Below the pieces are notes generated by a model. It was given only the letters and a program-made list of their open reading frames with translations. It was not told where the DNA came from and did no database searches. A stretch of DNA of 64,000 bases from Antedon mediterranea. Taxonomy: Eukaryota > Echinodermata > Crinoidea > Comatulida > Antedonidae. The position numbers and the translations under genes were made by a program. The stretch spans positions 22,006,501 through 22,070,500 of the forward strand of contig NC_092672.1 of assembly GCF_964355755.1 (NCBI RefSeq). The letters are read 5' to 3'. Within the stretch, counting starts at the first letter, position 1, and each line of letters starts with the position of its first letter. Of this stretch, positions 1 through 64,000 are shown in pieces.

Positions 1-207
1 TAGTTTCATTCTACTGTAAAACAATAATACTCTCATTGTCATTACATTCAGCCTCTTACATTAACATTCAAATTAATTCAGAATAAACACATTTGGATGA
101 TGAAGCCTAAAAAAAAAAAAACCAGAATAACTAAAAGACAAATAAATTTTGATTTTTATATACATTACTTATACTACCTTTTATAGGTATAAAACATACA
201 GTGCTAG
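1..207 (+). repeat. Dispersed repeat copy 1, left part
   Basis: This stretch is nearly identical over its first 150 bases to 41528-41671 (shared start TAGTTTCATTCTACTGTAAA), and the shared words AACATACAGTGCTAGTT recur near 42080. The right part of the same repeat lies at 8711-8945, so the copy has been split by the insertion at 212-8706. Family not recognised; no coding capacity seen. Confidence 0.75.
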
Positions 208-955
208 TTAAAGGGGATTCTGGGTTTAAAATTGCTTTTAAATATCGTTTATTTATTAAATAACAAATATTATAACAATAGACATGTCAGAATGAAGAAG
301 TAATAATGAGAAATTAAAAAAATTAATTTCATATACATTTTAGTTTAAAAAATTCATGCAAATTCTGTTTTTCAGCAGCTTAGGGAAGCTCATTAATATT
401 CATGAGATATTCACAAAATCACGTCATCAGTGGATTCCAAACTTGCGACGTCATGTACGTTGTGTTTGTTGACTAATTTACATCTCTCTCCCTTGTCAAA
501 CGACGACCACCCGATCATTGTGAAATACATTTTTTGTAGATTTTCTAAGCTAGGCCTAAGTGTAATAACAGTAGCATATATTTATTTGACATTTAATGAA
601 ATACAAAATTTAGTACAGATCATGGAGTCATAAATTATACTATTTTTATACCTCTATAGCAGGGAATAATTTCGCCAGTGTAGCATAGCAAAAAGCTATA
701 CAAAACAACCTTAGATTTGATTTGATTTGATTTATTTCGGCATCAGTACATAAAATATCACAGACATACAATTAAAATTGACAAATATAAAAATACCAAT
801 ATAAAACAAGGATGCCAAGGATAACTCATAAAAGTCCTCTACGGACTTGTTTCCAATGAGGTCCTTTGAAAGAACAGCAAAAAAGACAAACAAAGCAACA
901 TAAAAAAATGACAAAAAACAGCAAAAAGGACAATCGAAAAAAGAAGAAGCGCTAA

Positions 956-1275
956 TTAAATAGTTTCTAGAGCTAGTGAACGTTCCTGTAGATACTTTTT
1001 AACTTTACTTTTAAAACAACAAACAGTTTGTGATTCCTTAATGTTAATTGGTAAATTATTCCATTCTTTAATAGCATTGTAAAAAAAGGTCACATGTGCC
1101 ATTGGCTTGATAGTTGGGATTCTAAAATTAAAATTGCATCCCCTAGTATTGTAATTATGACTGTCTGAAATTCTAATAAAACGATTGCATAAACAAGGTG
1201 GACAACAATGATTATATATTTTAAAAACATGACAGACTCTAAGAAATTCGACACGGTCTTGAACTTTTAACATAC
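956..1275 (-). pseudogene. C-terminal part of LINE reverse transcriptase ORF, separated by LTR insertion
   Basis: This minus-strand segment encodes the C-terminal tail of the LINE protein: the motif YNTRG, then FFYNAIKEWNNLP and a Lys-rich end with KVKKYLQER, a pattern usual at the end of CR1/Jockey-type polymerase proteins. The stop codon is at 956-958. Its natural upstream continuation is at 6072 and above. The open frame that runs on to 1321 enters the LTR and is not original. Confidence 0.75.
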
Positions 1276-1576
1276 TGTAGAGGCAATTTGCATATGTGTT
1301 AGCAGGTGTAACGAACGGCATGCAAACCTTTTTATTCTTTGTCTCTCTCTCTCAACTACCGACCGTCGAACAAGCAGGACGTATTTATTTTACTTACCGT
1401 TGTATGTTAACACAAGGAACTTTGCGTATCCTGTACATGTACAGAAGAAACCATTATTATTGGAATATATTATGTGTATATAATTACGGAGCCAAGTATA
1501 AGAAGTTACTAATGATATTTGAACCCAATGCATGCTCTCACAACACAGTATAGTGGGTAAGTTGGATCTCACTAAA
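1276..1576 (+). repeat. 5' LTR
   Basis: Direct repeat of 5773-6071, beginning TGTAGAGG and ending CTCACTAAA. It contains a possible TATA-like stretch (GTATATAAT, about 1477-1485). Boundaries are set by the paired LTR and the ATAC target duplication; the last two or three bases are uncertain because the end does not show the usual CA. Confidence 0.9.
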
Positions 1577-1577
1577 G

Positions 1578-1595
1578 TGGTGACCCCGACGTGAT
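1578..1595 (+). other. Primer binding site, tRNA-Trp type
   Basis: TGGTGACCCCGACGTGAT starts one base after the 5' LTR. It is complementary to the 3' end, including CCA, of eukaryotic tRNA-Trp as I know that tRNA. The position and the leading TGG are as expected for reverse-transcription priming. Confidence 0.8.
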
Positions 1596-1676
1596 CTAAC
1601 GAGAGTGCTTGGAATATTTAAATATTTTTTCTTCGTCGTTGTTGCAAGATTACTTTGAGTTGTCGTTGTTTGATAC

Positions 1677-2540
1677 GTGAATGGAATTATGGCGAGACCT
1701 TCTCCGGGAAGAGCTACACCGATCAAAATGGCCGCTAGAATGAATGAGGCACCACCTGTGGCGGCTGCTGTAAGTTTAAAATTGCCGCCATTTTGGCCGA
1801 ATGACCCACTTATTTGGTTTGCGCAAGTGGAGGCTCAGTTTGTTACCAGAGGAATTACGGCTGAGGAAACAAAGTATTCGTATATAATTGCTTCTTTGCC
1901 GCCTAATATCGCACAGGAGGTTCGGGATTTATTGCTAAGCCCTCCATACCAGAGACCATATACCCATTTGAAATCGGAATTGGTTAAAAGGACATCCGTG
2001 TCGGAGCAAAAGCGTCTTCATCAGTTGTTAACAACGGAAGAATTAGGTGATCGCAAGCCTAGTCAGTTACTACGCAAGATGTACCAATTGCTGGGGGATC
2101 GTGATTTAGAGAAATCCATCCTGAAACAGTTGTTTGTGCAAAGATTGCCTACTAATGTTCAATTGATATTAGCGTCCACCCGTGAAGATATGGACCTTTC
2201 AGATCTGGCAGCGTTGGCCGATAAAATTTTGGAAGTTTCTCCACCACCACCTACTATTGCCACGACAATTAAGGATACGGGTGCACGCGCAACGTCAGAC
2301 GAATTAAGAGAATTGAGAGCTGAGGTTAGTAAGTTGACCAGCCTCGTTTCTTCCTTGGCGAAACAAGTCAGAGGCAGAAGCCGTAGTAAACAACGTGAAA
2401 GCCGAAAACGCTCGCCCTCTGCTACATCTAATGATGGTTTATGCTGGTATCATCATCGATATGGTAACAAGGCACATAAATGTAATTCACCATGCTCTTT
2501 TTCCTCACAGAAGGCGGGAAACGACCAAGCCAGCGACTAG
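1677..2540 (+). CDS. gag: Gag protein of Ty3/gypsy element
   Basis: A 287-residue structural (capsid/nucleocapsid) polyprotein. The first half has the helical gag fold signature beginning around [20 protein letters not shown] (residues about 37-56), usual for invertebrate Ty3/gypsy gag. A Ser/Arg/Lys-rich segment (about 232-248) precedes a single zinc-knuckle-like motif [18 protein letters not shown] near residues 256-273. The frame starts about 80 bases after the primer site; in-frame Met codons at 1677 and 1689 are both possible starts. It overlaps pol by about 49 bases in the -1 frame. The frame is unbroken. Confidence 0.9.
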
Positions 2541-5500
2541 AGACGGCGACAGCTGCTGGCGTTGGTGAAGGTAGTCGTCTATTTTTTATTTCTGATCGTA
2601 CTTCGGGACTTAGATTCTTAGTTGACACTGGAGTGGAGGTTAGCGTGTTACTTCCATCAATGACAGACAAGTTGCACCGGAAAACTGACTTTGTATTGCA
2701 AGCAGTAAACAAATCTACAATATCTACTTATGGGGAGCGTTCCTTAACAGTTGATTTTGGATTTCGACGCACGTATAGGTGGATATTTACTGTTGCTGAT
2801 GTGCCTAATGCGATTATTGGGGCCGATTTTTTACGACGTTTTGGTTTAATTGTGGACTTAAAAAATCGCCAACTTGTCGATGCTACTACTAGTATCAGTG
2901 TCAAGGGAATAGAATGTACCCTAGCATCACTTAGTCCGGTCTTTCCGACCCCAAAAGTAAATCCTCCTTTTCAGGAAATATTAAACAAATATAAAACGAT
3001 TACCAAACCATGTTTTCGTAATGGAAGCGTGAAACATAATGTTACACATCAGATAAATACAAATGGGCTGCCAGTTTGTGCCAGACCTCGCCGATTGTCT
3101 TCTGAGAAATTGAAAATTGCACGGGCTGAATGTGATCATATGTTACAATTAGGAATTATACGGCCCTCAGATAGTAACTGGTCGTCGCCGCTACACATGG
3201 TGCCTAAAGGAACAACAGGTGATTGGAGGCCATGTGGGGACTACCGAGCGTTAAATAATGTGACTGTTCCAGATATGTACCCCATCCCTCACATTCATGA
3301 CTTTACCGCGACTCTCTCGGGTTGCAAGATTTTTTCTAAGATAGATTTGGTACGTGCATATCATCAAATACCCGTCGAACCTAAAGACATTTCAAATACC
3401 GCTATTACTACGCTGTTTGGCATGTTCGAGTTCTTAAGAATGCCATTTGGTCTTCGAAATGCGGCACAGTCATTTCAGCGTTTTATTGACCAGGTGTTGC
3501 GGGGTATGAATTTCGTGTATGCTTACATTGATGACTTACTTATTGCCAGCATGGATACTGCTGAACATGAATTGCATCTTCAGGCACTTTTTAAACGTCT
3601 CGATGAATTTGGTATCATTGTTAATCCGTCCAAGTGTGTATGGGGTGTGTCTTCACTACAATTTTTAGGTCATCAAATTAACGAGTTTGGGATACAGCCA
3701 TTGCGTTCCAAGGTTGAGGCAATTGAACAGTTTCCAGTACCAGATACTGTGCGTAAATTACGTGAGTTTCTGGGATTAATTAATTTCTACAGACGGTTTA
3801 TACCTAGATGTTCGGATTTGATTCATCCATTAACTGATTTACTTGTCGGTAAACCTAAAAAGGCGATTGAACTATCTCCGACGGAAATTGAATCGTTCAA
3901 CAAGGTCAAGTATGCACTCGTCGAATCAACTCTTCTAGAACATCCACATCCTGACGCTGCATTGTGTTTAATGGTAGATGCGTCCAATTGCGCTGTAGGT
4001 GGTGTGTTGCAACAAATGGTAGCAGGGATTTGGCATCCACTTGCATTTTTTTCCCGACGTCTAAATCCGGTGGAAAGGAGATATAGTACTTTTGGACGGG
4101 AATTACTAGCTACCTATCTTGCAGTTAAGCATTTTCGCCACGTTCTAGAAGCTAGAACATTTTATATCTTAACTGACCATAAACCTTTAACACACGCATT
4201 ACGTTCCAGCGCAGATCGATATTCGCCGCGAGAGATACGTCACTTAGACTACGTCTCACAGTTTACCACGGACATTCGACACGTCAAGGGTAGCGAGAAT
4301 ACCGTAGCAGACGCACTGTCACGTATGGACTTGAATGCAGTGTCAGCTTCATCGGAGCTTTCTATTGATTATGACGTCATGGCTAGGCACCAGCAAAAAG
4401 ATGCGGAGTTGCTCGAACATCAGCATAAGTCTGTTTTCAAGTTGAGAGACGTACCGATAGCGACTAGCGGCGGTACTATTGTATGCGATGTCACCACTGG
4501 TAATCATAGACCATTCGTGCCCAAAGGTATGCGTAGGTTAGTGTTTGACTCTTTGCATTCACTTTCTCATCCAGGGATTCGAGCTTCACTAAAATTAATC
4601 GCTTCACGGTATGTTTGGCCTGGTATGAACAGTGATGTGCGGACATGGGCTAAGTGTTGTTTAAAATGCCAGAAGAATAAGGTTCATCGCCACACTGTGA
4701 CACCATTAGGTACGTTTGCGACGCCCGACATAAGATTCGACCACGTCCACATAGACTTGGTAGGACCACTACCTGTATCGGATGGTTATACTTACCTACT
4801 CACATGTATCGATCGCTTTACAAGATGGCCAGAGGCCATATCAATCACCAATATTACCGCTGAAACTGTAGCCAAAGCGTTTGTCACTGTTTGGGTATCC
4901 AGATTCGGTGCGCCATCCACCATCACTACAGACCGTGGTCGTCAGTTCGATTCGGCACTATTCACCGCCCTATCTAACATGTTGGGCACAAAACGCATTC
5001 GAACAACATCTTACCATCCTATGTCAAATGGATTAGTTGAACGTTTTCACCGCCAATTAAAGGTTTCGCTTAAGGCTCAAGATGATCCTCAGAAGTGGAG
5101 TGAAACTTTACCTTTAGTTCTTCTGGGTCTCCGGACAGCGGTCAAAGTTGATTTAGGCTGTTCTTCATCGGAACTGGTGTATGGAGCAACCCTGAAACTT
5201 CCAGGGCAGTTTGTCGCGCCTACTGATATCGCCTCACATGAGCCTGCGAATTACGTACATAGATTGCAAAGACACATGCAGAATATTCGACCAGTGCCAA
5301 CACGAGCGAATCAACGCACCGCACAAATCCACGATTTGCGTGAATGTACTCACGTGTTTGTTCGTTGCGATAGCGTAAACAAACCTCTTCAGTCTCCTTA
5401 CAATGGGCCATTTAAAGTTTTAAACAGAACTGACAAATACTTTGTTTTGAGCATCGCAGGTAAACATGAAACTGTTAGTTTGGACAGACTAAAAGTCGCC

Positions 5501-5671
5501 TATGTAAATAATGGTAAAGCTATTAACAACTTTCCAGAATCGTCAAGGCAACCGGAAGCAGGGCTTTCCCCAACCGCAAGTGCTATTCCAGTCGCACCTC
5601 CACCACGGCAAACGCGTAGCGGACGACATGTACACTGGCCACGTAAGCTTGCAGATTATGATTGCGGTTGA
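2492..5671 (+). CDS. pol: Pol polyprotein: protease, reverse transcriptase, RNase H, integrase
   Basis: A single open frame of 1059 codons carries the Ty3-type domain order. The aspartic protease has DTG at about residue 45. The reverse transcriptase has YIDD near residue 345. RNase H begins near residue 494 (MVDAS), with the conserved TDHKPL further on. The integrase has a zinc-binding HHCC module (about 690-727) and a D-D-E triad (IDLVG about 754, TDRG about 813, VERFHR about 850). Pol is in the -1 frame relative to gag, so it is probably made by ribosomal frameshifting in the T-rich overlap (2495-2503) rather than from its own Met. No chromodomain is seen at the C-terminus. Domain order and unbroken frame suggest potential activity. 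Confidence 0.95.
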
Positions 5672-5772
5672 AGAAATTCTGTTAGTTTATTGTGCTGGAA
5701 GTTTTATACTAGAATCATTTTTTTTTATTCATCGCTCACTAACATTTCATTTGCGATCTAGAGGGGAGCTGA

Positions 5773-6071
5773 TGTAGAGGCAATTTGCATATGTGTTAGC
5801 AGGTGTAACGAACGGTATGCAAACCTTTTTATTCTTTGTCTCTCTCTCAACTACCGACCGTCGAACAAGCAGGACGTATTTATTTTACTTACCGTTGTTT
5901 GTTAACACAAGGAACTTTGCGTATCCTGTACATGTACAGAAGAAACCATTATTATTGGAATATATTATGTGTATATAATTACGGAGCCAAGTATAAGAAG
6001 TTACTAATGATATTTGAACCCAATGCATGCTCTCACAACACAGTATAGTGGGTAAGTTGGATCTCACTAAA
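5773..6071 (+). repeat. 3' LTR
   Basis: Near-identical direct copy of 1276-1576. Preceded by the purine tract at 5761-5772 and followed by ATAC, the target-site duplicate of 1272-1275. Confidence 0.9.
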
Positions 6072-7585
6072 ATACCAACGTCGTTTAGCTGAGATTGACC
6101 AACATGAGATCGGGAACCTAACTTTTTTATAAAACGAACCATTTTGTTTTGAGTCGTTTGTAATTTTGATTTTAAATTTTTATTTACCGTAGAAGACCAT
6201 GAGCAAACCGAATAATCGAACATCGGTTGGATTAAAGCAAAACTAAGAATTTTGCGACAATGTGAATTAAGAAATGATGATTGTCGGTACAGAAATTTCA
6301 GTCTGCCGTTTGCTTTGTTTATAACAGAGCGGGCAATGACGTCTCCTGATACATTTTGGTCAATCTCAATACCTAGATATTTGATAGATTTTGATCCATT
6401 TATAGTCGTTCCAAAGCAATCAATATAGAATTCGTTTACTTTGCTTAATCTACGTTTAGAACCAAACAGGATGCATTCGGTCTTACCCATATGAAGCGAA
6501 AGTTGATTGTCGATCAGCCAATTATTGCATGATATGAGATTGTTTTGGAGTTTAGATTGGATTGCGATTGGATCTTTATGGGAGTAAAAAATTGCACAAT
6601 CGTCAGCGTACAAAACAACTTTACAATCACTTTCGATACTAGATGGTAGGTCATTCACGTAAATAAGAAACAAGAGAGGACCCAAAAGGCTACCCTGGGG
6701 GACTCCACATCCAATCTCAATAGAGTTCGATTTGGTACCTTTAATATCGACAATCTGATTTCGCCCAGACAGGTACGCTTGAAACCAACCGATAGACCGG
6801 CATCCTAGATACTTAAGTTTTTTACACAAAATATCATGATTGACCGAGTCAAAGGCCTTTTGGACATCGAGTAAAACCATACCCGTAAATAAACCATTTG
6901 ACATTTGAACTCTAATGTGATCTCTAAGATGGATAAGACATGTGTCGGTAGAAAATGATCTACGAAAACCGGATTGATGATCGAAGATAAGTTGATTCCT
7001 TTCAAGGTAATCGGAAACTTGTATATATACCACCTTCTCCAGAATTTTCGAAACTGAGGAGAGAATGCTTATAGGTCTGTAATTGTTAGCCTCAGTTCTG
7101 GAATTCTTTTTATGAAGGGGCGTGACTTTTGCGAGTTTAAAATCCGAGGGAATACGTTCGTATTTAATGGAAAGGTTAATTATATGTGTTATTGGTATTT
7201 TAATATTAGGAGCTCCGTCTCTAAAAAAATTTGCAGGAATCTGATCAAGGCCTACACTTTTAGATGGGTTGAGATTTCTCAATTCCTCTTCGATAAGGCT
7301 CTCGTCAATTTCTTCGAGAGAAAAACCAGAAACATGTTTGATTTTGCTATTATAGTAATTTTTAAAGGCATTCGAACCCACACTAAAAAGGTTACTGGGA
7401 GAAGGCAATTTCTTCATTAAATCGGAAGCAATATTTGCGAAGTATTTATTGAAATAATTTGAAACTTCGCTTTCATTATGGCAAAGATTCCCATTAACAT
7501 CTAACGTGCAAAAAATACAATACAAAACTATGTTCTTGACTAAAAAATCAGTTTGATTAGCAATTTTGCTAAACAAAATTTTCAA
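6072..7585 (-). pseudogene. LINE reverse transcriptase ORF, N-terminal and central part
   Basis: A minus-strand open frame encodes a non-LTR reverse transcriptase. Motifs in order are NYRPISILSSVSKILEK, QSGFRRSFSTDTCL, LLDVQKAFDSVNHDIL, GVPQGSLLGPLLFLIYVNDL and VLYADDCAIFYS (catalytic YADD near plus-strand 6598-6615). The upstream endonuclease is absent. The frame is uninterrupted to 6072, where the Ty3/gypsy element breaks it; its C-terminus is at 956-1275. Translation past 6072 into the LTR is an artefact. CR1/L2-group assignment rests on motif spelling and the tandem 3' tail. Confidence 0.85.
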
Positions 7586-7607
7586 ATGAAATTTTTCCCT
7601 GCTATAG

Positions 7608-8684
7608 TACAGATCGTATTCGGCTTCACGTACTAGCCTAAATCATTTTTTTTATGGGTGAGAGCCATTCTGACTAGGGATTCCATGCCACAATGGATGG
7701 CTATGTTAAAACATGGGGCCTACGGGCCTAGCTAGCCTACTAAACGATTGGCCCATAAATAACAAAACTCAGTGGATTCCAAACCCATCCTATCAACCAA
7801 ACTCAATAATAAACAATATAACCTAAAACGTTCTACAAAATCGGCTGTAAATATTGAGGCAAAACAAGGTCCGATTGCCGTCCGCACGTATAGTGGCTCG
7901 ATCGTCTAGTAGGCTTAAAATAGTTTACTCTCCTAAAAAGCGGAAGCTGCATCAAGCAAGTAGACCTAGTAGGAAGGAGACCTAGCCGATCCGGCCCAGT
8001 TAAAAATTGAGCTAGCTAGTGTAGTAGACCCTATGCGAATTGATACTACCAGTCCTTTTACTAGGCTACACTTGTTAAAATTAGCAATACTTATGTTTAC
8101 AAATATTCCAACTCTCTCATTCGAGCTATATTATCTATACCATTCAGGTAGGTCGAATCGACCTTCAATCAAATACTGTACATCGTTCATGTTGTGATTA
8201 TAGACGGGGTATACTTGACCCGACCAGTTTGGTATTGTATACTGTATCTGCTTATCACGTGACGATGCCAGGAATGGGCAGAGAGCACGTTTATCGTCTC
8301 GCTCAGAAGGAATGTACAGACGTTACGCTTCATTGATTTTTAAGGGTTTTTCCCTATTGTCAGTGCGAAAATCGGCAAACGTAAACTGAATCTCCAAATG
8401 ATTTTACACAATTGTGATGAATTTTCATAGAAAATTGACATTATAATAGGGAAGACCGACTAAAATTACATCAGATAAGCATAATTTTACAAAAGTAATT
8501 GATATGGTTAATGATAACGAGTCGTCGGAAGATCGACCATTTCACAAATTTTCCTATTCTGTAACAGTGTCATATCGCCGTAGCTTCACTTCACAGCCTT
8601 CATTCTGCTTCACCGCTCACTTTATAATAAGTGAAACTTTTACCGTTCAAGAGACAAACAATTATATTTTATTTTTTACTATTC
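7608..8684. other. Non-coding interior of the TTAA element, right side
   Basis: About 1.1 kb with AGGCCTA-type simple motifs and no supported gene. It carries TCAGTGGATTCCAAAC at 7769-7784, an exact direct repeat of 427-442. It also carries TAGTACAGATC at 7605-7615, a direct repeat of 611-621. Both pairs bracket the LINE and may be duplications from further insertion events. Confidence 0.5.
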
Positions 8685-8710
8685 ATTTTAAACCCGGAAC
8701 CCCGCTTTAA

Positions 8711-8945
8711 AAGTAAATAATAGTCAACCAGAAATAAAACTTGGTTTACTAAAGCTTTGGTTGCCAACGCAATGTAGGCGCTACGCAAGTGAGTTGACCA
8801 ATAACAAGCAACAGTTCCAATAATCCATCACATTGTGATTGGTCAATTTGCTTGATTTAATTTACAAAAAAATTGGATAGACTACAGACAAATGGACAGA
8901 CTAAATGTTGGGACAAACAAACTTATTACATGCAATTATTACTCA
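8711..8945 (+). repeat. Dispersed repeat copy 1, right part
   Basis: Nearly identical to about 42123-42358 (shared AGTAAATAATAGTCAACCAG and much beyond). Together with 1-207 it makes one repeat unit split by the TTAA element. Confidence 0.8.
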
Positions 8946-9179
8946 GTAATCACCTCTGTAGTCCCATGGGTACTCTTTTAAATAGTTATTGATTACAGTG
9001 CCTTAAAATATTCTTTAAATAATAATTGTGTAAATGAATTTGACCAGAACCTTTACCATGCCAATCCATATCAATACTTTGAGTTACAATTGTAGATAAT
9101 ATATTGATAATGATATTCATTTGTAGCTATACACTAGGCTTCATTATCTCTTAAGATTAATAGAGTATGCGTATTCAGC

Positions 9180-9455
9180 AGTATGATCATACCATACCTC
9201 CATGATCATACACACTGTTTATATTTTGTGTGGTGTAACGAGTACAGGGGTAGGCCTATAGCTACAGCAGTAGGTCATAATCACTGTTTATATTTTATGT
9301 GGTGTAGTAGGTACAGTGGTAGGCCTATACTACAGCAGTATGATCATAATTACTGTTTATATTTTATGTGGTGTAGTAGGTACAGTGGTAGGGGTTCCTA
9401 TACTACAGCAGTATGATCATACTCACTGTTTATATTGTATGTGGTGTAGTAGGTA
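9180..9455 (+). repeat. Minisatellite, 69-73 bp unit, left block
   Basis: About four head-to-tail units share the core ACTGTTTATATTTTATGTGG, then GTAGTAGGTACAGTGGTAGG and TACAGCAGTATGATCATA. The array resumes at 10378 after an inserted element. Units drift by small indels. The open frames across it are by-products of the repeat period and not genes. Confidence 0.9.
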
Positions 9456-10377
9456 TGTCACGATAAATATGGTCCGGGGCCAAAATCGGTCCGGCCGGAC
9501 CAGTTTTGGCTCTAAAATTGTGGCCAAAAGCAGTCCGCCACTGCCAAAATCGGTCCGGGCTTTTCTTCTGTCGATTTTAATTGAATTACTAGGCCTATGA
9601 TGCTGTTTTAAAGTTGTTTATGGTTAGAAAAATATCCCATGATATATATTAGTAAGTTATCTTGTCGGATAAATACTATAAATAAATCTTTTTTATCTAA
9701 AAACATGACTTAGGTGTTCACTCATATTTCGGCCTGCCACACACTCACATGAACGGGTATGAGACGCTGATATTGCCAGCTAGATTTTATTTATGATTGA
9801 GGCATTTTTCCTTCCTCAGCCTAATCAATATTGGATAATTGTTTTATAATAATTGTATTGAATTGATATATTGATTGATTAACCATAAATAATTAATAAA
9901 TTAAATTGTTTTTAACATCCATCATGGGGAAACGAAGATGTTAAAAAAGAAAAAAATGGATTAAAAACAGGCAGAGATACATATTGTATACAAAAAGCTT
10001 AACAATTAGTATTAATTATTGATGAGTTACTACTAGTACTAATAATGATAATAAAAAAAACAGGCTTAATTTATAATATTAAAATAACAAATAAATCCCC
10101 GTAGTTTTCAATAATGACTAATCATGGCCTTTTTTTTAATGATATATACATTATGACTCATTTTGCGCACCATATATTTGTAAGACCGGACCATATTTGG
10201 CGGCCAAAAACAGTCCTACTGCCCGGACCGATTTTATCCAGGCCGGACCAGTTGTGGCGGCCAAAATTGGTCCGGCCGGACAGGTTTTGGCAGCCATAAA
10301 TGGTCCCCCGGACTGATTTTGGCAGCCAAAACTGGTCCGCCGGACCGATTTTGGCCCGGACTGATTTTGGTGTGACA
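9456..10377. mobile_element. 922-bp non-autonomous TIR transposon rich in GGTCCGG motifs
   Basis: The element interrupts the minisatellite with a GGTA duplication (9452-9455 and 10378-10381). It begins TGTCAC and ends GTGACA. Its long, imperfect terminal inverted regions are built from short words such as CCAAAATCGGTCCGGCCGG in both orientations (9470-9560 and about 10183-10370). The middle is AT-rich and non-coding. The superfamily is not assigned. Confidence 0.75.
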
Positions 10378-10960
10378 GGTACAGGGGTAGTCCTATACTA
10401 CAGCAGTATGATCATACTCACTGTTTATATTTTATGTGGTGTAGTAGGTACAGTGGTAGGGGTTCCTATACTACAGCAGTATGGTCATAATCACTGTTTA
10501 TATTTTGTGTGGTGTAGTAGGTACAGTGGTAGGGGTTCCTATACTACAGCAGTAGGTCATAATCACTGTTTATATTTTGTGTGGTGTAGTACGTACAGGG
10601 GTAGGCCTATAGCTACAGCAGTAGGTCATAATCACTGTTTATATTTTGGGTGGTGTAGTAGGTACAGGGGTAGGCCTATAGCTACTGCAGTATGATCATA
10701 ATCACTGTTTATATTTTATGTGGTGTAGTAGGTACAGTGGTAGGGGTTCCTATACTACAGCAGTATGATCATACTCACTGTTTATATGTTATGTGGTGTA
10801 GTAGGTACAGTGGTAGGGGTTCCTATACTACAGCAGTATGGTCATAATCACTTATAGAGCTGGAAATCATTCAAATATACACACTGTTTATATTTTGTGG
10901 TGCAATGGGTACAGTAGTATGGCTGCATCAGTGTGATCATACTCACGTAGGGCTGGAAAT
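10378..10960 (+). repeat. Minisatellite, 69-73 bp unit, right block
   Basis: Continuation of the 9180-9455 array with about six good units and two degenerate ones at the right end (10850-10960). Confidence 0.9.
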
Positions 10961-11084
10961 TAAAAGTATGGTAGTATATGTGACCTGTTTTTAGTCTAGT
11001 TGACAAAGTTATTGAACTTGATTCTTCATTATGTAAACATTTAAATATTTGAATTAATACTAAAGATTTCTTAAAACAATAATT

Positions 11085-11515
11085 GCATTGCTCCGATACT
11101 ATCAAGCAGTGATACGACCAGTTCTCGAATATGCCTGTGCTGTTTGGTCCCCGAGTTTATCTAAAGCACAATCTGACCGAATCGAACATGTCCAAAGAAG
11201 AGCGTGTAACATAATATACCCCGATGGTACCTCGTATGCTGATACCCGCAGATACCTTAACATCATCACTCTATCTGAACGCCGCGAGAAGTTGTCAAGA
11301 AAATTCTTTGATAAAATGAAAAAAGAAGATCATATATTATACTCTCTCTTACCTAAACCTCCCACACACAACCATCAGCTCCGACGCGTAGATCGTTCAC
11401 CCTCTTTAAAGTCCGGACACAACTCACAAAAAACTTTCCACGGAGTTTTCAATGATTGGTGAATGATCATAAACTGAGTTATGATAAGCAAATTGTGAAC
11501 CCTTTTTGGTTTGTG
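11085..11515 (+). pseudogene. LINE 3' fragment encoding the C-terminus of a reverse transcriptase protein
   Basis: The plus-strand frame to 11462 contains YYQAVIRPVLEYACAVW, then RIEHVQRRACNII and a basic C-terminus ending NDW, the familiar tail region of CR1/Jockey-type LINE proteins. The rest of the protein is missing (5' truncation). The 3' UTR is interrupted at 11515 by the P-like element and resumes at 17613. GTTTGTG occurs on both sides of the junction. Confidence 0.8.
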
Positions 11516-11762
11516 CATGGAGAAATCAGTTAGGAAGGAGTAACATCAAAGAATACATCAAACGAATAGGCCACCCCGCCGCTAATTGGATTATCTGACT
11601 GTTACGTTACATTTAATTGCCGTTGATCTGTCGCTTGTTAGATTTGAGCATGCGCATATCCATTGCTTTCCTGTGACGCGTCATCAAGCGAGACTCGTTG
11701 TTGTTGATGATCACACACACGCGGCGACCATACAGTACACACACAGCAGAAGAATAATTATA

Positions 11763-12527
11763 CGCCGTGGTTAGGATTCCGGCACCGGAACTCAACTGGC
11801 CAGCGTTAGGGAATCCGACACGCTATTGCGCATGCCCAGAACGAGGTAATTGGCGACTCTATACTTATCATCAACAGTGATGGGTCATTTCATAGCTGCG
11901 CCACAGCGAAGAACTATAGCCTAGCCTAGATGCCTACTGATACGGGATCCACTAATAGTAAATACTAGGCTAGGCCTACCAGTTAGACGTGACCAGTGGG
12001 CCTATTTATTTTGTAATTAAAAAGTGGTCGCTTCATTCATATTTATAAACTTCATATATTTATGAATTATATAATTACATGACTAGTTTTATGATTTTTC
12101 ATGTACAAAATAAAAGATTTCATATAACGCATTATACTGTACATAACATGCAATAACAAGTTGATTTGTCGACGGCAGCCACCGCGTGGATGTGAAAAAA
12201 CTGTTCGGGAAGTCGGGGTCGCAACGCTAAAAACAGCATTGTGATTCTTAGATAGGTACTGATACTTATTAATATCATAATAATATTTTAACGCGTGGCG
12301 TAGTCCTATTTTAATTATTAATTCATGTATGGCCTAGCTAGGCCAAGTTTCATCCATCGCTCGCGCTAGGCTACAGTAAATCTCGATAACACTCCGACTC
12401 TCGGTGCTGTGGTGTGTGGCACATTAAGCTATAATTCACTTCCCAGAGCTCTGGGCATGCGCAATAGCGTGTCGGATTCCCTAACGGTGGGCAGTTGAGT
12501 TCCGGTGCCGGAATCCTAACCACGGCG
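11763..12527. mobile_element. 765-bp long-TIR element (Mutator-like MITE features)
   Basis: The left end CGCCGTGGTTAGGATTCCGG and about 58 further bases recur in inverted form at the right end with very few mismatches. An identical ATAATTATA lies at 11754-11762 and 12528-12536, a 9-bp target duplication. Long TIRs plus a 9-bp duplication are typical of Mutator-like elements; no transposase is present. It is inserted in the 5' part of the P-like element. Confidence 0.8.
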
Positions 12528-12577
12528 ATAATTATACCACATTCGATACATTTTATTTACGCGTTTTATTTATCATT

Positions 12578-15331
12578 ATGGATTTTTATGAATTGGAGGA
12601 CGAATTGGAACCCGGAATTCTAGAGGAATTGAAGTTTGCCAGCGAACATGAAGACCTGGAAAATGGTATGCTAGGTTAAAACTAGGCATTGCATTTAAGT
12701 TTAGTAGCTAGGCTAGTAGGCCTAGTTACCTGAACCTCTTCTCTTTTAAAGTGGAGCTCCACCCAGAAAATTACTATTTTTCATACATTTCAACTATTAT
12801 TTAAAAATATCATCCCTTATACTTCATATTTTTTTGAATTTTTTTTCAATGAGTACGATTTTCTTGAAAATCACGCCTTTTTGCGTTTTGGGGGGATACC
12901 TTGTAATTTCCTATTCTTTTACATGCAAAAGGGGGGTATATTTGAATAATCCTAAAAAATTCATTTCTTCACCAAAAAAAAAATGTAAAATGTATATTTA
13001 TGTAATTTTTCCAGATCTTTCTATTTCTGGTATTTATCACGTATACATTGCGCAATTTTGCGTAAATAGACACTTTCCCCCGTTCGGGTCCAATTGGGTT
13101 TTTTATTTTGCTAGGGAGTCCGATCACGTGACATTTTTTACAATCACACTACTGCAGCTGGCGATCTGTTATTTTGTCGCGATGTTATTTTTGACGGGCG
13201 AAAAGTATATTAAAACATTCTGAATGTGACCCTATTATGTTTCACAGTGTAATAATGTGATTATGAGACTATTACTAAAATGTCAAATTTAACGAGATTT
13301 GAGAAAGATGTGGCTATATATTCAATAAAGCTAGGCCTAGGCCTACTACTAGAGTGTAGGTATGTACCGATGCTGCTTAGTGGCTTGGCCTCTAGCTAGG
13401 CTAGGCTGACAGCAGTGAAGTTTGTTTTGCTGTCACCCGACCTTGGCCTACCCATGGGCCATGATAGGGTGCCTGGATAGTTGCTTTTCAGTCAGGTCTA
13501 AGCTTGCACATCGCTTTACTATTCTTTACTACTCTTGTTCTGTATAGGATTTTGTGTTTCACAATTCTTAATATGCGAGAAAACCCAGGAACGATAAATG
13601 GGGCGAAACGACCATGCCTCTAGACAAAAATTCAAGGCTAGCTAGGCTGAGCAGACAGCTTAGCTAGGCCTAGCCCTAGCTTAAAGTTAAAAGCAATCTG
13701 ATAAGATTATAATGGCTAATGCTGTTGTTGTACAGTGAAAATCATGAGGTTACATGTAAATTATACTGACATTCTTATCGGAAATATTACTTAGGCCTAA
13801 ACAAATCGTATTAATTGTGTGTATAAAATTTATTCCCCATTTTTCGACACATAATTTACCAAAGGGAAGAAATTTCCACAATGCGTTGACCAGCGACTAA
13901 AACGCGTCAGTCGCTAAGTGTAACGCGTTTCGCGACGTATTGTAAACTAATAACCCCTAAGTTACTGAAAAACTGTAATTTGTTAAAAAACACTATTTTC
14001 TGACCGATTTTTTAGAAATGAGTTTTTGGAAAATATTTCCATATTTTTCCTGGTTTTTTTTATGTAATCACTTTCAATTAAACATACTTAAACATAATAT
14101 AAGCTGAGAAAGTCTGAGTGTAGCTCCACTTTAAAGAGGCCTCGTCTGCCCCGGCCCACTCTAGGCTGTCTACACGACCGAGTTGAATGTAACAACGATA
14201 ATTCTGAATTCGGTCGTCCTCTGTAGGCTAGGTAGTATTTTTGTAGTTTTTCTGTCTGTACGCCAAAAATTAGCCGCCCGATTTATTGATAGGTCTAGCT
14301 AGGCTAGGTAGGGCCCTATCTATCCATCTATAGGAGGCCTAGGCCTAATAGTAATATATCATTAATTTTATTGCACAATCATCAATAATGCATCATTCAT
14401 ATTATTATATTAATTATGAAGGCACGATTATCATCTGATGCAACCAACTCATCTATGACCTTGTCAAGACCTCAAACCATTAGTATTTACACAGGAGTCT
14501 GTATTTTTTAGATAAATTATTATTTTTCATTCTTATAGGACAACATGAGTTAATTTTCAATTTTATTATGCTATTTAGGTATGGATGTTAGTGTAGGCAT
14601 ACATCCAACTACTATTACCGCAACCCATCAGAAGAAGGAAGTGTCAACAAACCCAGCCAAAAACCAATCAAGGAAAAAGAGTAAGGATTTTGAATGAATG
14701 ATAACATTTTATTTTGAACATTTCATCTTTACTATATTAAATGCATTCTCATCATTTATTAAAACTGTTGTATGCTCAATAATCTTTCTTTTCTGTATTT
14801 TCAGGATAATTCGGTACGTTGCCGGATATGTGCCTTATGCGCTTGTGAAAAGATTTCAAAAGGGTAAAAGTAGTACTGCCAGAGCTTACTGTGATGTGCT
14901 CACTAAGTGGCAAGTGTGTAGTACCAACGTAACTCATTCCTTCTACGACTATTCCAAAGAATGGATCGACAAACAAAATAGATCAGGCTTGTTTGTTGTT
15001 GATGACGATGTATATCTGTTTTTTTGGAAGCGTTGAAATAGAAATAAGGCAGCATTTAGCTACAGATAAACTTAATATGATGTTAAATAGTAACTATCTG
15101 GCTGATTTGTATGACCGTATTTTCAATAAGGAGAATGTTCAAACTTTCTGGTGCAGAATAACCAGAGATAAACTAGGTGACAATGCTTCTGCTCAATTAT
15201 TACAAATTGTAGTTAGATACTGGTTGAAAATCAGAGCTAATGCATTCCTCAAGGTATACTTGAATTTAAAGAAGGAAAGCGGCAAAGTTTCAAAAAAGGG
15301 TGAAAAATCTCTCAGAAAAGAATTGTTGTAA
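12578..15331 (+). CDS. Transposase-associated gene of the P-like element (three exons, damaged)
   Basis: A first exon is inferred at 12578-12665 (Met-Asp-Phe start, acidic, donor GGTATGC) and a second at 14579-14680. A third exon begins after TTTTCAG at about 14803; it encodes RYVAGYVPYALVKRF, then about WID..RSGLFVVDDD, and ends in KKGEKSLRKELL at 15331. I recall similar C-termini from uncharacterised cnidarian proteins. Exons 1 and 2 join in phase, but exon 2 to exon 3 does not. A one-base shift in the T-run at 15019-15025 also breaks exon 3, so the copy looks inactive. Intron 1 holds the TTAA element 12750-14130. AATAAA follows at about 15388. The biochemical role of this protein is unknown to me. 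Confidence 0.55.
12750..14130. mobile_element. 1.38-kb TTAA-flanked TIR element
   Basis: TTAA at 12746-12749 and 14131-14134 bound an element starting AGTGGAGCTCCACCCAGA and ending in its near inverse (TCTGAGTGTAGCTCCACT). The interior is AT-rich and non-coding. The boundary type matches 212-8706 but the TIR sequence differs, so it is a separate family. It lies between the first two exons of the P-like element's plus-strand gene. Confidence 0.75.
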
Positions 15332-15489
15332 TGTTGGCTCTAGTATGATTAAATATATACTGTTTTGTATTTTTTTGTGTGTGTGATGAAATAAATAACG
15401 ACAATAGCTAAATTAAATCTCAATTGTATTTTCGTTGGTTCTGAAAAGAACCGTTTGGTTTGAAAAAGTTTGCTGATCATAAATATCAT

Positions 15490-15792
15490 TTATGCATTTG
15501 GTGTCTTCTTCCTTTGAAGAGGTGAGTCATCAATAGTTTGGTCAACAATTTGGCTGCGGCAGTTGCCTCTCCTGGATGCCTTGGAACAGTTCGCAGCTAC
15601 ATACAGTGCATGCATATTGTGGCCAAACTGCATTGATGTTGGGTTTGTGTTACTTCCACCACATCCTCTCTGTTTACTGAAGTACCGTTCTAACGGATCT
15701 TGATTATACTTCGCACTTAGAACACACTCTACCCCTGGCAGGTCCAGTAATTTTTTAGTCAACTCTACAAACGAATTAACTGTTGATGGCAA
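15490..15792 (-). CDS. P-element-type transposase, C-terminal exon
   Basis: The minus-strand frame contains SAKYNQDPLERYFSKQRG, then GGSNTNPTSMQFGHN, and ends with a basic tail after RGNCRSQ. The pattern QDPLE-x-F-x-x-QR-x-GG-x-x-NP is characteristic of P-element/THAP9-type transposases close to the C-terminus. Upstream exons would lie to the right, inside 15793-17580, but I could not delimit them and no THAP zinc finger was recognised. It converges tail-to-tail with the plus-strand gene ending at 15331. Confidence 0.65.
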   Translation of the reverse strand: MPSTVNSFVELTKKLLDLPGVECVLSAKYNQDPLERYFSKQRGCGGSNTNPTSMQFGHNMHALYVAANCSKASRRGNCRSQIVDQTIDDSPLQRKKTPNA

Positions 15793-17580
15793 AGAATAAA
15801 AAATTAATATACTTATTATTAATTAATTAATATACTTTGTCACTCTTGTGATGTCAGAACTTTTGATTAATTATTAAACAAGTCAGCTGTAAAAAAAACC
15901 AAATGTCCTAGTAGTAGTACTATCTAGGCTATAGCTAACTAAAAATAAATACAGTACCTATTTTTTTTTATTGTTAATGTTGTTGAACATAGCCTAACCC
16001 AGTATAATTATGTCCTAGGCCTAGATAGTAGTATTGCTATTTTTGGCATACCCTAGGTGTGGTAGATTAACATTACCTCTATGATAAATAGTACATAGAA
16101 CAATAGGTAGGTCTAGCCTAGTAGGACTAGACCCTAGCTATGAGTCGAGTACTTAGTCCTAGTACGTCTTTTACGACATTTCGCGTAGTGATTAGGATGG
16201 TGTCCTAGTACATAAGTTCATGCTCTTGGTTTATTGTGTCATGAAAATAAATAATATATAATTACATATTATAATTAACAACACAGCAAAGGAAAGTAGT
16301 AATATTTAATAATGTAATTGTTTTTAATCTTTCGAGGAAAAAATTCAGTGCACTCATAATTTTTCTCGCCGCGTGTAGGCCTACCACGTAAAGTCACGTT
16401 GTCCTCTCTCAGGACTAATTAATAGTAATAACATTCTTCGAATGAGGTTAAATAAATATTATTTTTTATTTACTAATCTTTTAATATCATATTTTATTGA
16501 ATTTTACAATGTTAATACACAAAATATTTTACTAAAAAACGTGATTTTATGTAATTATTTTACCGAAAAATGGAGTAAGCCTACCTAGGCCTAGGCCTAG
16601 GCCCTAGTTGTTTATGTCATTTTTGGCTAAAAACGATCACTTTCGGTGATGTTTTATATTTTGGAATCTACAAGCCAGATTTTCACAATTATTTCTTTCA
16701 TTATAATATTTAATAATATATATACTAAAAACCATGATATATAAACTTTTGAATGTACATCGATCCCTAATATAAATTGAACGAGCACCGGCGAAAGTTA
16801 GCATTTGGCGTTCCAAAAAAAATAACGTTTTTCTGGTGGCGGCTCAACTTGTCGGCGGCTCAACTTGGCCTAATCCAGTAGTAGCTGGCCTACGAAAGTA
16901 ATTGTTTTATGGCTAATGTTAGTTATTATTTATTGGTTTAAGACCTAGCCTAAATTAAACATCGAAACAATAACTAGGCTTAGACCTAAGTAATACAACG
17001 ATCGGTGGACCAAAATAACTACGACCGGTGGAACTACCGAACTAACTCCGGCTATTCGGTTCGGCGGTCGGATAGATTCGATGCTTTTCAATTCGTTGTA
17101 CGCCAGCCGGACACCATCGGAAAGTGTCATGCAACGCATCAAATGAAAGCTACAGCTTTCCTTTATTCATATAACTTAAAACTCCAGTACAAAGGGAAAT
17201 TATTAAAATACGTGTTTGTTTCGTTGTTATATTCAAAATAATGGAATACTTACAATTGATGAAACAAGTAGTTATATTTGGTTGATTTTATTGATTTAAT
17301 GACTGGTACGTTCGCAAAAAAATTCGGAATCCGAATACATAAAACACGCATGTGAATCCTTGCTGACAATTAACTGCGCATATGCAATGTGTTTTTTGTT
17401 CGTATTTATGTACTCCACTGTTAGTTAGAACGGGGAATAGGGGTTGCTACTTAGCGGCGAGGAGCCTTGTGTGTAAGGAGATCGAACCGAGATAACACGG
17501 CGGGCGGTCGCAGTGCAATTTAATAGGAGTCATTTGACCATGTAATGTGCTTAATTGGATTAAAATCCATGCATTACATC
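15793..17580. other. Right half of the P-like element, no delimited exons
   Basis: AT-rich sequence with AGGCCTAGGCCTAGGCC at about 16586 and a GC-richer patch at 17440-17520. Upstream exons of the minus-strand transposase should lie here if the copy was once complete, but none could be supported. Confidence 0.4.
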
Positions 17581-17612
17581 GATGTTACTCCTTCCTAACT
17601 GATTTCTCCATG

Positions 17613-17806
17613 GTTTGTGTTACTGGATGTACTATGATGGCCATTGAAAGACTGATTTGTGGACTATGATATATTTTAGTATTACTTGTTTGGACTGTGT
17701 TATACTATGTTTTTTTTATATATATTTACTATTATATTTATGTCAACTTCATCACTGTTTACTTGATGCAATAAAGGAAATAAATAATAATAATAATAAT
17801 AATAAT
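17613..17806 (+). mobile_element. LINE 3' UTR continuation with (AAT)n tail
   Basis: Resumes the LINE fragment cut at 11515 (shared GTTTGTG at the junction) and ends in AATAAAGG then about eight AAT units (17780-17806), a normal LINE 3' tail. Confidence 0.65.
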
Positions 17807-20090
17807 TGCAAATGAAAAGATGCTGATTTTTCTAAATGTCAGGCCTTCTATCTGATGGTTTGTATCCTAATATAATTGTTTGGCGATTTTTTCAATTTCA
17901 TTTTATAACTTGATACAACTAATTTCAACATTTGCTCTTCTAGTACTCCTTTTTAATTTTATCTGAATTGTTCACATTCCTCAAATATGTATCATGGATG
18001 TTCAAAGGAGACTTTAATACCATATAACCATAACATCTTTATTATAGGCCTAATAGAGAGTTTGTTTACATTTAATTATCGTAGGAGGAGATAGGAAAAT
18101 GCGAAGTGTCCTCGTATTATTGTCTGCAGGTATTTTTCAAATTGGACATCCATTAGACAGTGTATACCACGATCGGAAAACACCCCTATTTGGGGCAAAT
18201 CGTTGAACCTAAATTCGTTTTAATCGTCAATAACTAATTATCTAACTTAATTTAATTAGTAAACAGGGTTACATCAGGTGGTTAAAATCAGTACCGAAAG
18301 TACGAACCAACTTTACATACCATCGAGTAAACATTCTAGAAATAACGCGCGATTTACCGAATTTTGCCCTTACGTAAATTTATATATAGATATCAGGTGC
18401 TTAATTAAAATTTTGATTAATTTTCAACATTTGTCCAATTGTCCAATTGAAATGCGTTGTTTTGTCAAATAAGTTGACTCCAGTATGTTTCCTTGTACTA
18501 ATAGGCCTATTGTTAAATAATATTTATTTATTTTACTTACTCTGGAAGCACCCTTCATTCAAGAAGTGTGCCACTGTTTCTAAAGTGTAGCTTCCAAATA
18601 AATTATTATATTATATGTAAAAAAAGTGGAGTAAAGTTACTTTAGGTAACTAATTATAAAGGCATTCATTTTAAATGTGTTATAATTATAGCTAGAATTC
18701 TTTATTTTGTTATTTACTTTATTAATATTAAAAATAAACATCCAACAGCAAGGAGTTATTTAATTACTTATGTGTACACATTCAGAATACCATAGATATA
18801 TTTAATAGTGAAAATACCTCTATGAGAATCCCTACCAACTCCAGCAAGTTTGGAATAGCCAACATGCATTTGAGCAGTGGGGTGTGTGTAATAATTAGAA
18901 TAGCCACAAAGATATCTCAGAAAAATTAGATATTTTATCATAACTTTTGAACTACTGGACAGATTTTTTTGAAAAAAAATCTATAATAATTCTTAAAATA
19001 ATGCAAGACTATAGCAATCATGCTTAATAACGAAAAAGTTATTGTGAATATTACTGAAATTGTGTTCAGGCAGAATGAGTTTATATCACACTTCCTGTTC
19101 ACCAAGATAAATTAAACAGATAAGATTTTAATGCTTTTTTTCCACTTTGACTGGTGACTCTACTTGTAATGATTGTTTATTCTTACTATAGGCGCGCCTA
19201 TGCCTGAACCTATTACGGTTATGGTATGTACTAAATATGTCCATCATTATGCGATTAAATATTATCCTTATTTAGGCTATTTATTAAATAATAATATATT
19301 ACGAACTGAGGCCTACTATATAGTAGGCCTATGTGTAGCCACAAATCGTTAAACGATATATAATTTAGTCCTACAATTTCACTGAACTCTAAGTATGTGA
19401 TCGTAAAAATCATATATTTTATGATATTAATATCATAAATAATTTAATTATACAATATCAGACTAAAATAGAAGAATTTTAGTTTTGCTAAACGGTCATA
19501 ATATAGACTGAAACATAAATTAAATGTCATATACAGTAATAAAAATAAGAAATTGTGTCGTTGGAATTCTAATATACGTATATTTTTGAATATTCATGAG
19601 AACAAATTATATAATTTTTTTCATGCGCGCACTAAAATATGATTTTAAAATAAGTTGGAGTCTTTAATATGCTACAAAATGCACTAGGGTTATTAAATTA
19701 AAAAGTTGCTTAAACGGTAAAATTTTGATTTACCAAATGATACGTCTATGGCTTGATAAAAAATAAAGTACTTTCAATTCATTAATTAAAACACATTGTT
19801 TCAGCACCGTGCTAATTTAGTCTTTATTAGAGGTTGCCATTGCTGTTGCTGTCGTCACACAAAATTATTGTTATGGGTGTTTTGCTAAAAGTGGTATGAT
19901 ACATGTTCTTCTGCTGCCTAACTAGATAATTCTGAAGAATGTTATCAGCCTAGACATAGAGCGCACATGACAAATATTTGAATACTCATTTACCCAAGCG
20001 ATTCCTATACTGTAATTTGAAAACAGTCCTGATAGTCTCTCCAAAACATTGGAGAGTTTGTGTGTTTGAAAACTACTGAAAAGATGTTCA
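17807..20090. other. AT-rich intergenic DNA, no gene seen
   Basis: No frame here has coding-like composition with splice sites. A tiny Met-Arg-Ser-Val-Leu-Val-Leu-Leu start followed by a GT at about 18098-18131 resembles a signal-peptide exon but stands alone. Confidence 0.5.
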
Positions 20091-20103
20091 ATTGCATTTT
20101 TTG

Positions 20104-20300
20104 ATGACTATAAACCCTGCAACCAGTGCATCAGCAGAGCGAGAAAATTTAGCTCTGGAGACTGCAAAAAATTATGTTTGAGATACCATAATGGAAGATC
20201 GACTAGATGCATTGTTATTGATGTTTGTTCATCAGGACATTAACCTTAATTATGATGTCATTATTCTTAAGTATGTGAATATGTATCCCCGCTGGATGAA
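20104..20300 (+). pseudogene. hAT-type transposase C-terminal fossil
   Basis: The translation reads TINPATSASAERENLALE, then an in-frame stop at about 20182, then MEDRLDALLLMFVHQDINL and a Tyr-rich end. The layout N-P-A-T-S-A-S-A-E-R followed by R-L-x-A-L-L-L-M-x-V-H is the C-terminal dimerisation region of hAT transposases and derived host genes. The rest of the protein is absent and the stop shows decay. Confidence 0.75.
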
Positions 20301-20309
20301 GTATGTAGG

Positions 20310-22150
20310 CCTATTTTTATTTATTAAATTTACAGCATTAATTGTTATTACATGTTATTGATAAGATAATCAAATTAATAAGCAGTATAGAGATTCAGCC
20401 ACTGATTACCACAGCATTGTCATTTTTTAGTAATTTTCCTTTTGACCTTTATTTTATTAAGATATAGACCTATAAGCAAAGCCCTAAAACACGCTCTTTC
20501 ACTATGTATTATTTAACATAACTAGGGTAACATGATAAATTTGAAGTCAAATCATTTTTTTAAGGTAGTTAATTACCATACCGGAAGTACCTTTATCAAA
20601 GAATTCCTCCAGATGGTCACATTGAACGTGTGTTTACCAGAGGAAAAAGTAGACTACGATCTTTTTACCAATTGTTAACACGCTATAGGAGTGTCATTTC
20701 TGACCAACTATAGGTGCCATTTATCATACATTTTACGTGCGGGAATACCATTTCCAACCGTCTAGGGGTGTCATTTAACAAAATTTGCTTCACCACAGGT
20801 CCCACCTGTGCCTCATGTACTTGGTGACTGGTTGCGTCCCCTCCCCCAAGGCTTTTTCAGTTTCAGTTTCTGTGTGGTGTAATTAAAAGAAGTAAATATG
20901 ATTGCAACTTCATTCTTCTTGTCCTTGTAATTACATAAATGAATAATTAAATATCTAAATGAATAATATTAAACATAATGTTAGTCCATCATGTACATCA
21001 TATTTCATATCATAAAATGCTACCAGGCACTAATAATAGATAGAATTCGAAGCCAGGCATATACAGTAGGCACATTAGTGGGCTGGTTTGTCCTGTCACA
21101 TCTGGACCGAATCGTCCTGAATTCAACTAGTTATAGTAGCGTAGGCCTAGTAAGTAACGTAATGTTAAACCTAACCTCCAGTGTTAATTACATGCATTTG
21201 GTGTTTCAAGCTTATTTTTGGCAAGATCGGCGTGCATGAGTTAGAAACATGAACCAACCATACTTACCACCGATTCGAGGTTTGAAACGTGCGCTGAGCA
21301 CATGCTATCTCTCAATATTTGCTAGCTATGACCTCTAAGTGATTTGATTGTGACGCAAGATTTATCGAATGCAGCATTTGGGAATTTGCAAATAAATTGG
21401 TCTAAAGACACATTTTTCTTAAAAAGTGCCGTTATAACATCGCTTAACAAATATAAGGAACTAAAAGGTGTCCCAGCTCAAACGGCGCTAGCGGTTTTAT
21501 TATATTAAGAGAAGATAGAGTAAATAGGCTTAATTGGTTATTTATTAGGCCACATAAAACCTCCTTTTTAAAAAAATTTTTTTTGTAAAGTTGCCCAAGA
21601 AACACCACTGAAAAGATCATTTTTTACTTTTATAAATTGCTAAATTGTGTGTGCGGCCATCGCAAAGAAGAATATTAATAGTTCTGAAGACTTTTTTTGT
21701 AATTATGATTTTATATCATTAAGTATGTCACAGCAACATTGCCAGTGGGTTTTGTGTGTTGTGGATGGTGGACTCAAGACAAGAATAATATACATATAAA
21801 ACACTATAATATTATATCCAGATTATCTTTTTATTACAAGGGTGCTTAACTCGAAATAATTTTTTTTATATAGGATTTTTATAAGTAAATAAATAAATTC
21901 ATTTAAATTAATACTATTGTATATTGCTTAAAATAAATTAAAACCTTGATAAATATATTTAAAATACTAGATAAATTTTAATGATTAATGTACAGTATCT
22001 TTATTTTTCTGATGCATATTGTAAATTGTTTTGTATATTTTTATCTGTAATGTAAATTTTTTATATAATGTGCTACAATAATTTCAGACTTGTTCTGCTT
22101 TTTGTAATGTTTTATATACCGGAATAAATAAATAAAATAAATAAATAAAT
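20310..22150. other. AT-rich intergenic DNA with a LINE-like 3' tail at its right end
   Basis: About 21990-22150 has the look of a LINE/SINE 3' end on the plus strand: a short U-rich UTR then CCGGAATAAATAAATAAAAT and further AAATA units. Nothing coding was supported elsewhere in the stretch. Confidence 0.45.
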
Positions 22151-22218
22151 CTGAAGTATATAAATATCTCTATAATACAAATTACAGGTGAATTATCTTC
22201 ATGAGTCCATTTCCTATT

Positions 22219-22349
22219 TTACGTCTTTACTCTGTTCATGTCACTCCCATATTTCCACTCTATCTTATCCATAATTTCTTCGGTGATTTCTCTGATGTTT
22301 TCTAAGCTTAATCTTCTTAATCTTGGCACTTCTCTATTCTCAAGTGGCA
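22219..22349 (-). CDS. Orphan terminal exon candidate
   Basis: After a good acceptor (TTTGTCTGTGTTACAG on the minus strand) an open frame of about 43 codons runs to TAA at 22219-22221. It is Arg/Glu/Leu-rich and includes VPRLRRLSLENIREITEE and DKIEWKYGSD. The composition is protein-like and helical. No partner exon could be joined in phase: the nearest open piece, about 22457-22529 on the same strand, does not match. Family not recognised. Confidence 0.3.
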
Positions 22350-22359
22350 CTGTAACACA

Positions 22360-25225
22360 GACAAATATTACCGTAGTATACAGTTCATTTACAGTACTTT
22401 ATAACATTCATTAGACCAACAATCTATTTCATAAATATAACTATTCTACTTACAATGCAGCCTCGTACGCAAATCCCAATTTCATTGTCTTATGGTTACA
22501 ATGCTCACTCGCTCCGCGTTGTCTACAAAAAGACTGTATGCGCTACTCCGCAGTCTACACAAAACATTGTTATTCAAATAATTTGCTCATTACCATAATT
22601 ATAGTGATCACCTGCTGGATTATTATTATTTTGTGACAAAGTAGTCAAATTTTGAAAATCATACTTCACAGTTTAAACTTTTTAATCAAAAATACTATGT
22701 AGAAATGTTGTCATCAGTGACTTAACTATCAATACTGTGCAACTCCTTTTCATAATTGTCTCAGTTGGGTTCACTTCCAGGATTCAACATTTTTTTTAAT
22801 TACTAATTTTCTGAAATATGGTGAGGGACCTAAATGATGTTACAGTATCTCTACAAAACATTAAAGACCCCCACCCTGCATTGAGTAACTCTTAGAACAA
22901 TTCTGTCCATAACATTTTATAGCATGCAAATACAGGTTCCTGGCAAAGAAGCATAAAAGTGGGACGTAGTTGTGCACACATGAGGGAGGTTTTGCGACAC
23001 GGATACGTCACACCAACTTATTCGTTTTTGTAAGCCAGTACAAATCTGTTTCGCATGGCAACGAAATATTGAGGGCGCCATCCAAAATATGACTGCTGTA
23101 AATTTGAATGAAGCGCAGGTACATGTTGCAATGGAGGTTGCCTATAGGGCTACAGTAGTATAGCGAGAGAGGACTTTAAAAACTGCTATTTATCAAAATT
23201 GACTTGGCATTTTTACTAAATTACTTTCAATAATTATCTATAATTATATTATCATGAATCATTTTTTATTCAATGCAAAGTGTGCAAAATAGATAAAAAA
23301 AACTATGACTCAGCTCAAAAGTTTAATAAATGTATGACCTATCCGTTTCCATTATCGTATTCTTAAGGTTGCGAAACCTCCATATTATTTGGTGCCATCA
23401 TATATCAACATCTTTATAGGCTATGTAGAATCTGTAGCAAAACTAGCATCGATATGACTTGCGGTTTTAATCAAATACTATAAAATGAAAATAGAGAATA
23501 TTTAATAATCTTAATGAATCACAGAATCAAGTGTAAAATTGTATTCAGAGATTTATTGAAAATTATGGTTTTAATTAATGTTTACCCAATTTGTAATAAT
23601 AACGCTAAACAAAAGAGGGTGAAGTTTGAACAACTTTTTAGTGTATAAGTCATTTTCAACTGTTATATTCTAATTGAAATGTTTTCTTGTAATTGATACT
23701 ATTGTACCACGTCACAATGTTAGCAAACTCCCTGCTTTGTAGCCATACCACAGTTTTTTTTTATGAATATTTTCTGATTTTTGTAATACTAACATAAACA
23801 TGGTCAATTTATTTCATCTAAAAGAGGTCAATGAAAAATTAAAATAGAGATCTAAAACAACAGATGATCACATTTGTTGATTTTAAATTTTAGATTGTTA
23901 GAATTCAAATTATTTTGCACTGAGATCTTTAAATCACTGGTGCTTTACTTGTACATATACTTTACAGTGGAAACAGGATGCTAATTAGTTATTATCCTTA
24001 AAATACTTTGATAACAAATAGTATATCAAGAAGCTTAAATGTTATGAAGAGGGAAGCTTGAATGCCACTATCATTCCAAAATAGGGATGGCTGGTGTTCA
24101 TATGACACGTTCAGTTTTGAAATTTACTAGCTAGTAATAAAGCCTTAGTTTCTGTCTATAATAGCATTACTCCTAATACAGCATATTAAAGTTTAAAATT
24201 AAAATGTTTAAATTTGAAAATTTTTACTTTCAATCTATTTCATGTTTTCAAGAATCTCATGAGCATGACGAGTTGACATTATGAATTGCATTACATTAGA
24301 TTCAAAAGAAATCGTCATTAGCAAGTAAGGAGAAAAGTCATTTTAAAATGAGTTTGTCATAAACATGTTTATGTATACAGCCATGAGAAAGAGGAATACC
24401 AATACCAAAAATATAAAAAGATGGGATTTATAATTGAATAAATAGAGCACTCATGTTTTTGTGCTTGATTATGTATTTTGTTTACCTTCAATACCCACAT
24501 TCTGGGTTTCTGTAGTACATTTATCTTTTCAGTTCATATTTTATGCATACAAATTGTGAACCACCAATTCATCACCATTTCCACTTACATTAAAGCAATA
24601 ATTTGTATAGTATGTTTTTATGGTGAACTATTATAATTTTATTTAATGCAATTTCAGATAAAAGCTATGCATAAAAATCTTTTGAATTGCAATAAATAAA
24701 CGCATGACCTTTTTGTACGACATTAAAAAAAGGCATTATAGTGAACAAAAACTATGATGCCAAGTTGGTGCTCGAGGCAGAAATTTGTTTAAGGATTGTT
24801 GTATTTTCTTGAAAAATCAGTAGATCAGAAATATTTAAAAAACAATAATTAAAATGAAGTTGCAACAATTTGAATATCATTTATTAGTAGGAATGTACAA
24901 AAGCCCTAAACTCATACTTACAGTGAGAGCTCACACATTTCATTTTACATACACATGCACTTGAAAATGAAAGTTACACAATGATGACACATTATCTTCA
25001 AAACAAATGTAAATGTACTTTACAATTGTTTCTCCACTTAACTGTTTTCATAGTCACATTATTATCATTTATATGGGACTGTTTTGTACTACAATACTTT
25101 ATGCTGTTATCAAAATGACTTTATACTATACTGCAATATTTACATTGATCTTCTGTTCTGGTAAAGTAGACCCTATCATAGAGGCTTACACTATGTATAT
25201 CAAGGTCTACTCGCCCTAATTTGGC
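22360..25225. other. AT-rich intergenic DNA, no gene seen
   Basis: Nothing beyond A/T-rich low-complexity sequence and short chance frames. Confidence 0.5.
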
Positions 25226-25229
25226 CAAC

Positions 25230-26228
25230 ATTTTCGGCCGCTATAAATGTATTGGCCACGAAACATTAATTACATTACTCAAAATTTGCGCCACCTTAAT
25301 TCTGTAGTATTTGTCCATAGTATTTCAAGAACGAATTCTGCTCTTTATAATATTTTTAATTCATTTCCCACAGCTGTTCCCGCTATGCATAATTTTTCTG
25401 AAAAGTCCAGCGCCCTCAGACGGAGGAGAGTGGTAGCAGACGACGTTCACAGTGATTACGGAAACCGCGCGAGCCTTGAATTCTATTTACATTGTCAACG
25501 AAATCGGCGATTATGATAACACTTTTATCGTCAAAGTGTAAACATCATATATAAACATTTTGATTAGCGTATTCATACATGTTATTATAAAATAATCATT
25601 CTACCTAAGATTTAGAGTGAAATATTAAATAAATTATTATAAAGTGTATTTTTTCTAAATAAATCAACGACTATATAAACGGAAGTAAAACAATAACAAC
25701 GATGAACAGCGCCACATAGTTGTAAACAACGTAAGTTATTAAAATTATCTTTGAATCTGTACTTATTTTGTTTGCAATCCTAATTATTAAGTAATACTAT
25801 ATTTACTATGTGATAAATCAATATTATATAAATAAATAGGTTTAGGTTTGGTAAAAAGGTGACGGTAAAAAAATTGAATAAATCGCCCGAATGTACACCT
25901 CTCTTTCCGAACGAACTGTGTAACGGTTGGGTACACACGAATTAGAGGCGCGGGGATGACCGCGCCGAGCATACCTAATATGCTGGCCTAAACTCTAGGC
26001 CTAGGCCTAGGAATTGATTGTTAAGTTATTTTGTAGTCTACCTTGTCGAAAGTTGAAAGTGTTAATTTTCTGATATATCTATATGTTTATAAATTATTTT
26101 GTATGTTGCAAGTAGGCTGGTATGGTAATATTTATTATACTGAGGTAGGCCTACATTTTGAATATGTACCATTATATAGCCTATTACTGTAGGCCAAAGA
26201 CTATATCAACATTTTTTTTGTTTTGCAG
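25230..26228 (+). promoter_or_regulatory. Presumed promoter and 5' UTR region of the RAG1-like gene
   Basis: The coding start at 26232 lies three bases after an acceptor (TTTTGTTTTGCAG), so at least one non-coding 5' exon must lie upstream. GC-richer, CpG-containing patches occur at 25397-25500 and 25880-25975, and a TATAAA-like CTATAAATG at about 25240. A donor-like AACAACGTAAGT at about 25732 could end a 5' UTR exon. No choice between these can be made from sequence alone. Confidence 0.35.
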
Positions 26229-26231
26229 ATC

Positions 26232-29200
26232 ATGGAGTTTCACGAAAAGGCGCTGTCGTCAATATGTTTCTGTTGTGGGAAAAAAATTAAACGTAATGAT
26301 GAAAGATATAATTTAGAAAATATGAAAATCACACCACAATCATTTGACGTTGAAAATATTAATCTTCCCAAAGCACTATGTTCAACCTGCCATTCCAAAT
26401 TTTGTAAGGGACATATTTTGACACCTTTTCAGTTTCAATCGCATAGCGAAAATCATTGTGTAACCTGTTACTTGTATACAAATCAGCAAAGACCAGGCCC
26501 AAGACCGAAGCCTTCTAATCTAAGAAGCAAGAGTGGTATATTTTCAAAAGATATCACTCCACTTCCTGCAGTCAGTCGGCAGTTTGTTATTTTTAACCAA
26601 GTTGATGAAATCTATCAGTGCAATATTTGCAACAACCTGTTGTCACTTGATAGCATCCAAACACCCTGTTCCCATTTCTTTTGTACCTTCTGTGTCAACA
26701 AATTATTTAATGCCCTTTCGAAACCATCAATTCCTTGTTTTATTTGCAGCTTCAATTTTAACAAAGATAATTTGATCAAAATTCCAACAATTTTAGAACA
26801 TTCATTATCTTCTGTTTCACTTAAATGTCGCATATGCAAGGAAGAGTTATGTTTAATGGGAACAGTAGGCCATAGTTGTAAGACCGACAGAGAACAGGCA
26901 TTTATGACTATTCAAAATGCTGTGCATCAAATTGAAGAAACTACAGCTGCAAGTAATGTGTTCCCCACAGAACTGACAAAATTGGCTCATAAACTGGTAC
27001 ACAAAGATGTGACAAATGGGCAAATGTCTTTAAAAACTCAAGGGCGGGTAAGATTCAAATTCTGTTTTAAAATCAAATGCATCTTATAATATTTTTACAA
27101 AAATTAATACACTAAATGTTACTATTTTCTTCTGTATATTAATTCATAATTTTTTAATAATAAACTAGCCACTCAAGATGGTTACTAAATCACAAGCCTC
27201 CACAACTGTAGTGACAACAGAAATTAAACAACAACAAATGGATGGGATGAAATGTCTTGCAATTATGAATGCATGCAAAATTAATTGGTCTCAGCAAAGA
27301 GTATTACGGAGGTACAGTACTGTATGTTTACAAATAAAATTACCCAACTTTAATTATAGAAAGTTCAAAACCTATTTGTATACAGGCCGCAATCTGAAAT
27401 GTGTGTTAAATAAATTCTTTTGAACCAAAGTAGCTTTGAATTATGTAAAAAATAATTGTTACACATACTACTGTATATTAATATATTTTTAATTAGTAGC
27501 TGAATCACAATTTTAAACATTTTTCTATAAATATTTTAGATTTTGCCCAGGCTTGTTTGCATCTGAGAGGGAAATGAGGTCAGTACAAGAAAAGATAGTT
27601 GGGGACTACTTAGTTAAATCTTTAGAGTATATGTTTGTGAAGAGAGAATGCGCAACTTCAATTGGAGGCCTGGTCCTGGAAGAGGTACCTGTTGTTAGGT
27701 TGACAAACATAAAACAGTTGGTGTTCGACTACTTAAATCAGTATGACATGTAAGTTCAACTTTATTTCATTATTATTCTATTATGGTTAACAATTGTACT
27801 GTATTATATCTTTATGTAACCTTTATACAATTTTAGATGCCAAATTTCTCACTTATACAATTATTTATTTAGGTCAGAACAACCGTTGCACTACCATGAT
27901 GGGGATATTTTTTTGAAATTTGGTGGGGACAAGGGTGGGAATTCAACGAAATTCGAGCTTCAACTTTGTTGTTTGGAGAAACCAAATGCTTTGTACAACA
28001 TAATGGTTGTACTTGTCTTTGAGGCTCCAGACTTGACAGTCAATATCGAGAAGGGACTAGACCTTATATTAGATGAAATAATGGAGTTGGAAGGATGTCA
28101 GTGGACTTCCCCAACAACACAACAGTAAGTTAATGCAATCATCAAACCATGATTTATATTTTTTTAAACCCTACTGTATAAAGAAGAATAAACTACTATC
28201 ATGTAATTTGGCAATGATTTTAATGACAGATAGTTAATTTTGTGTCTAATATATAAAAGTAATTTTTTTTCAGAACCCACAAAATCAGATTGTTCGTGTT
28301 TGGGGATTATGACTTCCTTTGCCGGTTATATGGATTGATTGGGCCAAATGGTGAGTACATTTTGTTTATGTTTTTTTTTGTTTGTTATGTTTATTTCACC
28401 AAATTGTAATTTCAGAATTGTATTCCTTTCAGGAAAGTACAGTTGTATTTACTGCTATGCCAGCCAAGAGGACATAAAGCATAATAAGAAGCCAAGTGAA
28501 AACAGGTGCCTTAATTCCTATAATAAGGACTTCAAGTGCTTTGTGGACCATGGCAGTGACCCCAAGAAAAGTAAATTAATATCGCACAGCATCATCAGGC
28601 CCTATATGCTAGGTATTGAATTAGACAAAGTGAGTAAACAATCTTCATAATTATTGTAGGCGTCGACTTATTATTATTAACATTTTTGGATTGATAAAGG
28701 TTACAAAAAAATATTAAAATTTGCATTACATACATTATCTATTTACAAACTACAGTATACTAAAAACCAATAAATACACTGATTATGTTATAATAACATC
28801 TAGTACGAAACTTACTCCAAATAATGAGTGAGTCATGATTCAACATTTCGGTCTTTATCAGGAATGATGATGATCCAAATAAAAATCGACTTCTCATTTA
28901 AATTTGGAATAAGCTTTATACTATGTAGTAAACAACAATCAAAAGTTAAACAGTTATATTATTATTATTAGTATCATAACATTAACATGTATTACCTTTA
29001 TTCTCCATTATATAATTCCATGTATTACAAAATTAATATTTTCCAGGTATCAATTCCAGCACTTCATATATCGCTAGGTCTCTTTAAGAAGATGTATGAT
29101 CAACTTGAAAAAGAAGTTCATAACTTAGATCTCATCATATTTAATATGAGACAGGATGCTGCTATTCAGATTGGTAAAAACTTTTTTTTTCTAATAAAAT

Positions 29201-30476
29201 TTTTACATTTTTCCAGAAAAATTTCCAATTTATGATCACTATAAATTAACCTAATATCATTAGGTGGTAACCTGCCAGACTTTGAGAAGACAATTTTGCA
29301 AGCAGCATCAAAGCGAAGTTCATGTACACAAAAAATCAGTTCTGTAAATGAGGAGCTTGATGAACTGAGAAATACACTCTCTCTGTCACTAGTGAAACAC
29401 AATGATGCTAACGAAATTTCTGAAATCACCAACAAAATATATCTGAAAGAACAGAGTGTTAAAGACTTGGTTAGTTAATTTTATTTGTTTAGTTTACTAC
29501 ACTATTCAATTAGAAATAATCACTAAAAGCAAAATATGTATTTGTGTTTCAGCAATCTACTATGAATGAAGAAATCAAATATGCAACCGGACCATTATGT
29601 ACAGAAATGGACAACATTTTAACAGCAAACAAAATACCCCGACAACAATATCACGGGAAAAGTTTTGTTGGCAATCATGTGTATAGAGCATGCAAAGTAA
29701 GTACTAAAATGGTCAAAGTCTCTTAATTAAAGAAATTATAAATATCTAATTGCAAATTAAATTGACATACAGATGAATAACTCTCTTGCATACGCATTGC
29801 CCAACACTAAAAAATACCATTCTTTTCTCAGTTTAACATTATAGACAAGTTAATGGATGGATTGGAAATTGTATTGAAGCAACAGATGCATCATTGCAAA
29901 GACAAACACACAACCATTCTAGCGACAAAACTGTCGAAGATAAGACAGTCATTTACGCCACCATTTAAACTGTTTAGTCAAGTTCATGCATGCATCAACC
30001 ATACACGATTCATTGATGATCCTGAAATTGATGCATATGGTAAGTCCAAAATAAAATTTCTTTGCAAAATCATGTTTAAAATAATGAAAAGGGGCATTGC
30101 AACCATCAAGAATAACAGATATACATAAGAATAACTCTTAATAATTTTTAATTTCTTCAATATAGAACATGCAATAAAGTCATTCTCTGTAGAGTACAGA
30201 AAGATTGCCCCTGGTGTGGTACAGCCGAAACTCCACATGTTGGAGCATCACTCTGTACCATTTATGCGTCGATGGAAGGTGGGCATCGGCCTACTTGCAG
30301 AACAAGGTGGAGAATTAATCCACTCAGAGTTCAACAGACGGAAAAGGGCCGTTCATGGTATTAGAAATAATCTTGATCAGCTAATGTCTATAATGAAATC
30401 CCATCTGACATTTACCTCTCCAGAAATACAGCAGGTACAAATACCAATCAAGAAATCCAGAAAATCAGAAGACTGA
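26232..30476 (+). CDS. RAG1-like protein: RAG1-type N-terminus with DDE transposase-like core
   Basis: Eleven coding exons, all GT/AG and in phase, give 896 residues: 26232-27047, 27169-27311, 27540-27749, 27873-28124, 28274-28350, 28433-28629, 29047-29173, 29264-29469, 29553-29696, 29832-30039, 30166-30476. The N-terminus matches the RAG1 N-terminal layout: Cys12 to Cys15, CSTC at 50-53, H75/C76/C79; a C3HC4 RING (130, 133, 146, 148, 151, 154, 169, 172); then a finger with C199/C202/H214. The rest resembles a DDE transposase related to the RAG1/Transib core: GGDKGG (D409), FGDYDFLC (D485), CIYC (504/507), ALHISLG (571-576) and LLAEQGGELIH (E839/E843). Residues about 640-680 may form a coiled coil. 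Vertebrate RAG1 is about 1040 residues. The known mollusc N-RAG-TP transposon also carries a RAG1-like N-terminus. The domain match is strong; recombinase activity is inference. Confidence 0.85.
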
Positions 30477-30538
30477 ATAAAGAATGAAAACAAGGGGATT
30501 TGTAAAATATTGTACATACATATGTGATTAAACAAGAA

Positions 30539-30544
30539 AATAAA
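30539..30544 (+). terminator. Poly(A) signal of the RAG1-like gene
   Basis: AATAAA lies 63 bases after the stop codon. Another AATAAA overlaps the stop (30476-30481) and is too close to be the main signal. Confidence 0.55.
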
Positions 30545-30549
30545 ATTTA

Positions 30550-33500
30550 CCTCAGGGCTTTAATTTGATGATCTGGTATACACGCTCTTCATACTTGGTA
30601 CTGTTGGATTCAATTTGACTTCCTCTTTCACAAGTTCAGTTTCAAAACCCAAATGTGAAGAACAATTTAAAAAAAAACATTTAAAAACAAATTATACTAC
30701 AGTATTTTATTCCAAATTTTCAATGTTATAGTTTGCCGTACTGTATGATGTAAGACAAAAAATGTGTTGATTATTATTAAAATCAATATTTTTCATTTTT
30801 GCAATTAAATAGCCATTTAAAAAAAAGGACAGAATTGGTTATGGTTTTATATATTAGTATACTTAAATTTAATGTGTGCTGTAAAACAATAAAGTGTTTT
30901 TTAATAGAAAAAATGACTTACCAAACACCAATTGTTTTTCACATTTCTAACAATAGCATACAATTTCTTCGTTTTCCAGTACTACTAGGGCCTAGGCCTG
31001 AACAAAAATAGTTATATTGTATCATTATGTATTATGAATATATATGGACTGGTACATGGAATGTGAATATAATGTTACTACAGTGTAAATAAATTTGTTG
31101 TTGCATGGTTAATAAATGTTTCACTAGGCTAGCCTACTACTACTACTACTACTACCGTAGTTTACTAACTAGGCCTCCAAGCTTAGCCAGTAGTAGAATT
31201 AGGCCTAGAATGTAATCTCATCAAAATTTATTGTTTGTATGTGACTTGTAATTGTATTGTAAAATATAAAAATCCTTTACATCCACGACCAGTTAAACTA
31301 TTCTCTCTACTCACTAAAACTAGGCCTACTACTAGTAGGCCTAGCCAAAGCTACACCGGGTAGGCCTAGTACTAGTAGTACTACTACTACAACAGTAGTA
31401 GAGTAGTACTACCCGGGGGCCTATTTAGACTAGGCCTAATTTAATAATTTAAGAAATAAAGATTTATTATCAATTATTATTGTTTAAAAATCAGTAGTAA
31501 ACATTTTGTGTAACATAAATATAGTTTAAATTACTATAGACTATAGTACTATGCATATTCTTAGTGGCATTACTCCCTAAGGTTGGAGTGACCCACTCAT
31601 ACCCACAAACATTTCAGTGAACAAAAAATGTATAATTTTCCATGAGCCTTCGTTGTACAGCAGCAGCCGACAAACATACACACTAATCAAACAATTGTCA
31701 TCTATATACACCCCATTCGGCAAAATATTTACCATAGAGAAAGTATCGTTTTGACCATTATTCAATGATATATATGATGGTAATTATACTTGGCCTCTAT
31801 GTTGACAGCCAAAACACAGTTATTGTTTATTGAACATAGGTCTTACAAACTAATGTCTGCATACTGTACATATCTCAAAGACCCTCTGTGCACATGCCCA
31901 GTTTGAGTTTACAAATTCCCATTTAGACTTTCTTACCAGACGTGCTTTGGGGTGTGCTCATGACCAGTTTGTGTTTCTAAATACCCATTTTTTCAGCCTC
32001 AGTGATCTATTATAAGCTTCTGCATGGCTAATGCTTCCGTTCTCTTGAATGTAACTGACTAAAGGACTGGTGCGAAAATTATTGTTTACTTTTGAAAATT
32101 AACTTTTTTATTTATTTTATTTACTGAAGTATAAAAAATGTTGATGGGATAAGCAATGATTATGGAACATACAGCACTTTATTTGTTTATTGGTATACTC
32201 CTGGTGAGCATGGTCTACTATGAAAGTTTTAGCCTCAGTGAATATTATTCACATCCTATACACAATATATTGAACTTTTTGTCTTGAATGTTCATCAAAA
32301 TAAAATATTAATATCAGATTATTTATTTTTGTTTTAAATTAGTTATATAGGATTTATATAATTTTTTATTACATAATTGTTAGTTGCATTAAATTTGTTT
32401 GAAATGTCAGTATGTATACATATGAATAAATAATGTTTATTATTTCTTTTATAATTATTGTATAATGTCTTATTTCCAGTGATTGTTTTTGTTATATCCT
32501 TGAAATAAAAAGAATATAATATTTTTTTTTGGTGTAAATTTTAATCATTTTAATAAGTCAATTCAATAAATATAAAACACAAATAATAAAGATGTTATAA
32601 AATCTATTAAAATGTATAAATTTTAATATTTTTTACATTGATATGATTTGTTTGGCATCAGCCAAACCTTCACCCACTTTAAAGACAGCCTTGAGCTATC
32701 CAGGGAGGTATGAAAATGGTCATGGTATTTCTAAAAACTGTCCATTTGATCTAACAAATTTAAAAAATGAAAACATGTTTATACATATATCTGTTATGTG
32801 GTTCAAAAAGATGTCTAAAATTAACTTGTTTATCTATTTTAGTCGTGTGCAACGTGACTCTACAGCTCACTATGTTGGTCAGTCGGTGAACACTAACTCA
32901 AATTTGCGCACACGACTGCAGCCATGTATATGGCCTTGTTTTTTTATCAGATTAAACTCAACATTAATATTGTTACAATCAATATTTAGACTAATGTGTG
33001 TACGTCAAACCTCTTAAAACGGACAATGTTTTGTTGGTACACTAACAAATCTTTCTTTAGAATAGTGCAGGCCATTATCTCTGATAATATAAAATAATAG
33101 ATTTGCATTACATACAAAATAATATTCCATGTGCAAGGCTTCCAATTGAAATGAAAGTACCAAAGCAATCGACAAAATAGCATATGCTACACTCACAATA
33201 ATTTGTACTAGCTAATGCCACCATCACACCATAGAGCAATGAACTATTTCTTTGCTCTATGATCGCACAAAGGATAATTTAAATATATTAACGTTTTAAA
33301 CATGCCCCTGAAAGTAAAAGTTTGTACACCAAACCAATCCAGTAATTTAATATTTAAACAATATTAAATTTAAAAAAGTTAAATAATTTAAATACCATGC
33401 AACAACATTTTTATGTAAAAACTGGAATAATAATAAAAATGTATACAAAAGTAGAAATAAAATTTAAAAAAGCTAATTTGATAGTATTTGTGTGCATTGC

Positions 33501-33630
33501 GTATATGATCACACAGCAAATACAAGTTACAAATTGAATTTGAAAATTGACACTTAATGGATGTATAATTATACAAAATATTAATTAACCAATAAATATG
33601 TAAAAGATGTAACTTGTATGATTTTATATT
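30550..33630. other. Intergenic or 5' intron DNA between the two large genes
   Basis: Holds CTA/TAG simple repeats with AGGCCTA words (31120-31440) and AT-rich DNA. The first exons of the ankyrin-ROC-COR gene should be here or upstream, but none with ankyrin-like translation and correct phase was found. Confidence 0.45.
32837..32945. repeat. Dispersed short repeat (pair with 40273-40390)
   Basis: Both copies share GACTCTA..GCT.ACTATG, GGTCAGTCGGT-type units, AACACTAACT, AATTTGCGCA and the end TGCAGCCATGTATATGGCCT. The left copy starts GTCGTGTGCAA and carries the near inverse GCACACGAC before the shared end, suggesting a small inverted-repeat element. Confidence 0.65.
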
Positions 33631-33634
33631 TTAG

Positions 33635-36600
33635 TTTGGAAGCTCAGCTTTACATTTGGCAGCTAGGACAGGTGACTCAGCCTGCTGTAACCTGCTGGTT
33701 GATGCAGGGTCAGACATCAATATCCAAGACAGAGTAAGTTATACATTCTTTCATAGTCATATTTTTTGATATTTTGTATTTTAAATATAATGATCTTTTG
33801 AGTAATAATATCTGCATGTTATAATGCTATTTAATGTTTTTATTTAACTGTATTGATGCTAGAATTGGCATTATTTGAAGTTTTTTAATATATTTTTTTC
33901 TCTGATATTTAGTCATAAAAATTGCTATGACACTATACATTTTGTCATGTTTAAACATTTCCATTGAACTCTTTATAAAACAATGAAAACTACAGCAACA
34001 TACTATTGAAATATAATCCTTATTCCAAAGTGTAGATATACAGTAATTAAGTCAGAATTATGTACACTTCTATTACACAAAATTTCAATTTTTTTTAGTT
34101 CATTTTCACAAAACTGTTTAATAACTTTTGAAACACTATGATTCTACCTATATATCACATAGAGGTACAAATGATCAAAGATGCTAGTTGATAGACATAT
34201 AGACTGTATTCATTTATTTTATAATTATCATCATACTCATTTGCCATACTCTCCTTTATTCCTTTCAACAACATCACCACCAACTCCAACCACCTCCTGG
34301 TTATAGTCACCACCACCAATTCCAAGAATGATGATGCAGAATTTGGTTGAGAGCTAAAGTGATCTTTTAATACACACCACAATTATAGTTCTTTGTTATT
34401 AGGTTGTAATTATTTTTTCCATATACAATATAAGATACAGATAGTATATCTGCCACATTTATTCTTTATACTCAGGATTAACAAACATAAATAAAACTGA
34501 AATAGCGGCACAAATATAATTTTGTAAGTTATTTACCGTACCTAGTAGTAGTTTTTAACAAATCACCTTACATAATAATTACAGTATCAAACCACCATTA
34601 CAACATCATTCAAAATGTAAAAATAAACAAATCATCATTAGCATAACTAGGTGATGATTTGGAATATTTTTAGTCTATTCAAAAAATGTTTATTTCTTAA
34701 AATTTATTTAGATATACATACACACATAGTAAATTATAGTAAACAAAAAATAAATGGAAATTGTTTAACACTAAACAACCTACATTAGAGGTGAAATACC
34801 ACTAAGAAACACAAGAAAGCTGAACTTAGACTTAAATGTTCTACACAACTGTAACAAGTTCAGAGTGTATCCAACATTTAACATTATGACATATTTTAGA
34901 CCACTGACAATGGTGATCACCAGTGCTTCGCAAAGTCTGCAGTTGCACTTTATATCATGTTTTATTCATTCATATTTATCTCCATCATCCAACTTTATCA
35001 AACAAAACTTTTTTGAGGATAAACATACAGTAGCTATATGTAAGGTTCAACTTTAATAATTTTAAAAAGTTTAACATTTTCCAACATTAATGTTAAAAGA
35101 TTACTTTTAAAAGAACTTATATTATAATTTCAATTTTCAGTACAAGCTATTTAACAATTTAAAAAAAATATATGCCAAGTTATTGTAGCATAACTTTATA
35201 TTTTAATCAATGGATGTAAATGACTTTGCATTATATAAATGTATTACAATTGTTTATAAACTCTTCATTGTTGTAGATTCGTTTTCAGCACAACCTTTTT
35301 TTAAAACTAATATTGACCTTGGTTCATCCTTGTTTCAGTTGATGGTCCTACCTTTTCATTAGAATTACATTCATGTTCACAGAGTAAATTAAGATTTATC
35401 TCCTTTAAAATTAAATTCAATAAAACTATATCCCATAACAATTTTCCTATGAATAAATAGATGGAATTATTCTTAGTTTATTGATTTGATTCAGACCAAT
35501 TTCATACACATTTAGCAATATTTTTTTCATTTTTTAACTAATAATATGCATAGAAAATGTTTATTTTACAACTACAATACCTCATTAAGTAATTCATTTA
35601 TTTACTTTTTTATGGCTTTAACTAGTTGAATTCTCTCATGGTACCAATATAAAATCTTAATTGGCAATAAATTTCTATTGAGCATACATTCTAATAATTT
35701 ATGTTTCATAATTTTTTGGATTTTATTGTGTTACAATAAAGGAAAAATAAACGGTGTGGGAAAAAACATTATCAGATGACTATTGTGCTATTTATCTTCC
35801 CATTTCCACCCTTTAAGACAGAATAGTCCAACTTCCCTTCCCCTGTAGTAGAGCACCGTATCAAGAATGTTAAATAACAGACAAGAGACATAAAATTGCT
35901 TGTCTACATACACTTTATTCACAGTACACATATGGCTGAATGCATATAACAACATTACTATAAGCCCAACAATTGGGAAACCTTAAACATGTGGCTTACC
36001 TTTCATCGGTCATGCTTTTTAACAACCTACCTTAAACCCCTGCGTTAGCGGCTAAGGTAACACCAACCCAGCGAATGCTATGCAGTCCAAATAGATACTT
36101 ATTGTACCCACATCTTCGTAAAATATCCTTTAACAGCACGTCAGCGTGAATAGGACATCTTTCTAGCATGTGGCTACTAGTTGATTTCACTGACTAAATA
36201 GTGCTAATGTGGTTCCATGCCTTCTACTCTCTATATCAGCATGTATAAAGACCCAGGTATCTGTGTCCAACAATAATGTCCAACCACCAATAGTTCTTGA
36301 TAGTTCAAACACTGAATTATTTAATATTTTAAATAAACTAAAATTTACACTACTGTATGTAGTGTTTTTGTAAAAAAATTTATAAAATATGCACTAAATG
36401 TTGATTTTCCTTTTACCTAAACCTTGTATTATTTTAGGTAAATACAGAATTTCATTTACAGTATTGTGGTACAAAACTATGGAACAATCAAGTCCTTCTG
36501 TTTCTGAATTATTTCTTGTAATGTTAAATCTTTGATTAGTTTTACACCTTTTCACCTTCTGTCAATTATTTAAGAATTACTGACATTCAGTGATTGAAGT

Positions 36601-39600
36601 TTCTCCTTCATCTAATGTTCAAGCAGTATTGTTATAATGTTTTTTTATTGAGAATTGTCCTATAATTTCACACATAAATTAATTATTCCCTGAGATTTGA
36701 AATCAAAATAAAATGTACATTGACTTATTTAATAATTGCCCTGATTTAATGCACAACTATTAATTTAGATTGTATACTGGCTTTTTCTTTTTATCCAAAT
36801 GTACATATGAAATACATAAGCACTCATTTTGAGGGCTTGTGATGAGTTGAAAATCAAATAACAATATTATCAAGTTAAAGTTCAAAACAATTTTTGTTGT
36901 AATGGTCAAATGAATACAAAACAGAAAATATATTTAGGTTACATTAATTTCTTTAAAGTAGCATGAAAACATAAAATAAATTACATGAATAAAGGTAATA
37001 ACTATACAGGAACCAAAACTTAAAATAAATAAATAAAATCAACAGAAATATAGACAATAGCATATTATTTTATCAGAAAAGTAGTTGGAGAGGTAATGAT
37101 TTTCAATTATAATATAAAAGTTTTTCTGATTAGAAACAATGGTTAAATCAAGACTATTCCACTTATATTTGGGGTAAAACAATATTTTTTGTTTAAAATA
37201 ATTGCCAAACTCTGCAATCCTCAAAAAAACATAGCAAACCTCATTTAACCAACATAAAAGTGATAGAATCAGTAGTGTACAACTCACTTGGTTTGTCAAT
37301 TAACAAATTTAAATATATTTTTGTTAAATACTTAATTTTGTGGTTAAGCATCATTTTTTGGTTTAAAAACAATATTGTTAAACCTTCACCGCCCCAAACA
37401 ATGTTACAGTAATGTATAAGCAAAACATTTTATTTTAATTTCTTTAGAATACTAATATATTTAGATATTTTATTTGAGAAAAATTGTTGGCAGCCAATAA
37501 TCTAATTAAAAGACCAAGGAATGATACTTCACTTTGTTCAATTAATTTTCCATTAAAAAATATAACAATTGTTGTGTGTAAGTTCACTAATACAATTAGT
37601 TTTAGTCGTATTAATTATTAATAATTAGTTTGTAGTGAACCATTTACTAACTTACTTAACTTTAAATTTAAAAACAAGACAATATTGTTATTAAAATGTA
37701 AAGTTGTATTATCTGCATAAAAAAATTTGTCTGAACAATTTACTAATTATTAATTTGAAATAATGATTTCGATCTGTAAAATATCTTTTAAACCAATCTA
37801 AGAAAGGCTCCAAAATACCATAACGAAACCACTTGAAAATATCATGGTTAACAACATCAAAAGTTTTTGATAAATCTAGGAAGGTACTTTCAAAAGCAGT
37901 ATTAACAGAATTAGTGAGTTCAAGAAAAGCATGACAAGTGGTATTGTATGCATATATTTTTCATTATTTTTTTGAAAAAATGGGTAAAATTAAGATTGGT
38001 ATAAAAGTATCCGTTTTTAAATACAGGATTTACATTTAATATGATTATGTACAGAACGCATCATGAATGATTGATTAATGGCGTATGTGAGATGGCTTAT
38101 AATTAATGGAGCAACCTTTTTAAGAACCATGCTCTGAACCTTTACTAGAATTCAAATTATTAATTATATTAAGCACTTCTGTTTCAGATATAAATGGGAG
38201 GTGGTAATTAAGAGATTAGGTCTTTGCCATTTTAGAATATATAGAATTACAGAGTTTTACCAATGTGGCTATACTTTTTATATCTTGAAATATTTGAACT
38301 TTTATGAATTTTTAAAAGTTTATGCTAATGTTTACTAAATTTATTTAGGTGGGGTGTGTAGAGGGTGTCATCAATAGTTGTTTTAGTGTTTTGGGTTTTT
38401 TTTAACTTCAAAAAGTATATTAAAAATGTATCCAACATTAGGATTAACTGTACAGTTTAGACGAATCAGTTTGAGAAAGATCAAAGCAAAATGCACCTAT
38501 ATCTGTAATTCAGTATCAATGGTCAAGAACGTCAACCTTATTGAAAGTTAATCATAATCAATTAATTTTGAAATAGGTAAATGATCAGAGATGTCTGAAT
38601 TGTAATACCTGATAAAATATCAAAATTTGTAGGCCTATAGAGTATCATGGTGTGACGTCACAATGATAGAGGCCGCTGCATGGTTGCTAGCCAAACAAAA
38701 AATGCGTTCAACGCTACTTTGTTGATTAACTGTAAAGATCTGTATTTTCTATTATTTTTGAAATAGGTAAATGATCAGAGATGTCTGAATTGTAATACCC
38801 AATAAAATATCAAAATTGGTAGGCCTATGGTTTGTGTAAAAATAATCAATAAGTTCTGCATTTTTTTTTTTGTAATTGTCATCAGTCGTAGGAAAAAACG
38901 TACAATAGTTGATAAGATGATATAAAATAATTATTAATTAGATTATGCTTATTATTAATTTGATTAAAACAATGTTGAATTCTCCCACAATATTACAAAA
39001 TCTTCATGATTTAAATCTTGAAATCAATTAATTTATAATAACAGCAAAATGTTCTATGTTATTAGATTTCAGTTGACTTTAAATTTAAGCCAATTATAGA
39101 ATTCTTTTTTTGTTTTATTGATTTATAAAAAGCGAATCACATATAGCTCTTTTGTCAATAAATAATAACTATCACATTTTGTAATAAAAAAAAACAATAA
39201 TTGTGTTCTAGAATGTTCATAACATTTTTATTTAAATACATTATGCGTATGACAAAGATGGTGATTTGTTTGTAAGGATTTCTGAATCAAATAAATATTA
39301 TGCAGAGCTATTCAAGTATGTCTTCACTCGTAGAAAAAAAATAGTGATTTCACTTATAAAATGACAAATAAATGGTTAATTCAACCAAAAACCCATTGCC
39401 AATTTGAACATATTTTCATTAAAACATTTAATTTGAAATTTTTTCAGGTAAATACATTTTTTTACATCAAATTTTTTGTTAAAATGGATAACTATTATGT
39501 TACATTAAAATGGCACATTCAACAAAAATGTTGTTAAGAATATTTTTTTTTTTCAGGGGGACATAAAATTTCACAAACCTTCAATTGTTCTTACATATGA

Positions 39601-42600
39601 TTTTGTATTTTAAAAGTGCAATTTTTACAAATTGTTTTTCAGACAAGTCACTTATATGCCCTATGATACCTGTGTATTATAATGATCAAAGATGCTAGTT
39701 GTACTGAATATTTTAGTATGATGTCTTATTCATCATTTTTAGTAATGCATTTGGCCATACTCTCTTTTATTGTCAACACACTACCAACTCCGTCCACCAC
39801 CACCTCCTCATTAAGCGAAGAGCAATGATATTAAAGGATGTAACATAGACCCATTAGACCCATTTTTAGTTTGTAATTATTTTTTCCATAATACATTACA
39901 AGGGCCTATACATTTTATATTACACAGTGCCCTCACTCATTATTTATTTTACTTAAATTCTGTTTATATTGTTAGCACTTTCAGTACCAGTGTACTGTTC
40001 AATAAAAACCAAAAAATCTGTAAAAAATTTAATTTAATTTAATTTTTTAGACCTTTTTTACGAAACACCTTTTAATTGAAATAGCATTTAAAATATAAGA
40101 AAAACAATTACCAGCATTAAACTAGATGATGATTTCATTTCATTATTCGGTCTATTTTAGTATATACATAAAAAAATCTGAAATTGGGGAGACCAGGGTC
40201 AACCTACAGTAAGTGAACTTAATCACTGAGCTATACGGTAGTATTTGTTTGTCTTAGTCTAATTTGGCATTTTTGGTCGCGTGCAAATGAGACTCTATAG
40301 CTGACTATGTCGGTCGGTAGGTCGGTCGGTCGGTAAAACACTAACTAAAATTTGCGCATTTGACTGCAGCCATGTATATGGCCTTGTTAATCATCTATTT
40401 CAATAATAATACATACAACATAGTATAAAACTGACTCCAAATAACAAGAGGCAAGCCATGATTCAACGTTTAAATATAAATCTACCCACTGTAATGTTGG
40501 TGTTGCTACAGATTTTCATAATTTAGAACAATGACAGATTATCAATGCTTACTTTATAGCATTCATTCAAGTATAAGTAATAATGTCAACAGTATACTAT
40601 TTGAAAATCACAAGATAAAAAGATCAACTTTATTATTATGATTTTGTAAAGCTTAATATTTGTTAACAGACTGTTCATTCTTTTAAATTCAAACTTTATT
40701 TATCCACAAAATATCAAAGATTAAAAATAAACTTGTTTCAAAAATGAAAAAAATTTAAAACATTGATCGTTCCTTAAGTTGGTAATTGACACAATTTTAA
40801 CTAAAATAACTAACTAAAATTTAAAGTTTAGTTAGCAAAGTTCAAAAGGATGAATTAAAACACCTAATAAAATCCTTAAAAAGAGGCTACGAGGATGCTT
40901 GTTTTAATTGTCTTACCAGTATTGAATAAATGTTATTGAATTGAAATTAAATTGAATTGAATTCACAGCCACCACATATTATAATATACATTAATGACAA
41001 AATATGATGTTTTAATTAAGTTTAACTAAAAATGAAAAACTACAATGTGTATTCCCTTTGCGTACTGATCAGCCATTTTTTATTGTTGCAAGGTTTCAAA
41101 ATGATGCAATGAACTTTACTCCGTCCATTGGATTGAATGTTAAATCGACCAAATATAAGTCCTGATAATGAACAGAACAGAACAGAGTATGCTCAGTATA
41201 CTGTGCATAAGCATGTGCAGATTAATATTTTTTATTTTGTGTAGATTACCGTATCCTTTCATCTACCATCCACCTTTGTCTACCATACTGTCATAAAGTC
41301 ACTAGTAGGTTTTATTGTAAATTAACAGCAACAGCTACCGTATATTAAATAGTAGTACTAATTATTGTCAGTATTTTCATTTCTATTGTAAATTAATAGT
41401 CAACAGATACCTCTTAGAATCAGTCAGTCATACATTCTACTCATCCACCCTTTACCAAAAATTTGGGATTTTTAAAATGTTTTTCTTTCCATCATATATT
41501 CATTTATGACTGACAATTTTATACTTATAGTTTCATTCTACTGTAAAACAATAATACTCTCATTGTCATTACATTCAGCCTCTTACATTAACATTCAAAT
41601 TAATTCAGAATAAATACATTTGAATGATGAAGCCTAAAAAAAACCAGAATAACTAAAATACAAATAAATTGGTATATTTCTATACTATTGTACCTTATAA
41701 CACAAGAATCTCCTGTTCATCCGAAGCGCGTAACAATTTCGAAAGGCATTGTGAGATAGAATAGAGCTAATGGGTGGCGCCATTGTGAGCTATGGAGTAG
41801 CGCGCCCTCATCAAATTAGAAAGTCAAAATCATAGAGGGGATCTGCTAATACTATAGGGGGATAGAGTAATTGACTGAGCCCTCTATAGGAATTAATAGT
41901 TTTGACTTCCTAGTTTGGAGGGGGCGCTGCTCCATGCTGTGAAATGGCGTCGCCCAGTTTGACCTTTTAACCCTGTACTTCCGATACTGTGTTTTGAATG
42001 CAAATTGAAGAACAGGAGATTCTTGTGTTATAAGTTCTTTGCTTTGATGGAGATGATGATACTGTTATAAAGCCTATCAAACATACAGTGCTAGTTGACG
42101 GTGATTATTTGCTTTTTGTTAAAAGTAAATAATAGTCAACCAGAAATAAAACTTGGTTTACTAAAGCTTTGGTTGCCAACGCAATGTAGGCGCTACGCAA
42201 GTGCGTTGACCAATAACAAGCAACAGTTCGGATAATCCATCACATTGTGATTGGTAAATTTGCTTGATTTAATTTACAAAAAAATTGCATAGACTACAGA
42301 CAAATGGACAGACTAAATGTTGGGACAAACAAACTTATTACATGCCATTATTACTAAAAAATAATTTGGGATTTACACTACCCATCTGAATATACATACA
42401 CCTTAATCTGAATACCTTATCCAACATGATTACAGTGTTTAAACAGCGAATAATACTATGCCTTTGTAGATTCATTCCATAACATAGTTTCATTCCATTA
42501 AAACTACAATAGTAACATTATCGCATAACCTATATAACCTACCACTTTTTTTAATAGAATAAACCGAATGCTATCATCTCTTTAACTATTTAATACACAA

Positions 42601-45600
42601 TAACATCTACCCGTCTATGATAGTGCAGCGTGTCAATCACAGCTAAAGACACCAGTTGTACACCTTTGTGTCTTATTATTCAATGCATTTCAACACAATG
42701 CTGCTCAGACACCACCTATATTATTCTACTTGAGTTTGCTAGATCATCATATAAAAGTGCATTATGATGAGATCAGATTGTTTTTATATAATTGTCCTTT
42801 ATTAATAATTATAATATTGACAACCATTCTGATGTTTGTTCATGGTTGTGCAGAGCCATGATAAATACAATTGTCACAGCTTGAATAAGGTAACAGGGAG
42901 AAAATTAAATGAAAACCTTCCTCAATAATATTTCTCTGCTCAAATGCTGGATTGTAATGAGTTTTTAATATTAAATGTGTCTATATAATTTATTTTTTGT
43001 TAAGTAGGTCTTTTAACATAGTGATGTTTAATGTGAAATGGTTAAATGTATTCAGAGTGAGATCTGCCAATGTAAATTATCTAAATTAAAATCATTTACA
43101 TTAGAAACTTTCAATTGTATTTCTATTATATTTTATCAATTTTAAGTGCTGTTCTTAAAATACAATTGCAGTCTACCAAATCATGGAGCTATAAAGCTCA
43201 ATGAGACTGAAAAACTGTTAACCTATGATGTACACAGCCTATTTAATACTTAGTTGAAATGCCATTATTAGACATTTTTAATCATTGATTTATTTAGAGA
43301 AATTAAAAAAACTTCACCAGAAGTTTTAGAATGGTCATATCAGTTGTATTTTGATTTTTATACTACTAACAATATATGTTCACATTTTGTAGTAATACAC
43401 TACTAACATGTATAGATAGTATTTACAATACCCATCTGAATAATTATACTACACCTTAATAGATTTATCTCTTTGTTTTCTTTTGAAAAAGATTTTAATA
43501 CACAAAAAAAACCCCCAAAAATAAACATCTACCCTGTATGTGATGATACACATGGGGTCAAATCATTTTTCTATTCGACCTATTCGCTATCCGTTGCTAG
43601 GACAGAATAATCTGGATTTTTTTTTTTTTACATTAATCCAAGTTAATCAACTACCACACTTTATTTCAAAAGATAACATTAGCATAATTATATTTTCTGT
43701 AAAATGGCTGCATAATTAGTTATCCACACCTTGGCGGATAACTCCTTGTGATTGTATAAAATCATCATCAACTTTTTTTATCTGTATTATTCTTCTTTCA
43801 TTCCACATTTCATAACTTCGTAAAGTTGTGCACCTACTATTTTTTAAAAACGTCAGAGTTGCGCAACATGACTTTCGCGTGATTTTATGAATTTAAATGA
43901 TTGATCATAGATCAAAAAACCAAATGTCATTTTGTATTGACACTTTTTTAATTTAAGTCATATCAAGAGTCAACTTTCTATGGATTAAAAATGTTTCACA
44001 AAGTTACGCGCACAAGATTTCTTACAACCAACACCTGCACTTGCTGTAACTTAATTCGTATTCTCGGTTTGTGAACTTAATTCTCTTGAATTTTTCATTA
44101 TAAACCTTTAAAGAATTGAAAAGTCAATTAAACCATATCTAATTTTATTTTAATGACTTACTGATTTTGATTTTAAATGCATTATGGCTACTCATACATG
44201 CTGATTGCCTTCTTAACCCTATTTCACATTGACTATTCTTGTTATTGTACAAGTTACTAAATGTTTTAGTTTACTTAATTCACTTCCCACAACCTTAATC
44301 AATAATCACCTTGACAAATTTCAATATAAATTTACCTCCTGGTTCATCTTGTTTTTCATCACTGTTTTATGTATGTTTATGTTTTTCCCCTTGTACTCTA
44401 TACGCACAAACATACTTTGCCTATTATATTATTCTTAATGTATATATAGTATAAGCCCATGGAGTAATTTATAATTCTTCCGTAAGCTTCCTAATTACAT
44501 GTAAAGATAATAAAAGCGTCACATTTTGTTTCTAATTTGTTTTGTGTATTTCAGTTATAAACGGCTACTACTGTAGGAAACATTTTTTTGTACTGTACGG
44601 TAATTATTAATTTAAATAATAATATTTATTATTTGCATATCTACGGACGTACCATCATTATTTTCAATTCAATATGTTCTATCAATACTTTTGAATTCAT
44701 AAATAAAGTGTACTTGCTTTTTGAACTTCAGATTTAAAGGACGATACCTAAAACTTACAAGTGTATTTAAAATATACAGTAGTGCAAAATATTCTGTATT
44801 TATTTTTGTTACAATGAATGATACTGATCGCAAACATTCATGCATAGCCTACTTATAATAAGCATTTGCCTACCAGACGTATATGTTGAACTTTCTTTCA
44901 ATCCTTTGTATATCAATGGATTAAAACATAGAAAATGAGACTTCAATTGCAACTCTTGCATATAAGTTTAACTACGTCAACGTCGGTGAGGTTGAAATCT
45001 GTTTGTCAGTGGGTCTCACACCCAGCAAAGACGGGTACAGGTGCTAGTAATTTATATGATCAGATCATTTGATATCTGCTGCTTTAAAGTACAGTTTGAT
45101 TTAATGTGATCACATCATTTCCCTATTATCATTTGATTTATAATTTTAGATGTAATTTTGTTGTTGTCGTCGTTGTGGTTTATATTTGTGAAACTAAACA
45201 AGATGAACGGATTAAAGAATAAAACATCTTACAATGTTTCTATATTGTGTAGTGAAGATAAACTCCTTTCAGTTCAATATTATAGAAACTATTTTTATCA
45301 AGAAAGAGACCATGCCCGGCTTTAAATAGAGATGCGGTTATGTTGGGGAAAGAGAAAGAGCTTTCCATAATGTATGAAGCTCATCTGAAAACACTGTTTT
45401 CATCAAGATCAAATATGCATAAGTTAGAACTCAGAATTAGAATGCTCAGGATATTAATGAGTATCACTGAAATATTGATTAATAAATACAAATGTTGTTG
45501 AATTGTGTTATCCTAATGTCTACTACCAACCTTCATTTAAAATCAATTATTTTTTTAGGTAGATCAAGATCAAATATAGTTCTGACTTGTTAATGGTCAC

Positions 45601-48600
45601 ATGACAGTATAGTTTATTGGACTTGCCAGTGATAATGACAAAATATTTATTATTTTGGTCTACTATTACAGTAACACTTTTTATCAATTAATGATACTGT
45701 ATAACATATCAGTGCAACCTCCAATATTGTATTTTAAAAAATCAACAAAAATATATATATATTGTTTTTTTATATTGGAACTGAGAAAGGCATATATTCC
45801 TGATCTAAAATTATTTTCACTTTGGGATATTTTTGTAAATTACAACTTTCATAAAAAAATATCATTAAAAAAAAGACAACATTGTATGTCTGAACATAGT
45901 ATAAATATGCACATGGTATAAATATATAATTTGTAAAATGTGTCAGAGGTCGTACATTTACAAAATAAAAAGAAAAAAAGGAATTTACATATTTATTTTT
46001 ATACAGAGGTATAAAGTGAGTGGCACTAGCCTTAGTCAGTGTAACTCTTTTTTTTTTCTGCTATAAATGAGTTAGGAATAAAATTGTCATGTGACAGAAT
46101 ACCAATGTAACATTTTTTCTTTAATCAGTATTTTAAAACCTGATGATTATGACCTCTTTCCAGGCTGGAAACACTCCACTACATTCATATCTGGCTTATA
46201 GTTCTAAGGATCCTATATTAGAAATGGTGACCTGTTTCATAAATAAGGGGGCATCAGTGACATCACAAAATAAGGTAATATACAGACAATTTTCAGTAAT
46301 ACTGTATGGCAACAATCTTTCACCTACTCTAGTACATTATTCTATTCTTTTTTTTTCTTTTTTTATATCTGGTTCATCATATAATTAATAATAATGATAA
46401 TTATTTTTATTATTAAATTGTGTGATTTTTGGTAGACCTATTTAAAAAACCATTCCTTCAAAGATGACAATATCTACTATCACAGCGATTTTAAACTGAT
46501 AGGAAGATTGTGGGTTGTATAATTTATGCTGAGATTGGACCTATCGGATATTTTGACGACATGAAGTAAGGGTAGAGATAATGTGCCCGGCTTCATAAGT
46601 TATTTAATAAGGGCGTTTAATCCTATAACCTATGCTTCATTATTATACTCTGTAGCCATCTGTATTTCAGTACTGATCTACACATGCGCACAGCTCTAAT
46701 CTGAATTAAATGAAAGAAAGAATATTTTTCATAATTTGTTATCCAATGAACCATATCATTTTTTAACTTTGCTTTGTTTCATAAGTAAATGTTATTTTTT
46801 GAACAGATGTCAGGATTATTCTCAATGGCCCTGTTTCTGCTGCCAACTAAATACCGTATATTATACGGTATTTTTTGAATACCGTATATATACGGTATAT
46901 TTTTGGCAGCAGAAACTGCGCTCATAAAAAATATACCGTATTTTGTATACCGTATTTTCCCCACAAAATTTGTGGATAAAATACGGTATTTACAAATTTA
47001 TACCGTATTTTTTGTACCCGTTTCTGCTGCCAATAAAAAATACCGTATTTTTTTTTTACATGACAAAAGGTCACCATTCGTGTTTTTATTTTCTGTCGCT
47101 GTTAGCTGCTTTACACACATGTATAGATATATTCGGCGAAAATGTGGAGCGAAGACGTCACAGTTTTACTAAATAAATGTGTGTGGGGAAGCTAAAATGT
47201 CTGACCAACTAAAAGGTAATAAAAGGGACAACCACATTTATAAAGACATTTCTAAAAAAATAAAGCAGGAGTATGGAATAGACTTGTCTCCAAAGCAAGT
47301 AAACTCAAAGCTGAAGAGCCTACGAAAGCAGTACAACATTGCAAAATACAATAACTCGGGGAGGGAACGAATTAATTGTCCCCATTACAATGTTTTCTGT
47401 GCTCTCACAACATCTCTATCACTATGGCTAGGCTGTTGAAAGTGAGACGTAAAACTTCCTTTATTGCGAATTTTAATTATCGATCAAATAAATGAATGGC
47501 AATTTGGGTAAAAAAGATGAAATTTAACACGACCACCCAAGAAGTATTGTTAGCAGAAACGGGGTACTAAGAAATACGGTATAAAAAATACCGTATTTTA
47601 TACCGTATTTTTATACCGTATTTTGAGCAGTTGCAGCAGAAACAGGCCCAATGTGTAATTCAATCTAGAAATTGACATTGAAATCTGAATCATTCAGTGA
47701 AATAACTTATATAGAGCAGACCTCCCAACTATGCTGATAATGGCGAAAGCAATTTTGAATATACTGATATTTCTAATCTCTATTAAGAATCTAGATAAGA
47801 AGAAAAAGAAAATATGCTAAATATCCGCACAACGTTAGTAATAAATTCATGTATTGTTTAATAATTAAAATATTTGTATTTTCCGCCATTTGGCATACAC
47901 ATTACTATTATAAATACCAAAACCTTTACATTTCTAGTAGCGCCCTTTATGGTCTAATGTATTTTTCAAAATATTATAGCGCCCTGTATAGTTTGGACAT
48001 GATTTCATAAAACCTCCCAATGTATCATTTGATTTGTTGAGAGGTGACAAACTTAAAACAGCCGATTATATAAACTGAATAACAATGTATTTTACTTTAC
48101 TGTTAGTGTATTGTCAGTTATAGGCCTTTTGCTTATTTCATAAAGACAATACACATTAAACAATGATTCGATAAAGATTGAAATGTTGAATCATGAATTC
48201 CCTAATATTATTGTTGTTGTTGTTGGCGTCTTTGCCGCACCCAACATTTTCAGAAAAAAGGGTGACTATTTTTGGACAAAAATCACTCAAGCGTGACTTG
48301 TGTTTTTCACATGGTAATACATGAAATTTGATCACTAAAATGCTTTAAATGTTGCCATTAGGGTATGAAAACATAGGGTTTGCCACAAAAATTGTAATGA
48401 ATGGACTATTAGTTTAGGATATGTGAAAACATGGGTTTTATATTTGATTTGCATTCAAGTGATTGTGTTGGAAAGAGATTAACATCGTTACCATTTTAAG
48501 ATAGTTAAAACAAATTATTTTATAACATGTGAATTATGGAATTATTTTTAAGGATAAGATAAATACAGCGTCACACTTGACATTCTTCTTTCACAAAAAA

Positions 48601-51600
48601 AAATAATTTTTAACTTCATGATTGATTTTTTTCCACAGAATGGAAATCCTCCACTATATGAATACCTGATTCAACGTCTCAACCCTGCTTCAGAAATTGT
48701 AAAATTTCTCATTAAAAAGGATAGTGCATTATTGACATTGCTAAATAAGGTAATCTACAGAAAATTGAAGTTTCTATACACAAATAGATGTAAAATGCAT
48801 AACAATAAACTCATGAGGACGGTCATTAACAGAGCTTGACTCTGTTTTGAGACGTACACAGACAAATGTCGGCTTCTTTCGCAGACCCTGTGCACGCAAG
48901 ATTAGTGGGCATGTTTGAGAAGTTTCTGCATTTCAAGGTCTTTAGGTAGCCAATTAAAGAGGATGAACTAAAAACACAGAATCAAAACCTTAAAGGTGCT
49001 TACAAGAATGCTTGTTTATACTAATATAGCTAACAACTGTTAATGTAGTAAAACCTCCAGCTAATGTAGAAACACTAACAGCTTTAGTAAATAAAAAGTC
49101 AACACCAGCTAATGTAGAACGTCAACAACTAATGTAGTAACAAAAATTGCCTCACACTATCGCCAGCTAATATAGAAAATATATATTTTACAAACCTGTT
49201 TAAATCTGTGCAAATGAATTTTTTTATTTAGCTATCAGTCTATCCACTTTTGTAAACGACCAATTTTCTAAAACGACCATACATTGTAAGCAAACATTTC
49301 TCTTAAGAGAGCGCTTTTCATAATTGACTACCTCTTGTAAGGGATCACCTCCTGTCATAAAGGACTACTTCTTATAATCGAACACCTCTTGTAAGCGACC
49401 ACCTCTCTTAAAGAACACACCTCTCTTAAGTGACCACCTCTTTCAAGGGACCACAACCTCTCTCTTAAGGGACAACTTCAACCACCACAAAATGTAGGTT
49501 CATGGTGATAGCCAAATATACAATTGTATGGGTTTTCTGTCAAAACAATTGATTAACAGTGCACTTTTATTTATTTATCAAATCCAAACATTTAAAAGCT
49601 CACTCATATTATGGGATAAAGAGGCCTACTTCCCATTATGGGGATAGTGTAGTATGTGGTGAAAATTAAACACAGGAAAGCTCACTCATATTATGGGGTA
49701 AAGAGGCCTACTTCCCATTATGGGGATAGTGTAGTATGTGGTGAAAATTAAACACAGGAAAGCTCACTCATATTATGGGATAAAGAGGCCTACTTCCCAT
49801 TATGGGGATAGTGTAGTATGTGGTGAAAATTAAACACAGGAGAGAATGCTATTCTTGCTTCTACATAATAAATAGATAAAAGTTGGTTTATCTACCAGCA
49901 GTTTTTCTTATTGTTAGTATATTATTACTATTTACGTTTGGATTTATAGATCTTGCCTACTACAGAACAGAGGTAGTGTTTTGGAACTGGGTGTCTATCA
50001 ATTAATATGTCTTTTGTAAATATCTTGTTTAAGTAAATATTTTTGTTTTTAGGAAGGAAAGACGCCTGAATCTATTGTAGAAACAAATATGTACATAACG
50101 AAAAAAGAAAAAACTGTGATTTTAAACTATTTTGACAGTAAGTAAAGTTTATAAATATAAATTATGCATTAATCTAAGATAGGTAAACACAGTGCAAAAG
50201 CTTTAATGTGGTACAGGTGGTCATTTGAAATTATCAATGCTACTACTATAAATTTTACAAAATTGTACTACAGAAACAAACTGTAAGGTAAATATTTTTA
50301 TATAAGCTGGCAGACCTTATTTTTCTGGTTCATTACAAATGAATGAAACTAAATTCTCTTGGATCCAGCCCAATCAATAGCATAATTGATATGTATGTAC
50401 ATGGTTGCCACTATTTTATTATATTAATTGAGAGTTGGTTTAATACATTTGTATTAAAGATGTGTCCCCCTGAAAAAATAATTCTTAACAAAATGTTTGT
50501 TGAATATGCCATTTTAATGTAACATAATAGTTATCCACTTTGACCAAAAATTGGATCGGACAAAAAAACTTTAATTTAAAGCAAAAAATGTTCAAATTGG
50601 CTGCCAGCCAATGGGTTTTTGGTTGAATTTAACCATTTATTTTATCAATTTATAAGTGAAAACATTATTTTTTTTCATCTTTTTTTCTACGGAAGTGATT
50701 ATCTTTATGAAAACTACAAAATAACATATTCAAAGTCTGATTTAATTAATCTTCATTTTTCATGTTTTTGGGGGACAATACATCTTTAATATTATTGTAT
50801 TGCTGGTACTCGAACATAATTTAATATTTTTATTTCCTATGGTTCAAGTTTACCGGAGGTATTATTAAAGTTGATGAGAACTTTTGTACTGTATATGGGA
50901 TGACATTTATTTTACTGTTTAATAACAAAATACTGATAATATCAAGCATTTTTAAGGCTTATAGAGGCAGAATGAGATAACAATTAATTTGTTGTCATAA
51001 TAGAATTAGTTCCTGCAGAGATACGTGCCAGGGGTAAACAAGCTATTAAAATATATAAAGAAGAACTTAAAACTGGTAGCATGTCTGTTGTGAATTCAAG
51101 ATGTATGTTTCTAGGAAAAGAAGGTGCTGGGAAGACTAGCTGTGTAAAGGCTATGGTTGGAGAAAGGTAAAAAGTAAAATTGGTATAATGTTTATCGAGT
51201 ATATATTACTGTACGGTATCTTAAGCTGTATTGACCATCAATAGTTGTGTGCAAACATTATCTTGTGAACTGCTAAAGGAAAGGTTTTATTTAATTTGAA
51301 TTATTATACACTAAGGGTGACATTGCAGTATGTTGAATATTGTGATTCTTATAAAATATTAAAAACATTAATTTTATACACTTTAATTTACTTTTAAACT
51401 TACTAATGTTCTATTCATTAAAAATGTATCAGTTGTTTTATGATTGGAATATTTAAATGCAAACCCTTTCATGATTTAATCATTTTATACATACTATGTA
51501 TGTTTCTAAAATGTACAATAAATTTTAACTTTACTATACAATGTTATAATAGATTCAATTCTGCAGAACAATCCACAGATGGAATCGTTACAACCACAGT

Positions 51601-54600
51601 GTTTCAAGCAAAGAAGGATTGTAGTCAATGGAAAAAGATAAAAGATGTAAATGGTGAGAAAAGCAACTGAAAATGTTAAATTTTACATATTCATTATTTT
51701 GCTATAAATTTAACATTAATTTATTTTTGATAAAATAATACTAATATTTAAATAAAAACATTCTTAAATGTATAATATAATGCCATTTACACATTGGTTA
51801 TACAACAAATAACAATTCAAAATTCATTTGGCTATGCAACCATTACGTCTTGGTCTTACATTTTCAATGAGGTGATTGAAATCACCTCAGATACCAAGAA
51901 TTGGAAAATTACTGTCAATGTTCAAAATATTGCTTATCATTGTATTCCTCTCATCCCATACAACAGATTGGTTTCCTAATCTAATTGTCCATTTCTTGCT
52001 TTGTATAGATATTGAGCTATCAGAGCAAATTCGTTCACATGCTTTAGGAGAAAAGGTTGATAAAAGGTTACAAGAAGGTAGGTACAGACTAATAAAGCTT
52101 TTATAACATTTAAATCTGCATAAAAGATGTATAATGATATCGATCAGTAACACTGTTATATTGGTTTTGTTTCTGTAATTTTTTGTAGAAGGCAATGTTG
52201 GAACCTGGGCTAAATTTAAGAATGCTATGTATAAGATGGTAAGAAGAAAAGAAAATGTGAGTGACATAACTAGTATATGGGACTATGCTGGTCAACTAGA
52301 CTACTATATAACGCACAGGGTATGTTTTCATTATTCTATTATGAATATCACTTGTATTCTAAGAGTCATATTTAAAACAAATATTATTTTTATTGGGTTC
52401 AGAAATAAATCAATTAGAAGCTCTTAAATACTAATAGAGCTTTACTTTCTTTTTACATGATGTGTACTTACTATATTACTGACTGTATTTTGACAAGAAC
52501 ATTTTTAACAGGGTTATTTATCAATGTGCAACATTTTTTTAGACTAGATGCTATGTTTTTGTTGGTTTTTCTAGTTTTCATATGAAACATCACCAGGGGC
52601 TGATCCAGGGGAGAGGACCACAGGGCATTTGTACCTGTCAATATTATCAACAGTAAAATGATAGCGTGGAGGGGCGGAGTGGAGTAGATGTGGGAATGAG
52701 AAGGTTTAATATATTATTTAAGCATCGTCAGTAAGCATTAAACAACCTCAAAACCTCAGAAAACCATACCTCCACCAATTATACCAGGCCTTTCTTTCTT
52801 TCTCTTTTGTTCTTTATATTTCATGCAATAATGCGATGTTGAATAAAGATCAATAGGTGATCTACAATAAACAATGCTAAAATAAATACTTTACACATAC
52901 TATTCACAATCTAATTACAACAAATAGTATTCCTGATCTAAAAAGAAAGAAGGTCCTATTAAGACTCATAATAAAAGCAAATCACTATCCAAATGGAAAA
53001 GTAAACAGAGAGGTACCACTTTTGAAATAATATCAACAATTGTATGACTTTGATGGTAAGAAATTACCACGTGTATCAAGGCGAGCTAAACAATGGTTGT
53101 GGAAATGCCATTTGACGTAGTACACGCACCTCTCACGTGTATCAATGCGAGCTGAACGATGGTGGAAAAACAATTTAATTTGACATACATACATCCCTCT
53201 TACAAGAAACCATGTGTTCCTGCCTGAATTGATGGTATCTGTTCCAATTTATTGTTATGTATCACTCTGGCCTAGACAATGACGACAATACGACAGACTC
53301 ATGTATATACCAACAATGAAATTGCGCTATATTTAGACATTGACAGGATTTGCTCACTGTCTGGGTGACATCATGTAGCTTGTTTTTAAACGTCTAAACA
53401 AGTAGGTTAGACCTAGCCAATGGTTTTGAAATAATCATGACAACATAACAAAACATACATAGTAATACACATTATGTCAAGTTAGTTCCCACAACATAGG
53501 AACCACAGTCCTGGTAAGGGTCTGGTATCACAGTGTATAAATGGTGAAAGTTGATTTTACAGTCTGCATTAATCTGCATGTTTGACTTGATGAGGCATGA
53601 ACAAAGTGCTCGTAACAAAAGCAGAGCAAAATAGATAAATAAATGACTATTTATTTGCGCACTAGATTGTTTCATAAAAGTGATAAAAAGAAGAGCTATT
53701 TTATCACCTTGATGAAACAGTACAGTGTGTAGTGTGCAAATAGAATGTTGAAGTTTTTACTTGAGTCATTAAACTTTATCTATATAAAATATTGTAATAT
53801 TATATTATAATTAACCATAAAAACATAATCCTTGTTAATTTCCAGTTTTTCCTGACAAATACAGTATCATACTGTGTTGCTTTCAATGTCATGGACAACT
53901 TGGATGAGCCAGCTAAACCACGGGATTCAAAAATAGTAAGTTAAACTTTAGTACTTTAGACAATCTTGTGAACTACAAATGCTATAATGTAATTTAATTT
54001 CAATATTAGTTTAAAAATATATTGTCATTGTCATTTTAGGGTCAGCTAGGAATGACTAATTTGGATATGAATTTCTTCTGGATAAGGTCCATTTATGAAC
54101 ATACTGTACAACATGGTTCAGGAAACACTATTTCAATTGATGGCAAGAACATAGATTCACCTCCCATCTGTTTGGTTGCAACTCATATGGACAAATTGTC
54201 AGGGACAGCATCAGAAAAAGAGGAGGAGGTAAATAGTATATAAATATTAGATATTTATATCTTGTCTTTTTCTCAACTATGTCAATATAAGCGCTCCTAG
54301 CAACTGAACACAACTGAATGCAACTATAAACCCCAACTGACTGCAACTGACAGGTGCACAACAATGTAGACATAAGCTTAGTTTACATGTATAGTTGCCC
54401 ATGTTCTATTTTTACTGTAACTGAGTGAAACTGAAAAGTTTTAAACGTGTCACACGTGTGGTATGGGTAACGGCGACCAGTCGCAATTGGTTTGTATATA
54501 CTGGTTCCTATACAACTATTAATTGCGTTGTGCATGTAGTAAGATAAATTAATAGGCTCTTTAGAATTAATATTTTGCCTACAAAAAGGTTGACTGTATT

Positions 54601-57600
54601 TAACAACCCATCAGTACAATTAGAACAAAAAAGCAGTTTGAGGTCTAATGTACATGTTTATACAATCAAATAATATAACATGAAAATGGAATATTTAAGC
54701 TACACATTACATGCATTACAAAAGAATTCATTAAAGAAAGCACATTAAAGTAGAAACATTGTTTGAGATTTTGTCATTTTGAATTGCAGTATGAATCAAA
54801 TAAAACAGCCTGTAACAGTTATGGAAGATTGTGTACATTAGGTTGTGACATATTGTATTGTAAACCACTGATCATGATGATCACTGAGATCACGCAGCTT
54901 GATCTCGCTGATCATGTGAGTATTCTCAATGGATATATTATTGTCAACACTTAGCTTGAAAATATGCCTGGAGGCGCAAACAAAATCCAAGATCGCGACA
55001 AAAATCCAAAATGACTGCCCGTTTGATATAAATTGTATTTATAATGCCTATTAAATGCTCTTTCAGAAAATTGATTGGGTATGTCATCCTCAGAATGTAT
55101 TTTGTAATTTAACATATAAACACATAAAGTCCAAGATGGCCATCAAAATTCAAAATCGCTTCAAATTGAGCTAAATTGTATTTATAGTCTATTAAATGGC
55201 CTTTTTAAACTTGTTTGTTTTTTATTTACCACACACATTGAATACAAAGTAAAAATATTAAATTCATTCATTCATTCTAGAAACATTTATTGACAATATC
55301 ATAGCATAACATTAACAATGGTTGGCATATAGGCCTAATATACTATAGTCGAGAGACTACAAAAGGCCCGATGGGCTTGTCGCTGTAGTCCCTCTTTACA
55401 TTATACAAGTATACATACAAATGAAAAATACAATATAGATAATACAGTATACAGTATTAGCGTGATCAGTAATCATTGTGATGAGTTATCAGCGATAGTA
55501 GCAATATGAATGCATTTATTAATTAAAGGTTATGAAGATGTACAAGAAAATGTTTGATAAAATGGAAGGAATGCCATATGCTCACCATGTAGATCGTGAA
55601 ATGTACATGGTTGATAACACCATGAAATCACCTGAAGGTATTACAAAACTTAAGCGAAACGTTGGTAGATACATGAAGGAAATGGTGAGAGAAGTTCCAG
55701 TAAAGTGGGTTAATTTACAGGAAAGTTTGCAAAGAATTGGTGAAACAAAATTGTGTATTACGTTTGAGGAGGTAAAGTTTTGATTGTGGATTCCAATGTA
55801 ATTATATAATAATATTATTTATTGTTACTTTGTTTTTATTCCTACAGACACTAGTAATATTTATAGTCCTGGCGGAGTTTTTTTTTTTTTCAGGACGAAT
55901 GTGGGCAGAAATCATAAATAATTCATATACTAATAATAATTCTATAAAGAATTGCAAGATAGCTGATCTACTTCCTAAATATACTAAACCTAACCCTCTA
56001 AATAATCTCTCTCAACTATTAAAAAAACAATAACATAATAAGCCACGCCCATTTATGTAAATTGCCCACGTTCGTCCTGAAAAAAAAAATTACGCGTCCT
56101 GGCCTATCATTGAATTTTCCATTAGATTTTCTCCAGGCTCTACAAGTAATGTACTGAGTTAAGTTATTTATTTAAATTAAATTCTGTATTAGGTTTCCAG
56201 GCTTGGCACTAAATGTGAAATATCCAAAGAGAGGCTCGCCACTGCCATAGAGTATATGAATGACATTGGGATCATTTTGCATTCGAATTCTAACAAAAAA
56301 CTGAAAAACACTGTGATAACAGATCTTAAAATGATGATTCAAATGGTGACAAAAGTGATCACGGTAGTTAAACCGTCTATTAAAGTGGTAGGTAGATAAT
56401 GTATTTTATTATGATATTAAATTGTCATCATGTGGATGTATAGGTGATGTTAATAATCTGTTCTTAGTAACTTGATGTGAAACAGTATAATTGTATTGAT
56501 CATGTGATTGTACTGTGTAAAGTAAGAATAAACTGTTTTTTTTAATATAGAAGCAAATGAGTGTGCTGTAGAAAAGGCTTGATGAGGAAGGAATGCTGGA
56601 GGAAAGACTGCTACGGTATTTATGGAAACATGAATTAGAGGAAGATCCACATCGCTTTGAAATCTTTACTGAAGAGATGAAGACATTTGGTTTGCTCTTT
56701 GAGAAATCAGAGGTAAGTTAAACATCTTATTTTAGATTGGCTATTACTTAAATTAGCTTAAATGTTATACTTATATTTACAACACTTTGCTTACATCCGC
56801 AGGTACCTGAAAGTAACCGGGTATTCTTGGTTCCATCTCGGATGCAAACCAAGAAAGAGAGTCTTGAAGTTAAAACGGACGAGGAAAATATGGTATCGAT
56901 CTATCTTACACCTACGGACTTTCTTCCCAATGCTGTATACAATACATTGGTTGTTGCATTTCTTGACTTGATGGAGGTCAAAGGTAGACCTGGTGAACCA
57001 GTTGTGTTTCAAAATCGCAGTGAATTTGACTTTAAGGATCATGGGGTTAATTTAGGCACAGTGAAAATTGAAAACAGGCATGCATTAAAGGTACAGACAT
57101 TATTTATGTATTTAGTTTCAAATAAATATATTAGAACAGAAGATCAAACATAACATTTTGAACTAATTTTGCCACTTTTACTGAATTAAAATGTTTATGA
57201 ATGAATGTTGAACATGAACCTACAAAAGATAATTGTAATAATCCAATGAAACCTTTCTGCATTTATTAACTTTTTTTAGTAAACTTTTCTTATCAGCTTG
57301 AAATATCTCATCTAATTAAAGTTGATGGCAATACTACAGGCCCAAAAAATGAACCACATCGAAGCTTCTGCATAGAGGTAAGGATAATATGTGTTAACAT
57401 TTTCAACAAAACAGTACTAGAATGTAATGAAAGAATATTTTTAAATTAAGTTCTTCATTTTGTTGTAGGTGTTAGGATATTTGAAGCATCAACTACAAAA
57501 TGTGCTTGTCACAAGTGAAACAGTTGGCTACAATCTATGTGTGTTGTGTACTGCTTGTAATCCAGCAGAGAAGCCTCATTTACATGGTCTTAAACGATGC

Positions 57601-60600
57601 TTGGAACAAGATTTCGATGGTGTTAAATGTGGCGATAAGCTCATGGATACAACTCGTTTAAAGAGCCTATTTTCGGAAGGTAATTGAAATTTTGAATTAT
57701 CATCAACATTTTCTTCAATAGCAATATTATTAGTTTGTTTTAATGACATAGGAACATGTGTGTGTTTGTTTGTTTTTTTTTCATACCACATCAATACAAT
57801 ATACAAAGATGTGTCTAGAAATATCTGCAAAGGCCCTTTGAATAATAGATAACATTTATTCTTATTATTTACAACCTAATGAAAATCAGTTGACTAATTG
57901 GCATTTGGGGTTTTTAACATTTTTTAAAAAATAAAACAGGTTTAGGCTAATTAGCTAAACATTTATCCCAAATAACTTGAGGCGTCATGTAAATCTATTG
58001 TTTTCCCTGCAGAAATCTTTCTTCTCACAATAAGGATTTATCTATCTGCAGTATTTATTCTGGAAGGCCTGCATAACTTTAAAATAAATATTTAATTTAA
58101 TAATTTCTTTTCCAAGAATACATGTACTGATAGATATCTTTTGTTTGCATAGATACACCAGATGCTACTACTACTCCTCTGGCTATAAGCTCATCATTAC
58201 CATCAGGTCAGTTGATTGATACACCAGATGATACTACTACTCCTCTGGCTATAAGCTCATCATTATCATCAGGTCAGTTGATTGATACACCAGATGATAC
58301 TACTACTCCTGTGGCTATAATCTCATCATTATCATCAGGTCAGTTGATTGATACACCAGATGATACTACTACTCCTGTGGCTATAATCTCATCATTATCA
58401 TCAGGTCAGTTGATTGATACACCAGATGATACTACTACTCCTGTGGCTATAATATCATCATTATCATCAGGTCAGTTGATTGATAACATTTGTTAATTAT
58501 AAATTACATTATACATTACATACAATTTAAAAATGGCAATAGCTAATTCAGAAAACATCAGCTAATGTAGAAACATCAACAGTTAAAAATATGTTATATG
58601 GTACTTGATATGTAAAGTTTGGAAAATGTTAGTATTTTAAACAATTTTTAATAAGGAAAATGTCAAAGATGGTGGTTTCTGACAAATCTCATGATTTCAA
58701 AAAAACATGAATAAGGTCCAATTTGAATTGCATAAAACAGTGTATCCTAGTGTTGTTAACAGAATAGTTTATTTAATAAAAACTAACTTTTAAATGTGTA
58801 TTGAATAAATTGTGATACTGTTTTTGTTATGACTATGTATATCTTTTATTTTGTATAGATACACTAACTACTACTCCTCTGGCTACAAGCTCATTACGAA
58901 CAGGTTAGTTGATTATCATTAGAGATCCTTGGATAGGGTAGTGTTACAACCACTAATGTAGAAAATATTAGCTAATGTTGAAATGGCAATAGCTAAATGT
59001 AGAAATAACAAATTGCTCATATGTAATTAGTACCAGCTAAGGTGAGAAAATGCTTCACAACTACTGTTGTGAACTACATCAAGAAACCTGAAGTTAAATG
59101 TAATATAAAGTTGGTAATACATAAGGATAACAACTAAGGAGATTCTGTATTAATCACTTTCAACTACCATATCTGTTTTTTGAGGATATTAATTATTCCC
59201 TATGCAGCAATATAATTATGGTGTTTTAGGAATTTATATTCATACATCAGACATATTCAAACAATGATTATCAACAACTATGATAATTATGCTAATTATT
59301 TGAAGCCACTCATTTAATGAATGGTTTTTCCCATCAAAGTTTACTGTCCGATTATAAATGAATATCATGACAAAAAGTATAACTGTCATAAGTCTTAACC
59401 ATTTTTTTGCAAACCATATCTCTATGTTTTTGTAGCCTCTTTATCTACCCACTAGACTAGACTCATTAATGTACAATAGTTAGCATATGATGCATCATGT
59501 AGATATGGAAGGCAACAAACAACTGACATACACCATTTTAAATCTCTATGTTTTTGTAGCCTCTTTATCTACCCACTAGACTAGACTCATTAATGTACAA
59601 TAGATAGCATCTGATGGATCATGTAGATATGGAAGGCAACAAACAACTGACATACACTATTTTAAATCTCCATGTTTTTGTAACCTCTTTATCTACTCTC
59701 ACTAGACTAGACTCATTAATGTACAATAGATAGCATATGATGCATCATGTAGATATGGAAGGCAACAAACAACTGACATCTCACTAGACTCATTATTGTT
59801 ATTTGGCTATCCTTAGAGACCATTATGTATCATATGGAAAGTTGTCAAATGAAAAATATATGAATAGGATACGGAATCATAAAACAGTGCATCTTAGTGT
59901 TATTAACAGAACAGTGTATTGAATTCAATTCACATTTATTTACTCATCCTTTATAGTATACTGTAGTTTCATAGAATAATTGATGGCAAGGATCCTGCAT
60001 AAAGAAGTTTACACTCCTGTTTTCGCAGGACCCTTTTACATAAAAAAACATAAAACAATAAACACAACATAATAGATATAAAGTAAAAAAAACATTTTAA
60101 ATATACATTTTATATATACATTTTAGAGTTGTTCATCATCAAAAAGCGATAGTGTTTTTCTAACATGATTATTGTGATACTGTATTCTTTATATGTATAT
60201 GTTTATTTTGTATAGAAACACAGACAACTACTCCTCTAGCTACAAGCTCATTACGAACAGGTTAGTTGATTATCATTAGATCATTAGAGATCCTTGGATA
60301 GGGTAGTGTTACAACCACTAATGTAGAAAATATTAGCTAATGTTGAAATGGCAAAGCTAAATGTAGAAATAACAAATTGCTCATATGTAATTAGTACCAG
60401 CTAAGGTGAGAAAATGCTTCACAACTATGATGAAACTACTGTTGTGAACTACATCAAGAAACGTGAAGGATAGATACATTATGTGAAGTTAAATGTAATA
60501 TAAAGTTGGTAACACATAAGGATAACAACTAAGCAGATTCTGTATTAATCTCTTTCAACTACCATGTCTGTGTTTTGGGGATATTAATTATTCCCTATGC

Positions 60601-60890
60601 AGCAATATAAATTTTGATCTGATTTCTGGAAAGTTATGGTGTTTTAGGAATTTATATTCATACATACAGACATATTCACACAATGATTATCAACAACTAT
60701 GATAATTATGCTATTTATCCTAAATTTATATCATAATTTGAAAAAAAAAGAAACTTCTCTTCAACGATTTAGATTTAGATTGTCAGAGGATAATTTCAAA
60801 CAGTTAATTGCAGACTTTGCAAAATGGTTTGATGATCGTGGTCTCCTTAAAAGGCTACAAGTTCTATGCATAGAAATAGTAGATGATTGA
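33635..60890 (+). CDS. Ankyrin-ROC-COR protein (ROCO family GTPase) with Thr/Ser/Pro-rich tail; 5' end not found
   Basis: Coding exons, all GT/AG and phase-consistent (843 codons with stop): 33635-33733, 46164-46274, 48639-48749, 50053-50137, 51004-51166, 51553-51653, 52009-52077, 52189-52319, 53846-53935, 54040-54228, 55529-55771, 56193-56387, 56572-56712, 56803-57090, 57297-57377, 57469-57679, 58153-58206, 58859-58903, 60216-60260, 60814-60890. Domains in order are three ankyrin repeats, a ROC GTPase with P-loop, COR, a Cys-containing region and a repetitive tail. ROCO proteins use GTP-dependent ROC-COR modules as signalling switches; ankyrin-ROC-COR is also the non-kinase part of DAPK1. 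No kinase is seen. The 33635 exon is 12.4 kb from the next, so its membership is less certain, and the last exon is a choice among possible acceptors. Confidence 0.75.
34160..34700. repeat. Diverged dispersed repeat (pair with 39685-40180)
   Basis: Both regions share, in order, AATGATCAAAGATGCTAGTTG, CATACTCTC.TTTATT, CCAACTC..CCACC, TGTAATTATTTTTTCCATA and TAG.TGATGATTT, with many differences between. Old copies of one non-coding element lying in the first intron of the ROCO gene. Confidence 0.55.
34701..37035. other. Intronic AT-rich DNA, no feature supported
   Basis: Part of the 12.4 kb first visible intron. A moderately GC-richer patch at 36000-36120 was checked for tRNA structure and none was found. 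Confidence 0.45.
37040..38240 (-). pseudogene. Decayed LINE reverse transcriptase
   Basis: The minus strand shows, in the right order but with frame breaks, a connection region with ISETEVLNIINNLNSSKG, the catalytic block FLDLSKTFDVVNHDIF, YADN in place of YADD, and a C-terminal HYCNIVWGG. It is a CR1/Jockey-type LINE that is long dead. Confidence 0.7.
38565..38835 (+). repeat. Local duplication, 75-bp direct repeats about 190 bp apart
   Basis: GAAATAGGTAAATGATCAGA and about 55 further bases occur at about 38569 and 38757 with only a few changes. A CpG-containing segment with TGTGACGTCACA lies between them. Confidence 0.65.
39330..39580. repeat. Inverted copy of the MITE at 50454-50789
   Basis: Shares in reverse orientation AACCAAAAACCCATTG, GGATAACTATTATGTTACAT, AATGGCA.ATTCAACAAA and TTTCAGGGGGACA with 50460-50660. 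Its outer ends are degraded. Confidence 0.65.
40273..40390. repeat. Dispersed short repeat (pair with 32837-32945)
   Basis: Contains GTCGGTCGGTAGGTCGGTCG and the shared end TGCAGCCATGTATATGGCCT; see the partner copy. Confidence 0.65.
40850..40970 (+). mobile_element. LINE/SINE 3' end with (AATTG)n tail
   Basis: GAGGCTACGAGGATGCTTGT, then TTGAATAAATGTTATTGAATTG and repeated AATTG units to about 40965. The end type is as in L2/CR1-derived repeats. Confidence 0.5.
41528..42360 (+). repeat. Dispersed repeat copy 2 (unsplit except for a MITE)
   Basis: The outer parts match 1-207 and 8711-8945, giving a unit of about 490 bp without the 341-bp foldback element at 41694-42034. It serves as the near-empty-site reference for the insertion at 212-8706, although bases around the junction (42095-42122) have diverged. 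Confidence 0.75.
41694..42034. mobile_element. 341-bp foldback MITE
   Basis: A perfect 25-bp inverted repeat (CTTATAACACAAGAATCTCC.. at 41694-41718 and its reverse complement at 42010-42034). Imperfect complementarity continues inward (41770-41830 against 41905-41965), so nearly the whole element can fold into one hairpin. TTATAA at the ends is palindromic, so the exact target duplication (TA or TTATAA) is not resolvable. Confidence 0.85.
42365..46160. other. Intronic AT-rich DNA, no feature supported
   Basis: Right part of the first visible ROCO intron. Only chance open frames without splice context were seen. Confidence 0.45.
46827..47648. mobile_element. Harbinger-like element with Myb-type ORF, non-autonomous
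   Basis: Terminal inverted repeats GGCCCTGTTTCTGCTGCC (left) and GGGCCTGTTTCTGCTGC (right end reversed), with AAT or CAAT on both sides (46823-46826 and 47649-47652). GGGCCTGTTT-like ends, a 3-bp duplication and a Myb/SANT-like second protein fit PIF/Harbinger. The subterminal zones (46850-47055 and 47568-47625) are packed with ATACCGTATTTT in both orientations. No DDE transposase is present. It lies in a ROCO intron. Confidence 0.8.
47142..47439 (+). pseudogene. Myb/SANT-like DNA-binding protein of a Harbinger element, frameshifted
   Basis: A Met-Trp-Ser-Glu-Asp start at 47142 opens a trihelix/Myb-like domain but meets TAA at 47193. The domain goes on in another frame: GNKRDNHIYKDISKKIKQ, then LSPKQVNSKLKSLRKQYN and CPHYNVF. 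This matches the second (DNA-binding) protein of PIF/Harbinger transposons, which normally works with the transposase at the ends. The frame change near 47190 implies that this copy is dead. Confidence 0.7.
49035..49160. repeat. Degenerate AGCTAATGTAGAAA repeat
   Basis: Four to five imperfect copies of CAGCTAATGTAGAAAC-like words. The same word recurs at 58555-58585, 58955-58985 and 60318-60345 in later introns of the same gene. Confidence 0.5.
49250..49490. repeat. Degenerate minisatellite, about 20-25 bp unit
   Basis: Repeated words of the form GACCACCTCTCTTAAG and ACCTCTTGTAAG across 240 bases in a ROCO intron. No coding function is suggested. Confidence 0.6.
49595..49840 (+). repeat. Three near-identical tandem copies of an 82-bp unit
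   Basis: AAAGCTCACTCATATTATGG starts at 49595, 49677 and 49759. Copies differ at one or two bases, so the expansion is recent. Confidence 0.9.
50454..50789. mobile_element. 336-bp TA-flanked MITE
   Basis: Starts TTAAAGATG and ends CATCTTTAA between TA dinucleotides (50452-50453, 50790-50791). Further inverted words are GTCCCCC (left) and GGGGGAC (right). A reversed partial copy is at 39330-39580. TA duplication suggests the Tc1/mariner group. Confidence 0.7.
51004..54228 (+). other. ROC GTPase exons
   Basis: The P-loop is FLGKEGAGKTSC (exon 51004-51166). The switch I/G2 region is STDGIVTTTVF (51553-51653). G3 is WDYAGQLDYY (52189-52319), with the DxxG-Gln form typical of Ras-like ROC domains. 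The hydrophobic strand is SYCVAFNVMDN (53846-53935). G4 is VATHMDK (54040-54228), the T-H-x-D variant usual in ROCO proteins. All key guanine-nucleotide contacts are present, so GTP binding is likely. Confidence 0.85.
52440..53840. other. ROCO intron, no feature supported
   Basis: Contains two diverged copies of CACGTGTATCAA-GCGAGCT-AA (53073 and 53137) and otherwise non-coding sequence. Confidence 0.45.
54790..54915 (+). other. Possible alternative 42-codon exon inside the ROC region
   Basis: An open phase 0-0 segment between TTTTGAATTGCAG and a GTGAGT donor sits between the G4 exon and the 55529 exon, which would otherwise join directly. Its translation is Cys-rich with DILYCKPLIMMITEITQLDL. 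Insertion would lengthen the linker after the G4 motif without changing frame. It is not a normal ROC segment, so it may be an alternative or pseudo-exon. Confidence 0.4.
54960..55200. repeat. Imperfect tandem repeat with AAATCCAAGAT words
   Basis: Two units of about 165 bp share CCAAGAT..C, AAAATCC/TTCAAAAT, AAATTGTATTTATA and TATTAAATG. Intronic. Confidence 0.5.
55258..55435 (-). mobile_element. LINE/SINE 3' end with (AATG)n tail
   Basis: On the minus strand: AAGAGGGACTACAGCGACAA, then CAATAAATGTTTCTAG and AATG units to about 55258. The pattern is typical of CR1/L2-group 3' ends. Confidence 0.5.
55529..57090 (+). other. COR-domain exons
   Basis: Four exons cover the end of ROC and the C-terminal-of-Roc region. 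It starts VMKMYKKMFDKMEG, then MYMVDNT, then VSRLGTKCEISKERLATAIE with YMNDIGIILH, a standard COR signature. It continues with FEIFTEEMKTFGLLFEKSE and VPESNRVFLVPSRMQ, the usual COR dimerisation half. The 56572 exon uses the acceptor GTGCTGTAG; the stronger acceptor 21 bases upstream would add an in-frame TAG. Confidence 0.8.
55866..56104. mobile_element. 240-bp foldback MITE
   Basis: The left arm TTTTTTTTTCAGGACGAATG and TGGGCA is mirrored by TGCCCACGTTCGTCCTGAAA on the right, with poly-T and poly-A spacers and CCTGG outside. It sits in the intron between the 55529 and 56193 exons. Confidence 0.65.
58152..58481 (+). repeat. Coding tandem repeat, five units of 66 bp
   Basis: Each unit encodes 22 residues of the type DTPDDTTTPVAIISSLSSG followed by QLI. 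Units 2-5 are almost identical. Every unit contains CAG/GTCAGT, a good splice donor. The exon can therefore end after unit 1 (58206, phase 1, joining the mini-exon at 58859) or after later units, or read through to TAA at 58494-58496 as an alternative C-terminus. Confidence 0.85.
58859..58903 (+). other. Mini-exon encoding a TTTPLATSSLRTG unit
   Basis: A 45-base phase 1-1 exon (acceptor TTTTGTATAG, donor CAG/GTTAGT). It has a near-identical duplicate at 60216-60260 and is related in sequence to the 58153-58206 exon, showing tail growth by exon duplication. Confidence 0.7.
59417..59790 (+). repeat. Three tandem copies of a 124-bp unit
   Basis: TCTATGTTTTTGTAGCCTCT recurs at 59421, 59545 and 59669 (CTCC variant in the third) with matching sequence in between. 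Another full copy and a partial one lie at 61045-61208, the last cut by a LINE insertion. Confidence 0.9.
59918..60170 (-). mobile_element. LINE/SINE 3' end with GAATT-type tail
   Basis: On the minus strand: AAAAGGGTCCTGCGAAAACA, ATGCAGGATCCTTGCCATCA, then GAGTAAATAAATGTGAATTG and AATTC at the end. L2/CR1-like 3' terminus. Confidence 0.5.
60216..60260 (+). other. Duplicated mini-exon, second copy
   Basis: A 45-base phase 1-1 exon starting with Glu-Thr-Gln in place of Asp-Thr-Leu, otherwise the same as 58859-58903. It lies in the second copy of a segmental duplication. Confidence 0.7.
60814..60890 (+). other. Candidate last exon of the ROCO gene
   Basis: Acceptor GTTAATTGCAG followed by DFAKWFDDRGLLKRLQVL and a TGA at 60888-60890. 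It joins the preceding mini-exon in phase 1. The open frame extends upstream (RFRLSEDNFKQLIA), so a longer exon in another phase is possible. The helical sequence could be part of a small interaction domain that I cannot name. Confidence 0.45.
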
Positions 60891-61208
60891 TATATAAACA
60901 ATGAGCTGTAATAATACCAACAATAATGAAACTATTAAGGAATACTTTACATACATGTACTAATACAGCTTATGAGTTTTCTGTCTGATTAAAATGAATA
61001 TCATGACAAAAAGAGTAACTGTCACAAACACACTTTTTTGCCGAATCATATCTCTATGTTTCTTTATCTACCCACTAGACTAAACTACTTATTGTACAAT
61101 ATATAGCATCTGATGGATCATGTAGATATGGAAGGCAACAAACAACTGACATACACCATTTTAAATCTCTATGTTTTTGTAGCCTCTTTATCTACTCGCA
61201 CTAGATAA

Positions 61209-64000
61209 TAATAATAATAATAATAATAATTTATTGGAAACTTCACTTTTACAACAGTGGCACACTTTGATGATAAAGGTGCGTCCAAATAATAACATAC
61301 AAGAATAAATAAAATTATTAACTTAAAAATAAATCAAAATGAATGAATGAAATACAAAACATAACTCTTACAAAAACAAAAACAAATAAGTAAATACTTT
61401 AAATCAAAATAAATAAATAAAACAAACTTAAGAGGAATAAAAATAAATAAAAATGTTTAGATACACACAGAATAAATAATAAAATTAATTTCATGGTATG
61501 AATCAAAACAAAGAGTATAACAGTGTGTGTAATACTCAACACTAAGGCATAATAAATAAAATAAAAAGACAAAGATTACTAAACAGAAATCACACAAAAG
61601 TTGAAAAGCAATTCAAAACACAACAGCATTGACATTACAAGTTTAAAAGAGCACAACGTTTCTTCCATAAAGATTTAGCCAATGATTTACAAAATTTGTC
61701 GATTGAAGTCTTAATAATATTATCAAATAAATCATGGACATTGCCTAGAATAAGAAGTTTTTTTTTTAATAAATCTAAATTTTGAAAATAATCAAAGAGA
61801 TAAAAAAGATTAGATTCCAAAAGTTCTTGTTGGAATTTAGCGATTTGGTTTTTTTTTCTCTTCTTCTAGAGTGGTACATGTTAGGAGAAAGTGCATAATG
61901 GTTTCTTCTTCATTTCTGTTGCACAATTTACAACAACCATTAGCATTAGGGTCATTTGACCATTTAGATGTTTTTCTTTCAAGGGGAAGGGTGTTTGATC
62001 GCAGCTTAAATTTTAACGATTCTCCTTCAAAGTCAATTTTATCAAGTAGATACTGTTCATGTTTTGGTTCATTTTTTATATACATATAATGTTCAATTGA
62101 CGTTTTACATTTACCGTCTCAACCCAATACGAGAGAGCTAGATTTTCATAATTATTTTTGTATTGGAAGCCCAGTTGGCATCAAAGTTATCATTACCATT
62201 TCGAATATCAGAAAAAATATCATGTGTACCACAATTATCAATGATATTTCGAACACAATGGAATTTTAAATGATAGATCATTAAAGTTCTCTGTCAATTT
62301 AACTAGTGTTTTCAGTAATATCCTATGCCAACGTTCATCTTTCATCCTTAAAATTCTTTCCATATAATTAATTCTATTTACATTTTGAATATATGAGATT
62401 TTTGACCACCCAAGTTCCCCATAAAGAGTAGCACAAGGGGTATTCCTAGAGGCCTTAAGGATAAACCTTGCCATTTGTAATTGTAGTCTTTCAATTCTTT
62501 CACAATCACTTTTGCTACCAACCCAAATAGTACTATCATAATTTATTGATGGAAGTGCAATTGTTCGCCAGAGGATATCACCATAATATACTCTATTAAA
62601 ATTGTTTAAATTACCAATTATGGCTTTTATATAGCCTATGAGTCGGTTACATTTTTGTATAATAATATTCTACATGGCTATGGTCATTTGCACCTCTTGA
62701 TATCATTACACCTAGATATTTATACGTTTCACACTCAGTTATCGACTGGTCTCCTAATTTCCATAACTTTTGTTTATCTATTTTCTTACCTACAACAAGT
62801 ACATTTGATTTAGTTGGGTTAAATAGCATTTTCCAATCAATGGCAAATTTTGCAGTTAGTTGTAACATGTGAGTCATTTATTGCTCATTTTCAGCTAATA
62901 GCACAATATCATCTGCCCAGAAAAGGGCTCCTTGCCATACGTTATTAATATGAACTCCTATATCATTTAATTTTAGAATTTTTGTGAGCTCATTGATAAA
63001 TATACAAAACAGAATAGGAGATAGCACACATCCCTGTCTAACTCTTTGTTCAATTGAAAATTCATTAGTTACAGTATCCCCAAATTTTACTTTCCCTTTG
63101 ATATTTGCACACATGTTATCAATAATTCTCCACAAACGCCCTCTTATTCCTATATTCCATATGGCTTTCAGGAGCCCATCTCCAAACGGAATCAAATGCC
63201 TTTCGGAAGTCCAGGAAAGCTAGATAGGTGTTTTTTCCTTCTTTTTTTCTTAAAGCAGTTATACTTTTAATTACAAATGGTCCTCACACCTATGATCTTT
63301 CCTGAAACCACCCTGGACTTCCGTCAATTCATTATCACTTTCCAAATAGTTTGATACATTCATAGCAATTACTCTATTAAATAATTTTGATACACAAGAT
63401 GTAAGAGAGATTCCACGATAATTGTTCAAATCTCTCTTATCACCATGTTTAAAGATTGGAATAATTAAACTTAAATTCCAGTCTTCTGGTGGGTGTTCAA
63501 AAAGGATGATTCTATTAAATAAATCTAACAGAGATTTTACCATAATATGACCACCATTTTTTTAAAGTTCATTAGTAATGTTATCTTTCCCTGGAGATTT
63601 AAAATTTTTTTGCAAATACTTAATACATATTTTATACTTTCAATATCAATAGAAATATCACATAGAGGATCTGTAGCCTCATCCTCATCTCTGAACAAGA
63701 CTTGTTTCTAATGTTTTGTATACAGTTCTCAGTCATGTATACATTATTATTGAATGTATTATTTTTAGAATTACTTAGCGATTCCCAATAGTTTCTTAAT
63801 GTTTTGGCTTTTTCTTCAACGCTAGTAACAACTTGTTCCGACCCTGGAACAAAATCAGTATTTTGTTTGTTAAACTTTGACCCCCTAATTGTTTGCCAGA
63901 ATTCCTTACAATTTTTACCTCCTTTGTTTGCAATAACAATTGATTTATCTACCCTCATTTCTAATATCTTTTGTTTTATCAAATTCTTAGCAAACAACCG
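61209..64000 (-). mobile_element. Decayed non-LTR retrotransposon, continues past the window
   Basis: The minus strand runs 5' to 3' from beyond 64000 to an (ATT)n tail at 61209-61232. Segments in order are a pre-RT linker with NCKEFWQTIRGSKF (63632-63997), NYRGISLTSCVSKLFNRV and QGGFRKDHRCEDHL (63271-63543), RQGCVLSPILFCIFINEL and FWADDIVLLAE (62878-63195), TKSNVLVVGKK and YKYLGVMIS (62647-62877), and a C-terminal zinc-knuckle-like CCKLCNRNEEETIMHFLLTC (61837-62085). Frame changes between segments show that it is dead. F-x-ADD and the terminal finger separate it from the CR1-like LINE at 712-7590. It inserted into a copy of the 124-bp repeat. Confidence 0.85.

Follow-up and report, generated by a model that had tools for sequence, protein, structure and literature searches.

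Chapaev DNA transposons are characterized by 3–4 bp target duplications, CAC/GTG termini, and a transposase with DDE, C(2)C, LH, and H(4)H motifs, as listed in the available text of PMC4079192. The accessible part of a 2014 survey assigned the Pfam family DUF1280 to Chapaev transposases and grouped them with RAG1 (PMC3985635). In 2015, Kapitonov and Koonin described Chapaev transposases with a Chapa domain, a RING, and a core (PMC4411706), and the fusion of a RAG1-type N-terminus with a transposase core is, on that published description, of an already known kind. Vertebrate RAG1 itself carries out V(D)J recombination together with RAG2, on 12/23 RSS. The ProtoRAG and RAGL elements, which encode RAG1L and RAG2L, are described with a RAG1-type N-terminal zinc region (PMC7204232) and with asymmetric bipartite ends that start with CAC, the spacers of ProtoRAG being 27/31 (PMC8289069). 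N-RAG-TP of Aplysia is reported as a mobile element whose protein resembles the RAG1 N-terminus (PMC8355894, PMC2996935), by description the N-terminal-like part only (PMC8355894). For HzTransib, the sources portray Transibs as being without the RAG1 N-terminal region (PMC7204232) and the ends as symmetric (PMC8289069).

Here, we analyzed a window of 64,000 nucleotides from the feather star Antedon mediterranea, in which a gene on the forward strand joins these modules. This gene is no RAG1 gene but very probably encodes the intact transposase of a single Chapaev DNA transposon copy. Compared by description, its product resembles the Chapaevs of PMC4411706 in the succession of a Chapa zinc domain, a RING, and a Transib-superfamily core, and its family resembles Chapaevs in CAC/GTG ends and 3–4 bp duplications; all of the hallmarks given in the available text of PMC4079192 are present in the Antedon family. 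The crinoid host and the unequal bipartite ends set it apart from the Chapaevs as described in PMC4411706. With vertebrate RAG1, the protein shares the order of N-terminal zinc ligands, the RING, the finger, the GRP motif, a predicted core fold, and the DDE, CxxC, LH, and HxxxxH set, whereas the sequence similarity of the two cores lies below significance. The family has the zinc region and the CAC-starting asymmetric ends in common with ProtoRAG and RAGL, but not the spacers or inner motif of ProtoRAG, and it is like N-RAG-TP in being mobile and encoding a RAG1-type N-terminus.

Gene Structure and Coding Frame

The gene model comprises 11 exons, all with GT/AG borders, which join in phase to 896 codons and a stop (26232–30476, + strand). 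A 5′ non-coding exon is predicted in addition. The coordinates, borders, and frame of the original prediction, 11 GT/AG exons giving 896 residues without a stop, were confirmed exactly, and its interpretation, a RAG1-type N-terminus joined to a DDE transposase-like core in one intact gene, is supported. Exon 1 (26232..27047) encodes a Chapa-type CxxC/CxxC/HxxxxCxxC region (residues 12–79), a RING (130–172), and a C2HC finger (199–216), and ends with the GR of a GRP motif (271–272). Exon 2 (27169..27311) continues the spliced frame; a match to DUF1280 (residues 350–463) begins in exon 3 (27540..27749), GGDKGG lies in exon 4 (27873..28124), FGDYDFLC in exon 5 (28274..28350), C504 and C507 in exon 6 (28433..28629), and H572 in exon 7 (29047..29173). 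The frame runs on through exons 8 (29264..29469), 9 (29553..29696), and 10 (29832..30039) into exon 11 (30166..30476), which holds H817, H822, E839, E843, and the stop.

Two relatives in the same genome, L031 (890 aa, 62% identical to the window protein) and L034 (897 aa, 63%), gave stop-free spliced models with 11 of 11 exons, and the lengths of exons 3, 4, 5, 6, 7, 9, and 10 are equal in all three genes. As the exon borders of L031 and L034 were chosen from the available GT/AG sites for their fit to the window protein, these two models support the splice model but do not prove it.

The Window Copy as a Mobile Element

The limits of 26232..30476 hold for the coding sequence; the mobile element around it reaches from 25369 to 31438 on the + strand. 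Element ends were located by comparing copies, and scanning the window by itself for inverted repeats and TIRs yielded nothing that stood out. The left, gene-upstream terminus of the window copy is intact: its left TIR is the terminal sequence CACAGCTGTTCC (25369..25380, + strand), which is identical in the copy L036, and its terminal motif recurs in copies whose 4-bp target duplications are perfect. An inner A-rich motif, AAAGT (25402..25406, +), starts at base 34 of this end and an inner GCGCC (25410..25414, +) at base 42. The right terminus is lost at 31438, where the window copy diverges from L043, which continues to an intact right terminus; no right terminus of the window copy was found within the window. 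Because of this loss, a target duplication of its own cannot be shown for this copy, and movement of the copy by itself is not expected. A long second frame conserved in the element was not found, and frames flanking the gene have no more than 39 residues in common from one subfamily to another.

The window copy lies on contig C3 and has three sister copies, on C9 (L035 with its right-hand part L043), C6 (L036, L044), and C1 (L037, L045). DNA identity between the window copy and the sisters, measured piece by piece, is 92–99%, mostly 94–99%, and stops within 25369–31438. The left end of the C9 copy is lost, and the comparison of copies found no right terminus for those on C6 and C1; both ends are kept in 0 of the 4 copies of this subfamily.

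These copies bear on whether the gene is a domesticated host gene, that is, a Chapaev transposase that the feather star took over and retained for a cellular function, as happened with RAG1. Capture would fit the lost right end, the intact frame beside the broken models of the three sister copies, and a pN/pS of 0.19–0.23 between the window copy and its sisters. With gapped codons left out, a synonymous excess was seen against L035 (6 non-synonymous and 8 synonymous differences, 896 codons, one-sided p 0.0027), L036 (6 and 8, 891 codons, one-sided p 0.0028), and L037 (21 and 24, 734 codons, one-sided p 1e-6). However, the same signal is equally expected if all copies descend from functional ancestors, and stop-free models were also obtained in five other subfamilies (L031, L034, L039 in part, L040, and L042). 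Nor is the gene a single copy without mobile ends, as the sister copies and its own left terminus are present, and the closeness of the sister copies, each with one element end, indicates that the lineage has moved. We regard domestication as very unlikely, and read the gene as a Chapaev transposase that, despite the lost right end of its own copy, could still serve to mobilize other copies.

The Family in the Genome and Its Target Duplications

The 354-Mb assembly was searched with P0002, a database protein of Antedon mediterranea, and 91 of 245 candidates were scored. Residues 1–267 of P0002 are 100% identical to the assembly at two places. The search gave at least 107 exon-level matches to P0002 in at least 50 clusters, of which at least 28 held two or more. 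Three copies, L031, L032, and L033, share 6.8 kb at 99.35–99.75% identity, suggesting that they are recently moving copies. Their sharing stops at CACAGCTGTT...AACAGCTGTG, directly beyond which perfect 4-bp repeats differ from copy to copy (GATG, CCAG, and AGGA). A diverged subfamily, represented by L038, has the target duplication GTCG, and L040, whose ends were found by the terminal motif alone, has GTCC. Further 4-bp duplications were read in L034 (TCTC, inside a TC repeat), L042 (ATCT), and L039 (AGTA), the ends of these three having been picked by matching CAC ends plus the 4-bp repeat itself. Altogether, a 4-bp target duplication and CAC...GTG termini were present in 8 of the 8 copies with both ends read (L031, L032, L033, L034, L038, L039, L040, and L042); the window copy contributes its left terminus only. 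Three further groups of loci (L046–L049, L050–L053, and L054–L055) did not show CAC ends combined with a 4-bp repeat and were dropped from the count of seven subfamilies.

Database relatives include proteins of the sea stars Asterias amurensis (P0003), A. rubens (P0004), and Patiria miniata (P0005), as well as P0001. Scans of viral contigs and searches of phage DNA found no relatives.

The RAG1-like N-terminal Region

The original prediction had placed the zinc ligands of exon 1 in RAG1-like order, as a CxxC/CxxC/HCxxC region, a RING at 130–172, and a finger at 199–216. These positions are correct, and the ligands C12, C15, C50, C53, H71, C76, and C79, the eight RING ligands (C130–C172), and C199, C202, H214, and C216 of the finger are invariant in the window protein, P0002, and P0003. 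A profile of seven N-termini of the family was compared with a stretch of human RAG1, a sequence checked against PDB chains, and gave an hhalign score of 91.2 (E 4.6e-13), as against a maximum of 38.8 in 100 shuffles with every Cys and His fixed. The region before the RING alone scored 44.2, the maximum of 100 shuffles of the same kind being 23.5. Among PDB sequences, RAG1 was the best match of the family profile (E 5.9e-6, residues 123–220, covering RING and finger), closely followed by BRCA1 (9.1e-6).

The window protein by itself has no match to PF12560 at E <= 1. Its own RING matches lie below Pfam cut-offs, and phmmer with this protein alone ranked BRCA1 (2.6e-7) ahead of RAG1 (3.3e-6) for the RING. 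Of the six N-termini scanned against the Pfam family RAG1_imp_bd, that of L039 matched above the cut-off (3.6e-5; best stretch, residues 1–29), L040 gave 0.0018, L041 and L042 gave 0.049, and L031 and L034 gave no match. A weak match to an IS66-type zinc finger at residues 10–54 (E 0.028) was rejected, the RAG1-type alignment being the better explanation of that region. The predicted structure of exon 1 alone had a mean pLDDT of 38.6, too low to be informative. Judged from sequence profiles, the N-terminal zinc region, with its Chapa domain, RING, and C2HC finger, is a homologue of that of RAG1. Beyond the finger, T269, G271, and R272 do not vary among the six proteins compared and stand at a position that we take to be the counterpart of RAG1 GGRP, the start of its nonamer-binding domain.

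The Transposase Core and Class Assignment

The transposase landmarks that had been laid along the RAG1/Transib core were recovered as a complete set of D, D, CxxC, LH, HxxxxH, and E. The proposed catalytic residues are D409 (27928..27930, +; RAG1 D600), D485 (28305..28307, +; RAG1 D708), and E843 (30312–30314, +; RAG1 E962). They are accompanied by C504 (28444–28446, +; RAG1 C727), C507 (28453–28455, +; RAG1 C730), H572 (29065–29067, +; RAG1 H795), H817 (30234–30236, +; RAG1 H937), H822 (30249–30251, +; RAG1 H942), and E839 (30300–30302, +; RAG1 E959). All of these, together with L571 of the L571–H572 pair, are invariant in 6 of 6 proteins. The spacing from D485 to CxxC and LH is the same as in RAG1, and the counterpart of D409 in the sea-star homologue P0003 sits in the predicted first strand.

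The predicted core of P0003, a protein 34% identical to the window protein over the core, has the RAG1/Transib fold in a VIA-align comparison, on a model built from 12 alignment rows with a mean pLDDT of 55.2. On this homologue, the core is predicted to have the RAG1 fold, but the profile match with RAG1 is not significant: when the core was set against human RAG1, its score was matched by 4 of 60 shuffles, even though the best local alignment of that non-significant comparison begins exactly at D485/D708. The RAG1 core profile PF12940 found no match at E <= 1 in the window protein and five relatives, and a search of the own genome with it gave no match anywhere, controls included, which makes that search uninformative. 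The match of the window protein to DUF1280, in contrast, scored 49 bits against a cut-off of 25.

The N-terminus of RAG1 type and the RAG1/Transib fold of P0003 are what a true RAG1-like gene (RAG1L/Transib), a direct relative of the RAG transposon, would also possess. Such a gene, however, would not be expected to match DUF1280 while leaving PF12940 unmatched, its element would be expected to hold a long second frame for a RAG2/RAG2L partner, and the 4-bp duplications of the Antedon family differ from the 5 bp of Transib and RAG transposons (for Transib, as stated in PMC8355894). This explanation is extremely improbable. For the Chapaev transposase, cut-and-paste transposition by a DDE enzyme, the putative mode of movement, is well supported by the anatomy of gene and ends.

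Unequal Element Ends

In each element, the end upstream of the gene is long-spaced and the one downstream short-spaced. GCGCC starts at base 42–43 of the gene-upstream end in the window copy, L036, L031–L033, L034, and L038, and at base 33 of the gene-downstream end in L031–L033, L034, L038, and L043; the decayed copy L037 departs from this spacing, with GCGCC at base 38 of the gene-upstream end. The subfamilies of L039, L040, and L042 are without GCGCC and have the A-rich motif at 33–34 versus 23–24. Over all seven subfamilies, the A-rich motif lies at bases 33–35 of the gene-upstream end versus 23–25 of the gene-downstream end.

The difference was also seen in a motif-free test, in which one end was slid along the other beyond base 13. 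The best shifts were 9, 10, 10, 9, 9, 10, and 11 bp, that is, 9–11 bp in 7 of 7 subfamilies, which share descent and are therefore not seven independent events; in subfamily S1, the two ends came from different copies (the window copy and L043). None of 500 shuffles attained the summed score of 54 (their maximum was 51). When long and short ends were paired across subfamilies, the best shift was 9–11 bp in 38 of 49 pairings. In same-side controls, short ends gave a shift of 0–2 in 20 of 21 pairs. Long ends agreed less well, their best shift staying within 1 bp in 9 of 21 pairs.

If 7 bp are assigned to the terminus and 9 bp to the A-rich block, boundaries that were chosen with RSS in mind, the spacers are about 21–23 bp in long ends and 11–13 bp in short ends; the short end of L039, for example, reads CACGGTG, 12 bp, and ACAAAAAGT. 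By these sequence spacings, the long and short ends resemble a 23RSS/12RSS pair. A blind search for the RSS nonamer in six subfamilies placed the best match at spacers of 21–24 in 6 of 6 long ends and at 12–13 in 3 of 6 short ends (on the shared motif in S1, S5, and S6, elsewhere in S2, S3, and S4). The nonamer likeness is weak and inconsistent, given that half of the short ends departed from it, but the shift itself is not weak. In the literature searched, which included the available text of PMC4079192, PMC4411706, and PMC12730594, no report of unequal Chapaev ends was found.

Asymmetric ends are common in unrelated DNA transposons, such as P elements and piggyBac. The 9–11 bp difference is probably the usual left/right asymmetry of a transposon, with no historical link to the 12/23 rule, and the inconsistent nonamer resemblance and the symmetric TIRs that PMC8289069 gives for most Transibs, which are nearer to RAG, agree with this. 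Against it stand the co-occurrence of terminal CACRG, an A-rich inner motif, a one-turn shift, and a RAG1-type N-terminus, and the ends of ProtoRAG, which are asymmetric too (27/31; PMC8289069). This reading concerns the ends alone and is otherwise compatible with the Chapaev explanation.

Proposed Mechanism and Implications

As a Chapaev transposase, the enzyme would work as a dimer, its core recognizing CAC at each terminus and cutting with a D409/D485/E843 site. By analogy with RAG1, the inner A-rich motif may be gripped by the part of the protein that follows the finger and bears the GRP motif, a long-spaced end may be paired with a short-spaced one in the RAG manner, and the RING is probably a ubiquitin ligase and/or a dimerization module. 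The element would then be pasted in with a 4-bp staggered cut. That transposition requires the long/short pairing, as RAG1 would suggest, is possible but somewhat doubtful, and a shared origin of this pairing with the 12/23 rule seems unlikely. Equally tentative is the wider proposal that Chapaevs with a full RAG1-type N-terminus would use an obligate long/short pair through CAC and a GRP-held A-rich motif, so that both a 12/23-type rule and the N-terminal module would be older than the separation of Chapaev from RAG/Transib, the symmetric ends of Transib being a loss.

The stop-free transposase model of L031–L033, built on L031, joins a RAG1-type N-terminus to a core with a predicted RAG1 fold, and since these copies appear to have moved recently, the role of the N-terminus and the RING in transposition can be tested outside lymphocytes. 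Should the two unequal ends prove to be needed together, one could follow the 12/23 rule back to its origin on the Chapaev/Transib/RAG tree, which would replace the assumption that this rule began with RAG transposons.

Other Repetitive Elements in the Window

Motifs read by eye suggested a putative LTR retroelement at 1674-5671 with gag-like and pol-like long open frames, the pol-like frame carrying reverse transcriptase, RNase H, and integrase motifs. A non-LTR reverse transcriptase-like open frame of 585 residues (5885-7642, minus strand) and further reverse transcriptase-like fragments (62238-63219, minus strand) were recognized in the same manner. A P-element/THAP9-like transposase remnant was found on the minus strand at 15490-15822 (Pfam TNP-like_RNaseH_C, E 9.4e-9). 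Tandem repeats comprised two mutually related arrays, with units of 69 and 73 bp (9202-9455 and 10391-10852), and a 66-bp repeat at 58152-58485 (5.1 copies, 98%), whose frame is open and would encode a repeated, Thr/Ser-rich unit of 22 residues.

Flanks of the Transposase Gene and the Right-Hand Break

A pyrimidine tract with an AG lies at 26212-26231, the AG being 3 bases ahead of the transposase ATG, suggesting from the sequence that the gene has a spliced non-coding first exon further upstream. On the right-hand side, at 31384-31438, the corresponding parts (L043, L044, and L045) of three sister Chapaev copies have sequence in common with the window as far as 31424-31438. L043 runs past the limit to an intact end; the window copy, L044, and L045 all stop there, close to AGGCCTAG-type repeats. 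The area of these repeats may be a hot spot of breakage or recombination.
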